64,000 nucleotides of DNA from Prosthecobacter debontii (GCA_945860295.1 CAMAQH010000005.1:1-64000); one strand, 5' to 3'; counted from the stretch's first letter, positions 1 through 64,000 are shown. The notes: generated from the sequence alone by a model not told the origin. Numbers and translations: made by a program.

Positions 1-3000
1 CTTTCTTGAACCATTGGAAGGTTTGTCCTGTTGCTGTGCCTACATCGACAGATAGTGTCGGACTCGCACCTGACAGAACCAATGCATATGAATAAGAAGT
101 TCCAACAACATCCACATTAGCAGCCGCACTGGTCACAGTGATTGCTGAACCACTTACTGGTGTTAATGTTACCTTGCAACTGTATGCGCCAGCACTTGCT
201 GAAGTAACATTGGTAATTGTATAAGCCGCATCAGTCTCTAGCGTTGTAGTAGCAGCTGTGCTTTTACTCCAAGCATATTTCAACAAGCCTGCTGTCGCTT
301 GATCCGCCCCAGCCGGCACAACTGTCAGAGTGGCCTCACCACCGATTGACGCCAATTGAGAAACCGGCGCAGGTATGATTACCAATTTTCTAATTCCTCC
401 CGAGATAGTTTGTAAGTAATTAGTTACTTTGCAGTAATAATTTCCAGCGTCAGTGTCAGCTAAAACTGAATTAACAGTTAGCGTTTTTGTGGTCACGCCT
501 GCGTACTTGGTGGTGTTTGCAAGTTGAGTGTCAAGACCGACATCAGCTTCCTTGAACCATTGAAAAGTTTGTCCGGTTGCTGCGCTTACGTCGGCAGTTA
601 GTGTCGAACTCGTTCCTGACAGAACCATTGAATAGGCAGTAGATGTTCCAACAACATCCACATTTGCAGCCGCACTCGTTACGGTGATTGGTGAACCACT
701 TGCTGGTGTTAGGGTTACCTTGCAACTGTACGCTCCGGCACTTGATGTATTAACATTGGAGATAGTATAAGTGGCACTAGAAGCTAACGAAGTCGTATCT
801 GTGCCTTTGGTCCAAGCATAAGTTAACAAACCTGCTGTCGCCTGATCCGCCACAGCTGGCTGAATTGTCAGAATTGCATCCCCACCGACAGAAACCAATT
901 GGGAATTCAGCGCAGGAATGATTACCAAATTTCTAATTCCTCCTGAAACTGTTTGTCCGTATTTACTTACCTCGCAGTAGTATCTAGCAGCGTCAGTGTC
1001 AGCTGAAACTGAATTAACTGTTAGCGTTTTTGTAGTCACACCTGCGAATTTGGTGGTGTTTACAAGTTGGGTGTCAGGACCGACATCAGCTTTCTTGAAC
1101 CATTGAAAAGTTTGTCCTGTTGCTGTGCCTACATCGACAGATAGTGTCGGACTCGCACCTGACAGAACCAATGCATATGAATCAGAAGTTCCAACAACAT
1201 CCACATTAGCAGCCGCACTGGTCACAGTGATTGGTGTTCCGCCTAGTGGAGAAAGAGTTACTTTGCAACTGTATGCTCCGGCATTTGATGTAGTAACATT
1301 GGTAATTGTGTAAGTCGCACTAGTTCCTGATGGAGTCGCGGCAGCTGTGCCTTTATTCCAAACATAGGTCAACAAACCTGCTGTGGCTTGATCCGCACCA
1401 GCCGGCACAATTGTCAGAGCAGCCTCACCACCGATAGACGCTAGTTGAGAAACCGGCGCAGGTATGATTACCAAATTTCTAATTCCCCCCGAGACAGTTT
1501 GTCCGTATTTAGTTATCTTGCAATAGTACCTACCAGCGTCAGTGACACCTGAAACTAGTTTAACTGTTAGCGTTTTTGTAGTCACACCTGCGAACTTGGT
1601 GCTGTCTGAGAGTTGGGTGTCTTGACCGGCATCAGCTACCTTGAACCATTGAAAAGTTTGTCCGGTAGCTGTGCCTACATCGACAGATAGTGTCGGACTC
1701 GCACCTGGCAGAACCAACGCATATGCAGTAGAAGTGCCAACAACATCCACATTTGCAGCCGCAGATGTTACTGTGATTGGTGTTCCACCCGGTGGAGAAA
1801 GGATTACTTTGCAACTATATGCACCAGCATCTGCTGTAGTAACATTTGGAATTGTGTAAGTCACGCCAGTCCCTAACGTAGTCGTAGCTGTACCTTTACG
1901 CCAACTGTAGGTTAACAAACCTGCTGTAGCTTCATTCGCCACAGCTGGCACAATAGTCAATGCGACACCCCCACCAATAGACGCCAGTTGAGAAGCCGGC
2001 GCTGGTACTATTACCAAATTTCCATAACCTTGCGAAAGAGTTTGTGCGCTCTTAGTTACCTTGCAGAAGTATATACCAGCGTCAGTGTCTGCTGAGACTG
2101 ATTTAACTGTTAACGTTTTAGTGGTTACGTTTGCAAACTTCGTATCGTTTTCAAGTTGGGTTTCAAGACCGGCATCATCTGCTTTGAACCATTGAAAAGT
2201 TTGTCCGGTTGCTGTGCCTACATCGACAGTTAGTGTCGGACTCGCACCTGAAAGAACTAATACATATTTAGTACTTTCAGGCCCCGTTAAAACTACCAGT
2301 TTTCTGATACCTGCTAACTTGGCTAAATTATTATATTCCGTGGTCCCCTCTACCAAATCACCATAATTATTCGCAATAATCTCACAACGATAATCGTATT
2401 CAGTATCAGCAATCGAAACCGTCTTGATCGTAAGAGAAGCAGAGGTTACACCTGAATATTTATCTGAATCTAAAGGATCAATTAAAAATCTATCGTCAAT
2501 TTGATCATCACTTGTCCCGTCGGGAACTTTATACCATCTGAACGATAAGTCAGATGAATTAACTGCAGCAGCTGACACTGGTCCTAAAGTCACAGCAGCT
2601 TGGCCCTCAACAGCCGTAGATGTCATGTTTTGCCTCAGATTCGCTGCGGCTACTTTCAGAGAAGCACTGGTTGTTGTGCCACCAATGCCACTGACAACAC
2701 AGGTGTAAGTTCCCACGTCAGCGATACTTGAAGGCTTAATGACCAAATAGGCCGTTTTAGAAGTATCGGTTGAAATACCATTACGGACCTCAAAACGATT
2801 GCTAGCGCTTACATTAATTCCATTTTTTTTCCATTGGTAGCCAGTTGCTCCATCAGCAACAATACTAATCGCGAGCTCACAATCCACATGCCCATCCTCA
2901 ACAAAAGCATTTGGATATGTAGTATCAATGGAGACTCGCCAATTAGGTTGTATCGTAATTGGAGGCCCCGCCCCCTGCAGCGTTGAAAATGCAGCCAGTA

Positions 3001-3034
3001 AATAGACACAATAAACTAAATGTGCCTTGTTCAT
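1..3034 (-). CDS. Secreted Ig-like repeat protein, 3' end outside window (partial)
   Basis: Reading the minus strand from ATG at 3034, the frame stays open to the left edge (about 1011 codons), so the ORF track, which lists only closed ORFs, omits it. The N-terminus MNKAHLVYCVYLLAAFSTLQ looks like a signal peptide. It is followed by repeated Ig-like units of about 90 residues, each with the hallmarks YQW/FQW near the middle and DAGxYxCKV near the end (for example DAGAYSCKV, DVGTYTCVV). After the first two divergent units the protein becomes a tandem array of two-domain blocks. Such proteins are usually cell-surface or secreted adhesins; that role is inferred. The C-terminus, which would show an anchor or sorting domain, is not visible. 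The DNA is AT-richer than the rest of the window. Confidence 0.9.
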   Translation of the reverse strand, partial: MNKAHLVYCVYLLAAFSTLQGAGPPITIQPNWRVSIDTTYPNAFVEDGHVDCELAISIVADGATGYQWKKNGINVSASNRFEVRNGISTDTSKTAYLVIKPSSIADVGTYTCVVSGIGGTTTSASLKVAAANLRQNMTSTAVEGQAAVTLGPVSAAAVNSSDLSFRWYKVPDGTSDDQIDDRFLIDPLDSDKYSGVTSASLTIKTVSIADTEYDYRCEIIANNYGDLVEGTTEYNNLAKLAGIRKLVVLTGPESTKYVLVLSGASPTLTVDVGTATGQTFQWFKADDAGLETQLENDTKFANVTTKTLTVKSVSADTDAGIYFCKVTKSAQTLSQGYGNLVIVPAPASQLASIGGGVALTIVPAVANEATAGLLTYSWRKGTATTTLGTGVTYTIPNVTTADAGAYSCKVILSPPGGTPITVTSAAANVDVVGTSTAYALVLPGASPTLSVDVGTATGQTFQWFKVADAGQDTQLSDSTKFAGVTTKTLTVKLVSGVTDAGRYYCKITKYGQTVSGGIRNLVIIPAPVSQLASIGGEAALTIVPAGADQATAGLLTYVWNKGTAAATPSGTSATYTITNVTTSNAGAYSCKVTLSPLGGTPITVTSAAANVDVVGTSDSYALVLSGASPTLSVDVGTATGQTFQWFKKADVGPDTQLVNTTKFAGVTTKTLTVNSVSADTDAARYYCEVSKYGQTVSGGIRNLVIIPALNSQLVSVGGDAILTIQPAVADQATAGLLTYAWTKGTDTTSLASSATYTISNVNTSSAGAYSCKVTLTPASGSPITVTSAAANVDVVGTSTAYSMVLSGTSSTLTADVSAATGQTFQWFKEADVGLDTQLANTTKYAGVTTKTLTVNSVLADTDAGNYYCKVTNYLQTISGGIRKLVIIPAPVSQLASIGGEATLTVVPAGADQATAGLLKYAWSKSTAATTTLETDAAYTITNVTSASAGAYSCKVTLTPVSGSAITVTSAAANVDVVGTSYSYALVLSGASPTLSVDVGTATGQTFQWFKK
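5..2250 (-). repeat. Tandem coding repeats, alternating 546/543 bp, with a 1089-bp super-period
   Basis: The string cttgaaccatt (minus strand: coding FQWFK) recurs at 5, 551, 1094, 1640 and about 2183, giving spacings of 546, 543, 546 and 543. Blocks two units apart are the most alike: 22-144 and 1111-1233 differ at a single base over 123 bp. The two half-types therefore alternate as a higher-order repeat of 1089 bp (363 residues). The array runs off the left edge. Confidence 0.9.
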
Positions 3035-3103
3035 AAACTTGTTAAGCTCAACTTTATACATACTATAAAAAAGGTTTTAATTCCCTAAAAAATGCATCAC
3101 ACA

Positions 3104-4426
3104 CTAAGGTGCGCGACTTGGATAATCACATTGCATAAGTCTAACGTTACGTCGTGGACGATGGCCGGAAGCCGGTGTAGCCCGTAATGAACTCACCAGA
3201 TTACTCACCGCGCTAGATATTTTAGAACTCAAACTTTTCTGTTTCATGGGATCGCTAAAATTAGAATTCAGAACACCAGATCCGATATTGTATGCAACTA
3301 TCGGAGCATCATTGTCGCGCAAAGTGTCAATGGTAATTGTGGCTTTAACCATTTTCGAAAAATCTGAACCCGACAGCGAATTTGATGCCTGATGCTCAAT
3401 TGGAGTCACCGAAGCCATGCCCGAAAGGCCAAGTCCATATACGATTAAAGGTAGCGATGATTTCGATTGCAGATCTGTTTGCCACTCGACTACATAATAT
3501 CTAGAAATAACTGAGTCAGGAATATTTACCTTTAAATCATTTCCCCCAACCGATGCAGTAATAGCAACTTGCTCACTGCTTTTCACTAAATCATTTTTAT
3601 CGAGGTTTAGTTTTCCCTTCCAATTTGTTTTCTCTGGTAAATTTTTTACCGCGAACACCGACAATGATTTCACTCCAGTAGAGTGAACGGATGTTATCTC
3701 GGTTAGTTTAATCGCTGCTCGCATATCACAAACAACCATGTAGCTACCTTGGTCATTTGATTCAAATTGAAACGCATGATCAATAGAATCAGAGCGGCTC
3801 TGCAATTGCCCCTTTGAGTCACTAGCGTATATTATTCTCTCAGCTCCATAGCCCGAAGCGAAATTTACTCGCGATCTGCTTGTTGCATCCTGGACAACCT
3901 TGTAATCTAAATGTGTTTTTTCACCATAGATTTTCAAAGCACCCAATTTGCCGGCTGTCGGCATTTTAAAGGAGAGTTTCAGATACTTACTAAAAACAGA
4001 ACCTGTTAACAATTTAACAATCTCATCATGCGAATTGAAATTCATTTTTGCAATCTCGCTCCATTTCACCCGATCGTCACTGACCTGAGCAGTGAGCAAA
4101 CCCTCACAACCTTGATTCGTTAAGGAAATCTGTCTAAAAACTTGAAAACTTGAAAAACCAACCTCGATGTGAGACTCACCGACATTAGTAGGTGCCAGCT
4201 TCGCGCTACTGAAAGCAAAGGTATCTACATCATCGATGCCTGAAGATGACAAGATTTTGCAATCTCCTAGAGAGTTGCAAATATTGACAGGAATCTCGCC
4301 AATGTTTTGGTTATCAATTGGAAAATTATTAGATTCCGCCACTGACAACGATTCAAGCAAGCTCAAAGTCGCAACCATTAAAAATGCAAATCTAATTTTA
4401 GGCGTTTGAAGGGCAATTAAACTCAT
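3104..4426 (-). CDS. Secreted protein of unknown function, possibly discoidin-like
   Basis: A 440-residue protein with an N-terminal hydrophobic segment (roughly residues 10-30, FAFLMVATLSLLESLSVA) that fits a signal peptide. The segment around VSDDRVKWSEIAKMNF, followed by SKYLKLSFKMP and ALKIYG, resembles the strand pattern of F5/8-type C (discoidin) carbohydrate-binding folds. A second similar stretch (IVYGLGLSG) suggests a duplicated beta-sandwich. This resemblance is by eye only. No catalytic motif is visible and the C-terminus is Arg-rich (GHRPRRNVRLMQ). It lies upstream of the Ig-repeat gene on the same strand with about 70 bp between them, and shares its AT-rich composition, so the two may be co-transcribed. 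Function unknown. Confidence 0.7.
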   Translation of the reverse strand: MSLIALQTPKIRFAFLMVATLSLLESLSVAESNNFPIDNQNIGEIPVNICNSLGDCKILSSSGIDDVDTFAFSSAKLAPTNVGESHIEVGFSSFQVFRQISLTNQGCEGLLTAQVSDDRVKWSEIAKMNFNSHDEIVKLLTGSVFSKYLKLSFKMPTAGKLGALKIYGEKTHLDYKVVQDATSRSRVNFASGYGAERIIYASDSKGQLQSRSDSIDHAFQFESNDQGSYMVVCDMRAAIKLTEITSVHSTGVKSLSVFAVKNLPEKTNWKGKLNLDKNDLVKSSEQVAITASVGGNDLKVNIPDSVISRYYVVEWQTDLQSKSSLPLIVYGLGLSGMASVTPIEHQASNSLSGSDFSKMVKATITIDTLRDNDAPIVAYNIGSGVLNSNFSDPMKQKSLSSKISSAVSNLVSSLRATPASGHRPRRNVRLMQCDYPSRAP

Positions 4427-4931
4427 AATTGCAGATTATGCATTTTAAATGCTTTTATGCAAGGCCCGTTCTTGTGAAATCACGTGGTCGCTAACAGCGA
4501 ACCGCCCGTCACCTCAATCTATCGATTTCAGTCTAGCGATCCCTGTTCCCAATCATATCAATTTCAGAGGCTTTACAGGGGGCGGGGTAAATCAATCGCT
4601 CACCCCCGAAGGAATGGGCCGCAGATCATTGATTCGAGCAGTGGCACGGCGACCTGTTCCCAGATAAGTGACTCTAACCCGGCTGCCCATGGACCAAATC
4701 CTGTGCGCAGCCGAGTAGGCAGAGGTATTAATACGGCCCCTCTGTCCGTTCGGATATCTGTATGAATAGAGGCAATTTCATGCTGGGCATCATCGAAGGC
4801 GACAGTCCGCCCGACCGTTCAATGTCTATGAACCGAGTGCTGGCAGGCTGGGATGAGTCTCGGGAAAAGTATGCTTATGAGGCTGCCCAAGCATTGCATC
4901 CCCATTATTTCATCGAAAAGGCAGATGCATT
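4427..4931. other. Intergenic region at the edge of the AT-rich island; possible gene remnant
   Basis: About 505 bp separate the secreted protein from the aminotransferase. The short plus-strand ORFs here (72, 93 and the start of a 125-codon ORF at 4762) have no recognisable motifs. The 4762 frame reads plausibly as protein up to about 4930 (AGWDESREKYAYEAAQALHP) before running antisense into the aminotransferase, so a degraded gene end is possible. Composition switches here from AT-rich to GC-rich. No tRNA, integrase site or terminator was recognised. Confidence 0.4.
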
Positions 4932-5765
4932 TCAATCTCCATTTTTAGTCAGTCGGAGAAAAGCGGTCATCACCTTTTTCGTGATGGACCCTGGAGTCGG
5001 AAGTTGTCTCTCGTCGATCTGTTCGATGGGGTGGACTTCCCGAGTGGAGGAGGTTAGAAAAGCTTCCTCACATTCTTGCAGCGCTGCCACGGGAAGGGCT
5101 TCCTCAAAACAGGAAATGCCCGCCTCACGGCACGTCTGAAGCACCAAGCGCCGAGTGACGCCGGCCAGACAGCCGGAGGCAAGCGATGGCGTGATGAGTC
5201 GGCCACCTATGACGACGAATACATTCGAGCCAGTCCCCTCACACAGTTCCCCACGAGTGTTTGCCAAAAGTGCTTCCCCACAACCGCGAGACCGAACATG
5301 AGCCAGCGCGCGGACATTTTCGCCATAAGAGGTGCTTTTCACTCCCGCCAATGCCCCGGTCTCGTTGCGGGTCCATGGAACCAAGCAGACGCGCTCCGCC
5401 GCTGGCCAGGGCTTGTAGGTCGTGGCGGTGACAAACACCGTCTGCGCCGAAGCTCCACGCTCTGAACCGAGCGGCCCCTCGCCACTGGTGATGGTGACGC
5501 GGATACGAGCTTCATTGAGTTGATTGGCTTTCAAGACGGCATCCATCGCAGCGAGATAGTCGGCCTCAGGCAGTGGCGTAAGGCCCGTGACCTCACAGGA
5601 ATGCACCAGCCGCTCCCAGTGTTCGCGTGCCGCAAAAGGACGACCCTGATGGGCAACCAAGGTTTCAAAGACTCCGTCCCCAACGAGCAGACCGTGATCG
5701 TGCGGTGAGATGTGGGCTTCTTCTCGGCGGCAAAGGCGACCATTTAGCCAAATGAATGCAGACAT
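4932..5765 (-). CDS. Class IV PLP-dependent aminotransferase / aminodeoxychorismate lyase-like
   Basis: About 277 residues from ATG at 5765 (MSAFIWLNGRL); the ORF-track start is 21 codons upstream but the family begins at this I/V-W-x-NG strand. Visible family features: SPHDHGLLVGDGVFETL near residue 20-35, the PLP lysine in GVKSTSYGEN, the LCEGTGSNVF phosphate/PLP-binding segment, and the SSTREVHPI end motif. The fold covers branched-chain aminotransferase, D-amino acid aminotransferase and 4-amino-4-deoxychorismate lyase (PabC); the short length and SSTREV favour a PabC-like or broad class IV enzyme, but substrate cannot be fixed. It is divergent from obg with an 86-bp gap. PabA/PabB are not adjacent. 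Confidence 0.85.
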   Translation of the reverse strand: MSAFIWLNGRLCRREEAHISPHDHGLLVGDGVFETLVAHQGRPFAAREHWERLVHSCEVTGLTPLPEADYLAAMDAVLKANQLNEARIRVTITSGEGPLGSERGASAQTVFVTATTYKPWPAAERVCLVPWTRNETGALAGVKSTSYGENVRALAHVRSRGCGEALLANTRGELCEGTGSNVFVVIGGRLITPSLASGCLAGVTRRLVLQTCREAGISCFEEALPVAALQECEEAFLTSSTREVHPIEQIDERQLPTPGSITKKVMTAFLRLTKNGD

Positions 5766-5851
5766 GGACGAAACAACCGCAACTCGGCAGCAGATGCAAG
5801 TTGTCAGGTGGCGCTTGTGTCCGGCCACATCTACGCCTACAGGCCCCGTCC

Positions 5852-6907
5852 ATGTTTGTTGACCAGATTAAAGTTTATGCCCGAGCCGGAAAAGGCGGCG
5901 ACGGCTCCGCGCATTTTCACCGAGGCAAGTTCCGTCCCAAAGGCGGCCCAGATGGCGGCGACGGCGGCCGCGGCGGTAGCATCATCCTGCTCGTCGATAA
6001 CAGTACCAACAGCCTGCGCACCTACTTCTACAATGCCAAGCTCCTGGCCCTTGATGGAGAAAAAGGCAAAGCCAACCAATGCACCGGCATCAGCGCCGAA
6101 GACGTGGTTTATAAAGTACCCAGCGGCACCGTCATCTCCAGAATCATCTCCGAGGAAGACCCTGAAACCGGTGAGATCACCGAGACCTTTGAGCCAGTCA
6201 CTGACCTGACCGAGGTAGGCCAGACCTTCATTCTTTGCAAAGGGGGCAAGGGAGGCAAAGGTAATGTTCACTTCAAGACCAGCACACATCAGGCCCCACG
6301 CGAATTCACGCCTGGTGTGGATGGCGAGGAAGGTCGCTTCCATTTCGAGCTACGCAGCATCGCCGATGTCGGACTTGTAGGCTTCCCGAATGCGGGCAAA
6401 TCAACTTTGCTTTCCAAGCTCAGCGCAGCCAAGCCCAAGATCGCGAACTACCCCTTCACGACTTTGCAGCCGATGGTTGGTGTCATTCACTTCAATGACA
6501 ACCGCCGTGGCACGATGGCTGACATTCCCGGGCTCATCGAAGGCGCGCATCAAAACATCGGCCTCGGCCACGATTTCCTGCGCCACATCATGCGCTGCCG
6601 CGTGCTGCTTTTTGTCGTCGATGCCGGCGGCACTGAGGGGCGCGACCCCGTGAGTGACCTGGAAACCGTCCGCAAAGAGGTCTCTCTCTATTCCAAAGAA
6701 CTCTCCAAGCGCCCCTGGTGCATCATCGCCAACAAGCTCGATGTCGAAGGCGCCGAGCAAAACGTCGAGAATCTCAAAGAACGCTTCAAGCGCGTGAAGA
6801 TACTCCCCATCTCGGCTGAGACCGGACTCGGCATGGAAAAGCTGCGCACCTTTCTGAGTAAAGAGATCGGCAAGGACATGGAGCACATCTTTCCGGGTGC
6901 CGAGTGA
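5852..6907 (+). CDS. obg: GTPase ObgE/CgtA
   Basis: 351 residues from ATG 5852 (MFVDQIKVYARAGKGGDG), which matches the family N-terminus; the ORF-track start 32 codons earlier is an artefact. The Gly-rich Obg fold comes first (KGGPDGGDGGRGG), then the G domain: G1 GFPNAGKST, G3 DIPGLIEGAHQN, G4 NKLD and a SAETG G5-like motif. Obg is a ribosome-associated GTPase acting in 50S maturation and stress control. There is no C-terminal extension beyond the G domain. rplU and rpmA, often next to obg, are not present here; the molybdate-type permease follows 26 bp downstream. Confidence 0.97.
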   Translation: MFVDQIKVYARAGKGGDGSAHFHRGKFRPKGGPDGGDGGRGGSIILLVDNSTNSLRTYFYNAKLLALDGEKGKANQCTGISAEDVVYKVPSGTVISRIISEEDPETGEITETFEPVTDLTEVGQTFILCKGGKGGKGNVHFKTSTHQAPREFTPGVDGEEGRFHFELRSIADVGLVGFPNAGKSTLLSKLSAAKPKIANYPFTTLQPMVGVIHFNDNRRGTMADIPGLIEGAHQNIGLGHDFLRHIMRCRVLLFVVDAGGTEGRDPVSDLETVRKEVSLYSKELSKRPWCIIANKLDVEGAEQNVENLKERFKRVKILPISAETGLGMEKLRTFLSKEIGKDMEHIFPGAE

Positions 6908-6933
6908 GATAGATCCTAAACGCTGAGAAGAGT

Positions 6934-7710
6934 ATGCGCCGTCTGCACCCCTTCTGGCTTAGCCTAGCCCTCATCACCACAGCCTATCTGCTGTTTTGGC
7001 TTCTACTTCTGGGAGCCACCGCCACCTACAGTACACCGCAGGCTTGCTGGGAGACTTTGATGAAGCCCGAGATCCGCTACGCCACCGGACTCAGCCTGCT
7101 GACCTGCACCGTAGCCGCTGGTTTTGCACTCATCATTGCCGTGCCCATCGGCTACCTCATGGCGCGCTGCCAGTTCCGTGGCAAAGCCCTGCTCGATGCC
7201 GCACTCGACATCCCCATCGTCCTGCCACCAATGGTCATTGGCATCTGCCTGCTCATCTTTTTCCAAACTCCGCTGGGCCAGGTCATTGAGGGCGTGGTTT
7301 CCTTCACCTACACCATCGCGGGAGTCGTACTCGCGCAGTTCGTCGTCGCTGCCGCCTTCGCCATTCGCACCATGCGTGGCACTTTTGATCACCTCTCGGC
7401 TCGGCCTGAGGAAGTCGCGCTCACCCTTGGAGCCACAAGATTTCAATCACTCTGGCATGTCGCCCTGCCCGCCGCAAAACGCGGGATGCTCGCCGCCTTC
7501 TGCATTGCCTGGGCGCGTAGTCTCGGCGAGTTCGGGCCTATCCTCGTCTTCGCCGGAGCCACCCGCATGAGGACCGAAGTCCTGCCCACCACCGTTTGGC
7601 TCGAACTCAGTGTCGGTAATCTCGACTCCGCCGTCTCCGTCAGTCTTGCCATGATCGCCATCGCCGTGGCCGTACTCGTCGCCGTTCGAGCCACGGGTGA
7701 AAAGGTATGA
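6934..7710 (+). CDS. modB: Molybdate/tungstate-type ABC transporter permease (ModB-like)
   Basis: 258 residues with an N-terminal membrane segment (FWLSLALITTAYLLFWLLLL) and several further hydrophobic helices. The permease EAA loop is clear: EEVALTLGATRFQSLWHVALP, followed by SLGEFGPILVFAGATRMRTEVLPT, a signature shared by ModB and sulfate/tungstate permeases. It would form the inner-membrane channel for an oxyanion and pair with the ATPase gene that follows after 136 bp. No periplasmic binding protein (ModA) gene is seen. Molybdate as substrate is the usual assignment; tungstate or sulfate cannot be excluded. Confidence 0.85.
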   Translation: MRRLHPFWLSLALITTAYLLFWLLLLGATATYSTPQACWETLMKPEIRYATGLSLLTCTVAAGFALIIAVPIGYLMARCQFRGKALLDAALDIPIVLPPMVIGICLLIFFQTPLGQVIEGVVSFTYTIAGVVLAQFVVAAAFAIRTMRGTFDHLSARPEEVALTLGATRFQSLWHVALPAAKRGMLAAFCIAWARSLGEFGPILVFAGATRMRTEVLPTTVWLELSVGNLDSAVSVSLAMIAIAVAVLVAVRATGEKV

Positions 7711-7725
7711 AGGGGGGAGGAAGAA

Positions 7726-7838
7726 GTTGACGGTTGTTTACGGTTGTTGACGATGGTTTACAGTTATTTTCCGAGCCTTCTGCTAACAACCATCAACGAC
7801 TGTCAACGCTCGCGCAGCGAGCCTCAACCACTGTAAAC
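7726..7838. repeat. Imperfect inverted repeat built of 10-bp units (GTTKRCGGTT family)
   Basis: Positions 7726-7765 are four consecutive 10-bp units: gttgacggtt, gtttacggtt, gttgacgatg, gtttacagtt. The opposite strand carries related units at 7784-7807 (aacaaccatcaacgactgtcaac) and 7822-7838 (cctcaaccactgtaaac), so the element can form a hairpin. It sits between the permease and ATPase genes, ending 8 bp before the ATPase start. Similar units occur at 21923-22018 and 48181-48208. Confidence 0.75.
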
Positions 7839-7846
7839 TTTCCCCC

Positions 7847-8482
7847 GTGATCTCCCTCGAAAACATCTCATGGAAAGCCCCTGGCGCGGGCTTCAGTCTG
7901 CGTGACGTCACCCTGACCATCCCTGACAACACCTATGCCGTGCTCATGGGAGCCACCGGTTGCGGCAAGACCTCGCTACTCGAAATCCTCTGCGGTCTGC
8001 GCCAACCCGATAGCGGTAAAATCGTCCTCGATGACCGCGACGTGACCCATCTCGAACCGCGTGGGCGGCGCATCGGTTATGTGCCGCAGGATCTCGCGCT
8101 TTTTCCAGGTCGCCGTGTCCGTGATCAAATCAGTTTTGCCTTGCAAATGCGTGGCCAAAAGGATGACCACCTCATCACCCAGCTCACCATCGATCTCGGC
8201 ATCACACATCTCTTGGATCGTCTGCCCGATCTTCTCTCCGGCGGAGAAAAACAGCGTGTCGCCCTCGCCCGAGCCCTGGCCGCTCAGCCCCGCGTGTTGT
8301 TGCTCGACGAGCCCCTCTCAGCACTCGATGAAACCACCCGGGATGAAGCCATGGAACTTCTCCGCTCCTTGCAATCCAAGCACGCTCTGACCGTCCTCCA
8401 CGTCACCCATTCCCGCAGCGAAGCCCATGCCCTAGGCCAACTGCATCTGCGACTTGAGCAAGGCCAGATCGTGCATCTGTGA
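7847..8482 (+). CDS. modC: ABC transporter ATP-binding protein (ModC-like, short form)
   Basis: 211 residues starting at GTG 7847. Walker A GATGCGKT is near residue 35, then the Q-loop YVPQDLALFP, signature LSGGEKQR, Walker B VLLLDEP, and an H-loop His in VTHSRSEAH. It should energise the upstream permease. Classical ModC is about 350 residues and ends in a molybdate-binding TOBE/MOP domain; this protein stops right after the nucleotide-binding domain, so it lacks that regulatory part. The gene is separated from modB by a repeat element and ends one base before the convergent efflux adaptor gene. Confidence 0.87.
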   Translation: MISLENISWKAPGAGFSLRDVTLTIPDNTYAVLMGATGCGKTSLLEILCGLRQPDSGKIVLDDRDVTHLEPRGRRIGYVPQDLALFPGRRVRDQISFALQMRGQKDDHLITQLTIDLGITHLLDRLPDLLSGGEKQRVALARALAAQPRVLLLDEPLSALDETTRDEAMELLRSLQSKHALTVLHVTHSRSEAHALGQLHLRLEQGQIVHL

Positions 8483-9745
8483 TCACTCCACCACGCGCTG
8501 CACGACGTCTGAGCCATCAGCCACCACATCGGGCGGATGCATCAGCACCAAATCGCATGCTTTCAGGCCATCGAGGACTTGAGTCAATTTGCCATCCGTG
8601 CGGCCCGTTTGCACCACTCGTTGAGCAGCCTTGCCAGCACTCAAAACAAAAGTCTTCCAGTCGCGGCCCTCACGAAAAAGCGCACCGCTCGGCACAAGCA
8701 GCACATCCTTGTCATGCCACACCGCCACGCGCACCTCGACACGATATCGATCTCCCAGCACGCGCGCTGACTCCGGTGGTGCGTCCAGATCACTCAGCAC
8801 AATCACCCGCTGCTCCTCCACACCAAGCGCCGACACTTTCGTAAAGGCCGCTGGTTCAATCCGCCGCACTCGCGCTTTCAGCGGCACCTCACCGCCCCAT
8901 TGCTCCACCTGCGCCTCTGCCCCGACACGGATCGCCACCGCATCGCGAGATAAAATTTCCGCCTCGATCTCTAAATCTGCTGGATCACCGATCTCTAAAA
9001 GCTGTGTGCCGGCCGTCACCATCATCGCACTTTCCTGCTGCACTTTTAACACACGGCCACTCACCGGAGCACGCACCTCCACCGTCGATCCCGCTGCCAA
9101 AGGCGTGGACAATTGCAGCAGCGCCGCTTTCGCCTGAGCCAGTTCAAAGTCGGCCACCTTCAGCGCAAACTCCCCCGCCCGCGCCTCACGATCCCGCATC
9201 AGCGCCTCACGCTCGATATTGTCCCGATCTGTGATCGAAATACTGCCCTGAGTGGCATTCGACTTCACACGCGCCCAGCCCGCTTCCGCAAATTTGGCCG
9301 ACGTGCGCGCCATCTCCAGTGACTGCTCCGCCTGCATTCGTGCCGCATTGGCTCCAGCGATCCGCGCCTCAGCCTGCGCTTGGCTGCGAGCATCCAGCAG
9401 CGGGGCCAAACCCGGCTCGATCAGCGTCAGCACCGTTTCATTCGACTTCACTTGATCACCCGCCTTTAGAGTCACCCGCCGCATGTTCCCCGATACCGGT
9501 GCCGCCACCACGTAGCGATTCCTGATCCGCGTTTTGCCTTCCTCCAACACACTGACGGTGAGCGGCCCGCGTGTCACCGCCGCCGTCTCGACTGGGATCG
9601 GTTTCGCCTTTAAGCCATAGGCCACAAAGCCGATCAACCCGATAAAAAAACTCCAAAGTAGGAGCTTCCGCAGCAGGCCACGTTTGGCCGTCTTCTTCTT
9701 TGCCTCCCAGGGCGGGGTCGCTGCACTTTCCATGATGTCAGGCAT
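8483..9745 (-). CDS. Efflux periplasmic adaptor (HlyD/MFP family)
   Basis: 420 residues: a cytoplasmic basic N-terminus, one membrane helix (about residues 29-45, LLWSFFIGLIGFVAYGL), a first lipoyl half (VVAAPVSGNMRRVTLKAGDQV), a long Ala/Glu-rich alpha-hairpin (about 125-215), the second lipoyl half (VEVRAPVSGRVLKVQQES) and beta-barrel/MP domains. It would link an inner-membrane pump to an outer-membrane channel. No RND, ABC or MFS pump gene and no TolC-like gene is adjacent, so its partner is elsewhere. It converges on the ATPase gene with no intergenic space. Confidence 0.9.
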   Translation of the reverse strand: MPDIMESAATPPWEAKKKTAKRGLLRKLLLWSFFIGLIGFVAYGLKAKPIPVETAAVTRGPLTVSVLEEGKTRIRNRYVVAAPVSGNMRRVTLKAGDQVKSNETVLTLIEPGLAPLLDARSQAQAEARIAGANAARMQAEQSLEMARTSAKFAEAGWARVKSNATQGSISITDRDNIEREALMRDREARAGEFALKVADFELAQAKAALLQLSTPLAAGSTVEVRAPVSGRVLKVQQESAMMVTAGTQLLEIGDPADLEIEAEILSRDAVAIRVGAEAQVEQWGGEVPLKARVRRIEPAAFTKVSALGVEEQRVIVLSDLDAPPESARVLGDRYRVEVRVAVWHDKDVLLVPSGALFREGRDWKTFVLSAGKAAQRVVQTGRTDGKLTQVLDGLKACDLVLMHPPDVVADGSDVVQRVVE

Positions 9746-9867
9746 TTAGCCCACCCATGTAGATTCTCAACCTCAGACAATGCGAGCTTTCACACAATAT
9801 CAGCCATCAGATGCCGCCCCTTGCATTCACCAAACAGCCGCGCTAGGTGCCAACTCCTTACACATTG

Positions 9868-11064
9868 ATGAAAGCAATTCTGGCACTTGAAGACGGACGG
9901 TATTTTGAAGGCGAATCCTTTGGCGCTCCTGGCACCTGCATGGGGGAGGCTTGCTTTAACACTTCCATGACCGGCTATCAGGAGGTCCTCACAGATCCCT
10001 CCTATCGTGGACAGATCGTAGCGATGACTTACCCGATGATCGGGAACTACGGCATCAACGGCCTCGACCCTGAAAGCTCACAGCCGCACGTTCGCGGATT
10101 CGTTATCGAAGAACTCTGCACTGTGCCGAGCAATTGGCGCAGCACTCAGACACTCGACGCCTATCTCAAAGACCACGGCATCCAGGGAATCCAGGGCATC
10201 GACACCCGTGCTCTGACCAAGCATCTGCGCACACGTGGGGCTATGCAGTCGGTGATCACCACGAAGCTGACCGTGGAACAAGCCATCGAAGCTGCGAAGG
10301 CAAGCCCAGCGATGAGTGGCAGTGATTATGTCAAAGAGGTGACCACCAAGAAAGCCTACCTCTGGGACCCCGAGGACACTGAAAGCCGCGAGTGGGAAAT
10401 CCCCAGCCCAAGCCAGAATCGTGAAGGCGGCCCATTGGGTGCCTTCCTCGATCTGCCGCCGACCAAGCATCAGATCGTCGCTTATGATTTCGGCGTCAAA
10501 ACGAACATCCTGCGCCGACTCCGCCAGCATGGCTTCCGAATAGAAGTCGTGCCCGCCACGACCACTGCCGAGCAAGTGCTCGCCAAGAATCCTGACGGCG
10601 TCTTCCTTTCCAACGGCCCTGGTGATCCAGCCGCTCTGGGCTACATCCATCAGGAAATCAAAGCCCTCATCGGCAAGGTGCCGATCTTTGCCATCTGCCT
10701 CGGTCATCAGCTCCTCGGCCACGCTTATGGCGGTAAGACCTTCAAGCTTAAATTTGGTCATCGCGGTGGCAATCAGCCGGTCAAAGATCTGCGCAGCGGA
10801 CGTATCAGCATCACCAGTCAGAATCACGGATTCGCCATCGACCCGGCCAGCCTGCCATCAAACATCGAGGTCACGCACATCAATCTCAACGACGGAACGG
10901 TGGAAGGCATGAGGCACCGCGAGGCACCTGTGCTCAGCGTTCAGTATCACCCCGAAGCCGCCCCCGGACCGAACGATGCGAGGTACTTCTTTGCGGAATT
11001 CGCGAAGATGATCGAAAGAGGCAGCTCCTCAGGTAAATCCTCGTCCGAGCGTACGCGATCATAG
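9868..11064 (+). CDS. carA: Carbamoyl-phosphate synthase small (glutaminase) subunit
   Basis: 398 residues from ATG 9868 (MKAILALEDGRYFEGESFG); the GTG seven codons upstream in the ORF track is less like the family start. The N-terminal CPSase domain has FNTSMTGYQEVLTDPSY; the C-terminal class I glutamine amidotransferase domain has the nucleophile Cys in FAICLGHQLLG and the His-Glu pair in VQYHPEAAPGP. It supplies ammonia from glutamine to CarB for pyrimidine and arginine synthesis. carB is not in the window; the next gene is pilT-like. The Ser/Arg-rich end (GSSSGKSSSERTRS) is an unremarkable tail. Confidence 0.95.
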   Translation: MKAILALEDGRYFEGESFGAPGTCMGEACFNTSMTGYQEVLTDPSYRGQIVAMTYPMIGNYGINGLDPESSQPHVRGFVIEELCTVPSNWRSTQTLDAYLKDHGIQGIQGIDTRALTKHLRTRGAMQSVITTKLTVEQAIEAAKASPAMSGSDYVKEVTTKKAYLWDPEDTESREWEIPSPSQNREGGPLGAFLDLPPTKHQIVAYDFGVKTNILRRLRQHGFRIEVVPATTTAEQVLAKNPDGVFLSNGPGDPAALGYIHQEIKALIGKVPIFAICLGHQLLGHAYGGKTFKLKFGHRGGNQPVKDLRSGRISITSQNHGFAIDPASLPSNIEVTHINLNDGTVEGMRHREAPVLSVQYHPEAAPGPNDARYFFAEFAKMIERGSSSGKSSSERTRS

Positions 11065-11092
11065 GTTAGTCGGAAACGATTTTAAAACCACA

Positions 11093-12145
11093 ATGCCGCT
11101 CACACTCGACGACATCCTCAACGCTGCCGACGAGCACAAGGCCAGCGACGTTTTTCTCATGGAAGGCGAGTTGCCGCGCATGAAGATCAACGAGCAGCTC
11201 ATGCTTTTCGGGGACGAACCCATGCAGCTCAATCAGATGGTCGGCCTCTGGCAGGCCTGCGGCGTCGCTCCCGAAGGCGAGACAGATCGCGACTCAGGAC
11301 TCGTCTCCACCAGTCACACTCGCTACCGCGTAAACATGCACAAGGCCCTGGGCCGACTCGGCGTCGTCATGCGCCGGATCCGCACCGATCTGCCTGTGCT
11401 GGCGAATCTTGGCGTGCCCGAGTGGCTGCTCACGAAATGGGCCATGAAGACCCGTGGCCTCATCCTCATCACCGGTCCCACTGGCATGGGAAAAAGCACG
11501 ACCATGGCCGGCATCCTTCAGTGGATGAATGAAAACACCGCACGGCACATCGTCACCATCGAAGACCCCGTCGAGTTCATCTACCCTAGTAAGACCAGCA
11601 TGTTCACCCAGCGTGAAGTCGGGCGCGACACCGCTAGCTATGCACGCGGCGTGCGCGGAGCCATGCGTCAGGCCCCCGATGTCATCATGGTTGGCGAGAT
11701 TCGTGATTTAGAGACCGCGCTCACCACCCTCCAGGCCAGTGAAACCGGCCACCTCGTCCTAGCCTCCATCCACAGTGATAGCGTGGTCGATGCCGTGGAT
11801 CGCCTCGCCCATCTCTTCCCGCCAGAGCAGTCGGGATTGGGTCTGCATTTACTCTCCCAGCAGCTCATCGGTGCCCTTTGCCAAAAGCTCATCCCGCGCA
11901 TCGACACAGGCCTGCATCTGCTCGTCGAACATCTCGAAAACGGTGGTGCCGTGAAGCAATGGATCGCTAAACAGGACATGGACAACATCCGCACCTACAT
12001 GCAGCGCGGCAATGATCCCAACTGCTGCACCTTCCTCACCAACATCATACGCGCCTACGAGTCCGGTTACATCAGTGAGGCAGAGGCCATCTCTGCGTGC
12101 GGCAATGAGATCGAGTTCAAGCGCGCCGCTCGCGGCATCTCGTAA
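11093..12145 (+). CDS. PilT-family type IV pilus retraction ATPase
   Basis: 350 residues. N-terminal PAS-like domain, then a RecA-like ATPase: Walker A GPTGMGKST, Asp box VTIEDPVEF, Walker B APDVIMVGEIRD and His box ETGHLVLASIHS. These mark a PilT/PilU-type hexameric ATPase that depolymerises type IV pili at the inner membrane. The AIRNLI motif typical of PilT is not seen; the C-terminus instead has YISEAEAISACGN, so a PilU-like or divergent PilT role is possible. No other pilus gene lies nearby. Confidence 0.88.
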   Translation: MPLTLDDILNAADEHKASDVFLMEGELPRMKINEQLMLFGDEPMQLNQMVGLWQACGVAPEGETDRDSGLVSTSHTRYRVNMHKALGRLGVVMRRIRTDLPVLANLGVPEWLLTKWAMKTRGLILITGPTGMGKSTTMAGILQWMNENTARHIVTIEDPVEFIYPSKTSMFTQREVGRDTASYARGVRGAMRQAPDVIMVGEIRDLETALTTLQASETGHLVLASIHSDSVVDAVDRLAHLFPPEQSGLGLHLLSQQLIGALCQKLIPRIDTGLHLLVEHLENGGAVKQWIAKQDMDNIRTYMQRGNDPNCCTFLTNIIRAYESGYISEAEAISACGNEIEFKRAARGIS

Positions 12146-12202
12146 CACACTCTCTGTTTTCGGCACCGAAGCAGATAGATATTAGAGTCTGTGATTGCCA
12201 GA

Positions 12203-12253
12203 GTAAGGCGGCTGCATGTAGCTTAGTATTCCTCTCGTATTTAGTCGCCTTAC
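12203..12253. repeat. Inverted repeat with 11-bp arms upstream of acsA
   Basis: gtaaggcggct at 12203 and agtcgccttac ending at 12253 pair at 10 of 11 positions around a loop of about 29 nt. The element ends 13 bp before the acsA start and has no T-run, so it is more likely an operator or mRNA-leader structure than a terminator. Role inferred only from position. Confidence 0.4.
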
Positions 12254-12266
12254 CACCACGAACCTC

Positions 12267-14294
12267 ATGAGCCAAAAGAAAGCCGCCAAGCCCGCAGCCA
12301 AGAAGCCTGCCCCAGCCCTAAAGACCGCAAAAACCAAGGTCGCCGCTAGCAGCACCAAGTCTCACATGACCGAGAACCGGGTCTTTAAGCCAAGCGCTGA
12401 ATTTTCTAAAAACGCGCGCATCAGCAGCATGGCGCAGTACAAGAGAATGTATGAGGAGTCGATCAAGCAGCCTGATAAATTCTTCGGACGCGAGGCCAAG
12501 GAACTGCAATGGACCAAGCCCTTCTCTAAGGTGCTCGATTGGAAATGCCCTAACGCCAAGTGGTTCACGGGGGGCAAACTCAATGTCAGTGAAAACTGTC
12601 TGGACCGACACCTCAACGGCCCGCGCAAAACCAAGGCCGCACTGATCTGGGAAGGTGAACCCGGTGAGAAGCGCGTGCTGACATACCAGCAACTCCATCG
12701 CGAGGTATGTCGCTTTGCCAACGTGCTCAAACGCCACAAAGTGAAGAAGGGAGATCGCGTGGTCATTTACTTGCCGATGATCCCCGAGGCAGCCATCGCC
12801 ATGCTCGCCTGTGCTCGTATTGGCGCCATTCACAATGTCGTCTTCGGCGGCTTCAGTGCTGAGTCGATCAAGGACCGCGTGGTGGACAGTGGCGCGACAC
12901 TCGTCATCACCGCTGATGGTGGCTACCGCCGTGGATCAGTGGTGCCACTGAAGAAGAATGTGGATGACGCGCTGAAGGGCAATGACACAACCGTGAAGAC
13001 CGTGATCGTTTATCGCCGCACCTGCCAGGACGTGCATATCGAAGAAGGCCGCGATGTCTGGTGGCACCGTGAGCTGGAGTATGTGGACGCGCATTGCCCT
13101 GCGGTGGCCATGGATTCCGAGGCTGCTTTATTCATTCTTTATACCAGCGGCAGCACGGGCAAACCCAAAGGTATCCTGCACACCACTGGCGGCTATTTGC
13201 TGCACGCGCAGATGACCTGCAAATACGTCTTCGATATGAATGATCAGGACGTGTACTGGTGCACCGCCGATGTCGGCTGGGTCACCGGTCACAGCTACAT
13301 GGTCTATGGGCCGCTGGCCCTGGGAGCGACCTCCCTCATGTATGAAGGCGCACCCAACTGGCCTGAAAACGACCGCTTCTGGCGCATCATCGAAGAATAC
13401 GCGGTCACCATTTTCTACACTGCTCCGACTGCCATCCGCGCCTTCATGAAATGGGGAGACGAGTGGCTGAAGAAGCACGATCTCAGCAGCCTTCGCCTGC
13501 TCGGCACGGTGGGTGAGCCGATCAATCCTGAAGCCTGGATGTGGTATCACAACAAAGTCGGCGGTGGTAAATGCCCCATCGTCGATACTTGGTGGCAGAC
13601 TGAAACCGGTGGCCACATGATCACCCCTATCCCTGGTGCGACTCCGACCAAACCCGGCACCGCTACCCTGCCCTTCTTCGGTGTCGATACCGCTATCGTC
13701 GATGACCTCGGCAAAGAGGTCGGAACCGATGAGCAAGGCAAGCTCGTGATCCGCAAACCTTGGCCATCCATGCTGCGCGGCATCTGGGGCGATAAGAAGC
13801 GCTACCAGGACACCTACTGGAGCGAATTCAAAGGCTGGTACTTTGCTGGCGACGGAGCACGCCGTGATAAAGACGGCAACATTTGGATCATCGGCCGCAT
13901 CGACGACGTGCTCAACGTCGCCGGTCACCGCCTCGGCACTGCTGAGGTGGAGAGCGCTCTTGTCTCACACCCCTCAGTCGCAGAGGCCGCCGTCGTTGGT
14001 CGCCCTGATGAGATGAAGGGCCAGGGCATCGTCTGCTTTGTCACCGTTAAGGAAGGTATCCAAACCAGCCGCGACCTCAGCGACGAACTCAAGAAGCACG
14101 TCCGTAAAGTCATCGGCCCAGTCGCCACGCCGGATGAAGTCCGCTTTGCCGCCGCACTGCCGAAAACCCGCTCGGGTAAAATCATGCGCCGCCTGCTCAA
14201 ACAGATCGCTGCTGGTGAAATCATCAAGGGGGACACCACCACGCTCGAAGACATCAACGTCATCGCCCAGCTCGTCTCCAGCGGAGAAGATTGA
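12267..14294 (+). CDS. acsA: Acetyl-CoA synthetase (acetate--CoA ligase, AMP-forming)
   Basis: 675 residues, about 25 longer than typical because of a Lys/Ala/Pro-rich N-terminal extension ([16 protein letters not shown]). The adenylation core shows the P-loop [19 protein letters not shown], the acetate-pocket segment [27 protein letters not shown], the hinge region [15 protein letters not shown] and the acetylatable lysine motif [10 protein letters not shown]. It activates acetate to acetyl-CoA through acetyl-AMP. The extension resembles the basic tails common in this genome's proteins. The LOG-family gene starts 19 bp after the stop. Confidence 0.97.
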
Positions 14295-14313
14295 TCTCGT
14301 CATCAGATCGACC

Positions 14314-14889
14314 ATGCGCATCGCCATCTACTGCGGGTCCAGTCGTGGCCTTGATCCCATCTTTTCAAACGCCGCCGCTGAGCTAGCACGCTACCTAGTG
14401 CATGAGGGCATAGGCATCGTCTATGGCGGTGGCAATGTCGGTCTCATGGGCGTCATCGCCGATGCCGCACTTGCGGCGGGTGGTGAAGTGATCGGTGTGA
14501 TTCCAGAGTCGCTAATGGCAAAGGAACTCGGGCACGGTGGCGTCAGCGAGCTCCGCGTCGTGCGCTCCATGCATGAGCGTAAGCAACTGATGGTGGATCT
14601 GAGTGATGGCTTCATCGCCCTGCCCGGCGGCTTTGGCACGCTGGACGAGTTATTTGAGACACTGACTTGGTTGCAACTCGGCTTTCATGACAAGCCCGTG
14701 GGCCTGCTCAATGTCAGCGGCTTCTTCGATCATCTGCTCACCTTTCTCGACCACATGAGTGGCACCGGTTTCCTCAAATACGAGCACCGCGCCAGCCTCC
14801 TCATGGAGACAGATCCCGCCACCCTGCTCACCGCCATGCGCAGCTTCCAGCCCCACACCTGTGGCAAGTGGATCAAAGAATTGGTTTAA
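14314..14889 (+). CDS. LOG family protein (TIGR00730-type nucleoside 5'-monophosphate phosphoribohydrolase)
   Basis: 191 residues from ATG 14314 (MRIAIYCGSSRG); the 283-codon ORF in the track begins antiframe inside acsA and is not real upstream of this point. The Rossmann-like fold has YGGGNVGLMGVIADAAL and the diagnostic PGGFGTLDELFE motif, with an Arg (SMHERKQLM) before it. Members were once called lysine decarboxylases but cleave cytokinin-type or other purine nucleotide monophosphates. Very close to acsA, so co-transcription is likely, without an obvious metabolic link. Confidence 0.9.
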   Translation: MRIAIYCGSSRGLDPIFSNAAAELARYLVHEGIGIVYGGGNVGLMGVIADAALAAGGEVIGVIPESLMAKELGHGGVSELRVVRSMHERKQLMVDLSDGFIALPGGFGTLDELFETLTWLQLGFHDKPVGLLNVSGFFDHLLTFLDHMSGTGFLKYEHRASLLMETDPATLLTAMRSFQPHTCGKWIKELV

Positions 14890-15260
14890 GGCCTCAACTG
14901 AATGGCGTGAGCCTTCCAGCTCGTCATTAACAGCATCAGCGCCACCTGCATTATTCCGGCTACACACGCCGGGGAGAGGGCTGCGAAAGAAGGCAAAGCT
15001 GGCGCTTGAGCGTTTCAATGAGAGTCACTTCTCGTGAGTTATTTTGTCAAGCAGTTGCACCCTGACCCCGTTCTGGGTCCACAGCACGGCTCTGAGTGGC
15101 CGGGGTCTTCCACCTCGGAAGATCGTGATGCTCTACAGCGCACAAGAGCGGCAAGTGCTCCAGCCGCCTTCAAAGAACGGCGCGCTTGGCGGACCAACCA
15201 AGCACTACTAACCAAGTCTGAGACCCCAGTCCGCAGACAGCTCTGGAGAGTTATCCTCCA
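14890..15260. other. Intergenic region, no gene recognised
   Basis: About 370 bp between the LOG-family gene and the convergent ClpP-like gene. Plus-strand ORFs (for example 15034-15276) have no family-like features. A short stretch at about 15059-15080 (accctgaccccgttctggg) looks like debris of a mobile-element end, but no inverted repeats or transposase frame could be confirmed. No clear terminator hairpin was seen. Confidence 0.4.
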
Positions 15261-16541
15261 CTACTGCATCCGGTAATAGCTATCCGGATTATACAGCCAG
15301 TAGGCATCCAGCGGGTTCAATCTTGGCAGCAGGGAGATCGGCTTGCCGCGCTCATCTTGGGAATCGACTGCATCGGTAGATGGCGGTCCGGGCATCAGAC
15401 GATTAGGCGTGGCATTTGCCTGCTGCGGCAGGCTGCTCGGATCACGCAACAGCGCGGTTTCCTCGATCTCCTCCACGATCACGTCCACCCATTTGAGCTT
15501 CTGGGCGTTGTCGGCAAATTCATTCCAGTCGCCCGTGGATGACTCGGCATACATGCGTTTGATGAACTCGTCCCGCGTGATGCCCATCTTCGCGGCGACT
15601 GGATCGGCGAGGCGTTTCCACCACTCTTCTAGTTCGGCCACATTCTCGCGGTGCTGTGTGAGATTGCCCATCACCCCCATGCTGAGCTGATGATGTAGGA
15701 TGATCGCATTCGGGTAGGCAAAGGACTTGTTCGACAGCGTGGTGATGCACGCCGCCATGCTCGCCGCCATCGACTTAACCACCGTGTAAACGGGCGCTTT
15801 CGAGCCGTGCATGGCTTTGATTATCTTGTAGCCCGCCATCACGCTGCCACCTGGGCAGTCGTCGATCACGATGAAGATCGGCGCTTCGGGATCGCGATTA
15901 TTGAAGTAGGAAATGCGGTCTGCCACACTGTCGGCGGTCTTACCCGTGATGACACCATTGAGCGAGATAGTGCGGTCAGAAAGCACCAGCTTTTTGCCGA
16001 TCAGCGGCTCCTTAGGATAGGCCGGTGCCTTGCCCACGGCGTAGCTGCGGGACTCGCCTTCCTTCTGCTGAAGTTCCATCTGCATGGTCAGCGCCGTGGT
16101 CTTGCGACGCACGGCATTTTCCTCACGACGCATCGCAAAGCCTTCCGTATCCACCTCATTCTTGGCGATGGCATAGTCCAGCATCAGCCGCTCATTGGTG
16201 CGGCGCAATTCCATCAAAGTAGGATCATCTTTGAAGCGTCGCTCTGCCTCAGCGAGATCGAGCTTTACCTTCATCTCTTCCATCTGGATCTGCATCTCTG
16301 CCAGCGCCCGCTTCCGTGGGGAAAGCTTCTCATCGAGCTTCGACTGCTCCAGCGCGATCTGCGCCACGATCTTCTCGCGGTCTGCATTTAGCTTCGCCGT
16401 CTCCGCCTTGATAGCCTCCAGTGGATCAGGCTTGGTCGGCTGTTCGGCTGGCTGTTCAATGGCAGGTTTCGGAGTCTGCACCTCGGCAAAGGCGAGGCCA
16501 GAGAAGAAAAAGGAGATGATGATGAAGGCGGTGCGGTGCAT
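15261..16541 (-). CDS. Exported ClpP-like serine protease with coiled-coil N-terminal region
   Basis: 426 residues from ATG 16541 (MHRTAFIIISFFFSGLAFAE), a clear signal peptide. Residues about 40-165 are Glu/Lys/Ala-rich and strongly coiled-coil-like. The second half has the ClpP/crotonase fold: NGVITGKTADSVADRISYFN, FIVIDDCPGGSVMAGYKI (SPGG-like loop), the nucleophile Ser in SMAASMAA (about residue 261) and the His in ILHHQLSMG (about 284). Ordinary ClpP is cytoplasmic and about 200 residues. Here the signal peptide places the protease outside the cytoplasm, without Clp ATPases, recalling SppA/NfeD-type membrane-linked ClpP relatives. The tail is Pro-rich. Substrate unknown. Confidence 0.82.
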   Translation of the reverse strand: MHRTAFIIISFFFSGLAFAEVQTPKPAIEQPAEQPTKPDPLEAIKAETAKLNADREKIVAQIALEQSKLDEKLSPRKRALAEMQIQMEEMKVKLDLAEAERRFKDDPTLMELRRTNERLMLDYAIAKNEVDTEGFAMRREENAVRRKTTALTMQMELQQKEGESRSYAVGKAPAYPKEPLIGKKLVLSDRTISLNGVITGKTADSVADRISYFNNRDPEAPIFIVIDDCPGGSVMAGYKIIKAMHGSKAPVYTVVKSMAASMAACITTLSNKSFAYPNAIILHHQLSMGVMGNLTQHRENVAELEEWWKRLADPVAAKMGITRDEFIKRMYAESSTGDWNEFADNAQKLKWVDVIVEEIEETALLRDPSSLPQQANATPNRLMPGPPSTDAVDSQDERGKPISLLPRLNPLDAYWLYNPDSYYRMQ

Positions 16542-16607
16542 GGCGTGAGCACTATACACCCGAAACCCCCGGCTTTTTCAACCCATCACTTCAGTTGCGC
16601 ATAACAG

Positions 16608-17288
16608 CTACTTCAACTGCGCCCGAATCGCTTTCACGACTTCGGTGGCGAGAACTTCGGAACCGGCTGGGACGAAGTGAACATTGGCAGGCTGGATTTG
16701 CAGTTCCTTCATGCGCGGCTTAACCAGCGTGTAGAGATCATTCACGGCAATGTGGTTGTCCTTCATGACGCGCAGCGCGGCTTCGTTGTAGCGGATGACA
16801 TCGGCATTGGCGCGATACACTTTCATCGGCTCATCAGGCACGGGCGTGGTGGCGGCGAAGACGAGCTTGGCGCCCGTGGCCTTAAGCTTGGCGACGATTT
16901 GGCGCAGTTGCTTTTCATACACTTCCACCGTGGCCTGCGGCGGATCAGTGGCGAGTTCGGAGGTCGTTTTGCCATCGGCCTTCATGTGCTTGAGATCGTG
17001 CAGGCCCCAGTTGAAATGGATGACATCCCACTTGCCGCCGTCGATCTGAAGCCAGCGGTCGATGTTGGCCACGCCTGACGTGGTGCCGCTGCAGTTTTCC
17101 GGTTTGTTGTTCCGTGTCGGACGCAGCACAGTCATTTCATCTGCCAGCATCTTTTGCACCACCGGCGTGTAGCCGATGGAGATGGAGTCGCCGAGGATGA
17201 GTACGCGTTTTTTGGCGGGGGCATCGGCGGCAAAAGTGGCGCTAGTGAGAGCGAGCAGGACAAAGGTGAAGAAGGTGTGGCGGTTCAT
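16608..17288 (-). CDS. Secreted SGNH/GDSL hydrolase
   Basis: 226 residues from ATG 17288 (MNRHTFFTFVLLALTSATFAA), an evident signal peptide; the longer ORF in the track continues antisense upstream and is not needed. Block I VLILGDSISIG carries the nucleophile Ser, HFNWGLHDLK corresponds to block III, and PANVHFVPAG carries the C-terminal Asp/His-region residues. Such enzymes are esterases or deacetylases, in this phylum often acting on polysaccharide acetyl groups. It lies 38 bp after the upstream membrane-protein gene, same strand. Confidence 0.87.
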   Translation of the reverse strand: MNRHTFFTFVLLALTSATFAADAPAKKRVLILGDSISIGYTPVVQKMLADEMTVLRPTRNNKPENCSGTTSGVANIDRWLQIDGGKWDVIHFNWGLHDLKHMKADGKTTSELATDPPQATVEVYEKQLRQIVAKLKATGAKLVFAATTPVPDEPMKVYRANADVIRYNEAALRVMKDNHIAVNDLYTLVKPRMKELQIQPANVHFVPAGSEVLATEVVKAIRAQLK

Positions 17289-17326
17289 GGGGAATCTGAG
17301 AACGAATCCACACGGCACGCCTTTCA

Positions 17327-17998
17327 TCAAGCCTTCGTGCTCAGGGTCACTCCATCGGCGGTGACTGTCGCTTTCTTGATGAGTTTCAACACGGTGCCCA
17401 GAGGCTCGATCTTCCGATACGGGGCGACCCAGGGCCAGATCTCCATGCCGGTGATGAAGCCTTCGGCGACGACCTTGTGAGGCACTTTCACGTCCACGAC
17501 TTTGGCGTCGATGCCTTCGGCATGGACATAGATGAGGAACGCGATCTCGCCATTCAAGTAGCGCTTCTTGTTCTCCCAAAACTTGATGCGATTCATCGGC
17601 AGACTGACCTGGCCGCTCAGGGTGTTCTTGGTGGGATCTGCTTTTTCAAAACGCAGCAGCTCGGTGTAGCTGCCGTAGCCGCTGTCCGGCGCCATCATGA
17701 GCAACGCATTGAGTTCGGCGATGCTCAAGGATAGCTCTACCGCTTGTCCAGCCTTGGCCGCTGTGGCGAAATCACTGAGCCGTTTTTCCAAAGCCGCCTT
17801 CACTTCCGCTGACATGTCGATGGCTGCCATCTTGGCTGGTTCATCGACCGTGAAGACCGCAATCGCCTTGTCCTGAGTGATCAGCGAATACGCGCTCCAG
17901 GCGATGATGCCGCCAAAAGTTAGCGCCGCAAAGGTCATGATGGCACAGCCATAGAAGGGGCTGAATTCACCGGTGGGGACTTTTTGAATACGGGCCAT
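17327..17998 (-). CDS. Membrane-anchored protein of unknown function
   Basis: 223 residues from ATG 17998 (MARIQKVPTGEFSPFYG), chosen because upstream codons to 18043 look non-coding. One hydrophobic segment (about residues 19-38, IMTFAALTFGGIIAWSAYSL) would anchor it, with the rest probably periplasmic. The soluble part has a helix (SAEVKAALEKRLSDFATAAK), an ELNALLMM segment and beta-rich sequence (LSGQVSLPMNRIKFW, LNGEIAFLIYVHAEG). This is reminiscent of lipid- or LEA-type beta domains but no family is recognised. Neighbours: NifU-like upstream, SGNH hydrolase downstream, same strand. Confidence 0.75.
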   Translation of the reverse strand: MARIQKVPTGEFSPFYGCAIMTFAALTFGGIIAWSAYSLITQDKAIAVFTVDEPAKMAAIDMSAEVKAALEKRLSDFATAAKAGQAVELSLSIAELNALLMMAPDSGYGSYTELLRFEKADPTKNTLSGQVSLPMNRIKFWENKKRYLNGEIAFLIYVHAEGIDAKVVDVKVPHKVVAEGFITGMEIWPWVAPYRKIEPLGTVLKLIKKATVTADGVTLSTKA

Positions 17999-18100
17999 GA
18001 TTTTGTTAACAGAAGAAAACGGAGGGATCAGAGATTCAAACATTCAGAAGGCATGCCGTTCAGTCTCTGTTGCCTTTATTACCTCCTGTTCAAAAGGGTC

Positions 18101-18583
18101 TTAGCTATGCATCACGATCTTGATCTTACCTGCGGTCTTGCCAACAGCGCTGAGACTGTCGGCGAGGGTTGGGCCTGTCGCACGGTTTTCTAAAATCGTG
18201 CTCTTTGAAGTCGTGTTGCTTTCCGCTTCAAGCGCTGCCTTGAGCGCGCCTTCCACCATCTGTCCGCAGTGGATTTTCATTGGCGGCAGCGGACCGAGTG
18301 GCGCACTGAGTTCTTCAGCACTCATGAGCAGGGCCTCCTCCTTCGTCTTACCGCGAATCAACTCAGTGGCGAGGCTTGCAACGGCGATGGCAGTCTGGCA
18401 GCCGAAGGACTGGAAGCTGGCTTTGTCGATGACCTTCCGGCCATCCTGATCTTTATACTTCAGCCACATGCGCACCATGTCCCCACAGTCGGGTGAACCG
18501 ACTGTGCCGACAGCATCAGCATCGGTCATCTCGCCAAGATTTTGTGGGCTGCTAAGAGCAGACTGGAGTGTGGCTTCGTTCAT
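18101..18583 (-). CDS. NifU N-terminal/IscU-like Fe-S cluster scaffold
   Basis: 160 residues from ATG 18583 (MNEATLQSALSSPQN); a GTG at 18607 is an alternative. The three cluster-ligand cysteines are in context: GSPDCGDMVRMWLK, FQSFGCQTAIAVASLATELI and MKIHCGQMVEGALKAAL. The protein assembles Fe-S clusters delivered by a cysteine desulfurase. No iscS, sufS or iscA is beside it. Compared with IscU (about 128 residues) it has about 30 extra C-terminal residues (ATGPTLADSLSAVGKTAGKI) of unclear function. It starts 36 bp after the secA stop, so may be co-transcribed with secA. Confidence 0.88.
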   Translation of the reverse strand: MNEATLQSALSSPQNLGEMTDADAVGTVGSPDCGDMVRMWLKYKDQDGRKVIDKASFQSFGCQTAIAVASLATELIRGKTKEEALLMSAEELSAPLGPLPPMKIHCGQMVEGALKAALEAESNTTSKSTILENRATGPTLADSLSAVGKTAGKIKIVMHS

Positions 18584-18618
18584 GAATGTCAGGGCGGGTA
18601 AAGTCACCCGCTCACGGG

Positions 18619-21600
18619 TTACGCGATACGACCACAGCAGGCTTTGAACTTCTTACCACTGCCGCAGGGGCAAGCATCATTACGACCGACGTTGGCCATC
18701 GGCTTTTTCTGTGACTGCGCGCCTGGGAAGATGAGTTTAGGGCCGTCGCTGCTTGGATTGTGCGGTTTGGGCTTTTCAGGTTCATCACTGGACCTGAGCG
18801 GCGGCACATTGTTGGCAGGAGCCTGTTGCATCATGGCCATCTGAGCTAGGAACTGCTCAAAGGCAGCGAGTTGCTGGGTGCTCTTGAAGAGGTTGTTGAG
18901 AACCTCTCCGTTGATGTTTTTCATGAGGTCCGCAAAGATGGCGAAGGCTTCTTGCTTGAACTCGATGAGCGGATCTTTCTGTCCGTAACTACGGAGGCCG
19001 ATGCCTTCCTTCAATGCATCCAGCGCATACAGATGCTCCTGCCACAGACGGTCAATGGCATTGAGCAAAATCATCTTCTCGACTTCTTGCAGTGCCTCAG
19101 GATTGGCGCCGCCAACCTTCGCGTCATAGGAGAGGAGCACCTTAGCTCTGATAAAGTTTGATTGGCCTTCAAAGTCGAGCGCCTTGAAGGCATCATCGAA
19201 CTCACGAAGACCGATGGGGAAGGTGATGTTCACCCATTGCAGAAGGCCGTCGTAATCGGGTACGACATCGCTGCCTTTTTCATTCGGGAGAAACTCACCC
19301 AGTCGCTCTTTGAGGCCCTTCTCGACCGCATCATTGATGAGGATACGCGGGTCATTGCTTTGCAGCACGTCGTTACGCCATTCATAGATGACTTCACGCT
19401 GCTGATTCATCACGTCGTCATATTCGAGCACGCGCTTGCGGCCGGTGTAGTTGCGCTGCTCAACACGCTTCTGGGCGGTTTCGACGCTACGGTTCAGCCA
19501 TGGATGTTGGAGTTCTTCTCCCTCTTCCATACCGAAACGCTCCATGATCTTGGTCATGCGATCTGCTGCACCAAAGTTGCGCATGAGATCGTCTTCAAAA
19601 GCGAGGAAAAATTTACTCTCACCCGGATCACCTTGACGAGCACAGCGACCACGAAGCTGGCGATCCACGCGACGTGATTCATGCCGCTCAGTAGCGAGCA
19701 CCATGAGTCCACCGAGCTCAGCCACACCTTCACCGAGTTTGATGTCGGTACCACGACCGGCCATATTTGTGGCGATGGTCACCGCACCGCGCTGTCCGGC
19801 TCGGGCGATGATTTCCGCTTCCTGGCGGTGATACTTAGCATTGAGCACGGCGTGCGGGATCTTTTGCAGCTTGAGCATTCGACTGACGGTTTCAGAGGCG
19901 TCAACACTGGCGGTGCCGACGAGCAGCGGCTGGCCTTTAGCGTGCCGCTCATGAATCATGGCGATGGCCGCATTGTACTTCTCACGGCGAGTCTTGAAGA
20001 TGCTGTCGTTTTGATCGAGGCGCTTCACCGCCTGATTGGTCGGGATGGTGAGCACGTCCAAACCGTAGATGTCGTGGAACTCCGATGCATCCGTCTCAGC
20101 CGTTCCGGTCATGCCGCCGAGCTTCAGATACAGTCGGAAGTAATTCTGAATCGTGATGGTGGCCAGCGTCTGTGTCTCGGCATCAATCTGCACGCCTTCT
20201 TTGGCTTCTACGGCCTGATGCAAACCATCGCTCCAGCGGCGGCCTGACATTTTACGACCCGTCTGCGCATCGACGATGACGACTTTGTTTTCTTCGACGA
20301 CGTACTCGACGTCCTTCTCATAGAGGCAATAGGCGCGCAGGAGTTGGCTGATCTGATGGATGCGCTGACCCTGATGGGAGAGGCGGTCCTGCAGTTCGTC
20401 CTTCTTCTGCGTCTTTTGCGCCGTGGTCGTGGCTGGGTCACCATCGATCTCTGAGAAAAGCGTAGCCAGGTCTGGTAGCACGAAAGCATCTGGCTCATCC
20501 GGGTTGAGGAAGGCTCGTCCCATCTCGGTGAGATCGGCATCGTGGCTCTTCTCTTCGATGAAGTAGTAAAGCTCTTCTTTCAGCGCGAAGAGATCCTTCT
20601 TCTGCGTGTCCTCGTACATCTTCAGCTCGGCCTTTTCCAGGGCACGGCGCAGTTCCGCATCTTCCATGCAGCGCATGAGTCCACGGTTTTTTGGCTGACC
20701 GAGTTTGACCTGATAAAGCTTACGCCCAGCCAGATCGAGATCGCCCTTGGTGACATCTTCCTTCGCCTGACTGACGAGGCTGTTGCAGAGCGTGTTCTGG
20801 CGGCGAACCAACTGTTCGACTAGCGGCTTGTAGCGCTCATACTGATGCGTACTGTCCGCCCCGGCGACCGGGCCGCTGATGATGAGTGGCGTGCGGGCTT
20901 CGTCAATGAGCACGGAGTCCACTTCATCCACGATGGCAAAGTAGTGGCCGCGCTGCACCTGCTGCTCACGGCTTGAGGCCATGCCGTTGTCACGCAGGTA
21001 GTCGAAGCCGAATTCGCTGTTCGTGCCAAAGGTGATGTCGCTCTCATACTGCTCACGGCGGTAGTGGCTTGGCTGGTCGTTTTGAATACAACCAACGGTG
21101 AGGCCGAGGAACTTGTACAAGTAACCCATCCATTCCGAGTCACGACGCGCGAGGTAGTCATTCACGGTGACGACATGCACGCCGCGTCCAGTGAGTGCAT
21201 TCAAAGTGACGGGCAGTGTGCCGACGAGTGTCTTGCCTTCACCTGTGGCCATTTCAGCAATCATACCGCGATGCAGGGCGATGCCGCCGATGAGTTGCAC
21301 GTCGAAGTGAACCATGTTCCACTTCAGCGGCATGTCGCAGACGATGTGCTCCTGACCGCAAAGCCGACGCGCGGTATTTTTCACTACAGCATAAACTTCA
21401 GGCATGATGGCTTCGAGCATCTTAGTCTCGATGGCGGGGAACTTTGGCTGGATCTCATTCCAAGCGTCACGCGCCTGGTCGATGCGGGCCTTCTTATCAT
21501 CCAGGCTCTTACCGGCCCAGGCGCTCTCAGCCAGATAGGCACCATCCAATGATGGAAAATGCTGCTTCAGCGCGCCGAAGTAACCGGCCACATGAGACAG

Positions 21601-21837
21601 GCAGGCATCCACCTGCTCTTCCGTGGCGATACGCAGGGACACGCCGCCGAGAAACTTAGGCGTATGAAAGGCACGGAACTGAGCTTTCCAATTCGCACAG
21701 CGCTCACGCAGCGCCTCGTCTGTTTCATTTTGAAGATGGGCTTCCAGGCGGTTGATCTCGGCCACTATAGGCTGCAAGCGCTTGACGGTGCGCTGGTTCT
21801 TGGTGCCGATAATTTTTTTGATGATCCATTCAAACAT
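18619..21837 (-). CDS. secA: Preprotein translocase ATPase SecA (long form)
   Basis: 1072 residues against about 900 in E. coli. Walker A is in MAEMATGEGKTLVGTLPVTLN, the DEAD-like box in FAIVDEVDSVLIDEARTPLIISG, motif VI region in RQLRGRCARQGDPGES, and the C-terminal zinc-binding SEC-C motif in CPCGSGKKFKACC. SecA drives proteins through SecYEG; the many signal-peptide proteins here depend on it. The extra length lies largely between about residues 330 and 500 (LVRRQNTLCNSLVSQAKEDV onward), an insertion in the first nucleotide-binding/preprotein-binding region, and in a Pro-rich linker before the zinc motif. Confidence 0.98.
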   Translation of the reverse strand: MFEWIIKKIIGTKNQRTVKRLQPIVAEINRLEAHLQNETDEALRERCANWKAQFRAFHTPKFLGGVSLRIATEEQVDACLSHVAGYFGALKQHFPSLDGAYLAESAWAGKSLDDKKARIDQARDAWNEIQPKFPAIETKMLEAIMPEVYAVVKNTARRLCGQEHIVCDMPLKWNMVHFDVQLIGGIALHRGMIAEMATGEGKTLVGTLPVTLNALTGRGVHVVTVNDYLARRDSEWMGYLYKFLGLTVGCIQNDQPSHYRREQYESDITFGTNSEFGFDYLRDNGMASSREQQVQRGHYFAIVDEVDSVLIDEARTPLIISGPVAGADSTHQYERYKPLVEQLVRRQNTLCNSLVSQAKEDVTKGDLDLAGRKLYQVKLGQPKNRGLMRCMEDAELRRALEKAELKMYEDTQKKDLFALKEELYYFIEEKSHDADLTEMGRAFLNPDEPDAFVLPDLATLFSEIDGDPATTTAQKTQKKDELQDRLSHQGQRIHQISQLLRAYCLYEKDVEYVVEENKVVIVDAQTGRKMSGRRWSDGLHQAVEAKEGVQIDAETQTLATITIQNYFRLYLKLGGMTGTAETDASEFHDIYGLDVLTIPTNQAVKRLDQNDSIFKTRREKYNAAIAMIHERHAKGQPLLVGTASVDASETVSRMLKLQKIPHAVLNAKYHRQEAEIIARAGQRGAVTIATNMAGRGTDIKLGEGVAELGGLMVLATERHESRRVDRQLRGRCARQGDPGESKFFLAFEDDLMRNFGAADRMTKIMERFGMEEGEELQHPWLNRSVETAQKRVEQRNYTGRKRVLEYDDVMNQQREVIYEWRNDVLQSNDPRILINDAVEKGLKERLGEFLPNEKGSDVVPDYDGLLQWVNITFPIGLREFDDAFKALDFEGQSNFIRAKVLLSYDAKVGGANPEALQEVEKMILLNAIDRLWQEHLYALDALKEGIGLRSYGQKDPLIEFKQEAFAIFADLMKNINGEVLNNLFKSTQQLAAFEQFLAQMAMMQQAPANNVPPLRSSDEPEKPKPHNPSSDGPKLIFPGAQSQKKPMANVGRNDACPCGSGKKFKACCGRIA

Positions 21838-21922
21838 GATGCGTGTGGGCGGGTTAAGTCCGCGAGGGTCGCCACAGTGGACGGGATGGGCCTTTTGGCA
21901 AGCGCAGAGGGGGAAGCGAGCC

Positions 21923-22018
21923 GTTGGCGGTTGTTTGCCGCAGTTGAGGCTCTCTACGTGACCATTGACGATGCTTTCCAGAATCTGAACTCAATCCACC
22001 GCAAACCACCGCAAACTC
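21923..22018. repeat. Inverted repeat of 10-bp units, same family as 7726-7838
   Basis: gttggcggtt gtttgccgca gttgaggctc (21923-21952) are three 10-bp units. The complement appears at 21987-22018 (gaactcaatccaccgcaaaccaccgcaaactc), so the element folds back on itself. It lies in the 189-bp gap between secA and the upstream metalloprotease gene. Confidence 0.65.
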
Positions 22019-22026
22019 CCCGACCC

Positions 22027-23328
22027 TCAACGCACCATAATCTTCACGCCAATGGACTTGTAGCCATTGATGATTTCGGCGGCGATCTTCTCATAGCCGC
22101 GCTCTTCGACCAGGATACCAAGATTTTTAAATGGGGCCGACTCTGACTTCATATCTGGCGGGGGAAAGTCCTTGGGGTAGCTGAAGCGCCCACCTTCAAG
22201 GCGCTTCACGCGCGGATCGGCAAAGAAGGCCCGTAGCTCGGCGACTTGAGCGTAAATCGCATCCATAAATTTGATGAAGCGAACACCTTTCTTGTCGCCG
22301 TCCAGATGACAGAAGTAATACACCAAGAGCTGGGAGCGGTGGTACATGTCGCGCATTTTTGTCGCCGTCGCACACTCGGCATCCCACTGGTCGCGGTTCA
22401 TGGTCATCAGCGACTCTAGCTTGCCTAGATCTAACGAGAAGCCTTCCTGCTGCTGCCATTGATCCACGTCCTCCTTGATCCCGCTTTTGTGGCTATCCGC
22501 ACGAAAGGTGCCGGACTTGTAGGGCAGCATCTCCGTATATTCCGCCGTGCCCTCGATCACCCATTTCGGCAGAAAGCCCAGGTAGTCGTCCATGAGCTGA
22601 TGAGTGATTTCATGGACCAGCGTGCCGTTGCTGTAATTATCGTCTTTGAAATAAGTCTGGCCGCGCTTCTCCATGCCAAGGCTCTGGAAGGGGATCTTGA
22701 AAATCTTGTCCCCGCTGCTGTAAACGCCGCCCGACATCTCAGGTCCGCCAGCGGCCACGTAATCTGCCCGCGTTTCATAGAGCGCGGCGATAAAACGCGG
22801 CCTTCCCTCAGGTGGTTTGCAAAGGACACCCCATGGCAGCGCCTCGATCAACGATTTCGTGGATTCAAAGGTGCGCGCCACTTCCTTCATCACACTGCCG
22901 GCCAGTTTCGCCTGCGAGCTAAATTCAAAGGCCTCCGACTGGTAAATGTACTTCCGCGCCTCTGGGTTTTCAGACGTCACAGCAATCTCAATCGAGCGTG
23001 CTGGCACCACGACATTTCCCGGCCAAGTGCGCTTCTCGACAGGCTGTCTATTTGCTGTAGCAGCCGCCGGTGCTGCCGGCGTGGCTGCTCCGCCGCCGCC
23101 CGCCTGTGTTTTAGCAAAAGCCTGATCATCCGCGCTCAGCCGCGTCAGCGGAAACGGCACCGTCTGACCATTGACCAGCTTCAGCAGCACACTGTCATCC
23201 TTCATGCCGACGAACTCAGCCTCGACCTTGCGCCCGGTAGAGTCAGTCCATGGCCGTGGCCCCGCCACCAGGGCAGATGAACCCAAACAAACCAGCAACA
23301 AGCTCAGATGACGGGGGGATTTTTGCAT
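22027..23328 (-). CDS. Secreted HEXXH metallopeptidase-like protein with SHD1-like N-terminal domain
   Basis: 433 residues with a signal peptide (LSLLLVCLGSSALVAG). Residues about 25-75 (RPWTDSTGRKVEAEFVGMKDDSVLLKL and PFPLTRLSADDQAF) match the SHD1-like beta module frequent in planctomycete/verrucomicrobial secreted proteins. An Ala/Pro linker leads to the catalytic region: NGTLVHEITHQLMDDYLG gives HEITH, and WVIEGTAEY supplies a downstream Glu, as in gluzincin/peptidase MA-like proteins. Zinc peptidase activity outside the cytoplasm is inferred; the substrate is unknown. Confidence 0.8.
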   Translation of the reverse strand: MQKSPRHLSLLLVCLGSSALVAGPRPWTDSTGRKVEAEFVGMKDDSVLLKLVNGQTVPFPLTRLSADDQAFAKTQAGGGGAATPAAPAAATANRQPVEKRTWPGNVVVPARSIEIAVTSENPEARKYIYQSEAFEFSSQAKLAGSVMKEVARTFESTKSLIEALPWGVLCKPPEGRPRFIAALYETRADYVAAGGPEMSGGVYSSGDKIFKIPFQSLGMEKRGQTYFKDDNYSNGTLVHEITHQLMDDYLGFLPKWVIEGTAEYTEMLPYKSGTFRADSHKSGIKEDVDQWQQQEGFSLDLGKLESLMTMNRDQWDAECATATKMRDMYHRSQLLVYYFCHLDGDKKGVRFIKFMDAIYAQVAELRAFFADPRVKRLEGGRFSYPKDFPPPDMKSESAPFKNLGILVEERGYEKIAAEIINGYKSIGVKIMVR

Positions 23329-23442
23329 GTTTCATTAGGTCTATCACGATGCTCCGCCAAGTGGCAAGCCTGACGAAGCAAAATTGACACATTCCACAAT
23401 CGTGCTGGCAGCAGCTCCCGACATCGCTATCACCCTGCGAGC

Positions 23443-24633
23443 ATGGCCCCTACTCCTTCACATGTTTTTGAGCAGCCCGCTCCCGCTTTCAATGTCGCCT
23501 CAGTCGAGACGCCCGCTTATGTCGTTGATCGCGGCTTGTTGAAAAAGAATCTGGAGAAGCTAGCGCAGGTGCAGCGTGACTCAGGCGCGAAGATTCTGCT
23601 CGCGCTCAAAGGCTTCTCGATGTTCTCCACCTTTGATCTGGTGCGCGAGTATCTGCATGGCTGCTGCACGAGCGGACTGCATGAGGCCCTGCTCGGCCAC
23701 GAAGAGTTCCGCAAGGAGCTGCATGTCTATGCCCCGGCCTTCAAACAGGCGGAAATGGAGCAGATCATCCCCATCGCCCATCACATCAGTTTTAATTCAC
23801 CGACGCAGTGGCAGAAGTGGAAGCCCATGCTCGATGCCGCGCGCGCCGCCGGCCTGCACGCGCCGAGTCCCGGCATCCGCGTGAATCCCGAGCACAGTGA
23901 AGTGGAGTGCAGCCTCTATGATCCATGCTCGCCTAGCTGCCGCCTCGGCACGCGCTCGGAGACTTTGGACAAAGAAGATCTCACCGGACTCGAAGGGCTG
24001 CATTTCCACGCCCTCTGCGAGCAGGATAGCGATGTCCTAGAGCGCACACTTGCCGCCGTGGAGAAACGTTTCCCTAAACTGCTCGCGCAGGTGAAGTGGG
24101 TGAACATGGGCGGCGGTCACCACATCACGCGCAACGACTACGACGTGGAGCGACTCGTGCGCGTCATCCGCAGCTTCAAAGAGCGCTATGGCAAAGATGT
24201 GTACCTTGAGCCTGGTGAAGCCATCGCTTTGAACACCGGCTACCTCATCGCCAGCGTGCTCGACATCGTCCCGACCGACATCCCCACCGCCATCCTCGAC
24301 ACCTCCGCCACCGCGCACATGCCCGACACGCTGGAGATGCCTTATCGACCGCACATCATCGGCACCGATCTGCCCGGCGTGCTTTCCCACACCTATCGTC
24401 TCGGCGGAATGACCTGCCTCGCAGGCGATGTCATCAATGAATACAGTTTCCCCGCACCGCTGGAGATCGGCCAGAAGCTCGTCTTCACCGACATGGCCCA
24501 CTACACCATGGTGAAAACCAGTACCTTCAACGGCGTCCCCCACCCCGACATCGACCTCTACGATCCCGAGACCGGCGTGCTCCGCGTGGTGCGTCGCTTT
24601 GGTTATGCGGATTTTAAGAGAAAGCTGTCTTGA
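23443..24633 (+). CDS. nspC: Carboxynorspermidine/carboxyspermidine decarboxylase
   Basis: 396 residues of the alanine-racemase-fold PLP decarboxylases. After VETPAYVVDRGLLKKN comes LALKGFSMFSTF, whose Lys binds PLP. Then HFHALCEQ, WVNMGGGHHITR (the phosphate-binding Gly loop), YLEPGEAI and CLAGDVINEY follow. This set matches NspC rather than diaminopimelate or ornithine decarboxylase. It makes norspermidine or spermidine by the alternative carboxy route, after carboxynorspermidine dehydrogenase, whose gene is not adjacent. It converges on pyrD with one base between the stops. Confidence 0.93.
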   Translation: MAPTPSHVFEQPAPAFNVASVETPAYVVDRGLLKKNLEKLAQVQRDSGAKILLALKGFSMFSTFDLVREYLHGCCTSGLHEALLGHEEFRKELHVYAPAFKQAEMEQIIPIAHHISFNSPTQWQKWKPMLDAARAAGLHAPSPGIRVNPEHSEVECSLYDPCSPSCRLGTRSETLDKEDLTGLEGLHFHALCEQDSDVLERTLAAVEKRFPKLLAQVKWVNMGGGHHITRNDYDVERLVRVIRSFKERYGKDVYLEPGEAIALNTGYLIASVLDIVPTDIPTAILDTSATAHMPDTLEMPYRPHIIGTDLPGVLSHTYRLGGMTCLAGDVINEYSFPAPLEIGQKLVFTDMAHYTMVKTSTFNGVPHPDIDLYDPETGVLRVVRRFGYADFKRKLS

Positions 24634-24634
24634 G

Positions 24635-25663
24635 CTATGGGATCGCCTCCAGCACCTCCCCCACCAATCCAGGGCCGCGATAGACGAGCCCCGAGTAAAT
24701 CTGCACAAGTGAAGCACCAGCGTTCAGCTTCTCCACCGCATGTGCTCCGCTGAGAATGCCACCGACACCGATGATCGGCGTTTCCTCACGCAGCAACATG
24801 CGGAAGGCTTGGATCACTTGCGTCGAGCGCTCACGCACTGGCGCACCACTGAGGCCACCGGCTTCATTTTCCAAACGATGGCCAGCCACGGCAGCGCGAT
24901 TGATCGTGGTGTTCGTGGCGATCACGCCATCGAGGGCGAGTTCATTGAAGACACGCGCCAGAGCCTCGATCTGCTGACCTTCCAGATCCGGGGCAATCTT
25001 CACCAGCATAGGCACCTTCTTACCATGCTCCTTTTGTAGCGATGCCTGCTCCTTCTTCAGTGCAGCGAGCAACTGCCGAATCGAATCCTCCGCCTGCAAC
25101 TCGCGCAGGCCTTTCGTATTCGGCGAAGAGATGTTCACCGCGATATAATCCGCCACCGGATAGGCCACCTTCAGGCAATACAGATAGTCATTCACCGCCG
25201 CGTCATTCGGCGTGTCAAAATTCTTGCCGATGTTCACGCCGACCACAGCCTTCGTGCGACGTTTCTCCAAACGCTTCACCGCCGAGTGAATGCCAGGATT
25301 ATTAAACCCCAAGCGATTAATCAGCGCCTCATGTTCGGGCAGACGGAACAGACGCGGCTTTGGATTCCCTGGCTGCGGGCGAGGTGTCAACGTGCCCACC
25401 TCAACAAAGCCGAATCCAAGCGCCGCCCAAGCTTCGACAGCGGACGCCGATTTATCCATGCCAGCCGCCAAACCAAGAGCGTTGGGAAACTTCAATCCGA
25501 GGCACTCGACGGGCGACTGACGCAACGTCCCCTGCCCTGCCGTGAGCAACCCAAACCCATTCGCGATCCGCATCATCCGTGTCGTCCATTCATGGGCGCG
25601 CTCGGCATCCATTTTGAAGAGCCAAGGTTTCAGGGCGGGATAAAGACTGGCGACGAGTGACAT
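24635..25663 (-). CDS. pyrD: Dihydroorotate dehydrogenase (quinone), class 2
   Basis: 342 residues. The N-terminal helical membrane-association segment (MSLVASLYPALKPWLFKMDAERAH) marks class 2. The FMN barrel shows NALGLAAGMDKSA, RLGFNNPG, VGVNIGKN, VNISSPNTKGLRELQ with the catalytic Ser region, ATNTT, GGLSGAPVRERST and GVGGILSGAHA. It oxidises dihydroorotate to orotate with quinone reduction at the inner membrane, in pyrimidine synthesis; carA in this window serves the same pathway but is not linked. Confidence 0.97.
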   Translation of the reverse strand: MSLVASLYPALKPWLFKMDAERAHEWTTRMMRIANGFGLLTAGQGTLRQSPVECLGLKFPNALGLAAGMDKSASAVEAWAALGFGFVEVGTLTPRPQPGNPKPRLFRLPEHEALINRLGFNNPGIHSAVKRLEKRRTKAVVGVNIGKNFDTPNDAAVNDYLYCLKVAYPVADYIAVNISSPNTKGLRELQAEDSIRQLLAALKKEQASLQKEHGKKVPMLVKIAPDLEGQQIEALARVFNELALDGVIATNTTINRAAVAGHRLENEAGGLSGAPVRERSTQVIQAFRMLLREETPIIGVGGILSGAHAVEKLNAGASLVQIYSGLVYRGPGLVGEVLEAIP

Positions 25664-25818
25664 GCTCTTTCCATGCCGTGACCTGAGCCGGTGTCAATCC
25701 TCGTCATTTTACACCCGCTTTACAGACGTCCGCCGAGACGCTTGGCAGACTGGCTTTGCTATGAAAGCTCTTTCACCACACCCTCGACCTAATCGCCACC
25801 GCAATAGGCGGCAATAAC

Positions 25819-26436
25819 TCAGACGATTGCCTGAAGTCTCTCGAATTCGTCGAGGAGCAGCTTGTAGCGTTTTTCCAAACATGGCTCGGCGAGGAGGCTC
25901 TGCATCGTTTCAGGTTCACGCACGAAATGGTAGGACAAGATATCGCAAGCGAGATCGGTACACTTCATGTCAATGAGCGTGGCGCGGAGTATTTGCATGG
26001 CCTCACCCGTCTCGGGCGTCTCGACAGGCAACAGCGAAAGAGCGCGCACTTTTAATTCATCAAACTCAGCGGCCGAAAGATTAAAAAGTGTCGGGATGGG
26101 TTCAATCTTGGCTATGCGGAAAGGCTCTTCTTGAACCCAGCCGGTGAAGCGAATGCGGGTCACGCCGTAGAGCATGACATGAGAGGTGCCGTCTGCCTGC
26201 TTCTTGCTGGCTCGGATCAGGCCAGCGGTGCTGATAGGCAGGATTTCACCCTCGGAAAGTGTGCCCACGCAGAACATGCGACTCGTCTGCAAAGCATGAT
26301 CTAGCATCTGGCGGTAGCGCTGCTCAAAGATGAAGAGCGGCATAAAGCAGCCCGGAAACAGATGACATTCCTCAAGCACGATCATGGCCATGGTGTCTGG
26401 CAGAGCGAAAGGTGGCTGAGAGGTCGAGGTAGACAT
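25819..26436 (-). CDS. Lon N-terminal (substrate-binding) domain protein
   Basis: 205 residues with the PUA-like Lon-N fold: MAMIVLEECHLFPGCFMPLFIFEQRYRQML is the family opening, followed by beta segments GVTRIRFTGWVQEEPFRIAKI and a helical end. There is no AAA+ or protease domain, so it is a stand-alone LAN domain protein like YcbX/LonN-family members of unknown role. It overlaps nothing and lies 71 bp downstream of the isochorismate synthase gene on the same strand. Confidence 0.85.
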   Translation of the reverse strand: MSTSTSQPPFALPDTMAMIVLEECHLFPGCFMPLFIFEQRYRQMLDHALQTSRMFCVGTLSEGEILPISTAGLIRASKKQADGTSHVMLYGVTRIRFTGWVQEEPFRIAKIEPIPTLFNLSAAEFDELKVRALSLLPVETPETGEAMQILRATLIDMKCTDLACDILSYHFVREPETMQSLLAEPCLEKRYKLLLDEFERLQAIV

Positions 26437-26507
26437 GAATATGAACGCAATACCTTACGCACCAACTCCGGGAAACGAGGCATTCGTTTTTCAACGTGTG
26501 CACACAA

Positions 26508-27527
26508 TCACAATCCAAGCATCGTCACCACCGACTCACGCTTCAGTCGTAGCTCGCGCCATTCGTGATCAAAGGCACTGCCGCCAACGATGCCGCAGCC
26601 GGATGGGAGCTGAGCTTCCTGACCGATCCAGGAGATGCCGCGGATGGCGACGACCATGTGGCAGAGATGCATGTCACCTGGCTCGACGAACCCAAACGGT
26701 GCACCAAAGAAGTCAGGCACTTTTAATTGAGTGCGATACTCACGCAAGCGTTGCAGCCAGGCTTCTTCACGCGGCAAGCAGCCAACCGCTGGTGTCGGAT
26801 GCAGCTCACGCACGAGCGTGTCGGGATCGGATTCGGCGTCTAGCACGATATTGATATTGGATTGGAAATGCAGCAGGCTCGCAGCCTGACACAGCCCTCG
26901 CGGGTGTCGGGTCACGGAGCCTAGATGGCTGAAACTATCCACTAAATAGCGCACCACGATTTCGTGTTCGTCGATTTCCTTCACGTCCTGCAAAAAGGCC
27001 TCCTGCGCGCCGGGCTTGGCGGTCCCAGCGAGCGCCATCGTTTCCGCCTCGCGCCCTTGAGTGCGGAAAAGCAACTCAGGCGTGGCACCCAGAAAACCAC
27101 GAGTGCCATGCACCCAGCCGTAGCCCCAAGTATTCGATGGAGCCGTCATCACACGATCCAGGAGACGGATGGGATCGCCATCCACAATGATGCCGCGCTC
27201 GGTGAGCACGGGAACCATTTTTTCGAGCCGCTTGGCCAGCACCTCACGGCGGATACGGCGAAAGGCCATCTTGAACCATTCAGTGGCAGGCTTGGCCCAC
27301 TGGATGTGTGGCGGTTGCGCGCCACTCCAGCCGATGCTCGCAGCTAGTGTGTCGGCGGCCACGGGGATCAATTTTGTTGGACGCTGCCACGGGGCTGGAT
27401 CGGTGAGGTCGAAGTCGTTCACGTAAAAAGCCCCGCCATCGGCTGGCATGTGTGCGAGCGACTCGAAGGGTCCCTGTCCGATCCACGCCCTTCCGTCGGG
27501 CAGCCTAAAAAATGCAATGTCTGTCAT
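26508..27527 (-). CDS. Chorismate-binding enzyme, isochorismate synthase-like
   Basis: 339 residues, a compact chorismate-binding domain. Recognisable parts: ETMALAGTAKPG, KEIDEHEIVVRYLVDSF, the segment LHPTPAVGCLP (usually VGGxP) and GAPFGFVEPGDM with MVVAIRGISW near the end. The set fits MenF/EntC-like isochorismate synthase more than anthranilate or PABA synthase because a basic KEIDEH replaces the tryptophan-site features, but this is judged by eye. It would feed menaquinone or siderophore synthesis. No other men genes are adjacent. The VGCLP variation is mildly unusual. Confidence 0.78.
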   Translation of the reverse strand: MTDIAFFRLPDGRAWIGQGPFESLAHMPADGGAFYVNDFDLTDPAPWQRPTKLIPVAADTLAASIGWSGAQPPHIQWAKPATEWFKMAFRRIRREVLAKRLEKMVPVLTERGIIVDGDPIRLLDRVMTAPSNTWGYGWVHGTRGFLGATPELLFRTQGREAETMALAGTAKPGAQEAFLQDVKEIDEHEIVVRYLVDSFSHLGSVTRHPRGLCQAASLLHFQSNINIVLDAESDPDTLVRELHPTPAVGCLPREEAWLQRLREYRTQLKVPDFFGAPFGFVEPGDMHLCHMVVAIRGISWIGQEAQLPSGCGIVGGSAFDHEWRELRLKRESVVTMLGL

Positions 27528-27626
27528 GTCTGGGTGTCATAATGAAACGCATGAACGGGGGTGCAAGGATGAGGCGTTTTGATTTCAGAGTTTGATTTTC
27601 ACGGATCGTGGTAGCATCTGAAAGCT

Positions 27627-28238
27627 ATGCGCCTGACTCATTTCGCTTTTGCCCTCACTCTTATTCTACTTTGCATCACTGGCTTCCTCGCCTGGGAGGG
27701 CCAGGAGGCCAAGCGTGGAGCGATGGCGGAAGTAGCGTTTCTCAAAAAAAAGCAGGCCGCACAGGAGATGGCCTCACCCAATGTGAGCAGCATGATGCCA
27801 CTGCCCAGCGCTCCGGCCACCTCCATCACGCCACCTGCGCCAGGCACGATCGCTTTGGCCACTTCGACGAACATGACAGGGGCAGCCACACTACCGGGCG
27901 GCGGACTCACTGTGCAGACGTCCATCCTCGAAGCCGAGGCCAAGGGCACCAACACCCTGACACCGCTGCAAAAGCAGGTCCAAAATGCTAAGCCAGTCGC
28001 CAAGGTGAAAACGGTGGTGAAGGAGCAGGGCTTTGTGATCATCAATGCAGGCTCAAAACAGAGTATCACAAAGGGACTCGCCTTTGATATTCGCCGGGGT
28101 GATGCCGTGCTGGCAAATATCCGCGTGACCGACACAATCGAGGAAAATGAAGCCGTGGCCGATCTCGATCTCGCCTCCATCCCAGCCGGTGTGAGCATTG
28201 AACCCGGAGATGAAATCATCCAGCCAGTGGGACGCTGA
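27627..28238 (+). CDS. Membrane-anchored protein of unknown function
   Basis: 203 residues with an N-terminal hydrophobic segment (FAFALTLILLCITGFLAW) serving as a signal anchor. A Lys-rich helix and a low-complexity Ala/Pro/Thr linker follow. The C-terminal 75 residues form a beta-type domain: QGFVIINAGSKQSITKGLAF, RRGDAVLANIRV and SIEPGDEI, resembling beta modules with the pattern N-x-G-x-x-x-G-(hydrophobic) found in FlgT-like or anchor proteins. Its stop codon overlaps the tlyA start (TGATG), so the two are translationally coupled. Confidence 0.75.
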   Translation: MRLTHFAFALTLILLCITGFLAWEGQEAKRGAMAEVAFLKKKQAAQEMASPNVSSMMPLPSAPATSITPPAPGTIALATSTNMTGAATLPGGGLTVQTSILEAEAKGTNTLTPLQKQVQNAKPVAKVKTVVKEQGFVIINAGSKQSITKGLAFDIRRGDAVLANIRVTDTIEENEAVADLDLASIPAGVSIEPGDEIIQPVGR

Positions 28239-28975
28239 TGGCGCGCATTCGACTGGATCTGGCGCTCGTTCAACGCGGACTCTGCCCTTCACGTGAGCAG
28301 GCCAAGCGGCTGATCATGGCTGGAGAGGTGATGCTGGGTGATGAGGTCATATCCAAACCCGGCTGGCTCGTTCGTGATGATGCCGCTTTGAAAGTGAAAA
28401 CGCCGCCACGATTCGTGAGCCGAGGTGGCCTAAAATTGGAGGGCGCGCTGGAGCATTTCGGTATCGACGTCATAGGCCTGATTGCGATGGATGTCGGAGC
28501 CTCAACCGGCGGCTTCACCGACTGCCTGCTGCAACGCGGGGCAGTGAAAGTGTACGCCTTTGATGTGGGCACCAATCAGATGGTGTGGAAGCTGCGCAGT
28601 GATCCGCGTGTCATCTGCCGTGAGAATTTTAATGTTCGCCACCTACAGCCTGGGGACGTGCCAGAGCAGGTGGAAATTATCGTGGCGGATGTTTCCTTCA
28701 TCTCACTCACCCTTGTACTTCCCGGCGCACTCAGCGTTCTGAAGCCTGGCGGTCAGGCCGTGGTGTTGGTTAAACCGCAGTTCGAGCTTTCGCGTGAAGA
28801 GGTGGGAAAAGGCGGCATCGTCCGCGAACCTGAACTGCACGAGAAAGCCTGCACACGCATCTGCAGCTTTGTCGAAAGTCACCTTGAGCTGGAGTGGCGC
28901 GGCATCACGGAATCCAGCATCCAGGGCACGGATGGCAATCGCGAGTTCCTGGCTTGGTTTATGAAGCGAGCCTGA
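28238..28975 (+). CDS. tlyA: TlyA-family rRNA (cytidine-2'-O)-methyltransferase
   Basis: 245 residues: an N-terminal S4 RNA-binding domain (RIRLDLALVQRGLCPSREQA, IMAGEVMLGD) and a FtsJ/RrmJ-like SAM methyltransferase domain with MDVGASTGGFTDCLLQRGA as motif I, VYAFDVGTNQMVWKL, and VLVKPQFEL, GGIVREPELH. The conserved K-D-K-E-type residues fit TlyA, which 2'-O-methylates 16S and 23S rRNA cytidines. Some members were called hemolysins; that is not implied here. Start codon overlaps the preceding gene. Confidence 0.94.
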   Translation: MARIRLDLALVQRGLCPSREQAKRLIMAGEVMLGDEVISKPGWLVRDDAALKVKTPPRFVSRGGLKLEGALEHFGIDVIGLIAMDVGASTGGFTDCLLQRGAVKVYAFDVGTNQMVWKLRSDPRVICRENFNVRHLQPGDVPEQVEIIVADVSFISLTLVLPGALSVLKPGGQAVVLVKPQFELSREEVGKGGIVREPELHEKACTRICSFVESHLELEWRGITESSIQGTDGNREFLAWFMKRA

Positions 28976-28981
28976 GCGGTC

Positions 28982-29416
28982 TCACCACAGAGAAAAGTAA
29001 ACCGTACAGGCTTTCTTCACCCTTTGGCTGATCAGCATGCAGACACCGCCTGCGGCATACAAGATATTCACCAAGCCCAACCAAAAGGGCAGTATGACAT
29101 GAGGCATGAGTGGCGGCGTCTCTGGCTTTAACTGCGGCAGCACTTGGCCAAGAAAATAGACACCGAAGAAAGTGAAGAATAGAAACGTCGCCCCCAAGAA
29201 CACGCGACAATTTCTGGCAGCGGAAAGCATGCCCGCCACTAGCAGCACCGTCACCAGATACCAGCCAGCGAAGCCCACAGCCCAGCCAAAGATTTCATGC
29301 AGCAGCAGCAGCAGTAAAACCACGAGCCCAAGCCCAAGATGCCCCCACAAAACCACTCGAGTGAAATGAACTTCCGCTCGGCAAGTGTTCGCTTTGTATC
29401 GTTGTGCATCGAGCAT
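28982..29416 (-). CDS. Small integral membrane protein
   Basis: 144 residues with about four membrane helices: VVLWGHLGLGLVVLLLLLLH, AGWYLVTVLLVAGML, GATFLFFTFFGVYFLG and ILPFWLGLVNILYAAGGVCML. No family recognised. It ends with a short basic tail. Convergent with tlyA (6 bp between the stops). An internal start is possible as the first 20 residues are polar. Confidence 0.7.
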   Translation of the reverse strand: MLDAQRYKANTCRAEVHFTRVVLWGHLGLGLVVLLLLLLHEIFGWAVGFAGWYLVTVLLVAGMLSAARNCRVFLGATFLFFTFFGVYFLGQVLPQLKPETPPLMPHVILPFWLGLVNILYAAGGVCMLISQRVKKACTVYFSLW

Positions 29417-29440
29417 TCTCAGGTTTGAAATTGGCGTCGA

Positions 29441-30643
29441 TTACAAGTCCGTCAAATTGTCCTTGATGATGCTTGATTCAGCCTTAGCCACATTGATCCA
29501 AGGTGTTCCCTTGGGCACTTTCCTGCCGCAGTCCGCGCAAAGATTATTCATGATCAGCAGACTTTGGCATGGTGAAGCGCTCCAGATAGCGGGCGTCGAG
29601 AGGCCTGAAAAGGTGTTACCAGAAATGTTGCAGTGGCTTGCTCCATCCAGCAGCACGCCGGCACCTTCGTCGATGGCCATAGGTGTAGCCCCCTCACCAG
29701 GCCGCTTGTCCTGACCGCCGCCGATGTGGCTGTTGGTAAAGCTGTTGGCTGAGATGGTGTTTCTTCCCGAGTCCTTGCTGACCCGCACCGAGAAGCGGTG
29801 GGCCAATACAAAGGTGTTCGCACTCACCGCACAGCCATGCGCATCCCGTAGGTCGATGCCGCCTTCCAAATGATGGGCGATCACGTTCGAACTGAGCGTG
29901 ATGCCGTAGCAGTCGCGATCCAAGATGATCGCCGTGCCATTGCACTCCTCGATCATGTTGCCGCTGACCACGGAGCCGTAGGTGTTCTCGATCACCACGC
30001 CGTGGCGGAGATGATCATCGATGTTGTTGCCATTCATGCAGAGATTGAAGGAGTCCGTGCAATGTAGCGCGTCCTGATTCTCCTCGAAGTGGTTCGCATT
30101 TACGACGATATCGTGACAGTTCACGATCTCGATCCCGCACAGCTTGTTATAAGTCAGGATGCAATCGGCGATGCGTGGATCTTCATAGCACTCCAGGAGG
30201 TGGATGCCGTGCCCGCCATGGTGATCGATGGACATGCCCTCAAAATAAATTTCCTGAATGCCCTCCGCGAAGACGCCGTCACCGCTCTTCTCTTGTCCTG
30301 TGATGCGAAAATCAGCGAGCTGCACGCGCCACAGTTTCGCTTTCTTGTCCTTGTCCAAGGTCGGCGGGCGCAGCACCAGCGCGGGTTTGCCCTCCTGGTT
30401 TTGATTCACAATGCAGGTCGCAGCACCAGAGCCTACCACGCGCGTGTCTTCCGTTTTAATCTGGAGTGGCTCCGTGATCTCAAAGCGGCCCGGCGGCAGA
30501 TGCACAATGCCACCTGATGCAGGCACGGCATCAAAGGCAGCCTGGAGATTTGGAAACTTTGCGGCATCCAGTTCCACTGGCTTCACCGTCTGAGCCGAAG
30601 CGTGAGTGATCAAAAGAAGGGATAGAAGAAGTGTCGGGCGCAT
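29441..30643 (-). CDS. Secreted right-handed beta-helix protein
   Basis: 400 residues from ATG 30643 (MRPTLLLSLLLITHASAQT), a signal peptide; the 13 codons before it in the ORF track are not needed. The start of the mature protein (FPNLQAAFDAVPASGGIVHLPPGRFEI) is the pectate-lyase-like cap, followed by beta-helix coils with repeated Asn/Gly/His turns (GIEIVNCHDIVVNANHFEEN, GVVIENTYGSVVSGNMIEE). This fold includes polysaccharide lyases, glycoside hydrolase 28/epimerase-like enzymes and NosD-type proteins. Catalytic residues are not assignable by eye. Divergent from the next beta-helix gene with 99 bp between starts. Confidence 0.83.
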   Translation of the reverse strand: MRPTLLLSLLLITHASAQTVKPVELDAAKFPNLQAAFDAVPASGGIVHLPPGRFEITEPLQIKTEDTRVVGSGAATCIVNQNQEGKPALVLRPPTLDKDKKAKLWRVQLADFRITGQEKSGDGVFAEGIQEIYFEGMSIDHHGGHGIHLLECYEDPRIADCILTYNKLCGIEIVNCHDIVVNANHFEENQDALHCTDSFNLCMNGNNIDDHLRHGVVIENTYGSVVSGNMIEECNGTAIILDRDCYGITLSSNVIAHHLEGGIDLRDAHGCAVSANTFVLAHRFSVRVSKDSGRNTISANSFTNSHIGGGQDKRPGEGATPMAIDEGAGVLLDGASHCNISGNTFSGLSTPAIWSASPCQSLLIMNNLCADCGRKVPKGTPWINVAKAESSIIKDNLTDL

Positions 30644-30742
30644 GAAGACCAAACGCGCCACCCAGACATCCCTGTTCATCACAAGTGACCGGACTTGATG
30701 CTTTCATCGCAAGATCGCCCCACCACTGAGCGAGATGCTGAG

Positions 30743-31918
30743 ATGCGTTTTCTGCCATTGCTGCTCCTTTTGTTCATCAGTCATCTCCTGGCGGCGGAAC
30801 CCGCGCCCATCCAGCAATGGATCGACGAAGCCATCAAGGCTGGTGGCGGTGTAGTCACAATCCCCGAAGGTGTGCATGTGCTGCCACAAGGCCTGCTCAT
30901 CAAGAATGCCAAAAAACTCGCCCTTCGCGGCATCGACAAAGAGCGTTGCATTCTGAAACTGCCGCCGCTGGCGTATGCTGAGTGCACTAAACTCTCCCCT
31001 GCAGGAAACACCACGCTGCCAGTGCGCGGTGAGCGCGGATGGCAACCGGGGATGAGGCTGCGCATCGAGTGTGATGGTGAGCCGGACAGCTTCACCAAAA
31101 AACCGCGACCTTATGTGCTGGCCATCATTCAGGAGGTAAAGCCAGGTCAATTCGTGCTGAAGGAACCTCTCAAATTTCCCGTGCCAGCGGCCACCCTCAT
31201 CCGCCATGAAGATGCGCCCAATCTCATCGAAATCCGTGAAGCCTGCGACACGCTCGAGATCGCCAACCTCACCCTCGACGGCGGACGCATGACCACAGAT
31301 CCTCAGGTGCAAGGGCACGCACAGCTCTGCGCGATCTTCATCACAGGCTCTTTCAATTATGAAACAGGCCCCAGCGGCCCAAAGCCCAAAGACCTCATCG
31401 TGCGCGACTGCATCATCCAAAATTGTTTTGGGCGAGGTGTAGCCCTTTATAGTGTCGAAAAGGCAGACATCGCGAGATGCAGTTTTCGAGACATTTGTGA
31501 TGAAGCCATCGACTTCGATCACTTTACCACGGGTTCCAGGGCGATCGGAAATCGAATCATCCGCTGCCGCATCGCCTTTGAATTAAACGATGCCAACGAC
31601 TGCTTGGTCGAGGGCAACGAAGCACGTGATTGCTGCATCGGCCTCAGCCTCTGGCGTTGGTGCAAGCAGCCCGGCCTGAATCAAGGCAACATTGCTCGTG
31701 ACAACAGCTTCACCTCCATCACTGGCAATGCCTTTCAAATCGGCACGAGCACGCGCAGCAACCGCTTTGAGGACAACGAGATCGAGAAGCCGGGACGTAA
31801 TGGCTTCTCACTATCCGGTGAATCGCAGGTGCTGAAGAATAATCGCATTCGTGGAGCCGGACTCAAGGCCATCGCTATCCAGGAAGGCATTCACGACATT
31901 CAGGAAGCCGCCCACTGA
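30743..31918 (+). CDS. Secreted right-handed beta-helix protein
   Basis: 391 residues from ATG 30743 (MRFLPLLLLLFISHLLAAEP), a signal peptide. IQQWIDEAIKAGGGVVTIPEG is the characteristic N-terminal cap of pectate-lyase-superfamily proteins. Later coils read as short beta-strands with Asn/Cys stacks (LIVRDCIIQNCFGRGVALYSV, CDEAIDFDHF, DCCIGLSLWRWC). It is a distant relative of the divergent neighbour but not a recent copy. The arrangement, two secreted beta-helix proteins back-to-back, suggests co-regulated polysaccharide processing; the substrate is unknown. Confidence 0.82.
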   Translation: MRFLPLLLLLFISHLLAAEPAPIQQWIDEAIKAGGGVVTIPEGVHVLPQGLLIKNAKKLALRGIDKERCILKLPPLAYAECTKLSPAGNTTLPVRGERGWQPGMRLRIECDGEPDSFTKKPRPYVLAIIQEVKPGQFVLKEPLKFPVPAATLIRHEDAPNLIEIREACDTLEIANLTLDGGRMTTDPQVQGHAQLCAIFITGSFNYETGPSGPKPKDLIVRDCIIQNCFGRGVALYSVEKADIARCSFRDICDEAIDFDHFTTGSRAIGNRIIRCRIAFELNDANDCLVEGNEARDCCIGLSLWRWCKQPGLNQGNIARDNSFTSITGNAFQIGTSTRSNRFEDNEIEKPGRNGFSLSGESQVLKNNRIRGAGLKAIAIQEGIHDIQEAAH

Positions 31919-31933
31919 GGATGCGGTGCAACA

Positions 31934-32263
31934 TCAGTCGATGAAGCTGCAGATGTACTCGCAGATGCCTTCGCTGACCGCGATGTCGAAACCAGACTTT
32001 GCGGACACATCGAAGAACTCGCCGCCGCTGTAGGTTGTCTTGGTATCGCTGCCATCTAGCTTCACCTCACAGCCACCAGCCACGATCTCCATGCGCTCGG
32101 CTTTGTCCGTGCCGAAGTGATAGCTACCTGGAAAGATCAGACCCAGCGTCTTTTTGCTGCCATCGGCAAACAGGATGCTGTGACTGACCACCTTACCGTC
32201 GAAATAGACATTGGCTTTGGTGACGGCGGTGACGACGTTAAATTCGGTGGGGATGGCGGACAT
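31934..32263 (-). CDS. ppnP: Pyrimidine/purine nucleoside phosphorylase (PpnP)
   Basis: 109 residues from ATG 32263; the ORF-track start 39 codons upstream lies in sequence with no family resemblance. The small cupin fold shows ANVYFDGKVVSHSILFADG, the conserved TLGLIFPGSYHFGTDKAERMEI, KTTYSGGEFFDVSAKSGFDI and C-terminal EYICSFID, matching the DUF1255/YaiE family shown to phosphorolyse nucleosides. Slightly longer than the E. coli protein (about 94) through an N-terminal extension. Convergent with the preceding beta-helix gene. Confidence 0.92.
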   Translation of the reverse strand: MSAIPTEFNVVTAVTKANVYFDGKVVSHSILFADGSKKTLGLIFPGSYHFGTDKAERMEIVAGGCEVKLDGSDTKTTYSGGEFFDVSAKSGFDIAVSEGICEYICSFID

Positions 32264-32385
32264 AAGGCCTCTCAGGATGGCCAGACTCCGCCCATTCTCA
32301 AGTCCGTTTCTAGGCATGGAACTCCCCGTTTTCTTCGGTTGACCTCCTCCCACATCGCCCCCACTCTCGCGACTCCTCACCCCTC

Positions 32386-33147
32386 ATGAAAGCTACTCTT
32401 AGCATCGTCTGTGCCGCACTCGCGGTGACCTCCATCGCCTCCGCCCAAACCGCTGATGCGAAGAAAACTGAACCCGCAAAAAGCACCAGCGAAGCCGCTG
32501 CTCCTGCCGCAAAACCCGCCATGGACAAAGTTAGTTATTTTATCGGCACCAATATCGGTGGCAACATCGCCAACAACTTCAAGCAGCAGGGAGTGAAAGT
32601 CGATGTCGAGAACTTCCTCCAAGCCATCCGCGATCAGTTCGAAGGCAAGCCCAGCAAATACAAAGAAGAAGAGCTGAAATCGGCCATGGAAGCCTTTGAA
32701 AAAGTGATGCAGGCCAAGCAGGGTCAAATGAAACAAGCCCAAGCTGCCAAGTCTGGCGAAGTCAAGGCCGCTGGCGCCAAGTTCCTCGCTGAAAATGCCA
32801 AGCGTGAAGGCGTGAAGACCACGGCTAGCGGTCTGCAATACGAAGTCATGAAGGCCGCTGAAGGAGCCAAGCCAGTGCCGACCGACAAAGTGAACGTCCA
32901 TTACCACGGCACACTTGTGAATGGTAAAGTCTTCGACAGCTCCGTGCAGCGTGGTGAGCCGATCACCTTCGGCGTGCAGGAAGTCATCAAAGGCTGGACC
33001 GAAGGTCTGCAACTCATGACCATCGGTTCCAAATACAAATTCTTCATCCCTTCCGATCTCGCTTATGGCGACAACGGAGCAGGCGCTGACATCGGCCCGG
33101 GTGAGACACTCATCTTTGAAGTCGAGCTTCTGAAGATCGAGAAATAA
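32386..33147 (+). CDS. Secreted FKBP-type peptidyl-prolyl isomerase (FkpA/Mip type)
   Basis: 253 residues with a signal peptide (LSIVCAALAVTSIASAQ). A helical dimerisation domain (VSYFIGTNIGGNIANNF through MKQAQAAKSGEVKAAGAKFL) precedes the FKBP domain: VNVHYHGTLVNGKVFDSS, GVQEVIKGWTEGLQLM, IPSDLAYGDNGAGADIGPGETLIFEVELL. These are standard FKBP active-site strands. It is a periplasmic folding chaperone for the many exported proteins. The gene is followed by a strong intrinsic terminator. Confidence 0.96.
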   Translation: MKATLSIVCAALAVTSIASAQTADAKKTEPAKSTSEAAAPAAKPAMDKVSYFIGTNIGGNIANNFKQQGVKVDVENFLQAIRDQFEGKPSKYKEEELKSAMEAFEKVMQAKQGQMKQAQAAKSGEVKAAGAKFLAENAKREGVKTTASGLQYEVMKAAEGAKPVPTDKVNVHYHGTLVNGKVFDSSVQRGEPITFGVQEVIKGWTEGLQLMTIGSKYKFFIPSDLAYGDNGAGADIGPGETLIFEVELLKIEK

Positions 33148-33168
33148 ACCCTCTCAAATCTTGATTCC

Positions 33169-33206
33169 AAAACGGCTGCCAGTTTCCTGGCAGCCGTTTT
33201 GCTTTT
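33169..33206 (+). terminator. Rho-independent terminator
   Basis: aaaacggctgccag and ctggcagccgtttt form a perfect 14-bp stem around the loop tttc, followed by gctttt. It ends the FKBP transcript, 41 bp before the first sulfatase start. Confidence 0.95.
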
Positions 33207-33246
33207 CTAGCAAGCTCGCCTCTTCCACACTCGTTCACAGCCGCCC

Positions 33247-34818
33247 ATGAAGTCCCTCCTATCTCTTCTGACCTTCCTGTCATTCGCCTCTGCGCTCTGT
33301 GCGGCGGATCGGCCCAACATTCTCTTTCTTTTCTGCGATGACCTCGCCAGTCAGGCCATCAGTGCCTACGGGGAGAAGCGGAAGCTGCTGGAGACACCGG
33401 GCATGGATCGCATCGCCAAAGAAGGCATTCGCTTTGATCGCTGCCTCGTCACGAACTCCATCTGCGGCCCCATGCGTGCCGTCATTCAGACCGGCAAATA
33501 CTCGCACGCGAACGGCTTCTATAACAACAGCAACAGCAAGTTCGACAGCAGCCAGCAAACCTTTCCCAAGCTGCTGCAAAAGGCCGGTTACACGAATGCC
33601 GTCATCGGCAAATGGCACCTCATGACCGACCCTGTCGGCTACGACTACTGGAACGTCCTCCCTGGCCAAGGTGCCTACTACAACCCAGCCATGATCGACA
33701 ATGGCAAAACCGTGAAGCATGAAGGTTACGTGACCGACATCGTCACGGATCTCGGTATCGACTGGCTGAAGAAGCGCGACAAAACAAAGCCCTTCATGCT
33801 CATGCTCCAGCACAAGGCCCCGCATCGTGAATGGGAGCCGCCGATCCGCCACCTCGACCATGACAAAGACCGCGTGTATGAAGAACCCGCAACCCTCTTC
33901 GACACCTTCGAAGGCCGCAGCAAAGCCGTTAGTGACCACGACATGGGCATCGGCCGCACCTTCACCGAGCGTGATGCCAAGCTTGTGACTCCCGGCAATC
34001 TCACCCCAGACCAGCTCAAGTATTGGAACGAGTACTATGAGCCACGAAACGCCAAATTCCGCGAAGCCAACCTCACGGGCAAAGAACTCGTCAAATGGCG
34101 CTACCAACGCTACATGCACGACTACACCGCGTGTGTGAAAGCTGTGGATGAGAACATCAAGCGCACGCTCGACTACCTCGACCAAGAAGGCCTCGCCAAA
34201 AACACCGTCGTCATCCTCAGCAGCGACCAAGGCTTCTACCTTGGCGAGCACGGCTGGTTTGATAAGCGCTGGATCTTCGAAGAGTCCCTGAGCACGCCCT
34301 TCCTCGTCCGCTGGCCTGGCGTGGCAAAGCCCAGCACCACAAATGGTAAAATCGTTTCCCTGCTCGACCTCGCGCAGACCTTCCTCGACATCGCTGGCGA
34401 GCCACAGCCAAGCGACATGCAGGGCCGAAGCCTCGTTCCACTTTTTAAAGGCGAAGAGCCTGCCGAATGGCGCAAGTCCTTCTACTACCACTACTATGAG
34501 TTCCCCGTGCCGCACCGCGTGCGCCCGCATTACGGTGTGATCACCGACCGCTACAAACTCGTGCATTACTACAAGCCCGATGTCGATGACTGGGATCTGC
34601 TAGATCGCCAAACCGACCCGCTCGAAGTGAAGAATTTCTACGCCGATCCCGCTTATGCCGACACCGTGAAGGAACTCAAAGCCGAGTTGACCCGCCTACA
34701 AAGCGAGGTTCATGAGACTCTTCCACCGCCACGCATTGCTCATGGAAATGCACCCTTTGAAGGTGAGCCCGCACAGCCCAAAAAGGGTAAAGGCAAAGGA
34801 AAGAAGAAAGCCAAGTAA
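33247..34818 (+). CDS. Secreted Cys-type sulfatase (family S1)
   Basis: 523 residues with a signal peptide (LLSLLTFLSFASALCAA). The metal site begins PNILFLFCDDLASQAIS; the sulfatase signature at about residue 80 is CGPMRAVIQTGKYSHANG, whose Cys is converted to formylglycine; further residues are IGKWHL and SSDQGFYLGEHGWFDK near 330. The CGPMR and the DQGFYLGEHGW segment resemble S1 members that act on glucosamine- or uronate-sulfates, but subfamily is not certain. The C-terminus is a Lys/Gly tail (KKGKGKGKKKAK). Eight bp separate its stop from the next sulfatase, so one operon. Confidence 0.94.
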   Translation: MKSLLSLLTFLSFASALCAADRPNILFLFCDDLASQAISAYGEKRKLLETPGMDRIAKEGIRFDRCLVTNSICGPMRAVIQTGKYSHANGFYNNSNSKFDSSQQTFPKLLQKAGYTNAVIGKWHLMTDPVGYDYWNVLPGQGAYYNPAMIDNGKTVKHEGYVTDIVTDLGIDWLKKRDKTKPFMLMLQHKAPHREWEPPIRHLDHDKDRVYEEPATLFDTFEGRSKAVSDHDMGIGRTFTERDAKLVTPGNLTPDQLKYWNEYYEPRNAKFREANLTGKELVKWRYQRYMHDYTACVKAVDENIKRTLDYLDQEGLAKNTVVILSSDQGFYLGEHGWFDKRWIFEESLSTPFLVRWPGVAKPSTTNGKIVSLLDLAQTFLDIAGEPQPSDMQGRSLVPLFKGEEPAEWRKSFYYHYYEFPVPHRVRPHYGVITDRYKLVHYYKPDVDDWDLLDRQTDPLEVKNFYADPAYADTVKELKAELTRLQSEVHETLPPPRIAHGNAPFEGEPAQPKKGKGKGKKKAK

Positions 34819-34826
34819 CCACCGCC

Positions 34827-36425
34827 ATGCGTCCCTTCCTATACGTCATCTTCGTCTTATCAGTCCTATCTCTGGCCAGCGCTGCGGAGAAACCCAACTT
34901 TCTCTTCATCCTCTGTGATGACCTCGGCACCGGTGATGTAAAATGCCTGAATCCAGAAGGCAAAATCGCAACGCCGAACATGGATCGCATCGCGCGAGAA
35001 GGCATGACCTTCACCGATGCCCACACGCCCTCCAGCGTTTGCTCGCCCACTCGCTATGGCACGCTCACCGGCCGCTACAACTGGCGCACGAAGCTGCAGA
35101 ATGGCGTGCTCGGCGGACTCAGCCCGCGCCTTATCGAACAAGGCCGCATGACCGTGGCCTCCATGCTCAAAGCGCAGGGCTACCACACCGCCGCCATCGG
35201 CAAGTGGCATCTCGGCATGGACTGGATCATCAAGCCAGGACAGACCGTCGCCGAACTCAATATCGAATCCCGGGAGCAGGCATGGAGCGTGGACTTCACG
35301 CGGCCGCACACGAATGGACCGCTGAGCGTCGGTTTCGACAGCTACTTCGGCATCGCCGCCTCACTCGACATGGTGCCTTACGTCTTCATTAAAGACGACC
35401 GCGTCACCGTGCAGCCCACCGAAGATCGTGAACTCGAAATGGTGCAGGGCGAGCCGAAAAAATTCACCCGCAAAGGCCCTGCCGCACCCGGCTTCACCGG
35501 CTACGAAGTGCTACCCACCTTCATCGACAAAACCGTTGCCTATCTCGACGAAAAAGCCGCCGATGCAAAATCCGGCAAGCCCTTCTTCATCTACCTGCCG
35601 CTCACCGCACCACACACACCCATCCTGCCAAATCCTGAATGGCGCGGCAAAAGCGGACTCAATCAATACGGCGACTTCGTCATGGAAACCGACGCCAACA
35701 TTGGCCGCGTTCTCAAGGCGCTTGATCACAACGGTCTCGCTGAAAACACCGTCATCATCCTGACCAGCGACAACGGTTGCTCACCCAGCGCTGACTACCC
35801 TGCCCTGCTCGCTAAAGGTCACAACCCGAGCGGCAAGTATCGCGGTCACAAAGCCGACGTTTATGAAGGCGGACATCGAGTGCCATTCCTCGTCCGCTGG
35901 CCCGCGAAAGTGAAGGCCGGACAGACGACGAAGCAGCTCACCTGCCTCATCGACTTCACCGCCACTGCCGCAGAAATCGTGGGAGCCACACTGCCTGAAA
36001 ACGCCGCCGAAGACAGCTTCAGTTTCCTGTCCACGCTTCTCGGTCAGCCTGCCAAAGGCCCACAACGTGAATCCTTAATCAGTCACAGCATCGGCGGCTA
36101 CTTCGCCATCCGTGAAGGTCCCTGGAAACTCGCCCTTTGCCCCGGCAGCGGCGGTTGGAGCGAACCACGTCCCGGCAAAGAACCCGCAGGCTCTCCGCCA
36201 GTGCAGCTCTTCAATCTCGATGATGACCTTAGCGAAACCAAAAACCTCCAAGCCGAGCATCCCGAGATCGTCGCCAAGCTCGCAAAGCAGCTCGAAACCC
36301 TCGTCGCCAATGGTCGCAGCACTCCCGGTGCGAATCAGGCGAACGCTGTCCCCATCGACCTCTGGAAGAAGAAAGCCGCTGCTCCGAAGGCCAAAGGCAA
36401 GGGTAAGAAAGCAGCGGTGAAGTAG
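34827..36425 (+). CDS. Secreted Cys-type sulfatase (family S1, arylsulfatase-like)
   Basis: 532 residues with signal peptide (LYVIFVLSVLSLASAA). PNFLFILCDDLGTGD starts the metal site; CSPTRYGTLTGRYNWRT is the textbook C-S-P-T-R signature; AIGKWHLGMD, TSDNGCSP and GHKADVYEGGHRVPFLVRWP complete the active site and recall N-acetylgalactosamine-6-sulfatase-type enzymes. The C-terminus has a KAKGKGKKAAVK tail like the upstream sulfatase. Different signatures imply different substrate positions, so the pair probably desulfates one complex glycan stepwise. Confidence 0.94.
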   Translation: MRPFLYVIFVLSVLSLASAAEKPNFLFILCDDLGTGDVKCLNPEGKIATPNMDRIAREGMTFTDAHTPSSVCSPTRYGTLTGRYNWRTKLQNGVLGGLSPRLIEQGRMTVASMLKAQGYHTAAIGKWHLGMDWIIKPGQTVAELNIESREQAWSVDFTRPHTNGPLSVGFDSYFGIAASLDMVPYVFIKDDRVTVQPTEDRELEMVQGEPKKFTRKGPAAPGFTGYEVLPTFIDKTVAYLDEKAADAKSGKPFFIYLPLTAPHTPILPNPEWRGKSGLNQYGDFVMETDANIGRVLKALDHNGLAENTVIILTSDNGCSPSADYPALLAKGHNPSGKYRGHKADVYEGGHRVPFLVRWPAKVKAGQTTKQLTCLIDFTATAAEIVGATLPENAAEDSFSFLSTLLGQPAKGPQRESLISHSIGGYFAIREGPWKLALCPGSGGWSEPRPGKEPAGSPPVQLFNLDDDLSETKNLQAEHPEIVAKLAKQLETLVANGRSTPGANQANAVPIDLWKKKAAAPKAKGKGKKAAVK

Positions 36426-36435
36426 TCACTTAGCG

Positions 36436-37467
36436 CTATCGGCTCACTCTTCCGCCACCATCGCCCTGTATCAGGGCTTCGATCTCTTCCCGCGTGCTGT
36501 AGTTATAATCGCCTTCAATGGAATGCGCAAGGCAGCCCGCCGCTGTTGCAAAGGCGATGGCAGTTGGAGTGGTGGAATGTTGGAGGAATGAAAAGACGAG
36601 CCCCGCCGTGAAGGCATCACCTGCACCGAGACGATCAACGACGTGAGTGATCGGATACGGCGGTGCGGTGTGGAGCGTCTGTGTGGCAGCTTCGTAAAGC
36701 GTGCCGCCGAAGCATTGCATCGTGGCGCTGGATCCATCGCGCACGGTCATGGCAACCTGCGTGAGATTGGGAAACTGCTGCACGATCTGCGCCGCGAGAG
36801 CATGGTGGTCGCCCGTGTTTTCGACGCCGAGCATCGCGGTGGCATCACTGGCACCGCCGACGAAGACATTCACAAAGGGCATCAGCGTTTTCATGGTCCG
36901 CGTGGCGAGATCACGGGCGGCGAGCGGCGGCTCCCAGCGCCAGAGCTTGGTGCGGTAGTTCAAGTCGCATACGACTTTGATTTTTCTGCGCGCAGCCTCC
37001 CGCACAGCAATCAGCGAGACCTCGGCGGCGTTACGCGAGATGGCGGGCGTGATGCCGGAGATGACGAACCATTCGCAGCCGGTGAAGATCGCGTCCCAAT
37101 CATAAGCCAACGCGGGCGTGATCGCCACGGAGGATCCGTCACGGTCGTAGATAACATTGCCACCACGTTGGTTCGCGCCGTGTTCGAGGAAGTAGATGCC
37201 TAAACGGCCTTCGAGCGTGCGCAGGATGTGTTTCGTCTCGACGCTGAGGCTGCGCAGATCAGCGATGCATGCATCAGCGATGGCATGTTCCGGCAAAGCG
37301 GTCACAAAAGCCGCGTCGATGCCGAGATAGGCCAGCGAAGCAGCGATGCTGGCCTCCGCGCCTGCAAAGGTGACATTCACACTGCCCGGCATGGCCTGCT
37401 GAAACCGCGCAAAGCCCGGCGTGGCGATGCGGGCCATGATTTCGCCGAAAGTAACGACGCGGCTCAT
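36436..37467 (-). CDS. kdgK: 2-dehydro-3-deoxygluconokinase (PfkB family)
   Basis: 343 residues. PfkB sugar kinase features: RVVTFGEIMARIATPG start, GSVNVTFAGAEASIAASLAYLG substrate-binding, and the anion-hole motif VVDRLGAGDAFTAGLVFS with the catalytic Asp. The downstream partner gene order (KDPG aldolase overlapping its start by 4 bp, ATGA) supports KDG kinase over other PfkB sugars. It phosphorylates 2-keto-3-deoxygluconate to KDPG in uronate catabolism. Convergent with the second sulfatase gene (10-bp gap). Confidence 0.9.
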   Translation of the reverse strand: MSRVVTFGEIMARIATPGFARFQQAMPGSVNVTFAGAEASIAASLAYLGIDAAFVTALPEHAIADACIADLRSLSVETKHILRTLEGRLGIYFLEHGANQRGGNVIYDRDGSSVAITPALAYDWDAIFTGCEWFVISGITPAISRNAAEVSLIAVREAARRKIKVVCDLNYRTKLWRWEPPLAARDLATRTMKTLMPFVNVFVGGASDATAMLGVENTGDHHALAAQIVQQFPNLTQVAMTVRDGSSATMQCFGGTLYEAATQTLHTAPPYPITHVVDRLGAGDAFTAGLVFSFLQHSTTPTAIAFATAAGCLAHSIEGDYNYSTREEIEALIQGDGGGRVSR

Positions 37468-38111
37468 GGGCGGACTTGTTTGACGATGTCTTTGGCCTCA
37501 CGAGCTAGCTGCGTGATGGTCGCCCAGTCGCCTTTAGCGATCAAATCCTTTGGCGCGAGCCATGAACCACCGAGCGCGAGCACCGACGGCTCCTTCAAAT
37601 ACTGCGCCGCGTTCGCCGGCCCGACGCCGCCGAGCGGAATGAATTGAACGCCGAGATGCATGAACGGCGCGGAGATCACTCGAAGGTAGGCGAGACCGCC
37701 GCAGGGTTCGCTGGGGAAGAACTTGAGCAGCTTACAGCCAGCCTCGATGGCGAGTTCGATGTCTGTGGGCGTACAAACACCCGGCGCGAACGGTAGGCCG
37801 ATACGTTTTGCCTCGGCAACGACACGCGGATTCATGCCCGGAGCCACGCCGAAGCTCGCTCCCGCGTCCTTGGCATCGCTCGCCTGCTGCGGCGTCAAAA
37901 TCGTACCCACACCAACGGTTATCTCCGGCACCTCAGCGCGAATGCGTCGCAGCGATTCGAGCGCGGCATCGGTGCGCAGCGTAAGTTCGATGCAATCGAC
38001 ACCACCGGCGAGCAAAGCCCGTGCCAGTGGCACGGCATCGTCAGCACGATCGATCATGAGCACGGCGATGACGCCGGTTTTTTGGAAGTGGTGGTGAAGT
38101 GATTCAGTCAT
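37464..38111 (-). CDS. eda: KDPG aldolase (2-dehydro-3-deoxyphosphogluconate aldolase)
   Basis: 215 residues from ATG 38111 (MTESLHHHFQKTGVIAVLM). Class I aldolase of the KDPG/KHG family: ELTLRTDAALESL, VGVGTILTPQQASDAKDAGASF, and the Schiff-base lysine in LLKFFPSEPCGGLAYL; then FIPLGGVGPANAAQYL. It splits KDPG to pyruvate and glyceraldehyde 3-phosphate. Its last codons overlap the kdgK start, so they are translationally coupled. A degraded lyase gene precedes it on the same strand. Confidence 0.94.
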   Translation of the reverse strand: MTESLHHHFQKTGVIAVLMIDRADDAVPLARALLAGGVDCIELTLRTDAALESLRRIRAEVPEITVGVGTILTPQQASDAKDAGASFGVAPGMNPRVVAEAKRIGLPFAPGVCTPTDIELAIEAGCKLLKFFPSEPCGGLAYLRVISAPFMHLGVQFIPLGGVGPANAAQYLKEPSVLALGGSWLAPKDLIAKGDWATITQLAREAKDIVKQVRP

Positions 38112-38185
38112 TGCCTGAAGCAGAACGGGAGCGGTGCTTTTGCAACTGGCTTGTGTCGAATGGACCAAATCGTCTCAGAATAACT

Positions 38186-38805
38186 TCATTTTCGGTAGCG
38201 GCGTTTCCAATCGATGGCTGGAATGCTGATGCTTTGATCGGTCGTCCCACTCCAATCGATTTTGAACCCCACACGTTTCTCGTCGAGAAAGAAGGTGGCT
38301 TTGCCGTCAGCTTTTTGGGACCAGCGGATCTCGACGGCGATGCTGTGCCACTTGCCTGGCTCGATGAAGACGGGGCCGTAGGCGATGCCGATGCCGCTAC
38401 CGAGTTTGCCCTGGAATTCACCGAGACCGAGGAGCACGGGCAGATTCCCCGAGGGAAATCCATCACATCTTTCGCCACGTGCATGATCCGGCTGATCGTG
38501 CCATTGGCCGATGATCCACCAGCGGCTCTTTGGTGCATCGGACACGGAACTCTTTGGCGCTATGAAACGCGAGGCGTAGCGCACGGTGTCGCCATGTATA
38601 TGAGGCAAATCGACGCTGACTTCGGCACGGACCTTACACCATTGCGTTTCTTTTAGCCGGGAATCAAATGTAGACCGAGGTGCTGGGTCGCGCCGTCGCC
38701 CATGATGGCGATGTTTTCGAAGGCAGGGACTTCGACGTTGGCAAACTCCAACAAATCATCAGGTATGACGCAGAAAAAGAGGACGGAGAGAAGGCGAAAG
38801 TTCAT
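38186..38805 (-). pseudogene. Polysaccharide lyase-like protein, frameshifted
   Basis: ATG 38805 opens a signal peptide-like frame (MNFRLLSVLFFCVIP) that stops at 38653. In another frame from about 38690 to 38186 the sequence reads VRAEVSVDLPHIHGDTVRYASRF, WWIIGQWHDQPD, KWHSIAVEIRWS and FFLDEKRVGFKIDW, the pattern of heparin-lyase-like beta-jelly-roll polysaccharide lyases (R-x-E, G-D-x-x-x-Y, Q-W-H, W-S, D near the end). A single shift near 38655-38700 would join them. The end is abrupt (WKRRYRK), suggesting a truncated C-terminus. It sits upstream of eda/kdgK, fitting a uronate-releasing lyase. The ORF track gives only the 140-codon second part. Confidence 0.6.
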
Positions 38806-38871
38806 GGTTTAGGCCGATGAGAGCATTTCGCAGAATGGATGTCGAGCCTCACCGGGCAGTGCCTTATCAGC

Positions 38872-39345
38872 CTACTTTACCAGACAAGCCACCGCCATGG
38901 CGGCGATGCCTTCTTCTCTTCCGACGAAGCCCATGCGTTCGTTGGTGGTGGCTTTGACGCCGACTTGATCGGGCTGGATGCCAAGGGCGGCGGCGAGCTT
39001 ATCTTTCATGAGCGGCGCGTGCTTCATCACGCGCGGTGCTTCGGCGATGAGGGTGGAGTCCACGTTTTCAATCGTGTAACCTTTTTTGGCGGCGAGTGCG
39101 GCACACTTTTCTAAAATGCGTAGGCTACAGATGCCTTCGATGCTCATGTCGTTAGGCGGGAAATAGAAGCCGATGTCTGGCAGACCCATGGCTCCGAGCA
39201 CGGCATCAGCGATGGCGTGGCAGAGCACGTCGGCATCGGAGTGGCCTTGCAGCCCGCGTGTATGCGGGATTTCCACACCACCCAGGATTAAAGGGCGGCC
39301 TTCTTCAAAGGGGTGTACGTCATAGCCAATGCCAACTCGAGTCAT
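38872..39345 (-). CDS. ispF: 2-C-methyl-D-erythritol 2,4-cyclodiphosphate synthase
   Basis: 157 residues from ATG 39345 (MTRVGIGYDVHPFEEGRPL); the track start is 15 codons too early. Metal-binding D-x-H is in GYDVHPF and the second His in GHSDADVLCHAIADAVLGA; GDIGFYFP-like residues appear as MGLPDIGFYFPPND. C-terminal MGFVGREEGIAAMAVACL is the family end. It cyclises CDP-ME phosphate in the MEP isoprenoid pathway. ispD is not next to it; an AraC regulator gene lies 47 bp upstream. Confidence 0.96.
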   Translation of the reverse strand: MTRVGIGYDVHPFEEGRPLILGGVEIPHTRGLQGHSDADVLCHAIADAVLGAMGLPDIGFYFPPNDMSIEGICSLRILEKCAALAAKKGYTIENVDSTLIAEAPRVMKHAPLMKDKLAAALGIQPDQVGVKATTNERMGFVGREEGIAAMAVACLVK

Positions 39346-39392
39346 AAGGTCATGTAGAGTGCCCGACGAAACTTTCCAGATAGAACTCACGC

Positions 39393-40253
39393 TTACTTTC
39401 CAAGCGTGCGCATCTGGGCGCGGTAATCACGAGGTGTGCTGCCGACGACTTCACGGAAGCGGCGGTTGAAGTTAGCGAGGTTTCGGTAGCCGCAGTCGAG
39501 GGCGATATCGGTGATGTTTTGCTGATCCTCACCGATCATGCGACATGCGCGGCCGATGCGCACTTCGTTGATGTATTCGGGCACCGTCTTGCCTGTGCGT
39601 GAACGAAAGAAACGACTGAATGCGCCTTCACTTAGATGCGCAAGCTTGGCGAGCTGAGCACGGTCGATGTCATCGACAAGATGTTGATTGATGTGGTCGC
39701 ACACGCGCTGCATCCGATCCTGATCACCAGCATGAAGAGTCGGCTCATAGCTAGCACTGGCAAGCGGACGTAGATCCTTGGACCGCGACAGTTCATCGAG
39801 AATGGCGAGAAGCTCGACGACCCGCGTCAACCCATCTACCTCAGCAAGACGGCGCATCCTCTGGGTGATTTTTGTGCGTGCCGCACCACGCACTTCAAGC
39901 CCGCGCGCCGAGCGCCGCAGCAGGCGATGCACGCCTTCCATCTCCGGCAATTGCAGGAAATCTTTGCCAAGGAAGCTGTCCGTGAAGCGCACGATCACGG
40001 CATCCACTGAGGCACCGACGCCTTCATCCTGGTGCCAGACATGGGGGAGATTACAGCCGAGCAGCACGAGATCGCCATCGGTCAGTGGCGCGATGTTGTC
40101 ACCCACCACACGATGGCCGCGACTACGGATCGCCAAGGTCATTTGGAACTCGGGATGGAAATGCCAGCGCGTGCCGTAGTCAGGCCCGTGGACTGTCTCG
40201 CAGTGAAAGGATTCCCAATCACGACATGGCACTTTTTCAAAAACAGGTTTCAT
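39393..40253 (-). CDS. AraC-family transcriptional regulator
   Basis: 286 residues from ATG 40253 (MKPVFEKVPCRDWESFHCE). The N-terminal cupin sensor shows RWHFHPEFQMTLAIRSRGHR and LVLLGCNLPHVW. The C-terminal two helix-turn-helix units are in AQLAKLAHLSEGAFSRFFRSRTGKTVPEYINEVRIGRACRMI and ITDIALDCGYRNLANFNRRFREVVGSTP. Sugar or small-molecule response is typical of this architecture. The regulated genes cannot be named; the flanking genes (ispF, AMP-ligase) are not obviously sugar-related, though the kdgK/eda cluster is 1.2 kb away. Confidence 0.92.
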   Translation of the reverse strand: MKPVFEKVPCRDWESFHCETVHGPDYGTRWHFHPEFQMTLAIRSRGHRVVGDNIAPLTDGDLVLLGCNLPHVWHQDEGVGASVDAVIVRFTDSFLGKDFLQLPEMEGVHRLLRRSARGLEVRGAARTKITQRMRRLAEVDGLTRVVELLAILDELSRSKDLRPLASASYEPTLHAGDQDRMQRVCDHINQHLVDDIDRAQLAKLAHLSEGAFSRFFRSRTGKTVPEYINEVRIGRACRMIGEDQQNITDIALDCGYRNLANFNRRFREVVGSTPRDYRAQMRTLGK

Positions 40254-40322
40254 AAGAGCTTTATTTAACCGCAAAGAACCACGTGAACACAAAGTAAAAT
40301 GCTGTCTTTGCGTGCTTTGTCG

Positions 40323-41525
40323 TCAGTCCAGACAGCACCACCGACGCGGCACTTCCCATGGCGCAAGGGCGGCGCAGGCTTTGGCCTTAAACTCCTGCGT
40401 CAGTGACTCCGGTGGCACGGCCAGATGACATACGATGTCTTGGACCCGCTCTGGATCACGGCTGGGTTCGCCAACAATGCGCACATCAGTTACCTGCAAG
40501 CTAGCGCTGATCTTGGCAGCGATTTCAGAAGGACTCAGCTTTCGGCTCGCGACATTTATGCCTGCGCCGATGCACCGCTCGAACATGAGCTGGCGGCCCA
40601 CGACTTGAATCTCGTCAGACGTCAGATGTTCAGATGCGGCAAAGACTTCACCCGCCAATATTTCATCGTAGCCGAGGCCTACCGCATCACTGCTGACCTG
40701 CAAACGCTCACCCACGATCGTGACCTCAACTCCTGGCATAAGTGCGCCGAGATGAGGCTCTGAAAGTCGCGCCGTTTCGGTGGTATCATAGCTGATCGCG
40801 CCGCACTCACTGGTGCCATAGAGATTGTGCAGTTTGAGATCAAAGGCAGCCTTTACTCGCGACTCCAGATCCAACGTGAGCACTGAGCCCGCAGAGACAG
40901 CGAGATGGACGCGACTCAAATCCAATTCCGAAAGCAGCCAAGCCTTCCACATCGCTGGGACACCGGGTAAAAAGACACTCTCATGTTGTTTCAGCGCCTC
41001 CGTCATGCCTGTGGGGAAAGGCGTGGGCAGCCAGTGGGTGGGCAGGCCATGGAGCAGCGTTTGCAAGACCGTGGTCGTGAGACCGAAGGAATGCGCCACA
41101 CTCAGCGGCGCCAGTGCGACGCTGCATTCATCGAGACGCAGCGATGTTTGAAGCCTGTCCACATCAGCAGCGATTTGATCATAGCTGAAAAATTGGCAGC
41201 GCCGCACGCCAGAACTGCCAACCGTTTGCTTCACCAAGGCCGTGCGTTTGGGTGGCGGAGAAACAGGCACGCGCCGCTGACGATCTTTTTCCACCACCTG
41301 CACAGGGAGACCGCTGAGAAAACCCGCGAGCAAGGCAACCGTCACTTCCAGTCCATCCCCCTGCGCGAGGTAAAATTTACCGAGTTGCGCACAGGACTTT
41401 GCTGGCAACTCACGCGCACGTTTTTCCAAGCCGTGATAAGACACAGGCCCGTCAAGATACCAGAGAGCGACTTCGTCACCCTTGGCGCTCAGGATTTGTT
41501 GCCAGCGTTCACCAAACATTTGCAC
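40323..41525 (-). CDS. AMP-dependent acyl/aryl ligase (ANL superfamily)
   Basis: 400 residues, short for an ANL enzyme (usually 500 or more). The P-loop is VKQTVGSSGVRRCQF rather than the normal TSGSTGxPK. Other parts match: PLSVAHSFGLTTTVLQTLLHG, LHNLYGTSECGAISYD and RCIGAGINVASRKLSPSEI. The C-terminal catalytic lysine is not evident (ends PWEVPRRWCCLD). It could activate a fatty or aromatic acid for the divergent ketosynthase; the pair shares the 117-bp region 41526-41642. Alternatively it is a degenerate, non-adenylating member. Confidence 0.75.
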   Translation of the reverse strand: MQMFGERWQQILSAKGDEVALWYLDGPVSYHGLEKRARELPAKSCAQLGKFYLAQGDGLEVTVALLAGFLSGLPVQVVEKDRQRRVPVSPPPKRTALVKQTVGSSGVRRCQFFSYDQIAADVDRLQTSLRLDECSVALAPLSVAHSFGLTTTVLQTLLHGLPTHWLPTPFPTGMTEALKQHESVFLPGVPAMWKAWLLSELDLSRVHLAVSAGSVLTLDLESRVKAAFDLKLHNLYGTSECGAISYDTTETARLSEPHLGALMPGVEVTIVGERLQVSSDAVGLGYDEILAGEVFAASEHLTSDEIQVVGRQLMFERCIGAGINVASRKLSPSEIAAKISASLQVTDVRIVGEPSRDPERVQDIVCHLAVPPESLTQEFKAKACAALAPWEVPRRWCCLD

Positions 41526-41642
41526 TCAATGCCGCATTCCGTTAAACCAAAAAAAGCGGGGCGTGATAGTGCCAGTTCGTGCAGGGTGTTCAAGCGTGGG
41601 AATCCATCACAGCGCGCTCGTCGTTTTCTCTTAATCTCCACC

Positions 41643-43943
41643 GTGCCCACTCCCCTCCCCCAGCGTATCCTCATCACCGGTGCCGGCATCGTCTCACCGC
41701 TCGGCTTAGACTGGCGGGAAAACGCAGCATCCTTCCGCGCCAACCGGATGAATTTCACGCCAGTGACGATGTTTGATGTCAGCCAGCGCATCGCCAAAAC
41801 GGCCGCACATGTGGACCTGCCAGACCAGCGCCTATTCACCAAAATAACGCGCCGCCGTGAACTCCTGATCGACCGTGGCACGAAGATGCTCATGCTCGCC
41901 ATTCGCGAAGCTTTAGCGATGGCGAAGCTGCCAAGAATGCAGGGTATCGACGCCATTATCATCGGCACCTCAGCAGGAGCTATGAGTATCGGCCAGGATT
42001 ACTTCCGCCATGCGAGAAGCAGTCCATCGCGGCAGCCGGGACAGCTCGCGCGCATCGAATATTATCAGCCCCAGAAGCAGCTCAATGCCATCGCCGCCGA
42101 GTATGACTGGCATGGGCCGATCATCGTCGTCACCAATGCCTGCGCTAGCGGAGCGAATGCCATCGGCGATGCCATGGCGATGATCCAGACAGGCAAAGCG
42201 CGGCGAGTTCTCGCCGGGGGTTACGATGCGATTGCCGAGCTTGTGTTTGCAGGCTTTGATACTCTACGAGCACTGGCTCCAAGCGGTATTCCCCGTCCCT
42301 TTGACGCCGCTCGTGATGGACTAGCTCTTGGTGAAGGCGCGGGTGTCGTGTTGCTGGAAAGTGAAAACGCGGCCGCAGAACGCGGAGCTGAGGCACTTTG
42401 TCATGCTGCTGGTTATGCCACAGCCACGGATTTACACCATCTCACACAGCCTGACCCTGAAGGTAAAGCCGCGATCCGCACCATGACTGGCGCTTGTCAG
42501 ATGGCAGGCATCTCACCCGCCGAAGTGGACTACATCAACTCCCATGGCACTGGCACACCCTACAATGACGTGGCAGAAGCCAGCGCCATCAAAGCCTGGG
42601 CTGGCGCTAATGCAGCGCGAATCGCGGTCAGCTCAACCAAGTCTGCCATGGGCCACCTACTCGGTGGCGCCGGCGCTGTGGAAGCTGTGATCTGCCTCAT
42701 GGCCCTGCGCGGTCAGTGGCTCCCTGCCAGCCTCAACGTGCGTGAAGCCGATCCAGCCGTTTGTTTCAATCTCGTGCGTGAGTTTCGCGAAGTCAGCATC
42801 AAGTCAGCCCTAACGAACAGCTTCGGATTTGGCGGCACCAATGCGACACTGATTTTGAAGCATCCCGATGCGCCCCCTTCGCCATTTGTCATTCGGAATT
42901 CATCACTCGCTCTCCGCATCACAGGCAGTGGTGCAGTCTCCGCCGCAGGCTGGGGTGCAGAAGCAATGGTGGCAGCCGTCACTGAAAATCGCGATCTGCC
43001 AGCGACTGATTTAATTCGTAGCATTGGCAGTCGCGACTGGTCCTGCCCAGTGCGTCTTGCACCGCCACAACCCGCAGATCATCTGCCCAAATTCCCACGT
43101 CTGCGCCGCGCTAGTCCGATCACGAAATTCACCCTGAGTGCAGCGATCGAGGCTCTTGAACATGCAGGCTTCCCGAACGGGCAAGGCGCAGGCCGACTCG
43201 GCATCATCCAGCACATGTTCAATGGCTGCGTGCAGTTCAGCGGCAGGTTTTATCACGAAGTCATCGAGACGCCGATACTGGCCAGCCCGCTCATTTTTCC
43301 GGAGACCGTTTACAACGCACCAGCCTCACACATCGCCGCCTTCCTCGGTGTCGATGGACCCGCAACGACTCTCATCGGTGAGTCCAGCGCCATCATCGAA
43401 TGTGTGTCGATGGCTCATACATGGCTCGTCCAGGATCTCGTCGATCATGTGCTCGTCATCGGAGCCGAGGAGTGCGACTGGGTCTCGGCTGAGGCTGCCA
43501 CTTATTACCATCCTGATCTGAAAATCTCTGAAGGTGCAGGCGCACTGCTGCTCTCACTCAGCGATGTCGGTCTAAAGCTCAGCTACAGCAAAGCGCATGC
43601 TTTTCATGATGAAGCGCAACACGTGGAGAGGCTGCATGAGTTAGTACAGAGCACCGGCTTCAGCCAGTTCTCCGAGCGCGTGACCGCAGAATCTGGCATC
43701 GCCATTCTTGATGCGGCTGAGATCCGTGCGCAGGCAACCTTCAAAGAACCGTCTGAAGCCGGTGCTCCGAACGAAAATCCGCTCCGTCCACGCGCGGTGC
43801 TCGGGGAGTGCATGGGCGCTGGTGGAGCCTTGCAGCTCGTGCTCGCCGCTCGATTGGCTGGAGAGCGACAAAGCCCCGTGCAGGTGCTCTTGCCCGGCAG
43901 TATGAGCGCCGCCTATACAGCGACGGTTGGCGATGATTTGTAA
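41643..43943 (+). CDS. Fused double beta-ketoacyl synthase (active KS plus Cys-less KS)
   Basis: 766 residues from GTG 41643 (PTPLPQRILITGAGIVSPLG); the ORF track runs 220 codons further upstream, antisense to the ligase, and that part is not real. The first half is a complete FabF-like KS: catalytic Cys in TNACASGANAIG (about residue 167), His in NSHGTGTPYND (about 301) and His in MGHLLGGAG (about 338), closing with NSFGFGGTNATL. After a short linker, the second half restarts (LRITGSGAVSAAGWG) and keeps the fold, but the nucleophile position is Ser in LIGESSAI (about 581) and no His-Gly-Thr motif is seen. This resembles a KS alpha/chain-length-factor pair fused into one chain. No ACP, KR or DH gene is adjacent. 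Confidence 0.85.
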   Translation: MPTPLPQRILITGAGIVSPLGLDWRENAASFRANRMNFTPVTMFDVSQRIAKTAAHVDLPDQRLFTKITRRRELLIDRGTKMLMLAIREALAMAKLPRMQGIDAIIIGTSAGAMSIGQDYFRHARSSPSRQPGQLARIEYYQPQKQLNAIAAEYDWHGPIIVVTNACASGANAIGDAMAMIQTGKARRVLAGGYDAIAELVFAGFDTLRALAPSGIPRPFDAARDGLALGEGAGVVLLESENAAAERGAEALCHAAGYATATDLHHLTQPDPEGKAAIRTMTGACQMAGISPAEVDYINSHGTGTPYNDVAEASAIKAWAGANAARIAVSSTKSAMGHLLGGAGAVEAVICLMALRGQWLPASLNVREADPAVCFNLVREFREVSIKSALTNSFGFGGTNATLILKHPDAPPSPFVIRNSSLALRITGSGAVSAAGWGAEAMVAAVTENRDLPATDLIRSIGSRDWSCPVRLAPPQPADHLPKFPRLRRASPITKFTLSAAIEALEHAGFPNGQGAGRLGIIQHMFNGCVQFSGRFYHEVIETPILASPLIFPETVYNAPASHIAAFLGVDGPATTLIGESSAIIECVSMAHTWLVQDLVDHVLVIGAEECDWVSAEAATYYHPDLKISEGAGALLLSLSDVGLKLSYSKAHAFHDEAQHVERLHELVQSTGFSQFSERVTAESGIAILDAAEIRAQATFKEPSEAGAPNENPLRPRAVLGECMGAGGALQLVLAARLAGERQSPVQVLLPGSMSAAYTATVGDDL

Positions 43944-43986
43944 TAGTTGCCGACTCAACCACGTCTCTGATCAACCACCTCAAACC

Positions 43987-45123
43987 ATGTCCAAATCAAG
44001 CCCATATCTTCTCCTCTTCCTCGCTTTCGCCAGCATCGCCTCAGCTCAAAAAGCACCGGACGTCTCCAAGCTCGATCCGGCGATGGGCGTCAACAAAAAG
44101 GCCTCTGATAATCTCGAATGGCATGATGTGACGAAGTGGGGTGTCGAAGGTCGCATCCTGCCTGAGCAGACGCGGCTGCGCTGGTTTGACCGCCTGCCTG
44201 CCAGTGCTGAGAAAAGCGTCACGCCAGCCGTGTGGAGCCTGAGCCGCGACAGCTCGGGCATGATGGTTCGCTTCAAGACCGATGCCACAGCCATCAGTGT
44301 GCATTACAAGCTGAGCAAAGACCGCCTCGCCCAGCCGCACATGCCAGCCACAGGCGTCAGCGGTGTGGATCTCTATGCTCGTGATACTGACGGCAAATGG
44401 AAATGGGTGATGGTCACCAAACCTGCCACTCAAGAAGTGAAGGCTGAGATCATCAAAGATCTGGCTCCTGGTGAGCGTGAATACGCTGCGTATCTACCAC
44501 TCTACAACGGCGTTGAGTTCATGAGCATCGGCGTCGCCAAAGGTTCTAAGTTTGAAGAGCTGGCCCCACGCGAAAAGCCTGTCGTTTTCTACGGCACCAG
44601 CATCACGCATGGAGCCTGCGCCAGCCGTCCAGGCATGGTTCACACAGGTATCCTCGGTCGCAAACTCGACATGCCCGTCGTAAATCTTGGGTTCTCCGGC
44701 AATGGCCGCATGGACAAGGCCGTGGGCGATTATCTCGTGCAGGTGGATGCCGCTGCGTATGTCATCGACTGCCTGCCCAACATGGGACCTGCGGATGTCG
44801 CTGCGAAGTGCGTGCCGCTCGTCAAACAACTCCGCGCGGCCAAGCCTGAGACGCCGATCGTGCTCGTCGAAGATCGCCGCAACACCAATGACTGGATACT
44901 CCCAGCAAGAAACAAGCATCACACCGACAACCACGCCGCGCTCAAAGCAGCGTATGAAACGCTGCTCAAAGACGGCGTAAAGAACCTGTCCTACATCCCC
45001 GGTGACAGCCTCTACGGCACCGACACTGAAGGCGCGACCGATGCCTCCCACGCCAGCGACCTCGGCTTCATGCGCCAAGCGGAGATCTTTGAGCCAGTGC
45101 TGCGGAAAGCTCTGGGGAAATAG
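43987..45123 (+). CDS. Secreted SGNH/GDSL hydrolase with N-terminal beta-sandwich
   Basis: 378 residues from ATG 43987 (MSKSSPYLLLFLAFASIASAQ), a signal peptide. The first half (FKTDATAISVHYKLSKDR, GVSGVDLYARDTDGKWKW, YAAYLPLYNGVEFMSIGV) looks like a jelly-roll carbohydrate-binding-type domain. The second half carries the nucleophile Ser in VVFYGTSITHGACASRPG, LGFSGNGRMDKAVG and the Asp/His pair near DATDASHASDLG. This two-domain layout is typical of verrucomicrobial/planctomycete carbohydrate-esterase-like SGNH proteins. It begins 43 bp after the double ketosynthase gene. Confidence 0.88.
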   Translation: MSKSSPYLLLFLAFASIASAQKAPDVSKLDPAMGVNKKASDNLEWHDVTKWGVEGRILPEQTRLRWFDRLPASAEKSVTPAVWSLSRDSSGMMVRFKTDATAISVHYKLSKDRLAQPHMPATGVSGVDLYARDTDGKWKWVMVTKPATQEVKAEIIKDLAPGEREYAAYLPLYNGVEFMSIGVAKGSKFEELAPREKPVVFYGTSITHGACASRPGMVHTGILGRKLDMPVVNLGFSGNGRMDKAVGDYLVQVDAAAYVIDCLPNMGPADVAAKCVPLVKQLRAAKPETPIVLVEDRRNTNDWILPARNKHHTDNHAALKAAYETLLKDGVKNLSYIPGDSLYGTDTEGATDASHASDLGFMRQAEIFEPVLRKALGK

Positions 45124-45136
45124 GTGACGGCTCATC

Positions 45137-45203
45137 GTTCGTAGTTCCGCCTTCAGGCGGCTTCTTTGAATCTCAATAACGGGCTAAAGGCCGAACTACG
45201 AAC
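45137..45203. repeat. Inverted repeat with 15-bp arms
   Basis: gttcgtagttccgcc (45137-45151) and its near complement ggccgaactacgaac (45189-45203) flank a 37-nt centre that itself contains the small palindromes ccgccttcaggcgg and gggctaaaggcc-like sequence. It lies between convergent genes, and such short palindromic units are usually dispersed in multiple copies in a genome. It may also act as a bidirectional terminator. Confidence 0.7.
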
Positions 45204-46130
45204 TCAGGCTCGCGGATGCGCGGCCTGATAAACTTCCTTCATCCGCTGAGTCGAGACATGGGTGTAGATCTGCGTGGTGCTCAGGCTCGCATGGCCGAGT
45301 AGTTCCTGCACGCTGCGCAGATCAGCGCCGTTGTTCAGCAGATGGGTGGCGAAGCTGTGACGAAGTTTGTGCGGCGTGACGTGGATGGGCATGCCGCTGG
45401 CTTTCCAGTACTTGTCCACCACATCAGCGAGTGCCTGACCCGTGATGCGCTTCTTGAGCTTGCTGAGAAAAAGCGGCCCGCCATGCACACCCGCCTTTTG
45501 CCGATATTGCTGAATCGCGAGCATGGCATGAGATCCCACGGGCAGCAGGCGCTCTTTGCGGCCTTTACCGATCACACGCACGGTGTCGCTGTAGGCATCC
45601 ACATCTTCGACATTGATGGAAGCAAGCTCGGCTAAACGCATCCCAGTGGAGTAAAACAACTCTAGGATCGCTACATCGCGCTCCGGTCCCCATTCAGGCG
45701 AGCGCGGACTCTTCGGCAGCGACAGTGGCAGCGCCAGCATCTCCAGAACTTGCGTGAGCGTGAGCACGACAGGCAGTTTCTTTTCCTGCTTCGGCAGTTG
45801 GACATCCAGCAGCGGATTCGTCGTCCAGCCTTGGCGTCTCGTGAGCCATTTGAAAAAGGAACGCAGCGCCGCGAAGTGCAGTCGGATCGTCGACCGCTCT
45901 AAGTCGCGCTTCATCATCTCGAACAGATACTTGCGAAAATCACCCGCCGTCAGCGCCTGCCAATTCGTGAAGCCCGTGTGCCGCTGCCGGAACTCAGACA
46001 GCGCGTGATCATAAAGATCCAGCGTGCGTGGTGAAGAGCGCCGTTCCACCTCCATGAACTCGATGAAGCCCGCTGAGAGCGGATCGTCTGGGAGCTTGGT
46101 TGGAGTTTTAGCAACGGTGGCGCGTTTCAC
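45204..46130 (-). CDS. XerC/XerD-type tyrosine recombinase
   Basis: 308 residues if GTG 46130 is used, a family-typical length. The 29-codon longer ORF in the track starts inside the RNase P RNA gene and its first residues (LEVERPKEQNPAYEGRP) are simply translated rnpB. The SAM-like N-terminal domain (SAGFIEFMEVERRSSPRTLDLY) precedes the catalytic domain: Arg in STGMRLAELASINVEDVD, Lys in GKGRKERLLP, HKLRHSFATHLL, and LGHASLSTTQIYTHV with His and Tyr nucleophile. XerC versus XerD is not decidable. It acts in chromosome dimer resolution at dif. Confidence 0.92.
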   Translation of the reverse strand: MKRATVAKTPTKLPDDPLSAGFIEFMEVERRSSPRTLDLYDHALSEFRQRHTGFTNWQALTAGDFRKYLFEMMKRDLERSTIRLHFAALRSFFKWLTRRQGWTTNPLLDVQLPKQEKKLPVVLTLTQVLEMLALPLSLPKSPRSPEWGPERDVAILELFYSTGMRLAELASINVEDVDAYSDTVRVIGKGRKERLLPVGSHAMLAIQQYRQKAGVHGGPLFLSKLKKRITGQALADVVDKYWKASGMPIHVTPHKLRHSFATHLLNNGADLRSVQELLGHASLSTTQIYTHVSTQRMKEVYQAAHPRA

Positions 46131-46151
46131 CTTGAAATCGGGAAAAAAGAA

Positions 46152-46590
<439 letters not shown>

Positions 46591-46641
46591 TAATGCTTAA
46601 AACAAAAATGAGAAAGCCGAAAGCAGAGATTCAGGCCATGG

Positions 46642-48105
46642 TTACTTCTTCTTGCCTTTGCCTTTACCCTTCTTGGCATCGCCTTCCCCCGTGTTGGCTT
46701 CCATCAAATCAGGCAGCGGGAGGTAGTCCCAGTCGAGGATCATTTTTTTGGCGAGGGCGGCGCGGAGTTCACGCTCGGTGGCTGCGAGTGAGGGGTGGCC
46801 GCTGAGGTTGTTCAGCTCGGAAGGATCAGCTTCGAGGTCGTAGAGCTCATAGACGGGGCGCGGCGTTTTGAAATAGGTGGCGCTCATGCCGGGTGAGAGT
46901 TTGCCAGCAGCGTTGGCCTCCTGCATTTGCTTCCAGGCCTGACCTCCGGCGGAATCGACAGGCGAATAAGGAATCCATGGCGTGCAGTTGTAGATGAACT
47001 TGAAGTGATCACTGCGGACGGCGCGGGCGAGGTCGTAGCCGGCATTCGTCATGCCGGCCTGCACCGGAGCGGAGCCATGCGGGCCACGCTCGACGAAGAG
47101 GTGCTTCCGTGGCGTATGCGCTTCGCTTTTGAGCAAGGGCAGAAAGCTCACGCCACTCATTTTAGAGCCAGCTTCGAGTCCTGCGGCAGCAAGCAGAGTC
47201 GGAGCAAGGTCCTCCGCACTGATGAGGACCCGCGAGTCGCCACCGGGCTTCACCACACCGGGCCAGCGGACAAGGAAAGGCACGTTCGAACCGGGATCGT
47301 AGAGCGAACCTTTGCCGTGCGGCATGGCCATGCCGTTGTCGCCGCAGAAGACGATGAGCGTGCTGTCCATGAGGCCGCGTTTTTTGAGCACGTCGAGCAC
47401 GTCCGCCACGGTGCGGTCCACACGGTTCACCTCGGCGCAGTAGTCGGCGAGTTGCTCGCGCACGCCGGGCAGATCGGGCCAATGCGCGGGCACTTTTAGC
47501 GAGGCCGGATCAGGACGAAACTCGGCGGGGGCATTCCAAACGTGATGCGGGTCGCTGAAGTTCGCCCACATGAAGAAGGGCTTATCTGCGGGCTTCTTAT
47601 CGAGGAAAGCTGAGACTTGTGCTGCCACTTCAGCATCGCCGCATTGATTCAGCGAGTCCACGCGGTCGATGAAGCTCTTCAACTGATGCTCCTGGAAAAC
47701 CTTTGCCGTCGTCGCACCCGATTTATTGGAGCCGTCGAGGTGAAAGCTGCGTCCGCAGACACCGGTGAAGTAGCCGCCTTTATCGCGCAGCAACTCTAGC
47801 AGCGTGATCTCATCTCGCGGCAGCGGTGCGGAGAATCGTGTCATGCGGGCAGCCACGGGCGAGCGACCTGTCATCAGCGTTGCACGCGATGGAACGCACT
47901 GGGGTGCACCTGTGAAGAAGCGGTGGAACTTCATGCCCTCCGCCGCGAGTTGGTCGAGTGTCGGCGTCTTGACATTCCTATCGCCGTAAGCGCTCAAGAA
48001 GGGGTAGCTGTGATCGTCGCTGAGTAGAAAGAGTATGTTCGGCTTTGCCGCGAAAGACGAAGCGGCGAGGACGAATAACGAAAGGAGGATGAGGAGGTGC
48101 TTCAT
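46642..48105 (-). CDS. Secreted Cys-type sulfatase (family S1)
   Basis: 487 residues with signal peptide (LLILLSLFVLAASSFAA). PNILFLLSDDHSYPFLSAYG supplies metal ligands; CVPSRATLMTGRSPVAAR is the formylglycine signature (C-V-P-S-R); FCGDNGMAMPHGKGSLYDPGSNVPFLVRWPG is the second active-site segment. It resembles heparan N-sulfatase or arylsulfatase-type S1 members. The C-terminus again is a Lys/Gly run (DAKKGKGKGKKK), matching the tails of the two sulfatases 10 kb away. It precedes rnpB by 51 bp on the same strand. Confidence 0.94.
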   Translation of the reverse strand: MKHLLILLSLFVLAASSFAAKPNILFLLSDDHSYPFLSAYGDRNVKTPTLDQLAAEGMKFHRFFTGAPQCVPSRATLMTGRSPVAARMTRFSAPLPRDEITLLELLRDKGGYFTGVCGRSFHLDGSNKSGATTAKVFQEHQLKSFIDRVDSLNQCGDAEVAAQVSAFLDKKPADKPFFMWANFSDPHHVWNAPAEFRPDPASLKVPAHWPDLPGVREQLADYCAEVNRVDRTVADVLDVLKKRGLMDSTLIVFCGDNGMAMPHGKGSLYDPGSNVPFLVRWPGVVKPGGDSRVLISAEDLAPTLLAAAGLEAGSKMSGVSFLPLLKSEAHTPRKHLFVERGPHGSAPVQAGMTNAGYDLARAVRSDHFKFIYNCTPWIPYSPVDSAGGQAWKQMQEANAAGKLSPGMSATYFKTPRPVYELYDLEADPSELNNLSGHPSLAATERELRAALAKKMILDWDYLPLPDLMEANTGEGDAKKGKGKGKKK

Positions 48106-48428
48106 GCTGTGATAAAACGCGGCGAAGCATCTGAGATTTCGGCAAGCTTAGAGTAGCCAATTATCGTTCAACGGAGCACAGCGGCCTCAACAACTGCAAA
48201 CGGCCGCCCTGCGCCACCCGCCATAGCCTTCAATCCTGACCTTCCCGCCACGAACTCGTCGAACACCTCAGCGGGGATGCGCAGCCAGCTCAATGGCACT
48301 CAAAGCCCTGATCGAGTGCCATCGTCACGCTCGCCGCAGCGCAGATTGAAAGCGTGACACCCATGCCGCCGCTCACGGATCTCAGGCGAGTAGGCTGCGC
48401 CCTGCTATCTGTCGATAATCCCTACCTG
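48106..48428. other. Intergenic region with a single-arm 10-bp-unit repeat
   Basis: About 320 bp upstream of the third sulfatase and downstream of aspS. At 48181-48208 gcggcctcaacaactgcaaacgg contains, on the minus strand, gtttgcagtt and gttgaggccg, two units of the repeat family seen at 7726 and 21923. The rest includes short GC-rich palindromes but no gene. The long plus-strand ORF starting 48354 is antisense to aspS and not real. Confidence 0.5.
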
Positions 48429-50273
48429 TTACGGACTGAGTGCGGCGGGAGCGGCTTCGGCGTCTTCCTTCTTCTTTTCTTTCCAGGTGCTCTGGACGTA
48501 CAGCTCGCGCAGGGACTTGAAGTCCACGTTGGTTGGGCTGTCGGTCATGAGGTCGCAGGCTTTGTTGTTCTTGGGGAAGGCGATGACTTCGCGGATGCTT
48601 TCCTCACCACTGACGAGCATGGCGATGCGGTCGAGTCCGAGGGCGAGTCCGCCGTGCGGTGGAGCACCGAATTTGAAGGCCTCAAGGATGTGACTAAATT
48701 TGAGCTGCTGGTCCTCTGGGGTGACACCGAGGACGCTGAACATCTTGGCTTGGAGATCGCTTTCGTGGATTCGGATGCTGCCACCGCCGAGTTCGTAACC
48801 ATTCAAAACGACGTCGTAGGCTTCGGCGCGGACTTTGCCGTATTCACCGGCATCAAGCAGGGGAATGTCTTCGGCCTTTGGGCGGGTGAATGGGTGGTGG
48901 ACGGCGACCCAGCTCTGGTCTTCGGGGCTGTAGGCGAGGAGGGGGAAATCGACGACCCAGAGGAAGTTCAGCGCGGCGCTGCCTTCGGTGAGCTTTTGCA
49001 TGGAGGCGATCTCAAGGCGGACTTTGCCAAGGATGTTGCAGGCGTCGTCCCAGGTGCCGGCATAAAAGAAGACGATGTCGTTTTCCTCGACGCCGAGTTT
49101 AGCGATGAGTGCTTTTTGTTCTTCTTCGCCGAAGAACTTCCAGAGGGGGCTCTTGTATTCGAGGACGCCTGCTTCGTTGCGCTCGACTTTGATGAAGGCA
49201 AGCTGCTTGACCTTCATGCCGGCTTGGATGGCGAGTTCGTTCAGGCGAATCATCTGGCCAGTGGTGATTCCGGCGAAGCCTTTGGCGTTGATGGCGCGGA
49301 CGACACCCCCGCCTTCAAGAATGGTGCGAAAAATTTTAAAGCCGCTGTTGGCGAAGACGTCGGCCATATCGACAAGCTCCAAGCCGTAGCGAGTGTCGGG
49401 TTTGTCGGAGCCGTAAACGTCGAGCGCGTGCTGATAGGTGATGCGCTGGAATGAGGTAGGGATGTCCACGCCCTGGCCGGCTTTGAACATGCTGGCGAGG
49501 AGGCCTTCGACGAGCGCGATGATGTCGTTTTGCTCGATGAAGCTGGCCTCGATATCGATCTGGGTGAACTCAGGCTGGCGGTCGGCTCGTAGGTCTTCGT
49601 CACGGAAGCAGCGGGCGATTTGGAAGTAGCGCTCAAGACCTGCGACCATGAGGAGCTGCTTGTACTGCTGCGGGGCCTGCGGAAGGGCGAAGAACTTACC
49701 GGGACTCAAACGAGCAGGGACGAGGAAGTCGCGTGCGCCTTCTGGCGTTGGGTTCGACAAGATGGGAGTCTCGACTTCGATGAAGCCGGTGCCGTCGAGG
49801 TAGTTGCGAGCGGCGGTGGTGATCTTGTGCCGGGTGCGGATGTTGCGCGTCATACGCTCGCGGCGCAGGTCGAGGTAGCGATACTTCATGCGCAAATCTT
49901 CGTTCGACATCTCGCGGTCGAGGTGGAAGGGAAGGACATCAGACTTGTTCAGCACTTTTAGTTCGGCGGCGACGATCTCAACTGCGCCGGTGCCGAGCTT
50001 GGCGTTCTCAGTGCCGGTGAGGCGGGCGGCGACTTTGCCGATGATTTGAATGACGTCTTCATCACGCAGTTCGTGACTTTGCTCAGCGAGTGCGGCGTTT
50101 TCTTCGGGGTGGAAGACGACTTGGGTCAGGCCCTCGCGGTCGCGTAAGTCAATGAAGATGACTCCACCGTGGTCGCGCGCCGAATTGACCCAGCCACAGA
50201 GGGTGACAGTCTGACCGATGTGCTCAGGGCGTACGGCGTTGCAGTGAAGGGAGCGATAGGCGTTCGGAATCAT
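48429..50273 (-). CDS. aspS: Aspartyl-tRNA synthetase
   Basis: 614 residues from ATG 50273 (MIPNAYRSLHCNAVRPEHIG); the track start 78 codons earlier is not supported. The anticodon-binding OB fold (TVTLCGWVNSARDHGGVIFIDLRDREGLTQV) comes first, then the class II core: FRDEDLRADRQPEFTQIDIE is motif 2, a GAD insertion follows, and GLALGLDRIAMLVSGEESIREVIAFPKN is motif 3. Discrimination between AspRS and a non-discriminating Asp/Asn form cannot be made by eye. The C-terminal tail (EKKKEDAEAAPAALSP) is an extra acidic/basic extension. Confidence 0.97.
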   Translation of the reverse strand: MIPNAYRSLHCNAVRPEHIGQTVTLCGWVNSARDHGGVIFIDLRDREGLTQVVFHPEENAALAEQSHELRDEDVIQIIGKVAARLTGTENAKLGTGAVEIVAAELKVLNKSDVLPFHLDREMSNEDLRMKYRYLDLRRERMTRNIRTRHKITTAARNYLDGTGFIEVETPILSNPTPEGARDFLVPARLSPGKFFALPQAPQQYKQLLMVAGLERYFQIARCFRDEDLRADRQPEFTQIDIEASFIEQNDIIALVEGLLASMFKAGQGVDIPTSFQRITYQHALDVYGSDKPDTRYGLELVDMADVFANSGFKIFRTILEGGGVVRAINAKGFAGITTGQMIRLNELAIQAGMKVKQLAFIKVERNEAGVLEYKSPLWKFFGEEEQKALIAKLGVEENDIVFFYAGTWDDACNILGKVRLEIASMQKLTEGSAALNFLWVVDFPLLAYSPEDQSWVAVHHPFTRPKAEDIPLLDAGEYGKVRAEAYDVVLNGYELGGGSIRIHESDLQAKMFSVLGVTPEDQQLKFSHILEAFKFGAPPHGGLALGLDRIAMLVSGEESIREVIAFPKNNKACDLMTDSPTNVDFKSLRELYVQSTWKEKKKEDAEAAPAALSP

Positions 50274-50378
50274 GGCTAAAAAAGGGGCGCGGAAAGTCGG
50301 GGAAAAATGCCAGAGTGCAAGGCGGAGTTGGGGTTCCGAGCTTTGACATCCCCTGCCCTGCGCGGCACGGTAGCGCTT

Positions 50379-51404
50379 ATGCCTGACCTCAAATCCCAGC
50401 TCATCACTCAAGCTCTCGCGCTGGGGTTTGCCGACTGCCGAATCGCGGAGGCGAAACCCGCAGCGCACAAGGCGATCTTTGAACAGTGGGTAGCCGATGG
50501 CAAACATGGCGACATGGCCTGGATGGCGCGGAATCTGGAGCGACGCACGGACCCGCGTGTGGTGCTGCCGGGAGCGAAGAGTATGGTGATGCTGGCGCTA
50601 AATTATTTTCAGGGGGAGACACCATCTGGCGACGGCGGCTATAGGATCGCGCGCTATGCTTGGAATGATGACTATCACGATCTGATCGAGAAGAAGCTGA
50701 AGGCTCTGGACGCGTGGATGGCCGAGCAGGGCGGCACGCAGCGTTACTATGTGGACACGGGGCCAGTGCTGGAGCGTGACTTTGCCAGTGACGCCGGGCT
50801 CGGCTGGGGCGGCAAAAGCACGATGCAGATTCATCGTCGGTTAGGCACTTGGTTTTTTTTGGCCGAGCTGATCACGACACTTGAACTCATGCCAGACACA
50901 CCTGCCAAGGATCTGTGCGGCAAATGCACGCGCTGCATGGATGCCTGCCCGACCCAGGCGATCACCGCACCGCAGCAAATGGATGCGCGGCGCTGCATTA
51001 GCTACCTGACCATCGAGAGTAAAGGCGGCATCCCGGTGAAGTTTCGGCGTGCGATGGGCGACCGCATCTATGGCTGCGACGACTGCCTGACGGCCTGTCC
51101 CTGGAACAAGTTTGCGCAAGTCTCCCACGAGGCAACCTTTCAAGCGCGTGAATCCGTCTTCAACAAACGGCTGCGTGATTTTCTGACGCTGACGGATGAA
51201 GAGTTTCGCATGTTGTTTGCTAAGAGTCCGATCAAGCGCATCAAGCGCCCAGCTTTCCTCCGCAATGTCTGCGTGGCACTGGGAAATACGGGGAATGCGG
51301 AGGACCTGCCTGCGCTGGAGACCCTAATGCAGGATGAGCACCCGCTCATAGCCGAGCATGCGGCCTGGGCTGTGCAGGAGATCCAGACCAGACACAGAGC
51401 CTGA
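50379..51404 (+). CDS. queG: Epoxyqueuosine reductase
   Basis: 341 residues from ATG 50379 (MPDLKSQLITQALALGFADC); the track adds 24 unsupported upstream codons. N-terminal cobalamin-binding part includes HGDMAWMARNLERRTDPR and SAxxGWGGKST-like DAGLGWGGKSTMQI. Two 4Fe-4S motifs follow: CGKCTRCMDACPTQAI and CDDCLTACPWN. A short HEAT-like C-terminus (LIAEHAAWAVQEI) closes it. It carries out the last step of queuosine tRNA modification. Divergent from aspS with a 105-bp gap. Confidence 0.96.
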   Translation: MPDLKSQLITQALALGFADCRIAEAKPAAHKAIFEQWVADGKHGDMAWMARNLERRTDPRVVLPGAKSMVMLALNYFQGETPSGDGGYRIARYAWNDDYHDLIEKKLKALDAWMAEQGGTQRYYVDTGPVLERDFASDAGLGWGGKSTMQIHRRLGTWFFLAELITTLELMPDTPAKDLCGKCTRCMDACPTQAITAPQQMDARRCISYLTIESKGGIPVKFRRAMGDRIYGCDDCLTACPWNKFAQVSHEATFQARESVFNKRLRDFLTLTDEEFRMLFAKSPIKRIKRPAFLRNVCVALGNTGNAEDLPALETLMQDEHPLIAEHAAWAVQEIQTRHRA

Positions 51405-51483
51405 GTCCAGCGTATGTTTCGGATTGTTTTGTTGCGCGGTGAAGCGTCAGCAGCATCATGCTTTTGTCTGCTACTTCCCTACC

Positions 51484-52404
51484 TTGAAATCGCTCTTCGT
51501 TACCCTACTCATCCTTGCTGGTGTCTTCGCGGCCTATGACTTTTATTTGGCCAGACCCTGGGAGCGAGTGATCTTTGAAAAAGGTCCGCGCCCTGCAGCT
51601 ACAGTGAATCCTGTGATCCTTGATCACGTCGTGGAGGATGATGGCCCGATACCTGTCGCGACTACGAAGCCTGCGGAAGCAGCGACAAAGCCAGCGGATA
51701 ACTGGCAGCCGAGCATCCCGAAGATCCCGACGAATGAATTTGTGGCACCGGCCATTCAGTCCGTGGAAACGATCACCAAGAATTGGACGATGATTCCGAA
51801 GCAGGCTTTTCCACGCTCGGTTATTTTGAAAAAGGATGTGCAGGTGAAGATGAGCGTGGGTGCCGCCACACTGAGAGCTGGAGCCACCGCTCATGCGCTG
51901 GCTGTTGACAATGGAGTCATCACAGTTGCACCAACTGAGACATCAACCGCGAGAGGAGCGGTTGCGGTGATGGACACGGACTTTCCAGATCAGATCCATG
52001 TGAGCTATGAGAAGTGGAAGGTGGCGCGCATTGAGCAATCACGTCAGGCTTGGCTTGCAGGAAAAACCAAGAACAATTCAGTGGTCAAAGATAACAGCAC
52101 GATGGCCAATGGCGTGGGCGTCAGTTTTGGCGCCGACGGCAAGCCAGGTCAGAATGCGGATGGCAGTTACAACTTGCTGCTAGCAGTCATTTCCGCCGGG
52201 AAAGTCAGTGATGTGGACCCGAAGAAGGTCGTCAGTTGGGGGAAGCCTGAAATGAAAACTGTCGATGGCAAACCCACCTGGGTGATCGACGTGCGCTACG
52301 AGGCGAAGACGATCTTTGGCCTGATGGAGGTGAACAGCCATGCGCATGTCCGGGACGGCAGCTACGTCCGCTGGGTTTATGATTCGGGTGAGCCGTTGCC
52401 CTGA
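51484..52404 (+). CDS. Membrane-anchored protein of unknown function
   Basis: 306 residues if TTG 51484 is the start (KSLFVTLLILAGVFAAYDFY); no better ATG exists before the hydrophobic segment, and the track start lies within queG. The N-terminal membrane segment precedes a Pro/Ala/Thr linker and a small SH3-like beta stretch (PRSVILKKDVQVKMSVGAATLRAG). A C-terminal domain contains DFPDQIHVSYEKWKVARIEQSR and VIDVRYEAKTIFGLMEVNSHAHV. Family not recognised. It begins 79 bp after queG. Confidence 0.65.
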   Translation: MKSLFVTLLILAGVFAAYDFYLARPWERVIFEKGPRPAATVNPVILDHVVEDDGPIPVATTKPAEAATKPADNWQPSIPKIPTNEFVAPAIQSVETITKNWTMIPKQAFPRSVILKKDVQVKMSVGAATLRAGATAHALAVDNGVITVAPTETSTARGAVAVMDTDFPDQIHVSYEKWKVARIEQSRQAWLAGKTKNNSVVKDNSTMANGVGVSFGADGKPGQNADGSYNLLLAVISAGKVSDVDPKKVVSWGKPEMKTVDGKPTWVIDVRYEAKTIFGLMEVNSHAHVRDGSYVRWVYDSGEPLP

Positions 52405-52430
52405 GGCTCAGAGGCCCGACATTTCAAGCA

Positions 52431-52622
52431 TTACCACCTTTGGGATGGCCCATACTCACGCCTTATTTCGTGCCCTGCTATATAGGCTATAAAGGTCGGG
52501 ATATCACGAATGCCATTCTCAGCAGCAAGTTCCGTCTGGTGATCCACATTGATGCGAATCACGCGCGCCGTTCCTGAAATCTCCTCTGCCAGTGCCTCGG
52601 CGACAGGCCCAACCTGCTTACA
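52431..52622 (-). pseudogene. Thioredoxin, 5'-truncated remnant
   Basis: The frame reads CKQVGPVAEALAEE, ARVIRINVDHQTELAAENGI, RDIPTFIAYIAGHEIRREYG, the second half of a thioredoxin including the cis-Pro. The first half with the WCGP part of the active site is missing: homology begins exactly at the Lys-side of the CGPC motif, where sequence of the oppositely oriented sugar-transferase remnant begins. No start codon of its own. Confidence 0.75.
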
Positions 52623-53406
52623 TCCAGCGCGTAATCGCACGGCATGAGGTGGATATGGTCATCGTAGCGGATTTGCCGCGCCAGCAAATGGTGGAACTGG
52701 CCAATCTGTGTGAGCGCGAGATGATCCAATTTAAACTCGCGCCGTCTGTTTTCAGCATCTTCGTCTCAGGGCTATCACTCGAAACCATCGCAGGCACACC
52801 TGTTCTCGGCGTGAATCGCTAACCTCTGGACTCTACGCTCAATGTGATAGCCAAGAGAGCTTTTGACATCGTCGGGGCTATCGTCGGACTTAAGATCAGC
52901 GCGCCACTTGTTGCCTATTTTGGCCTGACGGTCTGGCTGGAATCTCGTGGCCCAATCTTCTAACGCCAGCGCCGCTGGGGAATGAACGGGGTGCCATTCA
53001 GCATCATCAAGATCCGATCCATAAAACTGAATGCTGCGACTGAAGGTGCGCAGTGGTGCACTCTGGATAATCCGCGCCGACTGCGTGTGGGGGCCTTCAT
53101 GCGGAAGTGGAATATCGATAAAGTGCCACAATTCTGGAACGTGCTGAAGGGGGGAATGAGCCTTTTTGGACCGCGCCCTGACAGCCTGAAATCATTGCCG
53201 ACTTCAAGCATGATATCCCGCATTACAATGCCCGGCATCAAGCCAAGCCCGGCATGACTGGCTGGGCCCAGATCAAAGGTCTGCGTGGTGACAGCGATCT
53301 CTCGGAGCGTATCAAATGCGACCTCTGGTATCTGGAGAACTGGAGCCTGATGCTGGATATTCAGATCATGTTCCTGACCTTCTTAAGACGCAACAACGCG
53401 AACTAA
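52615..53406 (+). pseudogene. Exopolysaccharide polyprenyl glycosylphosphotransferase, decayed
   Basis: Read across frames the region matches the bacterial sugar transferase family: YIQRVIARHEVDMVIVADL, TLNVIAKRAFDIVGAIVGL, ESRGPIF, FMRKWNIDKVPQFWNVLKGGMSLFGPRPD and RHQAKPGMTGWAQIKGL ending LMLDIQIMFLTFLRR. In-frame stops occur after GVNR (TAA at about 52820) and after RGPIF (TAA at about 52961, where Tyr is normal). At least one frameshift lies around 53200-53240 after FGPRPD. Only the C-terminal two-thirds is present. It would have started EPS repeat-unit synthesis at the inner membrane. Confidence 0.9.
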
Positions 53407-53411
53407 AAGGC

Positions 53412-54407
53412 TCAGCAAATGCTCAGTGCTTTGGCCACGATCACGTCTGGGGTCGGTATCTGCATAGCCTCAAGCGGTGGGCTATAAATGGCAGGTGCAT
53501 CAAGGCTGTTTACGCGGAGCACTGGAGCATCGAGCTCATCAAACACCTTTGCCTGAATCGTGTAGGCGATCTGGGCACCGACACCACAGAAGGGCTTACC
53601 TTCTTCCACATAAATGGCACGGTGAGTCTTGGCCACGGAGTTGAGTATCGTTTCCTCATCCAACGGACGGATGGTGCGCACATCAACGACTTCAGCACTG
53701 ATGCCATGCTCCTCATCCAAGATGCGGGCAGCCTCCAAGCAGGTGATCACGGCTCTGCCATGAGCGATGAGTGAGATGTCTGTGCCCACGCGCTTAATGT
53801 CAGCCGTGCCGAGTGGGATGAAAAGCTCGCCGCCAGGAAGTTCATCATTGGACGGCACATCCCATGACTCGCCATAGAGAACGGTGCTCTCCATGAACAT
53901 GACTGGGTCATTGTCACGGATCGCTGCCTTCATCAGGCCCTTGGCATCATAAGCATTACTCGGGACCACGCACTTCATGCCGGGAACATTGGCCATGATG
54001 TTTTCAGGCGTGTGACTGTGAGTCGCTCCCACGCCAGTGCCGCCATTGGCTGGGCCACGGATCACGATCGGGCAATTAATCTTCCCCCCAGACATGTAGC
54101 GAACCATCGCCGCATTGTTCACGATCTGATCCCATGCCACGGTATAAAAACTCCAGAACATGAGCTCCATCACTGGACGCACTCCGAGCATCGAAGCCCC
54201 AACTCCCATGCCGATGAAACCGGCCTCACTGATCGGCGTGTCCACGAGACGTTTGTCACCCCATTTATCCCACAATCCTTGGGTTACCTTGTAGGCCCCA
54301 TTGTATTGGGCGACTTCTTCGCCCATGACAACGACCATAGGGTCGCGGGCAATTTCTTCATCGAGGGCTTCACGGATTGCGTCGCGGTAGGTGATTCGGC
54401 GGGTCAT
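53412..54407 (-). CDS. pdhB: Pyruvate dehydrogenase E1 component, beta subunit (transketolase-like)
   Basis: 331 residues from ATG 54407 (MTRRITYRDAIREALDEEI). Typical E1-beta sequences are seen: VVVMGEEVAQYNGAYKVTQGL, TPISEAGFIGMGVGASMLG, PIVIRGPANGGTGVGATHSHTPE, NDPVMFMESTVLYG and VVDVRTIRPLDEETILNSV. It could also serve a related 2-oxo acid dehydrogenase, but the MFWSFYTVAWDQIVNNAAM context favours pyruvate. The alpha subunit and E2 genes are not in the window, although usually adjacent. It converges on the sugar-transferase remnant. Confidence 0.92.
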   Translation of the reverse strand: MTRRITYRDAIREALDEEIARDPMVVVMGEEVAQYNGAYKVTQGLWDKWGDKRLVDTPISEAGFIGMGVGASMLGVRPVMELMFWSFYTVAWDQIVNNAAMVRYMSGGKINCPIVIRGPANGGTGVGATHSHTPENIMANVPGMKCVVPSNAYDAKGLMKAAIRDNDPVMFMESTVLYGESWDVPSNDELPGGELFIPLGTADIKRVGTDISLIAHGRAVITCLEAARILDEEHGISAEVVDVRTIRPLDEETILNSVAKTHRAIYVEEGKPFCGVGAQIAYTIQAKVFDELDAPVLRVNSLDAPAIYSPPLEAMQIPTPDVIVAKALSIC

Positions 54408-54587
54408 TTGATGGGGGAAAATAGAATCCGTCAATGAACCTCAGAGCGACCAGAGTCAAGGGCGGGAACGTAAGACATCTGACTCTCATTTCAGAGTCTG
54501 CAGCAGCCAGATTAAATCACCCGCGTTAGCAGCTTAGTGATTGAACGAGATACGACTTAGCCGACACTGCCAGAGTTCACCTTTTCA

Positions 54588-55496
54588 ATGACCCCCCCGG
54601 CATCAAACCCCCAACCTGTTTCTCGCAGCCCTTTTGTGTGGCTGCGAAATAAGTTTTTTGCGGGCCTAGCCATCGCCCTGCCACTGTTGATCACCTTTTG
54701 GATCGTGAACAGCGGCTACCACCTTCTGCATGGTTGGAGTGTGCCTGCGCTGGATTTCATTGCCAGCATCATCAATGACATCGCGGGTCAGACGGTTGTG
54801 GATACAGTTAGTGCTACCTACCAGCACATCGTTACTTTCGTCGGCTTTTTGATCCCAGTGCTCGCTTTCGTCTCCCTCGGTGTCATGGCCACCAACGTTC
54901 TCGGCGTGCGCGTCGTCGCAGCCATGGACCGCCTGTTACTTAACGTGCCCATCGTCTCCTTCATCTACAAGTCGCTAAAACAAGTGATCGATGGATTCAA
55001 AGGCCTCGGCGGAAAGCAAAACTTCAAACGCGTAGTCTATGTCGATTATCCCTGTGGCGACATGAAGATGCTCGGCTTCGTCACCGGTCAATATCTCGAT
55101 CCGCAGCAAAACAAAATCCTCGCCGCCGTCTTCATTCCCGGTGCGCTCAGTCCGATGACTGGCCTGCTTCTCGTCGTCCCCATCGAGCAAGTCACTGATG
55201 CCCCGCTTACCGTGGAAGACGCGATGAAACTCATCTTCTCTGGCGGACTCATCGTGCCATCACGCCTTGCCGCACCCGCCGCGCAGCCAGATATTAATCC
55301 CGCTCCGCTTCCAGCGTTTATTGAAGAAGCAGCCATCATCGATGAGTCGCCTCTTCCCATTGGCCTGCCACGCGCTGAAGACTTCGACTCTGGTGATCCA
55401 GATCTCTTGTCATTCAGCGAGCGCGAAGGCACCCAACTCCTCACTTCCCGCTCGCCCGCTCGGCGACTACTCCGCTCGCTTCCCTGGAAGCGCTGA
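54588..55496 (+). CDS. DUF502 family membrane protein
   Basis: 302 residues. Two membrane helices (FFAGLAIALPLLITFWIV about 23-40 and HIVTFVGFLIPVLAFVSLGVMATNVLG about 83-109) and the family sequence LLNVPIVSFIYKSLKQVIDGFKG, then VVYVDYPCGDMKMLGFVTG and FIPGALSPMTGLLLVVPIEQV, match DUF502. A variable Pro/Ala-rich, partly acidic C-terminus follows. Function of the family is unknown. It lies 180 bp from the divergent pdhB gene. Confidence 0.9.
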   Translation: MTPPASNPQPVSRSPFVWLRNKFFAGLAIALPLLITFWIVNSGYHLLHGWSVPALDFIASIINDIAGQTVVDTVSATYQHIVTFVGFLIPVLAFVSLGVMATNVLGVRVVAAMDRLLLNVPIVSFIYKSLKQVIDGFKGLGGKQNFKRVVYVDYPCGDMKMLGFVTGQYLDPQQNKILAAVFIPGALSPMTGLLLVVPIEQVTDAPLTVEDAMKLIFSGGLIVPSRLAAPAAQPDINPAPLPAFIEEAAIIDESPLPIGLPRAEDFDSGDPDLLSFSEREGTQLLTSRSPARRLLRSLPWKR

Positions 55497-55508
55497 TCAA
55501 AAAAAGTC

Positions 55509-56393
55509 TCAGGCGTGACGCCCCTTGAAAGTCAGTTCAGCGATCCCTGACTTATCGAGTCCTCCGAGTCCTAGCGTGATCATCTTTTCATACTGCGCCT
55601 TTGTCGCGTCATTCAGCGGCAGAGTCAGGTCAATCTCACGCGCCACGCCTTGAGCAATGCCGCTGTCCTTGGCGGCATGTTCAGCAGAAAACCAACAGTC
55701 GTGCTCACGCGCCACCATGTCTCCGCCATCCGTTTCCAGCACACGACTGTTCGCGCCAGTCTGTGAGAAGACCTCACGTATCATGCTCAAATCATGTCCC
55801 AGAGCTTCAGCAAGACCCAGCCCTTCAGCGAGCCCTGCGGTGTTGATATTCATCACCATGTTCACCAGCGCCTTCACCTCTGCCGCACGGCCTGGGCTAC
55901 CGATGAAGCGACGGTTCACACTCATCTGCTCGATGATCGGCAGCACACTCTGATACACGGCCTCATCACCCGCCAGCATGAGGTAAAGTTTACCCTCACG
56001 CGCATGGCTGATGCTTGATGCCATCGCAGCTTCCAAGCTGTGTGCGCCCACCGCCGCAGCCGCCGCATAAACCTTACGGTGCATGGCTGGGGAAAGCGTC
56101 GCACAGTTGATGAAGACCTTCCCCTCCGCCCCGACAATAAGACTGTCCTCATCTCCAAAAAAGATGCCGCGCATCGACGCATCATTCGTCACCACCGTGA
56201 AGATCACATCTGCAGCCGCCGTCACTGCCGCCAGCGTCTCCGGTGCCGCACAGCCCAACTCTTCCGCTAGGCTCGTCGCTGATGGGCGATGCGAGTCATA
56301 GACCGCGCTGATCGTGTATCCGCAATCCTTCAGACGTCGAGCCATGTTGGCTCCCATGCGTCCGACTCCGACAAAGGCAATCTTTTGGCTCAT
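55509..56393 (-). CDS. 3-hydroxyisobutyrate/beta-hydroxyacid dehydrogenase-like oxidoreductase
   Basis: 294 residues from ATG 56393 (MSQKIAFVGVGRMGANMARRL), well inside the 359-codon ORF. The NAD(P) fingerprint GxGxMGxNMA is followed by the substrate loop INCATLSPAMHRKV, AAMASSISHAREGKL and the catalytic Lys in EVKALVNMVMNINTAGLAEGL. HIBADH, tartronate semialdehyde reductase and succinic semialdehyde reductase share these features; substrate not assignable. Convergent with the DUF502 gene (12-bp gap). Confidence 0.9.
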   Translation of the reverse strand: MSQKIAFVGVGRMGANMARRLKDCGYTISAVYDSHRPSATSLAEELGCAAPETLAAVTAAADVIFTVVTNDASMRGIFFGDEDSLIVGAEGKVFINCATLSPAMHRKVYAAAAAVGAHSLEAAMASSISHAREGKLYLMLAGDEAVYQSVLPIIEQMSVNRRFIGSPGRAAEVKALVNMVMNINTAGLAEGLGLAEALGHDLSMIREVFSQTGANSRVLETDGGDMVAREHDCWFSAEHAAKDSGIAQGVAREIDLTLPLNDATKAQYEKMITLGLGGLDKSGIAELTFKGRHA

Positions 56394-56506
56394 ATGATCT
56401 ATCAAGTAATGGGTTGAGGAGCGCACACTGACCAAAGACAGCCAACACGCAACCGTGCAGACATGCCTTCTTGCCAAAACGATCCGCGCTGCCCACACTT
56501 CGCGCC

Positions 56507-58288
56507 ATGCTTTTCCTGCGGCCACTCCTAGCCATCTACCTCTGCTTTTTCGCAGTGCCAGTGGTCTGGGTAGCTGCTGAGGAAACATACTCGTCAGGAG
56601 ATATGTCGTGGACGGTGGATTCCTATGGCGTGCTGAAGACCAAGCAATGGCCTCTCGTTTCTACGCTCTTGCTAACAATCGAGGAGTCCATCCGCAAAGA
56701 CCAGAAAACAGCCAAGCCCGCCGCTCAAAAACCACTGCCAGAACTCCACTATGGTTCGGATCGTAGTGTGACGCTGCTCGCCATGTCAGAAGATAAAAAG
56801 AAGCTGACACAGACCATCCAACGCAGCGTGCGCTTTGATCAGGAACGCAAGGCCGTGCGTGTGCTCGATATCATCACCAGCGCCACTGACGAAACTCAAT
56901 ATCTCACTTTGCGCTATCAAACACGCTGGCAGCCAACCATCGTGCCGAAGCTCGCCAAACCACTTTTTATCAGCAAGCCTCCTGAAGCCAAATCACCCAT
57001 TGCGGCACTCATTGCCGCGCAGGAAACCACGCTGCCGGTGATGTACCAACTCTTTGGAAATGATGCCAAAGGCTGGAAGCGCAAGATCACCGTTCATCAG
57101 GATCTGCTCGACTGGACTTACACCGGAGTTCTACCAGCTAAGCAGCGTGTCGTATTGCTTCATTGGCTCACCTTTACCAATGATGTCAAAGCCGACACCG
57201 TGGACAAAGTGATCAGCACTTTGACCTCAGGTGGCATGCCAGAGGAAGACTCGCTGTCGGAAGATATTTTGAAGGAACTAGCCAACTTTCCCATTCCCGT
57301 CAAAGCGCCAGCCAGCAGCAAGATCGCCACGAACGAGAGCAAGCCGAAGCTCGCTTTTGTGAAAGCTTTCGCTGATGCAATTCACGTCGATTTTTCCACT
57401 GAAGTGGATCAACTCATGTTCACGTCCGGGGCCGTTGTAAAAGGAACATTTGATGCAAAAAAAGTGCAGTTGGAAAACATGGGGCGAATGCGTGAGCTAC
57501 CGCTGGCGCAGATCGCTGCCATCCGAGTTAAGCCCTCGCCGTCACGGGTATTTCTGCGGGATGGAACGGTCCTCAGTGGCCGACTAAGTTGGGCGTCCGC
57601 CACCTTTCAAAGTCAGACACTCGGCAAGCTGGCGCTCAAGCCCGAGCGCCTAGATCAGCTCGTACTCAGATCTGCTGCTGCCGATGGCAAAATGGACTTC
57701 AAACCTGTCGCTTGGATCGCGGAAGACATTGATGGTCAGATCATCGCATGGAAGACATTTCCACTAAAGCCATTGCAGACAACCTGGGCTGGTGGACGAC
57801 TCATTTTGCAATGGAGAGACATCGCGAGCATTCATCGACTGCCAGCGCCAGCGATGGAGCACTCACTCATTCTGCGTGATAGCAGTCATCTACATGTATG
57901 GCTCGACCTTAAGGAGTCTGACTCAGCGCTCAATGACTGCGCCGGACTCGCCAGCACACCCGAGGCACTGCTTTCAATCCTGGACGGCAATGCGCCGACT
58001 TCCGCGATCATTGACTCAGCCCTGATGCTTGCAGATGGCAGTGTGCTCGTCGGTGATTTTGCAGAGCCGAATCTTTCTTGGATAACTAAAGATGGCGTCA
58101 TTCAAATCCGAGCCACTGACATCCAGCAGATCAAAAGCAACGCACCGCTTTATCAAATCAAGACCACTACTGACACTCATCTGTCAGGCCAGCCCGTCGC
58201 CCCCACACTTTCCTGGAAGCGCGACAACCAAACCATGAATGTGCCCTGGCGTCTGATCACCGAACTCAAACCAGCCACCAAGCCATGA
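56507..58288 (+). CDS. Secreted protein with repeated beta modules (first of pair)
   Basis: 593 residues from ATG 56507 (MLFLRPLLAIYLCFFAVPVVWVAA), a signal peptide. Residues about 25-250 form a distinct N-terminal domain (TQTIQRSVRFDQERKAVRVLDI, YLTLRYQTRWQP) with no family. From about 300 on a module of about 40 residues recurs: VDQLMFTSGAVVKGTF, SRVFLRDGTVLSGRL, ALMLADGSVLVGDF, each followed by a beta strand and ending in an L-x-x-L/I-x-x-I helix-like turn (RLDQLVLR, DIQQIKS). At least four copies are visible. The stop overlaps the next gene (ATGA). Function unknown. Confidence 0.8.
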   Translation: MLFLRPLLAIYLCFFAVPVVWVAAEETYSSGDMSWTVDSYGVLKTKQWPLVSTLLLTIEESIRKDQKTAKPAAQKPLPELHYGSDRSVTLLAMSEDKKKLTQTIQRSVRFDQERKAVRVLDIITSATDETQYLTLRYQTRWQPTIVPKLAKPLFISKPPEAKSPIAALIAAQETTLPVMYQLFGNDAKGWKRKITVHQDLLDWTYTGVLPAKQRVVLLHWLTFTNDVKADTVDKVISTLTSGGMPEEDSLSEDILKELANFPIPVKAPASSKIATNESKPKLAFVKAFADAIHVDFSTEVDQLMFTSGAVVKGTFDAKKVQLENMGRMRELPLAQIAAIRVKPSPSRVFLRDGTVLSGRLSWASATFQSQTLGKLALKPERLDQLVLRSAAADGKMDFKPVAWIAEDIDGQIIAWKTFPLKPLQTTWAGGRLILQWRDIASIHRLPAPAMEHSLILRDSSHLHVWLDLKESDSALNDCAGLASTPEALLSILDGNAPTSAIIDSALMLADGSVLVGDFAEPNLSWITKDGVIQIRATDIQQIKSNAPLYQIKTTTDTHLSGQPVAPTLSWKRDNQTMNVPWRLITELKPATKP

Positions 58289-60235
58289 GGTGCGGACTCC
58301 TCCTGTCCTTGTTACCCCTGCTGTCCGTGACCGCGCAGCAGGCCACGGTGCCCTATCAGCCATCTGTGCTCACTGATAAGAAAGGACACGAGTGGTACAT
58401 CGAACAAAACGGCGGTCTCCAGCGCAATAGCAGCGGAGCTTCGATGATCGGAAACTGCATGATGCTACAGTTCGGCAATCAGCAGTTCTACAGCCAGCAG
58501 CCGATGACGACAGCGGATGGCAAAGAGCTTTTCATGAATGCTCAGCAGCCGATCAATGGACTCAGCATCACCCGCCGAGTCACCTTCATGGAGCGTGATG
58601 GTGGCCTGCGTTATGTGGATGAATTTCTCAACACCACGAGTCGTGACATCAACGCGACGGTGGAGCTGCGGCACAGTTTTAATAACACCGCCAAGTCACT
58701 GCTCACAAACCTTGGCCGCCTCATGAAAGACACGCTTGAGCCTACCGAGACAGGCTTCATCGGCCTACCAGGCGAATCAGATACGCATGCACCTGCGCTG
58801 CTTTTCACCGTCCGCGCGCCGAAGTCACCCCTACCAATGCGACTGACGGTGCAGAATAATAATCAGATCTCCGTCTTCCACACGCTGACCATTCCGGCAG
58901 GCAAGTCACAGACACTGGTGCATGGCATCGCTCAGATCAAAGTCGGGGCCAAGAATACGCCGGAGGAAATCACCAAAGCCTGCCAACCCTTCAGCATGGA
59001 TCGGCTAACCAAAGGCTTATCCAAAGCTACACTCAAAGCCGCTGCGAATCTCGGTGGTGTAATCGGCAGCTTTGGCTTGAATGAGTGGTTCCCAGCTGAG
59101 TTCTGGGGTGTAACCGCTAGCAGTTCAGATCAGCTCGCTCTCGGTAAAGACTCGCTCCTGAAAGGCAAGGCTACTTCAACCAGCGTGGCCATGATAAGAG
59201 ACTCTGAAAAAACGAGTATCGAGTGGGATCGCATCGCTGCAATCGCTGGCTCAAGTCACACTCAAGAGCCACGAGGCTGGCTCTGGCTGCGCGATGGACA
59301 ACGCTGGCAAGGCACGCTGGAGATGACCGACCTGCACTTCACTCTCATCAGCGGAGCCGATCTACCTTTGACTCAACTGGATCGTCTCATCCTGACTAAA
59401 TCCAGCGAGGCAACCCCTGCCCTGCTCAACACACTCATCGAACTCTGGAGCGGTGAACGTCTGGCGATCAAGCCACAGGGCGATCTTGTAGGCAGCTCGC
59501 CTTGGGGTCGCTTGGCCGTGCCCTGGCCGGAGGTCGTTGCCATGCAGAGTCAAAATAGTGAGACTCTCGGCGGCATGTTGTTTCTACAAAATGGCACTCA
59601 CGTCCGCATGATGCCTGAGCCTGGAAAGGTCACGCTCCAAACCACCAGCGTTGGCGCGCGGGACATCGACCTCAGCCAACTCCGTCACATCATCAAGCCG
59701 CAGGCAGCCAAGATGACTGAAGAAGACAGCGAACCCGCCAGTAGCTTCGTGGAACTCACGGGTGAACAACGTCTCGTTAGTCGCGTCACCACCCCTTCGC
59801 TGACCCTCATTACGACTTCTGGCCCGATCAAACTGGCACCCTCGAATCTCCGTGAGATGAAGGACATCAGCGATGACGCAGCTTCTGGCACCCAGCTTTT
59901 TAAGGCCGAACTATGGGGCGGAGGCCACATCACCGGCAGCCTTGAGGAAAGCCACATCCGTGTCGAAGAGCGCGGCTTCGCGTGGGACATTCCAGTGCGC
60001 CATCTCAGACGTCTATCGAATCCCATTCCTGTGACCGACAACGCGCTGATGCTCCGCATTGGCCAGCTATTACAAGACCTAGCGAACCCGCAGTGGAAAG
60101 TGCGTAAGACTGCCAACTCTGCTCTCCGTGAGTTGGGACCGCTGGCTAAAGGTAGTCTGCAAGAAGCACTCAAAAACAGCCACCGACGCCGAAGTCGCGC
60201 GCCGTCTTGAAGACCTACTTCAGACAGAAGAATGA
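58285..60235 (+). CDS. Secreted protein with repeated beta modules and C-terminal HEAT-like end; frameshift near 3' end
   Basis: The ORF gives 641 residues ending HRRRSRAPS at 60210. A signal peptide (LLLSLLPLLSVTAQ) is followed by an N-terminal domain with DEFLNTTSRDINATVELRHSF, then the same module as in the upstream gene: GWLWLRDGQRWQGTLEM, GMLFLQNGTHVRMMPE, SFVELTGEQRLVSRV and FKAELWGGGHITGSL. Next comes WKVRKTANSALRELGPLAKGSLQEALKN. If one base is dropped near 60181 the reading continues TDAEVARRLEDLLQTEE and stops at 60235, completing the HEAT-like unit. Listed end assumes the restored frame. Starts within the upstream stop codon. Confidence 0.75.
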
Positions 60236-60263
60236 TCCGAAGATACTTTCCCTATAATCACAC

Positions 60264-60533
60264 ATGACTACAGACACTCCCGACAACACCGAACGCAATC
60301 TTGGCACTCAACCCCTTGACGCCATCCTTATTGAGCAAGCACTCGGCAATCACGAAATCGTCGCCGCTAGCTCCGAGCCAATCACACACAAAGCCGTGCA
60401 GCGCGCACGCAAAGGCCGCCGACTGACTGGCCACATGCAGCGCCGCATCACTGCCGCAGTGAACAAGGCTGTCGCACTGCAAGGCAAGACGCTGGAACGC
60501 GAATGGCAGGTGAGTGACTTGTTCACTTACTAG
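60264..60533 (+). CDS. Small basic protein, possible nucleic-acid-binding
   Basis: 89 residues. The core ITHKAVQRARKGRRLTGHMQRRITAAVNKAV looks like two helices with a basic turn, and the C-terminus reads WQVSDLFTY. This type of short helical protein with a K-x-x-x-x-R-x-x-K-G-R-R-L signature may bind nucleic acid, but no named family is claimed. It is 29 bp past the corrected stop of the preceding gene, so may belong to the same operon. It converges on the sensor kinase gene. Confidence 0.6.
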   Translation: MTTDTPDNTERNLGTQPLDAILIEQALGNHEIVAASSEPITHKAVQRARKGRRLTGHMQRRITAAVNKAVALQGKTLEREWQVSDLFTY

Positions 60534-60539
60534 ACCCGT

Positions 60540-61988
60540 TCATTTCTTGGATAGGATCGTCATTTGGACTTCAAGTCCACTTGGCTCAAGTAAGCGGGCC
60601 GTGACGCTGCCTTTGCAAGCTTCGATGCATCTTTTCACGATAGCGAGACCGAGTCCGCTGCCGCCTGTGTGGCGGGCGCGGGCGACTTCAGGACGGTAAA
60701 ATGGCTCAAACAAGCGCGGCAAGGTTTCTGGTGGGACCCCCGGCCCTTGATCAGCAATCTTAATGATCGTTTGGCCATTTTCCTGAGAGGCCTGAATATG
60801 GATCGGCCCAGCGTGAGCCGCATAGCGGACTGCGTTGCGCAGCACATTGCCGAGCGCGCGATCAAGCGCTTTGTACAAAGTGTGAAGGGACAAATTAGCA
60901 GGCACATCGACAACCACACCGATCCCGGCAGCTTCGCGAGTGATGATTTGCTCGATGAGTTCGCGCAGATGAATTTCAACAGGTGTCTCACGATCAGGCA
61001 ACGCCTCGGCTTTTGAAAAAGTCAGCACTTCCTCAACAAGCTTAGCCATGTGTTGGAGTTCACCGTCGAGCTTCTTCAGGTAAGTGGATTGATCTGGAGT
61101 GCTGCGTTGCTCGACGATGCCTAGCGCCATCTGCATCCGGGCGATGGGCGAGCAAAGCTCATGAGCAACATCAGCCGTAATACGCCGCTGCTGCATGACA
61201 TAGTCACCGAGCTGCCCAGCCATCGCATTCACAGAAGTAGCAAGTTCACCAAGTTCATCGCTGCGTTTCTCTGGCACCCGCGCCTGAAAGTGACCATGCG
61301 CGATTGCATGAGCAGAACGATTGAGTTGGCTAATGGATCGTGTGATGCCACGAACGAAAGGCAGCCACAAAAGGGCAGACACGACTAGACAGGCAGCACC
61401 GAGTCCGATCCATGGCCAAAGGTCGATAAATAGCCCACCGCCTGTGACCGATTCAGAAGCCATCACCAGCGTCAGCGGCATGAAATCAGGGCCATAGGCC
61501 AAGTCGAGATGGATACCCGCCCAATACCGCGCCGGACTTCCAGTGCGCTGCATGAATCGCGGCTTTGGCGGCGCATCAGGCGGGCGGCCTTTGGCTTGAG
61601 GAGACTGCTTCGGAGGTGGTCTCCGAGCCGACGGCCGATCACCAGCAGGTCGCTTATCAGCAATTTTTGGCATCAAATCGGTAGGCACATCTAAAGGCTC
61701 TCCCATGACCTGAATTCCCCCACGATTAAACAACGCGAAGGCGACTCCATAGGCCTCGTCATACTGCTTCAGTGCGGCTGCCCACTCTCTTTCAGGCATG
61801 TGTGTAAGCTCATTGGTAACCTTATCACCAATCAGTGAAATCTGATCTCCTGCTGGCCCGAGAAGCATCCAATCGAGACTCATGTGAAACTGCATTTGCA
61901 GGAATCCAACCACGAGCAAAACAAGGATCAGCACATTTACCCCCAGCCAGGCCAACACTTTAATATAGATGGGAATTCCGCGACTCAT
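60540..61988 (-). CDS. Sensor histidine kinase (CpxA/EnvZ-like)
   Basis: 482 residues from ATG 61988 (MSRGIPIYIKVLAWLGVNVL). Two membrane helices (about 12-32 and 165-185) bracket a periplasmic domain with an unusual Pro/Lys/Arg-rich stretch (RPSARRPPPKQSPQAKGRPP). Then HAMP (LPFVRGITRSISQLNRSAHAI), H-box ADVAHELCSPIARMQMAL with the phospho-His, N-box LGNVLRNAVRYAAH, G1 IADQGPGVPPE and G2 GGSGLGLAIVKR. Its start is 1 bp after the response-regulator stop. Confidence 0.95.
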   Translation of the reverse strand: MSRGIPIYIKVLAWLGVNVLILVLLVVGFLQMQFHMSLDWMLLGPAGDQISLIGDKVTNELTHMPEREWAAALKQYDEAYGVAFALFNRGGIQVMGEPLDVPTDLMPKIADKRPAGDRPSARRPPPKQSPQAKGRPPDAPPKPRFMQRTGSPARYWAGIHLDLAYGPDFMPLTLVMASESVTGGGLFIDLWPWIGLGAACLVVSALLWLPFVRGITRSISQLNRSAHAIAHGHFQARVPEKRSDELGELATSVNAMAGQLGDYVMQQRRITADVAHELCSPIARMQMALGIVEQRSTPDQSTYLKKLDGELQHMAKLVEEVLTFSKAEALPDRETPVEIHLRELIEQIITREAAGIGVVVDVPANLSLHTLYKALDRALGNVLRNAVRYAAHAGPIHIQASQENGQTIIKIADQGPGVPPETLPRLFEPFYRPEVARARHTGGSGLGLAIVKRCIEACKGSVTARLLEPSGLEVQMTILSKK

Positions 61989-61989
61989 G

Positions 61990-62688
61990 TTAGCGGGTGG
62001 GAGCGATGAGTTGATAGCCGTATCCACGCACCGTCTTGATAAACTGTGGATTTTTTGGGTCATCACCGAGCTTCTTACGGAGCGTGGAAATGTGCATGTC
62101 GATGGCACGATCAAAGACATCCCATTCTCGATCAGCGACCTCTTCAATGAGCTGTTCGCGAGTCTTCACGCGTCCGTGCGCCTTGGCCAGCGAGATGAGT
62201 AGCCCAAACTCCGCTGGTGTGAGCGTAAGCGCTTCGTCCCCCAAAACGACACCATGGGATTCGGGATTAATGCGCAACGGACCGAAGATGATTTCCTGCA
62301 TCGGAGCCTGAGGTGTGGTTTCCGCCACCCAACCCGTGCGCCGCATCACCGCTCGGAGCCGGGCCAAAAGCTCACGCGACGAAAAAGTCTTCGGCAAATA
62401 ATCATCCGCTCCCAGTTCTAGTCCGACTACACGGTCCACCTCATCACCACGCCCTGTCAGCATCAGGACGGGCACTTTGGATTTAGCTCGAATCCGGCGC
62501 AGGACCTCAAAGCCATCAAAGCCCGGCATCATCACATCAAGAATAATCGCGTGCCAGACCTCAGCCGTCGCACGAGTCGCCCCATTGATGCCATCGTGCT
62601 CAGCTTCGACCTGGAAGCCCATCGGCCCAAGATAGTCTGCCACGAGCTGGCAGAGTTCCGCGTCGTCGTCGATGATCAAAATGCGCAT
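61990..62688 (-). CDS. OmpR/CpxR-type response regulator
   Basis: 232 residues from ATG 62688 (MRILIIDDDAELCQLVADYL). The receiver domain has the acidic pair DDD, the phospho-Asp in AIILDVMMPGFDGFEVL (about 51), Thr in MLTGRGDE and Lys in DYLPKTFSSRE. The C-terminal winged helix (LTPAEFGLLISLAKAHGRVKTREQLIEEV, VRGYGYQLI) binds DNA. It forms a two-gene operon with the kinase. Envelope stress sensing is inferred only from similarity to CpxRA organisation. Confidence 0.95.
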   Translation of the reverse strand: MRILIIDDDAELCQLVADYLGPMGFQVEAEHDGINGATRATAEVWHAIILDVMMPGFDGFEVLRRIRAKSKVPVLMLTGRGDEVDRVVGLELGADDYLPKTFSSRELLARLRAVMRRTGWVAETTPQAPMQEIIFGPLRINPESHGVVLGDEALTLTPAEFGLLISLAKAHGRVKTREQLIEEVADREWDVFDRAIDMHISTLRKKLGDDPKNPQFIKTVRGYGYQLIAPTR

Positions 62689-62878
62689 GAAGGAAGTCAC
62701 ATACCAACTATCACCAGTCCCATCTTTCAGAGCGAGTTTCTTTACCGCATACTGACAAATCTCTCCTGACAACGACTCCATCAAACAGTCTCATCAAGAC
62801 CCAATTTCCCCAGCCCGTGACAATTCTTTAATTTAGTTTTGACATGCCGAACGCAATCAGACAGTCTCACTCCACGAT

Positions 62879-63556
62879 ATGAATAAATATCTCCTGCTCT
62901 CCATCCTCCCTATCCTCGCCTCCTGTTCTTCAACCCCGACATCGACGAAACTCTCAGACATTCCTGAGCGCCCGTCTCAAGGTTTCGCTCAAGATGGCGA
63001 GAGACATACGAACAACGGCTTATCTTACCCTCACCGTGGTGTGAATCAGGCGGCTGTTTCATCTCTTGATGTCACTGAGGATTCCGCGGGCTTCGTCAGT
63101 GGTGTCGGCACGCGTCAGGTGCGCAATTACGCAAACACCGGCTTCCACACTGCACGTCGCGGCAGTCATATCGTTCGCAAGGAAGGCACCCGCTATGCAG
63201 AAGTCGTCTATGATATCGATGACCAAGGCACCCAACTCGCTCACGATGAAACGATCGCTTACAGCAACTTCGTCGGAAACGGCATGGAGCGCACGATGCA
63301 TTCCGGTGGAACTCTCGTTTGTGGCGTAATGAAGACATATTCTAATGCAGTGGACAGCACGACTCGCGGTATCTTCGGTGGACTCCTTCGTTGTACTGTC
63401 CGTGACACCAAGAACTACATGGTAGGCAGTCTGAATGATGACTATCCAGTGGCAGACATGCCTGGTTCAGGTTTCAGAGGCACACTTCGCATGCCGGTGG
63501 CAGAAGTGCCAGTTGCTGAAACCAGTGGCAAGGCGGTTTATACGGCCTCGAAATAA
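62879..63556 (+). CDS. Predicted lipoprotein of unknown function
   Basis: 225 residues. MNKYLLLSILPILASCSSTPT has a hydrophobic stretch and a lipobox-like LASC, so Cys15 is probably lipidated. The mature part is polar with RGSHIVRKEGTRYAEVVYDI and TRGIFGGLLRCTVRDTKN. No family recognised. A terminator follows. It is divergent from the response regulator (190-bp gap), so control by that regulator is possible but unproven. Confidence 0.8.
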   Translation: MNKYLLLSILPILASCSSTPTSTKLSDIPERPSQGFAQDGERHTNNGLSYPHRGVNQAAVSSLDVTEDSAGFVSGVGTRQVRNYANTGFHTARRGSHIVRKEGTRYAEVVYDIDDQGTQLAHDETIAYSNFVGNGMERTMHSGGTLVCGVMKTYSNAVDSTTRGIFGGLLRCTVRDTKNYMVGSLNDDYPVADMPGSGFRGTLRMPVAEVPVAETSGKAVYTASK

Positions 63557-63582
63557 TCTCCGACCTCTCTTCATTTTTTTGG

Positions 63583-63615
63583 AAAGGCGACTCTCATGAG
63601 TCGCCTTTCTTTTTG
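63583..63615 (+). terminator. Rho-independent terminator between convergent genes
   Basis: aaaggcgactc and gagtcgccttt form an 11-bp perfect stem around tcat, followed by cttttt. The upstream A-rich side could also serve the convergent maf gene. Confidence 0.93.
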
Positions 63616-63616
63616 G

Positions 63617-64000
63617 CTAACGAGCGGAAACAAATCCTAAAGCAGCAAGCTCCTCGGCCAGACGCTCCATAGGTAGCCCCATGACATTGGTCCATGAGCC
63701 TTCATACCCGCTAAGAATCATCTCACTGCACTCCTGAATGCCATAGGCCCCAGCTTTGTCGAGCGGGTTCACCTGCGCATGATAGGCAGAGATGACCTCA
63801 TCACTGAGATCATTAAAAATCACATTGCTGATCACATGAAATCCCTTGCCCTTATTGCCGCCGGACCATGCCAAATAAACTCCCGTGCAGACTTCATGAG
63901 CACGTCCAGAAAGACGCCGCAGCATCTGCAAGGCTTCCGCGTGATCCTTGGGCTTGCCGAGCGGTTCCCCATCCAGATAAACGAGCGTGTCTGCGCCGAT
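63617..64000 (-). CDS. Maf-family nucleotide pyrophosphatase, C-terminal part (start beyond window)
   Basis: The frame is open to the right edge at 64000. The visible part reads IGADTLVYLDGEPLGKPKDHAEALQMLRRLSGRAHEVCTG, which is the Maf signature (ADT, GKP, A-x-x-M-L-x-x-L-S-G-x-x-H), then DKAGAYGIQECSE and GSWTNVMGLPMERLAEEL. Maf proteins hydrolyse modified or canonical NTPs and are linked to septum regulation. The track's 104-codon version begins at an internal TTG. The N-terminal substrate loop is outside the window. Confidence 0.93.
   Translation of the reverse strand: MGADTLVYLDGEPLGKPKDHAEALQMLRRLSGRAHEVCTGVYLAWSGGNKGKGFHVISNVIFNDLSDEVISAYHAQVNPLDKAGAYGIQECSEMILSGYEGSWTNVMGLPMERLAEELAALGFVSAR

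Follow-up and report, generated by a model that had tools for sequence, protein, structure and literature searches.

Two overlapping genes, termed P1 and P2, lie on the plus strand of the analysed window, a stretch of 64,000 nucleotides from Prosthecobacter debontii (GCA_945860295.1, CAMAQH010000005.1:1-64000; Table 1). As judged from their N-terminal sequences, both products carry probable export signals, in agreement with the original prediction of secreted proteins. The identical ATGA overlap between the P1 stop and the P2 start was found in six relatives (G049, G018, G029, G058, G010, G449), and the pair order is conserved as well. Neither P1 nor P2 reached any family in Pfam or NCBIfam. 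In the window the two genes form an isolated pair, flanked by a dehydrogenase-like gene on one side and a small conserved gene on the other. The small gene downstream of P2 (89 aa, 60264-60533, plus strand), which also adjoins P2 in G018 and G054, gave no Pfam or NCBIfam match. A histidine kinase and a response regulator (60540-62784, minus strand) face the pair and are also found beside it in G049.

The end of P2 had been placed at 60235; this position is out of frame, and the open frame stops at 60210. In relatives, the C-terminus of P2 reads ...LQEALKxSTDAEVxRRLEELL..., and its counterpart in the window, TDAEVARRLEDLLQTEE*, is displaced by one frame. Because the out-of-frame residues up to 60235 agree with the C-terminal end of all aligned relatives, the window sequence contains a one-base frameshift in P2.

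Table 1. Features of the P1/P2 locus, in positions of the window.
Feature	Position	Strand	Basis or remark
P1 gene	56507..58288	+	593 aa; alternative TTG start possible at 56471
P1 probable export signal, ~residues 1-23	56507..56575	+	hydrophobic N-terminus, A-A-E junction in the sequence; pLDDT <50 at residues 1-32
P1 supersandwich N-domain (galactose-mutarotase-like)	56603..57226	+	Foldseek; colinear with P2 N-domain
P1 barrel module 1	57398..57529	+	model, profile comparison, HMM
P1 barrel module 2 (RVFLRDGTVLSGRL)	57536..57673	+	model, profile comparison, HMM
P1 barrel module 3, divergent, low pLDDT	57698..57841	+	profile match to P2 module 3 at 95.3%
P1 barrel module 4, partial: first two strands, then helical insert	57857..57925	+	model, profile comparison
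P1 barrel module 5 (ALMLADGSVLVGDF)	58010..58138	+	model, profile comparison, HMM
P1 barrel module 6	58145..58276	+	model, profile comparison, HMM
ATGA overlap, P1 stop/P2 start (4 bp)	58285..58288	+	
P2 gene, open frame in window sequence	58285..60210	+	641 aa; last 9 residues out of frame versus all relatives
P2 probable export signal, ~residues 1-17	58285..58335	+	sequence
P2 supersandwich N-domain (galactose-mutarotase-like)	58342..59010	+	Foldseek
P2 barrel module 1	59119..59253	+	five strands in model; profile comparison, HMM
P2 barrel module 2 (WLWLRDGQRWQGTL)	59269..59403	+	model, profile comparison, HMM
P2 barrel module 3	59425..59553	+	model, profile comparison, HMM
P2 barrel module 4	59566..59700	+	model, profile comparison, HMM
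P2 barrel module 5	59737..59868	+	model, profile comparison, HMM
P2 barrel module 6 (FKAELWGGGHITGSL)	59890..60024	+	model, profile comparison, HMM
P2 HEAT-like helical repeat, shortened by frameshift	60040..60180	+	model helices 586-599, 604-617, 619-636
P2 one-base frameshift (near 60170-60183) and displaced conserved C-terminus	60170..60235	+	alignment with relatives

Paralogy and domain architecture of P1 and P2

Whole-protein profiles of P1 and P2 aligned end to end (probability 99.9, E 1e-33, 555 columns). Six candidate copies of the tandem module were cut from each protein and compared by profile-profile comparison with each other and with control blocks from the N-domains. Module-module pairs gave a median score of 18.1 (73% of 66 pairs above 15) versus 7.8 for module-control pairs (1% of 132 pairs above 15), which bears out several copies of a single module in both proteins. 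The best matches between the proteins were largely colinear, with modules 1 to 5 of P1 each pairing with the module of the same number in P2. Given the end-to-end alignment and the colinear modules, P1 and P2 derive from the duplication of one ancestral protein and do not merely share a module. At the sequence level they are full-length paralogues, each with a probable export signal, a supersandwich domain and six tandem units of ~44 residues. A module HMM detected three to six copies in each held-out relative versus one match in 480 shuffled proteins. Applied to the genome of the window, it recovered 10 of the 12 window copies, largely those on which it had been trained, and nothing beyond the copies in P1 and P2.

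AlphaFold modelled P2 (mean pLDDT 80.9) with a large β-structured N-domain, six five-stranded units and three helices. All six modules have five strands in the model, and in five of them a helical turn (HHH) precedes the fifth. The P1 model is weaker (mean pLDDT 64.8), with a P2-like pattern visible in modules 1, 2, 5, and 6. Judged by this predicted topology, the module is an SH3/Sm-like small β-barrel; matching features are the length of ~44 residues, the count of five strands, the helical turn ahead of the last of these (P2 model) and the turn joining strands 1 and 2, which is DG or NG. The original prediction had described the copies as unlike any fold that could be named, which the P2 model contradicts. 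Its description of the module as new stands insofar as no Pfam or NCBIfam family, SHD1 included, covers it, whereas the predicted fold is a known one.

In contrast to solved Sm and SH3 proteins, the modules are arranged in tandem in an exported chain, lack an N-terminal helix and have no significant sequence match to solved small barrels (best E 0.29 and 1.1). With regard to the Sm/LSm family, the model has no N-terminal helix, no Pfam Sm match was obtained and the LSM chain reached E 1.1. Assignment as an LSm RNA-binding domain was rejected, since no match was significant and the proteins carry probable export signals. SHD1 (PF03983), named beforehand as a family to which a match would speak against a new module, is common in these genomes and is likewise short and β-rich with a similar strand-turn pattern. 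This assignment was also rejected because P1 and P2 are without Pfam match and single modules reached ≤5.3% against the SHD1 profile; the pooled module profile reached 39% over 22 columns. An SHD1 domain proper (PF03983, E 9.7e-11) is encoded at 23104-23256 on the minus strand of the window.

The barrel units account for only about half of each protein, which are thus not built from the module alone as had been proposed; the remainder includes the N-domain and, in P2, also HEAT-like helices. Foldseek assigned both N-domains to the supersandwich fold (E ~1e-5 to 1e-3, probability 1.00, TM-scores modest). The P1 N-domain matched the YidC periplasmic domain (E 8e-06) and kojibiose-type phosphorylases (~1e-3); that of P2 matched GH94-type phosphorylases (E 8e-06), YidC (4e-05 to 1e-4) and aldose 1-epimerase (8e-05). 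The fold is thus that of GH94/GH65 N-domains, the YidC periplasmic domain and aldose 1-epimerase, but identity to these neighbours is mostly 5-13% and no catalytic domain follows the N-domain of P1 or P2. The helical tail of P2 matched alphaRep (HEAT) PDB chains (E 9e-05), and HEAT_2 gave matches to 8 of 13 relatives, with E 0.011 at best. In G481, a 3285-aa open frame (L152:1654-11511, minus strand) has one stretch resembling the P2 N-domain.

Elsewhere in the phylum, in other families, one or two copies of the module precede LamG domains (loci L106, L110, L116, L127) or DUF481 domains (L117, L122, L125). The module is therefore a general small exported barrel that is nameless in the libraries used, and P1 and P2 have its longest arrays among the proteins examined. 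A search of the literature on MoxR in Prosthecobacter and on comparable modules yielded nothing relevant.

Ancestral operon and co-occurrence with fam3

In the order Verrucomicrobiales, P1 and P2 belong to an operon P1-P2-fam1-MoxR-fam3-DUF58-BatA, found in Verrucomicrobiaceae and in a second family. The MoxR, DUF58, BatA, and fam3 products were assigned by their Pfam domains. fam3 is an exported protein of ~1400 aa with TPR and a PQQ/BamB-like propeller (Pfam TPR_19, TPR_14, PQQ_2), and fam1 is the membrane-protein gene of the operon, with no match in Pfam. All seven genes occur in order in G449, G453, and G729 of the second family, and with gaps in ORF labelling in G738, G726, and others. 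In Verrucomicrobium sp. BvORR034 and close relatives, P1-P2 is followed by fam1, the MoxR ATPase and fam3, and G010 has MoxR-fam3-DUF58-BatA. The operon is split into P1-P2 and fam1-MoxR-fam3 in G724 and G711, and into P1-P2-fam1 and MoxR-fam3-DUF58 in G714; in G028, P2 directly precedes a different, second-type MoxR-DUF58-BatA operon. MoxR is not a neighbour of P1/P2 and fam3 in many Prosthecobacter-type genomes, and the MoxR-DUF58-BatA grouping is absent at the window locus. What had been taken for a two-gene system is hence part of a three-protein exported set and, ancestrally, of a seven-gene MoxR operon. This operon resembles those of the Bat/aerotolerance type in its MoxR ATPase, DUF58, and BatA genes, but differs from them by the added P1, P2, and TPR-propeller genes; a BatB to BatE set was not recognised in this operon type.

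P1 homologues were found in 11 of the 68 genomes of the family sample, but not in G028 and G054, which both have P2 and fam3; the upstream gene in G054 was rejected as a divergent P1, as it matched neither P1, P2 nor the module models. In G029 and G058, P1 lacks the N-domain. Just upstream of it, G029 encodes a Ser/Thr kinase whose C-terminus carries a peptidoglycan-binding domain (L035:3505-5760), and G058 the tail of a homologous kinase (L036 9489-10496). In G060 and G061, a P1 homologue of ~1900 aa contains several fused F5/8C (discoidin-like) domains (L038:5964-11570 and L039:5721-11426).

The strongest new finding is the nearly perfect co-occurrence of P2 and fam3. In the order sample (79 genomes), P2 was found in 26 and fam3 in 25, all of which also have P2; the sole exception (G451, P2 without fam3) is an 83% complete assembly of 670 contigs. 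Within family f81, fam3 is missing from the two genomes that lack P2 (G712, G716), and all others have both. In the class sample (188 genomes), fam3 was present only in G000, the window genome, and in G064 and G527, exactly those with P1/P2. The family sample (68 genomes) had P2 in 15 (one a fragment), fam3 in 14 and both in 13 (Fisher 6e-12, kinship ignored); the three genomes that deviate are G029 and G057, both incomplete (68% and 52%), and G031, in which P2 is a broken fragment. The genes co-occur even where they are unlinked (G527, G724, G711, G714, G018, G049, G028), which is more than operon inheritance alone would give. Kinship lowers the weight of this pattern: on the fam1 tree P2 changes six times and fam3 seven times, and a kinship-aware test left only four independent pairs for which branch support was good; these agreed nearly always (p 0.125). 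P1, P2, and fam3 form a previously unnoticed exported trio that is retained or lost jointly in Verrucomicrobiales.

In the genome of the window, this set is probably damaged or decaying. Its fam3 gene (C54:6960-10930, L169) is disrupted relative to G049 by three stop codons in frame and by a single frameshift, in addition to the 3' frameshift in P2, and G031, the sister of G018, retains only a stop-bearing fragment of P2. That the pair in the window is a functionless remnant of a system being lost there is a serious possibility, to which we give slightly less than even weight and which is compatible with any explanation at the family level. Against it, P1 and 99% of P2 are open, and draft-assembly errors could look alike. 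The dN/dS values versus G049 are low (~0.11-0.17 for P2 and fam3, ~0.25 for P1), so any loss must be recent, or the defects are errors of assembly.

Possible role of the exported trio

With moderate confidence, we favour an extracytoplasmic complex of P1, P2, and fam3 that depends on the MoxR/vWA machinery for its assembly or maintenance. P1 and P2 would be paralogous scaffolds outside the cytoplasm, each headed by a supersandwich domain that is followed by six barrels in a chain, and P2 with a helical tail in addition. Joined by fam3, they would most likely make up a single complex that is either periplasmic or situated on the outer side of the envelope; the trio originated within the seven-gene operon. 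Acting with its vWA partners, the DUF58 protein and the membrane-anchored BatA, the MoxR AAA+ ATPase would probably assemble or remodel this complex, or else connect it through the inner membrane with the cytoplasm. This machinery would have assembled the complex when the operon arose and may service it still. MoxR/vWA pairs are described as chaperones that mature dedicated complexes (PMC3893208, PMC9976466). The supersandwich domains and barrels might bind an envelope glycan or protein; contact with the envelope or its glycans is hinted at by the F5/8C fusions to P1 in G060 and G061 and by the kinase with a peptidoglycan-binding domain upstream in G029.

Since P1/P2 and fam3 are not beside MoxR in many Prosthecobacter-type genomes, the link to MoxR could be historical. 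The complex would then stand alone, with the MoxR genes as mere neighbours in the ancestral operon that do not act on it. We regard this as unlikely, though it is the strongest competitor at the family level: the trio persists without MoxR linkage in G000, G018, G049, G028 (fam3), G724, and G711 (P1-P2), and fam1 is present in 66 of the 68 family genomes irrespective of the trio, but the gene order is conserved across two families and P2 adjoins a different MoxR operon in G028.

It is also conceivable, if improbable, that the supersandwich N-domain is the business end of carbohydrate-binding or carbohydrate-modifying envelope proteins in which the barrels would act as spacers. GH94/GH65-type proteins and aldose 1-epimerase are among its closest structural neighbours, P1 is fused to F5/8C domains in two genomes, barrel modules precede lectin-like LamG domains in other proteins, and just upstream of P1, G029 has the kinase with a peptidoglycan-binding domain and G058 the tail of its homologue. 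However, the equally close YidC periplasmic domain shares the fold and is, to our knowledge, no sugar enzyme; P1 of G029 and G058 dispenses with the N-domain, and no catalytic residues were identified in the N-domains.

A more speculative form of the complex, which we consider quite improbable, would be a new envelope machine of Verrucomicrobiales that the AAA+ ATPase services. In it, the barrels of each protein, six in P1 and six in P2, would form an intramolecular pseudo-hexameric ring of the Sm-like type, with the TPR-propeller protein docked on these rings. Ring closure is allowed by the six-fold number and the short linkers (~9-17 residues).

The combination of MoxR, vWA proteins and a TPR-propeller protein (fam3) recalls the ternary systems described by Kaur et al. 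2020 (PMC7159879), from which it differs in that fam3 is exported and otherwise built. The scan of the DUF58 protein and a 279-residue part of BatA revealed vWA domains and no propeller, and the MoxR P-loop of locus L045 reads GVPGLGKT versus the GXXXTAKS form frequent in those systems. As these two features, the vWA-fused propeller and the P-loop form, are missing, the operon is not a ternary system of this kind. A conflict or self-recognition system akin to them is the least probable reading: the patchy spread, the fast evolution of P1 (for one and the same genome pair, dN is 0.29 in P1 and 0.15 in P2) and the TPR-propeller protein beside MoxR and vWA genes would fit, but the vWA proteins have no fused propeller, the P-loop is ordinary, the exported proteins match no PADLOC model (the search gave only a weak MoxR match, mad8, 6.6e-05) and P1 is under net constraint, with dN well below dS.

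P1 and P2, unnamed so far, combine ordinary folds in a new architecture, and their association with a TPR-propeller protein and with a MoxR operon is likewise new. MoxR AAA+ ATPases with vWA partners are widespread, and their targets are known in few cases. The trio of P1, P2, and fam3 is a concrete candidate for a substrate or partner of the MoxR-DUF58-BatA machinery, and the six-barrel chain represents a protein family overlooked by current domain libraries.
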